From assembly GCA_020425885.1 (NCBI GenBank), contig JAGQRA010000880.1:1-6286 (forward strand): DNA of 6,286 nt. The letters are read 5' to 3'. Shown here in pieces: positions 1 to 6,286 of the stretch. How positions within the stretch are numbered: position 1 is the stretch's first letter; each line of letters opens with the position of its first letter. The notes below the pieces were generated by a model, which saw only the letters and a program-made list of their open reading frames with translations, ran no database searches and was not told where the DNA came from. The DNA comes from Planctomycetota bacterium. GTDB taxonomy: Bacteria; Planctomycetota; UBA1135; UBA2386. A program made the position numbers and the translations under genes.

Positions 1-1
1 G

Positions 2-1135
2 CCGGGCGCGTACGACATCTACCTGCAGGACTGGCCGAGCTGGCTCGCCAACGGCTCGCTCGATCTCGTCTATCCACAGGTCTACCGCACGACGGTGTCG
101 GCCTACACCACCACGCTCGATCAGCAGCTCTCCTACCTGACCGCAGCGCAGCGAGCCAAGGTGGCGCCGGGCATCCGCGCGATCTCGGGCACGCCGCCGA
201 GCGAAGTGCTCGGCATGGTCGCCGCCGATCGCGCGCGGTCGCTGGCCGGGCACGTGTTCTGGTACGAGGCGCAGATCTACGACGACCTGCCGGGGCTCAC
301 CGCGAACTACTTCCAGGTGCCGGCCACGGTGCCGCAGCGTCCGGTCGACTTCCGGCCGCCGCCGGTCGACCGTGAGGAGAACGATCCTGGTACGACTGTC
401 ACGGGGTTCCTGATCCTCGCGGTGCCGAACAGCCACGGCGGCCTCGCGGCGATCGCGCCGCCGACGGCGGCGGCGACCGACCAGGTGCGGTTCGCCCTGC
501 CGGTGCCGAACGCGGGCCTCTACCGCGTGCAGGTCCACGTGCCGTCGGGCGGGGGCTATGCCGCGGCGATCCCGCACCGCGTCGAGCACGCGGCGGGGAC
601 CTCGCTGGCTCCCGTCGATGCGGCGGCGACGGGCGCCGGCGGGTGGCACGAACTCGGCACCTACTGGTTCGCCGGCGGTACGGCTCACGTCGAGGTCGGC
701 GCGGTGCCCGGCGTGGTGACCGTCGCGGATGCCGTGAGCCTGTTGCCGTCGCGCTTCAGGTCAGGGGCGATGACGACCGTCGGCGCCGGCACGGTCGGCA
801 GTGCCGGTACGGCCGAGTTGGCGCTGGCAGGACGCGCCTGCCTCGGCGGCGAACTGCAGCTGCAGGCGGGCTCGCTCGCTGCCGCTGCGCCGCTGGCCTT
901 CGTGCTCGGCTTCCTGCCCGCGGCGACGCCGATGTTCGGCGGCACGCTCACGCTCGCCCCGGTCGGGTCGACGTTCGCGTTGGCCGGACCGACCGGCCGC
1001 GCGGCGTGGATGGTTCCGTTACCGTTCGTGCCCGCGCTCCATGGACTCGCGGTGCGGGCGCAGGCGCTCGGGCTCGATGCAACGGCGACCGGCGGCGTCG
1101 TGCTGACGAACGGCGTCGCGACCAGCCTGCCGTGA
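2..1135 (+). CDS. GHL10 (DUF187) glycosidase-like protein with golvesin/Xly-like and planctomycete-type C-terminal domains, 5' partial
   Basis: The frame is open from base 2, so the start and most of the barrel lie outside the window; the TGA stop is at 1133-1135. The GTG at 95 is internal, because the residues before it (YLQDW, then YPQVY at visible residues 24-28) are conserved family sequence. Visible residues 1 to about 112 match the C-terminal part of a GHL10 TIM barrel. They align with the second GHL10 gene at 5163 (YLQDW/YLQDQ, YPQVY/HPQAY, LAGHVFWYE/LAGEVWFFHE). Residues of about 130-250 resemble a golvesin/Xly-type domain: a strand with YRVQVHVP, an HRVEHAAG strand, GGWHELGTYWFAGG, and a closing VTVADAVSLLPS. 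Residues of about 273-377 form a small Gly/Ala/Leu-rich beta module ending in VLTNGVATSLP, like the end of the secreted protein at 2012-3427. Family knowledge suggests a secreted glycan-active enzyme, but the catalytic residues lie outside the window and the substrate is unknown. It is convergent with msrA. Confidence 0.85.
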   Translation, partial: PGAYDIYLQDWPSWLANGSLDLVYPQVYRTTVSAYTTTLDQQLSYLTAAQRAKVAPGIRAISGTPPSEVLGMVAADRARSLAGHVFWYEAQIYDDLPGLTANYFQVPATVPQRPVDFRPPPVDREENDPGTTVTGFLILAVPNSHGGLAAIAPPTAAATDQVRFALPVPNAGLYRVQVHVPSGGGYAAAIPHRVEHAAGTSLAPVDAAATGAGGWHELGTYWFAGGTAHVEVGAVPGVVTVADAVSLLPSRFRSGAMTTVGAGTVGSAGTAELALAGRACLGGELQLQAGSLAAAAPLAFVLGFLPAATPMFGGTLTLAPVGSTFALAGPTGRAAWMVPLPFVPALHGLAVRAQALGLDATATGGVVLTNGVATSLP

Positions 1136-1138
1136 TCG

Positions 1139-1155
1139 CCGGGGCGAACGCCCGG
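1139..1155. terminator. Hairpin between convergent stops, possible bidirectional terminator
   Basis: CCGGG and CCCGG form a 5-bp stem around GCGAACG. The hairpin sits 4 nt after the stop of the plus-strand gene and 9 nt before the stop of the minus-strand msrA. The position suits a bidirectional terminator, but there is no T-run on either side, so the call rests on symmetry and location only. Confidence 0.3.
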
Positions 1156-1163
1156 TAGCCGGC

Positions 1164-1931
1164 TCAGGGGCGCCTGCGCACGCCGGCGAGTGAGCCGTTG
1201 CCGAGCGCTTCGAAACCCAGCTCGGCGACGGCGGTCTGCAGGTCGCGGAAGCCGAGGTCGCCGGCCGCATACGCGTTCAGCTTGGCGGTGAGCGGCGACT
1301 CGCGGAACTCGGCCTCGGTGGCGAACAGCGGCCGCAGCTGCGCCATGATCTCGCGTTGTTGCCGCAGTGCGTACTTCTGGTGGTAGTCCTCTGCGACCCA
1401 GAACTTCGTGAACGGCACGACCTCGGTCCGTAGCACGCGCACCTCCGCCTCGCGCACCTTCGCTGCGCTGGCTTTCGCGGCGCGCTCCTGGGCGTCATCG
1501 GCGAAGAACAGGATCGCCTGATACTGTCGCGACCACGCGCGGCCGCAAGGCTCGTGGTTCTGCCAGAAGAACTCGAGCAGCCTTTCGTACGAGATCACCG
1601 TCGGATCGAAGTCGAGCTGCAGCGCTTCGGTGTGGTCGCCGATCGACCGATAGGTCGGACTCTCCGTCGTGCCGCCGGCGTAGCCGACGCGCGTGCGCAC
1701 GACCCCCGGCAGACTCGCGAACTGCGAGTCGGGCCCCCAGAATCAACCGAGCGCGAACGTCGCGGTCTGCAACGTCGCGGTCGGTCGGGTCGGGGCTGTC
1801 GTCGAGGTCGCGGGAGTCGGCTGGGCAGTCATCGCCGTGATGGTAGCGTCAGGTACCTGGAAGTCGCTGCGGTGGCCGGTGCCGCAGGCGGCGAGCGCGA
1901 GCAGCAATACGGCCGAACGGGACGTGATCAT
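1164..1931 (-). CDS. msrA: Selenocysteine-containing peptide-methionine (S)-S-oxide reductase MsrA, lipoprotein (in-frame TGA = Sec63)
   Basis: MsrA reduces the S-epimer of methionine sulfoxide in proteins. The active site normally reads GCFWG, with Cys attacking the sulfoxide. Here the frame from ATG 1931 reads to G62, then TGA at 1745-1743, then FWGPDSQF, so the stop codon occupies exactly the catalytic Cys position. The frame then runs on to a TGA stop at 1166-1164, giving 255 residues counting Sec. Order of parts: lipoprotein signal with lipobox LAAC (Cys16); Thr/Ala/Pro-rich linker of about 28-57; ATFALG-U-FWGP at 57-67; GYAGG 83-87; GDHTE 98-102 with the probable catalytic Glu102; HEPC with Cys129; RQY at 135-137; AEDYHQKY near the C-terminal third. 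The only Cys residues are 16 and 129. A SECIS-like hairpin follows the TGA. No clear Shine-Dalgarno is seen; GGTGG abuts the ATG. Both halves look intact and share base composition, which argues against decay. The alternative is a single-base TGC/TGT to TGA sequencing error or a fresh nonsense mutation. The selA/B/C/D genes are not in the window. Confidence 0.85.
1712..1730 (-). promoter_or_regulatory. Bacterial SECIS-like hairpin in msrA
   Basis: In the mRNA GACUCGC-AGUUC-GCGAGUC forms a perfect 7-bp stem with a 5-nt loop. There are 19 nt between the UGA and the first loop base, and G is the second loop base. These features fit the general bacterial SECIS description: a small apical loop with a G in its first two positions, roughly 16-37 nt downstream of UGA, inside the coding sequence. 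A lower stem of GGC (1735-1733) with GCC (1710-1708) is possible across a CC/U internal loop. SelB would bind it to deliver Sec-tRNA. The same bases also encode conserved-looking protein sequence (D-S-Q-F-A-S-L). Confidence 0.75.
1743..1745 (-). other. Recoded UGA (selenocysteine codon 63 of msrA)
   Basis: On the minus strand the codons are GGT, TGA, TTC, TGG, GGG, CCC, which read G-U-F-W-G-P. The position is that of the nucleophilic Cys in the MsrA GCFWG motif. Recoding is inferred from the motif on both sides in one frame and from the hairpin that follows; it has not been shown experimentally. Confidence 0.8.
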
Positions 1932-1937
1932 GCCACC

Positions 1938-1966
1938 ATGATAGGGTCGTCGCCGTCGCGAGTTCC
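1938..1966 (-). promoter_or_regulatory. Possible msrA promoter giving a leaderless or near-leaderless mRNA
   Basis: On the minus strand GGAACT (1966-1961) is followed after 17 bp by TATCAT (1943-1938), a 5-of-6 match to TATAAT. Transcription would begin at or next to the ATG at 1931. GGAACT is a poor sigma-70 -35 box but resembles the GGAAC type used by ECF sigma factors, which would suit a stress-repair gene. This is a pattern match only. Confidence 0.25.
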
Positions 1967-1988
1967 CACTGAGTACGCTTGCCCGCAT

Positions 1989-2001
1989 GCCGCGTTGCGG
2001 C
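1989..2001 (-). terminator. Hairpin downstream of the secreted propeller-like gene
   Basis: GCCGC-AAC-GCGGC on the minus strand forms a 5-bp GC stem beginning 10 nt after the stop at 2012-2014 and lying upstream of msrA. No T-run follows, so it could be a weak terminator or simply an mRNA 3' structure. Confidence 0.3.
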
Positions 2002-2011
2002 GTCGGAGGGC

Positions 2012-3427
2012 TCAGAAGGTCTCGAGGTAGAGACGCAGCCCGTTGCTCGTCAGGGTCGACGCGCCGTCGATGACGGCGGACTGCACCACGATCTTGACGC
2101 CGGCGAAGGCCGGGACGTTCGGGTAGGTCTGCGGCAGCTGCACGCTCGTGGCGCCGAGCGGCACGAAGGTCGACGCCGCCAGCGGCACCAGGTACTGCGA
2201 GCACCCGGGCGCGCCGGCGATCGGCAGCCCGGACGGGATCGACGTCAGGCCGAACGCGAAGGCGCCGATGGCGGCCGTCGTGGGAATGTTGTCGCAGCTG
2301 AGCTGGATCGTTGACGGCAGGATCGGCGCGCCGGTGGCGCTCAGCGACAGCTCGGGCGAGCCGCAACCGACCCCGTAGCCCAGGGCCGAAGCCGGCGGCT
2401 GCACCGTGACCGTGAAGGCCTGGATGCCCTGGTTGGTGGCCATCGCGTAGAGCGTCGCGGTGTTGCCGCTGATCGCGCCCCAGGTCACCGAACCGGTGCC
2501 GTTGGCGTTGCTCGACAGCGTGCCGCTGGTGGCGTTGGCGGTCGCCAGCAGGATCGGGGTGGCCGGGTTGGTGATCTCGAAGACCGACACGTTCGAGGAG
2601 TTGGAGTCGATCACCGCGAGCACGGGCGTGCCGCCGATGACGGCGTAGTCGAGTGCACGCTGCGCGGCCCCGCCGAGCGGGATACCGGCCGCGACGGTGG
2701 CCGTGGTGCCGTTGAACGAGGTGTAGAGCGCCTGCGCACCCTGGTTGCCGATCACCGTGGTGGCGTCGACGAACGTGATCGACAGGCGATAGTCGTTGGA
2801 GTTGACGTTGGTGCCCGGGATCGACAGATAGGCCATGCTGGCATTCGTGCCGTCGAGCGCGCCCTCGACGAAGTTGCTGTTGGTGGCGGTCGAAGAGGCG
2901 CTCGAACCGGCCGCGGCGAAGCGCGTGCCCGAGCCGCTGCCGCGGACCGCGAACGAATCGCCGGTGCGGGCGACGCCGGACGGCGCGTCGTAGGCGACGG
3001 TCGGCGGCGTGCTCATGCCGCTGGCCTCGTCGTTCCAGCGGTAGACCTTGAAGTTCGAAGTCGCCGACGTGCTCAGGTTGCCGACGTAGATCGCGCCGTC
3101 ATCGGCGACGCCGACCATGTTGAGGCTGTAGGTGCCGCCGGAGATCCCGGTCGGATCGAGGCCGCCGAGGTCGGCGCCGGTGCTGCCGCTGAGAACGCGG
3201 ATGTGATTACCGCCGGCGCGGCTGACCAGCACGAGGTTGCCGGTGACCGGGTTGAAGGAGAGGCCGCGTTCGGTGTGACCGGTGTTCAGGTACGCGCTCG
3301 AGCCGGGCGCGGCCCAGCCGCCGGTGCCGAACGTTGCCAGGGGAGTCATCACGGTCTGCGCCATGCAGACGCCGGAGAACAGCGGAGCGGCAATCGTCGC
3401 CGCCAACAGGATCGTGGATCGGGTCAT
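2012..3427 (-). CDS. Secreted beta-propeller-like protein (DUF4623-like) with planctomycete-type C-terminal module
   Basis: The protein has 471 residues. The first 23 are a signal peptide: Arg3, a hydrophobic core, and probable cleavage after CMA before Gln24. The -1 residue of the GVC site is wrong for a lipobox. Residues of about 35-345 carry repeated beta-strand units with motifs such as TERGLSFNPVTGNLVLVSRAGG, GVADDGAIYVGNL and FKVYRW, typical of propeller-like proteins and close to what I recall of DUF4623 proteins. The family name is given from memory. The middle (about 165-185) is rich in Ser, Ala, Thr and Asn. Residues 351-471 are a separate module with Cys355, Cys378 and Cys409 and the ending SNGLRLYLETF, shared in style with the end of the gene at 2-1135. 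No enzymatic motif is visible; a binding or surface role is possible. No Shine-Dalgarno precedes the ATG at 3427. It is 80 bp upstream of msrA and probably transcribed separately. Confidence 0.85.
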   Translation of the reverse strand: MTRSTILLAATIAAPLFSGVCMAQTVMTPLATFGTGGWAAPGSSAYLNTGHTERGLSFNPVTGNLVLVSRAGGNHIRVLSGSTGADLGGLDPTGISGGTYSLNMVGVADDGAIYVGNLSTSATSNFKVYRWNDEASGMSTPPTVAYDAPSGVARTGDSFAVRGSGSGTRFAAAGSSASSTATNSNFVEGALDGTNASMAYLSIPGTNVNSNDYRLSITFVDATTVIGNQGAQALYTSFNGTTATVAAGIPLGGAAQRALDYAVIGGTPVLAVIDSNSSNVSVFEITNPATPILLATANATSGTLSSNANGTGSVTWGAISGNTATLYAMATNQGIQAFTVTVQPPASALGYGVGCGSPELSLSATGAPILPSTIQLSCDNIPTTAAIGAFAFGLTSIPSGLPIAGAPGCSQYLVPLAASTFVPLGATSVQLPQTYPNVPAFAGVKIVVQSAVIDGASTLTSNGLRLYLETF

Positions 3428-3458
3428 GGTGTGATATCGAGGTTCGGTGTCGAGGTGT
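3428..3458. repeat. Short direct repeats upstream of the secreted protein gene
   Basis: GGTGT occurs three times (3428-3432, 3446-3450, 3454-3458) and TCGAGGT twice (3437-3443, 3450-3456) immediately upstream of the start at 3427. On the coding strand these read ACACC and ACCTCGA. They could be an operator or chance in a GC-rich leader. Confidence 0.3.
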
Positions 3459-3479
3459 GCTGGAGCAGCAGGCTCCGGC
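3459..3479. other. Hairpin in the 162-bp gap between two minus-strand genes
   Basis: GGAGC-AGCAG-GCTCC (3462-3476) is a perfect 5-bp stem, extendable by two more pairs across one mismatch on the minus strand. It lies in the leader of the secreted protein gene and downstream of the oxidoreductase. There is no T-run. Terminator or leader structure are both possible. Confidence 0.25.
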
Positions 3480-3502
3480 TGGCAGGATTCTGCGAATGGA
3501 AC

Positions 3503-3526
3503 GCGCGAGGTCCAGAGCCTCGTCGC
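3503..3526 (-). terminator. Hairpin downstream of the FAD oxidoreductase gene
   Basis: On the minus strand GCG-(A)-CGAGG, a 7-nt loop, and CCTCG-CGC form an 8-bp stem with one bulged A, starting about 63 nt after the stop at 3590-3592. It may end the oxidoreductase transcript, but it has no T-run. Confidence 0.3.
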
Positions 3527-3589
3527 AGGTCATGGACCGCTTCCGCGTCGCCGCAACGAAATGGCATGGCGGTGGCACAGCAACAACAG

Positions 3590-5068
3590 TCAGCCGCCGA
3601 GCAGCTTCAACTGGCGGGCCGCGAACTCGGGCGCGTTCGGCGGTGTCGACCGATCCGGCACTATCTGGCAGCCCTCGGCCAGCAGGTGATGCTGCAGCGC
3701 GCGGACGTCGACCACTCGCGGTTCGACCCCGGCGGCCGCGGCGAGTGCGGCGGCCGCGCCGGCGGCCTGGCCGATCAGCATCGCCACCGGTTGCAGCCGC
3801 GCGCAGCCGTTGACGATGTGCGTCGAGCCGATCGACTTCTCGGCACACAGCAGGCCGTCGACCATGCGCGGCACGAGCGCCGAATAGGGAACCTGGAAGG
3901 GTGCGTTCTTCGGGTAGCACTCGCCGAGCCGGCGGTCGGGCGGGAGGTGCTCGGTGCTGTGGTGGTGGTCCAGGTAGTAGTCGCCGACGGCGATCCCGTC
4001 GGCGAGCAGCGGTGGGCGCTCGGCGCCGGCGGCCGGAACGACGTCCTGCTCGCGGAAGTCACGCACGGCGATCACGCGCCGGCACTCGCGCACGTACGGG
4101 ATCAGCGGCAGCCCGTCGGCGGTCGGATAGACATCGGCGGCCAGGCCCCACTCGGGGTGGGCGAGGTCGTGCTGCATGAAGTGCACGAACGCGAGCGTGC
4201 GGCGCCGGGCGGCAGCGATCGTCGCGGCGCGTTCGGCGGCCGTGCCGAACAGGCCGAGTGCCGGGTGGTCGTTGCTGTGGAACGGCCAGTTCAGCATGAA
4301 CAGCCCGTTCGGCAGCAAACCGTAGCCGAGGAAGCTCGCCCAGTCGTGCAGCGCGTGGTTGAGCAGCTCCGGGTCGGGAGTCGAACAGCGATCGGCGACG
4401 GCGCAGTCGAAGAGCCCGGGGTCGTGGTCTGCTGGCCGCGGCACGGGCCTGGCCGCGCCGTCATGGCGCCGCAGCGTCGCGACCATGGTGATGTCCTGCA
4501 GTTCGAGGTCGGCGGCGGCCGGCGCGTCGGGTTCGCCGGTCTCGGTGCGCGCCTCGCGGCCGAGACGGAACGGCACATCGCCGTGGGCCAGGACGTCGCC
4601 GTACTCGGTGGCCTCGATCGTGACCCGCGCGCGGACCTCGAGCGAACGATCGCCACAGCGGAAGCGGGCGCCGTCGATGCGGTCACCGGTCCGCAACACG
4701 GCTTCGAGTTCGGCGCCGTGGACCACCCGGGCCCCGCTGCGGCCGACCTCGCGCGCCAGCCAGGCGGCCGCGACCTGTGGCTCGAAGCAGGTGTTCGAGA
4801 CCCAGCCCGTGCGCACGTTGGCAGCGCCGCCGTAGTGGGCCTCGATCGCGGCGCGGAACCGGCCGAAGAGGCCGCCGCCGAGCGCGCCCTCGTTGCCGTC
4901 GATCGCGCTGACGCCGGCGGCCGTGATCATGCCGCCGAGCCAGGGGGTGGGTTCGGCGACGAGCGTCGAGGCGCCCATCCGGGATGCCTGCCAGGCGGCC
5001 GCGGCACCCGAGCAGCCGCCGCCGACGACGAGGACATCGACCTCACAACGCTCGATCTCGCTGGTCAT
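3590..5068 (-). CDS. FAD-dependent oxidoreductase (FAD_oxidored type)
   Basis: The protein has 492 residues from ATG 5068 to TGA 3592-3590. This start is chosen because the dinucleotide-binding strand follows directly: DVLVVGGGCSG (residues 11-21) is the GxGxxG Rossmann motif, and Glu39 is the usual ribose-binding acid. WLGGM follows at 43-47 and ATEYGDVL at 153-160. The second FAD-contact segment near the C terminus is DGLLCAEKSIGSTHIVNGCARLQP through IGQAAGAAAALA (about 404-444). Together these match the FAD_oxidored family, some members of which are annotated as xanthan lyase or carry a golvesin/Xly domain. A His-rich patch, DYYLDHHH (363-370), may face the active site. No signal peptide is seen, so it is probably cytoplasmic. 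Substrate unknown; an oxidation of a sugar-derived compound is a guess from the GHL10 neighbours. The frame stays open upstream to 5374, but that extension would overlap the divergent GHL10 gene and carries no family sequence. Confidence 0.88.
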   Translation of the reverse strand: MTSEIERCEVDVLVVGGGCSGAAAAWQASRMGASTLVAEPTPWLGGMITAAGVSAIDGNEGALGGGLFGRFRAAIEAHYGGAANVRTGWVSNTCFEPQVAAAWLAREVGRSGARVVHGAELEAVLRTGDRIDGARFRCGDRSLEVRARVTIEATEYGDVLAHGDVPFRLGREARTETGEPDAPAAADLELQDITMVATLRRHDGAARPVPRPADHDPGLFDCAVADRCSTPDPELLNHALHDWASFLGYGLLPNGLFMLNWPFHSNDHPALGLFGTAAERAATIAAARRRTLAFVHFMQHDLAHPEWGLAADVYPTADGLPLIPYVRECRRVIAVRDFREQDVVPAAGAERPPLLADGIAVGDYYLDHHHSTEHLPPDRRLGECYPKNAPFQVPYSALVPRMVDGLLCAEKSIGSTHIVNGCARLQPVAMLIGQAAGAAAALAAAAGVEPRVVDVRALQHHLLAEGCQIVPDRSTPPNAPEFAARQLKLLGG

Positions 5069-5162
5069 GTCGGGTCGGATGGTAGCGGAGGGTGCAGGCT
5101 CGGAGCTACATGGCGGCACCGGTTGCTCGCGTCGTCTGGGCCCGTTGGCGATAGTGACGCGC
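5069..5162. promoter_or_regulatory. Divergent intergenic region between oxidoreductase and GHL10 lipoprotein
   Basis: This 94-bp gap must hold the start signals for both flanking genes. GATAGT at 5150-5155 is a weak -10-like box for the plus-strand gene and would give an almost leaderless mRNA. No convincing -35 box or Shine-Dalgarno is visible for either gene. Confidence 0.35.
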
Positions 5163-6286
5163 ATGCAAGCGATCCACTTCGCCGCCGTCGTGCCGCTCCT
5201 GCTGCTCGCCCCGCTCGCCTGCCAGTCGACCGGGACCGACCCCGTCGAGGTCCGCGGCGTCTGGATTCCCAACACCGACACCACCTTCTTCGATTCGCGC
5301 GCCAACGTCGCGGCCGGCTGCGAGGCGCTGGCCACGGCCGGCGTCAACGTCATCTTCCCCGTGGTCTGGAGCAAGGGCTACACGCTGTTCCACAGCGAGG
5401 TCGTCGGCGAGCTGATCGGCGCGGCGGTCGACCCGCGCTACGCCGGTCGCGATCCGCTCGCCGAGGTCGTGTTCGAGGCCCACCGTCACGGCATCGAGGT
5501 CGTGCCGTGGTTCGAGTACGGCTTCGCCGCCGGACACGTGCGGTTCCCCGGCAGGGTGCTCGAGCGCCGGCCGGACTGGGCGGCTCTCGGCGCCGACGGC
5601 GAACCCGTGGTCAAGAACGGGTTCCAGTGGATGAACGCCTTCGACCCGAAGGTGCAGGAGTTCGTGACGGCGATGGTGCTCGAGGTCGCCCGGAACTACG
5701 ACGTCGACGGCGTGCAGGGTGACGATCGGCTGCCGGCGCTCGCCGTCGAGGGCGGCTACAACCACGCCGTCGCCGCGGCCTGGCGCAAGGCGCACGGCAG
5801 CGCGCCGCCGGCCGACTGTCGCGAGAGCGGGTGGGTGCGCTGGCGCGCCGACCGCCTGACGGGCTACCTCGCGAAGCTGCGCGCCGCGGTCAAGGCCGTC
5901 GATCCCGGACTCGCGTTCACGATGGCGCCCGGCGCGCCGAACTGGGCCTACACCGAGTACCTGCAGGACCAGCGGACCTGGGTCGAGCGCGGGCTCGTCG
6001 ACTCGCTGCACCCGCAGGCCTACGCGCGCAGCCTCGCCGGCTACGAGAAGATGGTCGACGACATCCTCGCCATCGAGTGGATCGGCCGCCGCCGCGACCT
6101 GCTCGCGCCCGGTGTCCTGATCAGCATCGCCGACTGGTTCGCCGACGGTGAACTCGCGGTCGGCGCGGTGGCCGCCGGGCGCCGGCGCAAGCTCGCCGGC
6201 GAGGTGTGGTTCTTCCATGAAGGGCTGGTGCGGAAAGATGGCGCCGTCGGTCGCGGGCTCGCGGCCGGACCCTACGCGCGGCGCGC
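5163..6286 (+). CDS. GHL10 (DUF187) glycosidase-like lipoprotein, 3' partial
   Basis: The frame is open from ATG 5163 to the window end (374 full codons). The N terminus is a lipoprotein signal ending in APLAC with Cys20 as the lipid site, then a short linker and the barrel. Barrel landmarks: RGVWI at 31-35 (first strand), VNVIFPVVWSKG 61-72, GIEVVPWFEYGF 110-121, a KNGFQWMNAFDP segment 151-162, YDVDGVQGDDR 179-189 (the Asp-rich strand usually carrying the acidic residues), FTMAPG 252-257, SLHPQAY 281-287, and GEVWFFHEGL 346-355. This covers essentially the whole GHL10 barrel, so little of that domain is missing; extra domains may follow. It is a paralogue of the gene at 2-1135. The N-region lacks Lys/Arg unless translation starts at the in-frame GTG 5154 (adds Met-Thr-Arg), so that start is a real alternative. 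The likely role is hydrolysis of a cell-surface or periplasmic glycan; the substrate is unknown. It diverges from the FAD oxidoreductase gene. Confidence 0.88.
   Translation, partial: MQAIHFAAVVPLLLLAPLACQSTGTDPVEVRGVWIPNTDTTFFDSRANVAAGCEALATAGVNVIFPVVWSKGYTLFHSEVVGELIGAAVDPRYAGRDPLAEVVFEAHRHGIEVVPWFEYGFAAGHVRFPGRVLERRPDWAALGADGEPVVKNGFQWMNAFDPKVQEFVTAMVLEVARNYDVDGVQGDDRLPALAVEGGYNHAVAAAWRKAHGSAPPADCRESGWVRWRADRLTGYLAKLRAAVKAVDPGLAFTMAPGAPNWAYTEYLQDQRTWVERGLVDSLHPQAYARSLAGYEKMVDDILAIEWIGRRRDLLAPGVLISIADWFADGELAVGAVAAGRRRKLAGEVWFFHEGLVRKDGAVGRGLAAGPYARR

Follow-up and report, generated by a model that had tools for sequence, protein, structure and literature searches.

A putative lipoprotein-type MsrA with a probable catalytic selenocysteine encoded in planctomycete-type DNA

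The window (the whole 6,286-nucleotide stretch of DNA that was analysed) carries on its minus strand an msrA gene for which we favour, with a probability that we put at about 95%, the following reading: the product is a methionine-S-sulfoxide reductase that is exported and anchored by a lipid, and selenocysteine (Sec), inserted via SelB and an mRNA hairpin, serves as its catalytic residue 63. The in-frame TGA at 1745-1743 is very probably the codon for this residue. A preliminary description of the DNA, made from its letters, had proposed a selenoprotein at this place, and the proposal is supported by the alternation of Sec and Cys codons in relatives, by a hairpin that is kept by codon choice, by the co-occurrence of SelB in the genomes of relatives, and by a Sec-MsrA from C. 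oremlandii as the closest solved structure.

The msrA reading frame and its in-frame TGA

The gene and the elements within it are located as follows.

1164..1931, minus strand: msrA read-through coding sequence (ATG at 1931; 255 aa; Sec as residue 63; stop TGA at 1166-1164)
1884..1931, minus strand: putative lipoprotein signal, residues 1-16 (MITSRSAVLLLALAAC), with lipobox LAAC and Cys16 expected to be lipidated (sequence by eye and a simple pattern)
1743..1745, minus strand: in-frame TGA at residue 63, the catalytic position of the GUFWG motif, very probably encoding selenocysteine (frame translation and codon alignment of relatives)
1350..1766, minus strand: MsrA catalytic domain PF01625, residues 56-194 (Pfam match)
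1167..1358, minus strand: C-terminal helical domain, approximately residues 192-255, resembling that of C. oremlandii MsrA (sequence match, predicted fold and structure alignment)
1545..1547, minus strand: codon of Cys129, in the loop before active-site Gln136-Tyr137, a candidate resolving cysteine (sequence; secondary structure of the model)
1712..1730, minus strand: SECIS hairpin, with a 7-bp stem (1730-1724 / 1718-1712) and the loop AGUUC (1723-1719)
1704..1745, minus strand: covariance-model match (model of 60 relatives, window excluded; 52 bits, E 4.1e-11)
1164..1700, minus strand: open reading frame under table 11, 178 aa, with a GTG start at 1700 and without the active site (ORF calling)

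The minus-strand frame from 1931 to 1164 translates as M...LALAAC...FALG-U-FWGPDSQF..., with the TGA at 1745-1743 as its one single internal stop and the frame intact on either side of it. The active-site motif of MsrA is GCFWG. That the TGA takes the place of the catalytic Cys codon, as first proposed, is borne out by the single internal stop and by the match of residues 56-194 of the read-through protein to Pfam PF01625 (6e-40), and the same protein clears the cut-off of the NCBI TIGR00401 msrA model in a profile search. A match to NCBIfam NF041383 (Trx_VPGUxxT_two) reached 38 bits, far short of the model's cut-off of 275. The part before the TGA runs from a short basic/hydrophobic stretch ending in LAAC through a linker into the first strand of the fold, and after the TGA the remaining MsrA motifs are present as described, with six further active-site residues all kept.

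Genome contigs were scanned with an alignment of relatives' proteins, which gave at least 552 confirmed relatives, and the best 80 loci were kept; these are the most window-like, and the proportion of TGA among them therefore speaks for the closest relatives and not for the wider family. The codon aligned to residue 63 was TGA in 74, TGC in three and TGT in three of these loci (best 80 of at least 552), so that U and C alternate at this residue, with Cys in six. The TGA loci among the best 80 of at least 552 span 11 named phyla, and the earlier characterization of bacterial Sec-MsrA as mostly Clostridia-like proved too narrow. As all loci have common ancestry, counts across them are not independent. 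The nearest genome locus (L004) lies on a contig titled Planctomycetota bacterium isolate Prado171 and is 62% identical over residues 7-253. Within the order of L004, MsrA of the C. oremlandii type, defined by the clade described below, was found in 10 of 154 genomes at 11 places, with TGA at the codon in all. One of the genomes (G109) has an additional TAG within the matched stretch of this MsrA. A scan of viral contigs returned five loci, all of them ordinary Cys MsrA and none with TGA at the codon.

Since TGA is one base away from TGC and TGT, it could in principle stem from a nonsense mutation in a decaying msrA, or from a one-base sequencing or assembly error. We consider this very improbable, because the TGA is common to 74 of 80 genome records (best 80 of at least 552), the frame holds no other internal stop, the six further active-site residues are all kept, and the window's own hairpin has been preserved through a compensatory double change (see below). 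The shared TGA likewise upholds the initial argument that a chance nonsense mutation or error would hardly fall on exactly the catalytic codon, and no degraded sequence was found after the TGA in relatives.

Gene calling under table 11 predicts the 178-aa protein from the GTG at 1700, which lacks the active site, just as had been foreseen, and this protein could itself be the product if the upstream part were not read through. Databases hold such truncated proteins for the closest relatives: the nine nearest proteins in a protein search (62-78% identity, 150-179 aa) have aligned starts after the TGA position, which is the pattern expected of gene calls truncated by a TGA. Such a product would, however, be devoid of the catalytic residue and of the fold's first strand. 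Upstream of the TGA lie a putative signal peptide, a linker and a strand (55-61) that is continuous with the domain, and the conservation of the hairpin would be left without purpose; there is thus very little chance that the 178-aa protein is what the gene is for. With selenocysteine at the TGA as the preferred reading, termination at the UGA or re-initiation may still occur to some extent.

A conserved hairpin and selenocysteine genes in relatives

The stem of the hairpin begins 12 nt and its loop 19 nt after the UGA. The published bSECIS model (PMC13188914) comprises a loop of 3-9 nt, a stem of 4-16 bp, a G in the first two loop bases, a distance of 16-37 nt from the UGA and an MFE <= -7.5; the window hairpin fits these limits with a loop of 5, a stem of 7, a spacing of 19 and -17.2 kcal/mol. 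Against dinucleotide shuffles, the fold energy of the 71-nt stretch was no better than chance at 71% GC (z = -0.24). The window hairpin ranked at 0.057 among 60 synonymous recodings, all 60 of which also reach -7.5 kcal/mol, and across 82 TGA genes the published energy limit was passed by a mean of 90% of recodings. Hairpin energy was consequently dropped as evidence and, as the bSECIS energy model is uninformative at the GC content of the window, the conservation of base pairs was used as the test instead.

Synonymous recoding drew on each gene's own codon usage, with 500 rounds for pair counts and 60 for energies. The apical pairs 18/24, 17/25 and 16/26 (offsets after the UGA) each form in 82 of 82 distinct TGA genes, window included; the 500 recoding rounds gave on average 68, 50 and 27 and at most 76, 63 and 41. 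Over the 82 genes the stem's seven pairs add up to 459, while no shuffle gave more than 314. A G stands at loop offset 20 in 80 of the 82 (recoding mean 45), and 81 use GGG as the codon at offset 24-26. The window is the sole gene of the 82 with Ala in place of Gly at offset 24-26, and its codons TCG and GCG turn the pair 17/25 from C-G into G-C, a double compensatory change. The six Cys genes show 14 of the stem pairs in all where 14.2 are expected, i.e., the level of chance. The hairpin is maintained through synonymous codon choice. The SECIS-like hairpin of the preliminary description therefore exists and is conserved across relatives beyond chance, while its energy alone is not above chance.

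In 60 relatives, the window left aside, 23 doubly changed cells were counted, more than in all 500 column shuffles and in every slid register; two of the five shuffle measures were unexceptional: two pairs showed a change on both sides, a count equalled or exceeded in 480 of 500 shuffles, and the tally of further pair types was equalled or exceeded in 72 of 500. Only 30 and 26 of the 60 relatives, respectively, form the two outermost stem pairs. When 60 of the 74 TGA loci were used to train a covariance model, again leaving the window out, the window site scored 52 bits and the next match 7 bits; 21 TGA loci outside the model reached 44-64 bits and the six Cys loci 15-32 bits (the top one being L007), and all these scores include protein-level similarity as well. 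Rfam was discarded as support, its sole match in the window up to E = 1 being a chance match to an unrelated stretch.

SelB and tRNA-Sec were searched in 49 genomes drawn from the best 80 loci (43 TGA, 6 Cys). SelB was above cut-off in 39 of the 43 TGA genomes versus none of the six Cys genomes (Fisher p 1.5e-5), and tRNA-Sec in 35 of the 43 versus one of the six (G007, weak, 51 bits). SelB fell below cut-off in four TGA genomes (G003, G014, G022 and G023), of which three have a strong tRNA-Sec (above 57 bits) and G022 has neither; tRNA-Sec was not above cut-off in eight of the 43. Among 14 control genomes, two had SelB and five had tRNA-Sec above cut-off, so that weak tRNA-Sec matches count for little. 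SelA was above cut-off in 10 of 10 planctomycete genomes and SelD in 10 of 10 genomes of L004's order with C. oremlandii-type MsrA, and tRNA-Sec was found in nine of the nine such genomes other than that of L004. The genome of L004, the nearest relative, holds SelA, SelB and SelD; a tRNA-Sec search there gave none above cut-off, perhaps due to an incomplete MAG.

In all ten genomes of the order with C. oremlandii-type MsrA (G002, G003, G004, G043, G078, G109, G120, G125, G126 and G186), the best SelD match contains one internal TGA, and SelD is therefore probably a selenoprotein there too.

A conserved gene with an in-frame TGA would also be expected if TGA were reassigned genome-wide to Trp, Gly or Cys, with no selenocysteine involved. 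TGA is, however, the stop of four window genes (msrA and the DUF4623-like, FAD and GHL10/Golvesin genes listed below), which means that it is not reassigned wholesale. The site is Cys in 6 of 80 loci and TGA in the rest (best 80 of at least 552), and hence not a Trp or Gly site. SelB, moreover, was above cut-off in 139 of the 154 genomes of L004's order, a frequency at which its presence within the order does not mark out the ten genomes with C. oremlandii-type MsrA. Reassignment is thus extremely improbable, and Sec remains the preferred reading of the codon.

Family, fold and gene neighbourhood

The predicted structure of the read-through protein (pLDDT 86) has C-terminal helices between residues 187 and 237, and its top PDB matches, by sequence and by predicted fold alike, were structures of the C. 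oremlandii Sec-MsrA (CoMsrA; PDB 4lwj, 4lwk, 4lwm, 4u66, 7c13), which likewise has a GUFWG site and a C-terminal helical domain. Structure comparison with 4lwm gave a TM of 0.86 by target length at 1.4 A and 40% identity, and 4lwj also aligned; in sequence, the two proteins are 40-41% identical over 185 columns. CoMsrA residues Tyr47, Glu55, Gln89, Tyr90, His137 and Tyr140, as named in PMC4333827, correspond to Y94, E102, Q136, Y137, H184 and Y187 of the window protein. According to PMC4479559, CoMsrA is a protein of 209 aa with no Cys, whereas the window protein adds a 16-residue putative lipoprotein signal, a long linker and Cys129; the same paper reports that the Sec form of CoMsrA is 20-fold more active than the Cys form, that glutaredoxin reduces it while thioredoxin does not, and that a dimer route is possible.

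For the tree, loci whose alignment to the window protein reached a score of 200 were taken (136 including the window), and removal of seven with identical codon regions left 129. The C. oremlandii-type proteins form a single clade of 88 rows that includes the window (100/100 support, branch 1.12); CoMsrA itself is not in the tree. This clade holds 82 Sec and 6 Cys rows, with Cys in four places on a backbone that is mostly unresolved. L007 (position 6899), a Dehalococcoidia member with Cys, has Sec members as tree neighbours and scores 32 bits with the hairpin model; it may have switched from Sec to Cys recently, its hairpin now decaying. Ordinary Cys MsrA, as in E. coli, M. tuberculosis and the Cys copies in L004's order, shares the fold and, by family, the reaction, with Cys instead of Sec; the Cys copies of L004's order lie outside the C. 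oremlandii-type clade and are without its hairpin.

A second MsrA type with TGA at the catalytic codon was observed in L004's order at 12 distinct loci (L098, L106, L107, L126, L127, L128, L131, L132, L134, L135, L136 and L143). Its motifs are GUFWGVE, GUFWGME or GUFWGIE, and these loci are ordinary MsrA outside the C. oremlandii-type clade, and the 129-protein tree scatters them over three positions among Cys MsrA. The hairpin differs as well: its loop lies 24 nt after the UGA and reads CGUGCU in seven of the 12 loci. Its nine pairs form in 95 of 108 cases (shuffles: 79 on average, 88 at most), and in 28 ordinary Cys genes they form 121 times (112 on average and 124 at most in the shuffles). 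This looks like a separate conversion of Cys to Sec. One further ordinary MsrA copy, L129 in G152, has AGT (Ser) at the catalytic codon and was placed in none of the four codon/hairpin groups; the other copy in that genome has TGA, and neither SelB nor tRNA-Sec was above cut-off in G152.

Four other genes occupy the remainder of the window, all assigned by domain search.

2-1135, plus strand: GHL10 glycosyl-hydrolase-like protein with a Golvesin C-terminal domain, cut by the contig end
2012-3427, minus strand: protein weakly like DUF4623, just below the Pfam cut-off
3590-5071, minus strand: FAD-dependent oxidoreductase (PF12831)
5163-6284, plus strand: second GHL10 glycosyl-hydrolase-like protein, cut by the contig end

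The FAD and DUF4623-like genes precede msrA on the same strand, with a gap of 80 bases between the DUF4623-like gene and msrA. The idea that the GHL10 sequences at both contig ends are one gene split by a circular join was rejected, as they align as two paralogues. The window FAD protein has 61-71% identical matches in 11 of the 154 genomes of L004's order and only weak matches in L004's genome itself, while the DUF4623-like protein, matched in 4 of 13 genomes, finds a 56% match in that of L004. Together with the Planctomycetota title of L004, these matches agree with the original designation of the DNA as planctomycete-type; judged from sequence matches in a comparison that covered this one order, the window probably belongs to or near it.

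Proposed function and place among known Sec-MsrA proteins

A lipoprotein signal had been read from the N-terminus at the outset, and a clear lipobox-like LAAC does follow the hydrophobic stretch, both by eye and by a simple pattern. The same pattern is passed by 26 of 88 family members, window included, so the lipoprotein form is not peculiar to the window. From these sequence features, MsrA is probably tethered to the membrane. Cys129 occurs in 16 of 19 planctomycete TGA members (the window, 10 loci so titled and 8 more from L004's order) versus 1 of 63 others, and it is possibly a resolving cysteine. With both Cys16 of the lipobox and Cys129 present, we did not file the window protein as a 1-Cys type MsrA.

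In the mechanism that we propose, SelB would carry Sec-tRNA-Sec to the UGA, delivery taking place there because the mRNA hairpin at 1730-1712 would recruit SelB. MsrA would be exported and then lipidated on Cys16, and Sec63 would attack methionine-S-sulfoxide in envelope proteins, after which the oxidised Sec63 would be reduced, possibly via Cys129 and a thioredoxin- or glutaredoxin-like partner. The planctomycete members could accordingly form a mechanistic variant, i.e., an envelope lipoprotein with an intramolecular Sec63-Cys129 selenenylsulfide that is recycled by a thioredoxin-like partner rather than by the glutaredoxin/dimer route of CoMsrA; we offer this tentatively, at somewhat worse than even odds.

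The green-algal (eukaryotic) Sec-MsrA has Sec at the catalytic position. Eukaryotic SECIS elements are located in the 3' UTR, according to the available part of a review, unlike the hairpin of the window. In Sargasso Sea data, Sec-MsrA was judged eukaryotic in origin, with no bacterial SECIS, in the text available from PMC1088965. MsrA was included in 2006 among the selenoproteins of the Deltaproteobacterium Syntrophobacter fumaroxidans (table in PMC1794560), and Sec-MsrA with a GUFWG/H site figures as an accepted bacterial selenoprotein in PMC13188914. Selenoproteins have been reported in Planctomycetes by a paper whose main text does not mention MsrA (PMC4807772). In the collection of papers searched, none dealt with selenoprotein, Planctomycetota and MsrA together, in keeping with the initial remark that no planctomycete-type case was known, and the available portions of reviews and surveys from 2005 to 2026 contained no phylum list for Sec-MsrA.

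Sec-MsrA is thus already known from bacteria, and the lipoprotein signal and Cys129 may make the planctomycete form a variant of it. If the lipoprotein signal is real, it raises the question of how oxidised Sec would be recycled outside the cytoplasm. C. oremlandii-type MsrA was found in print for few bacteria, yet 74 of the 80 closest loci (best 80 of at least 552) have TGA as the catalytic codon, and genes of this kind emerge from standard gene calling as proteins that lack an active site. The hairpin tip CCC-RGUUY-GGG is nearly invariant across the 11 named phyla among the closest loci, and therefore provides a ready model with which such genes can be found and re-annotated.
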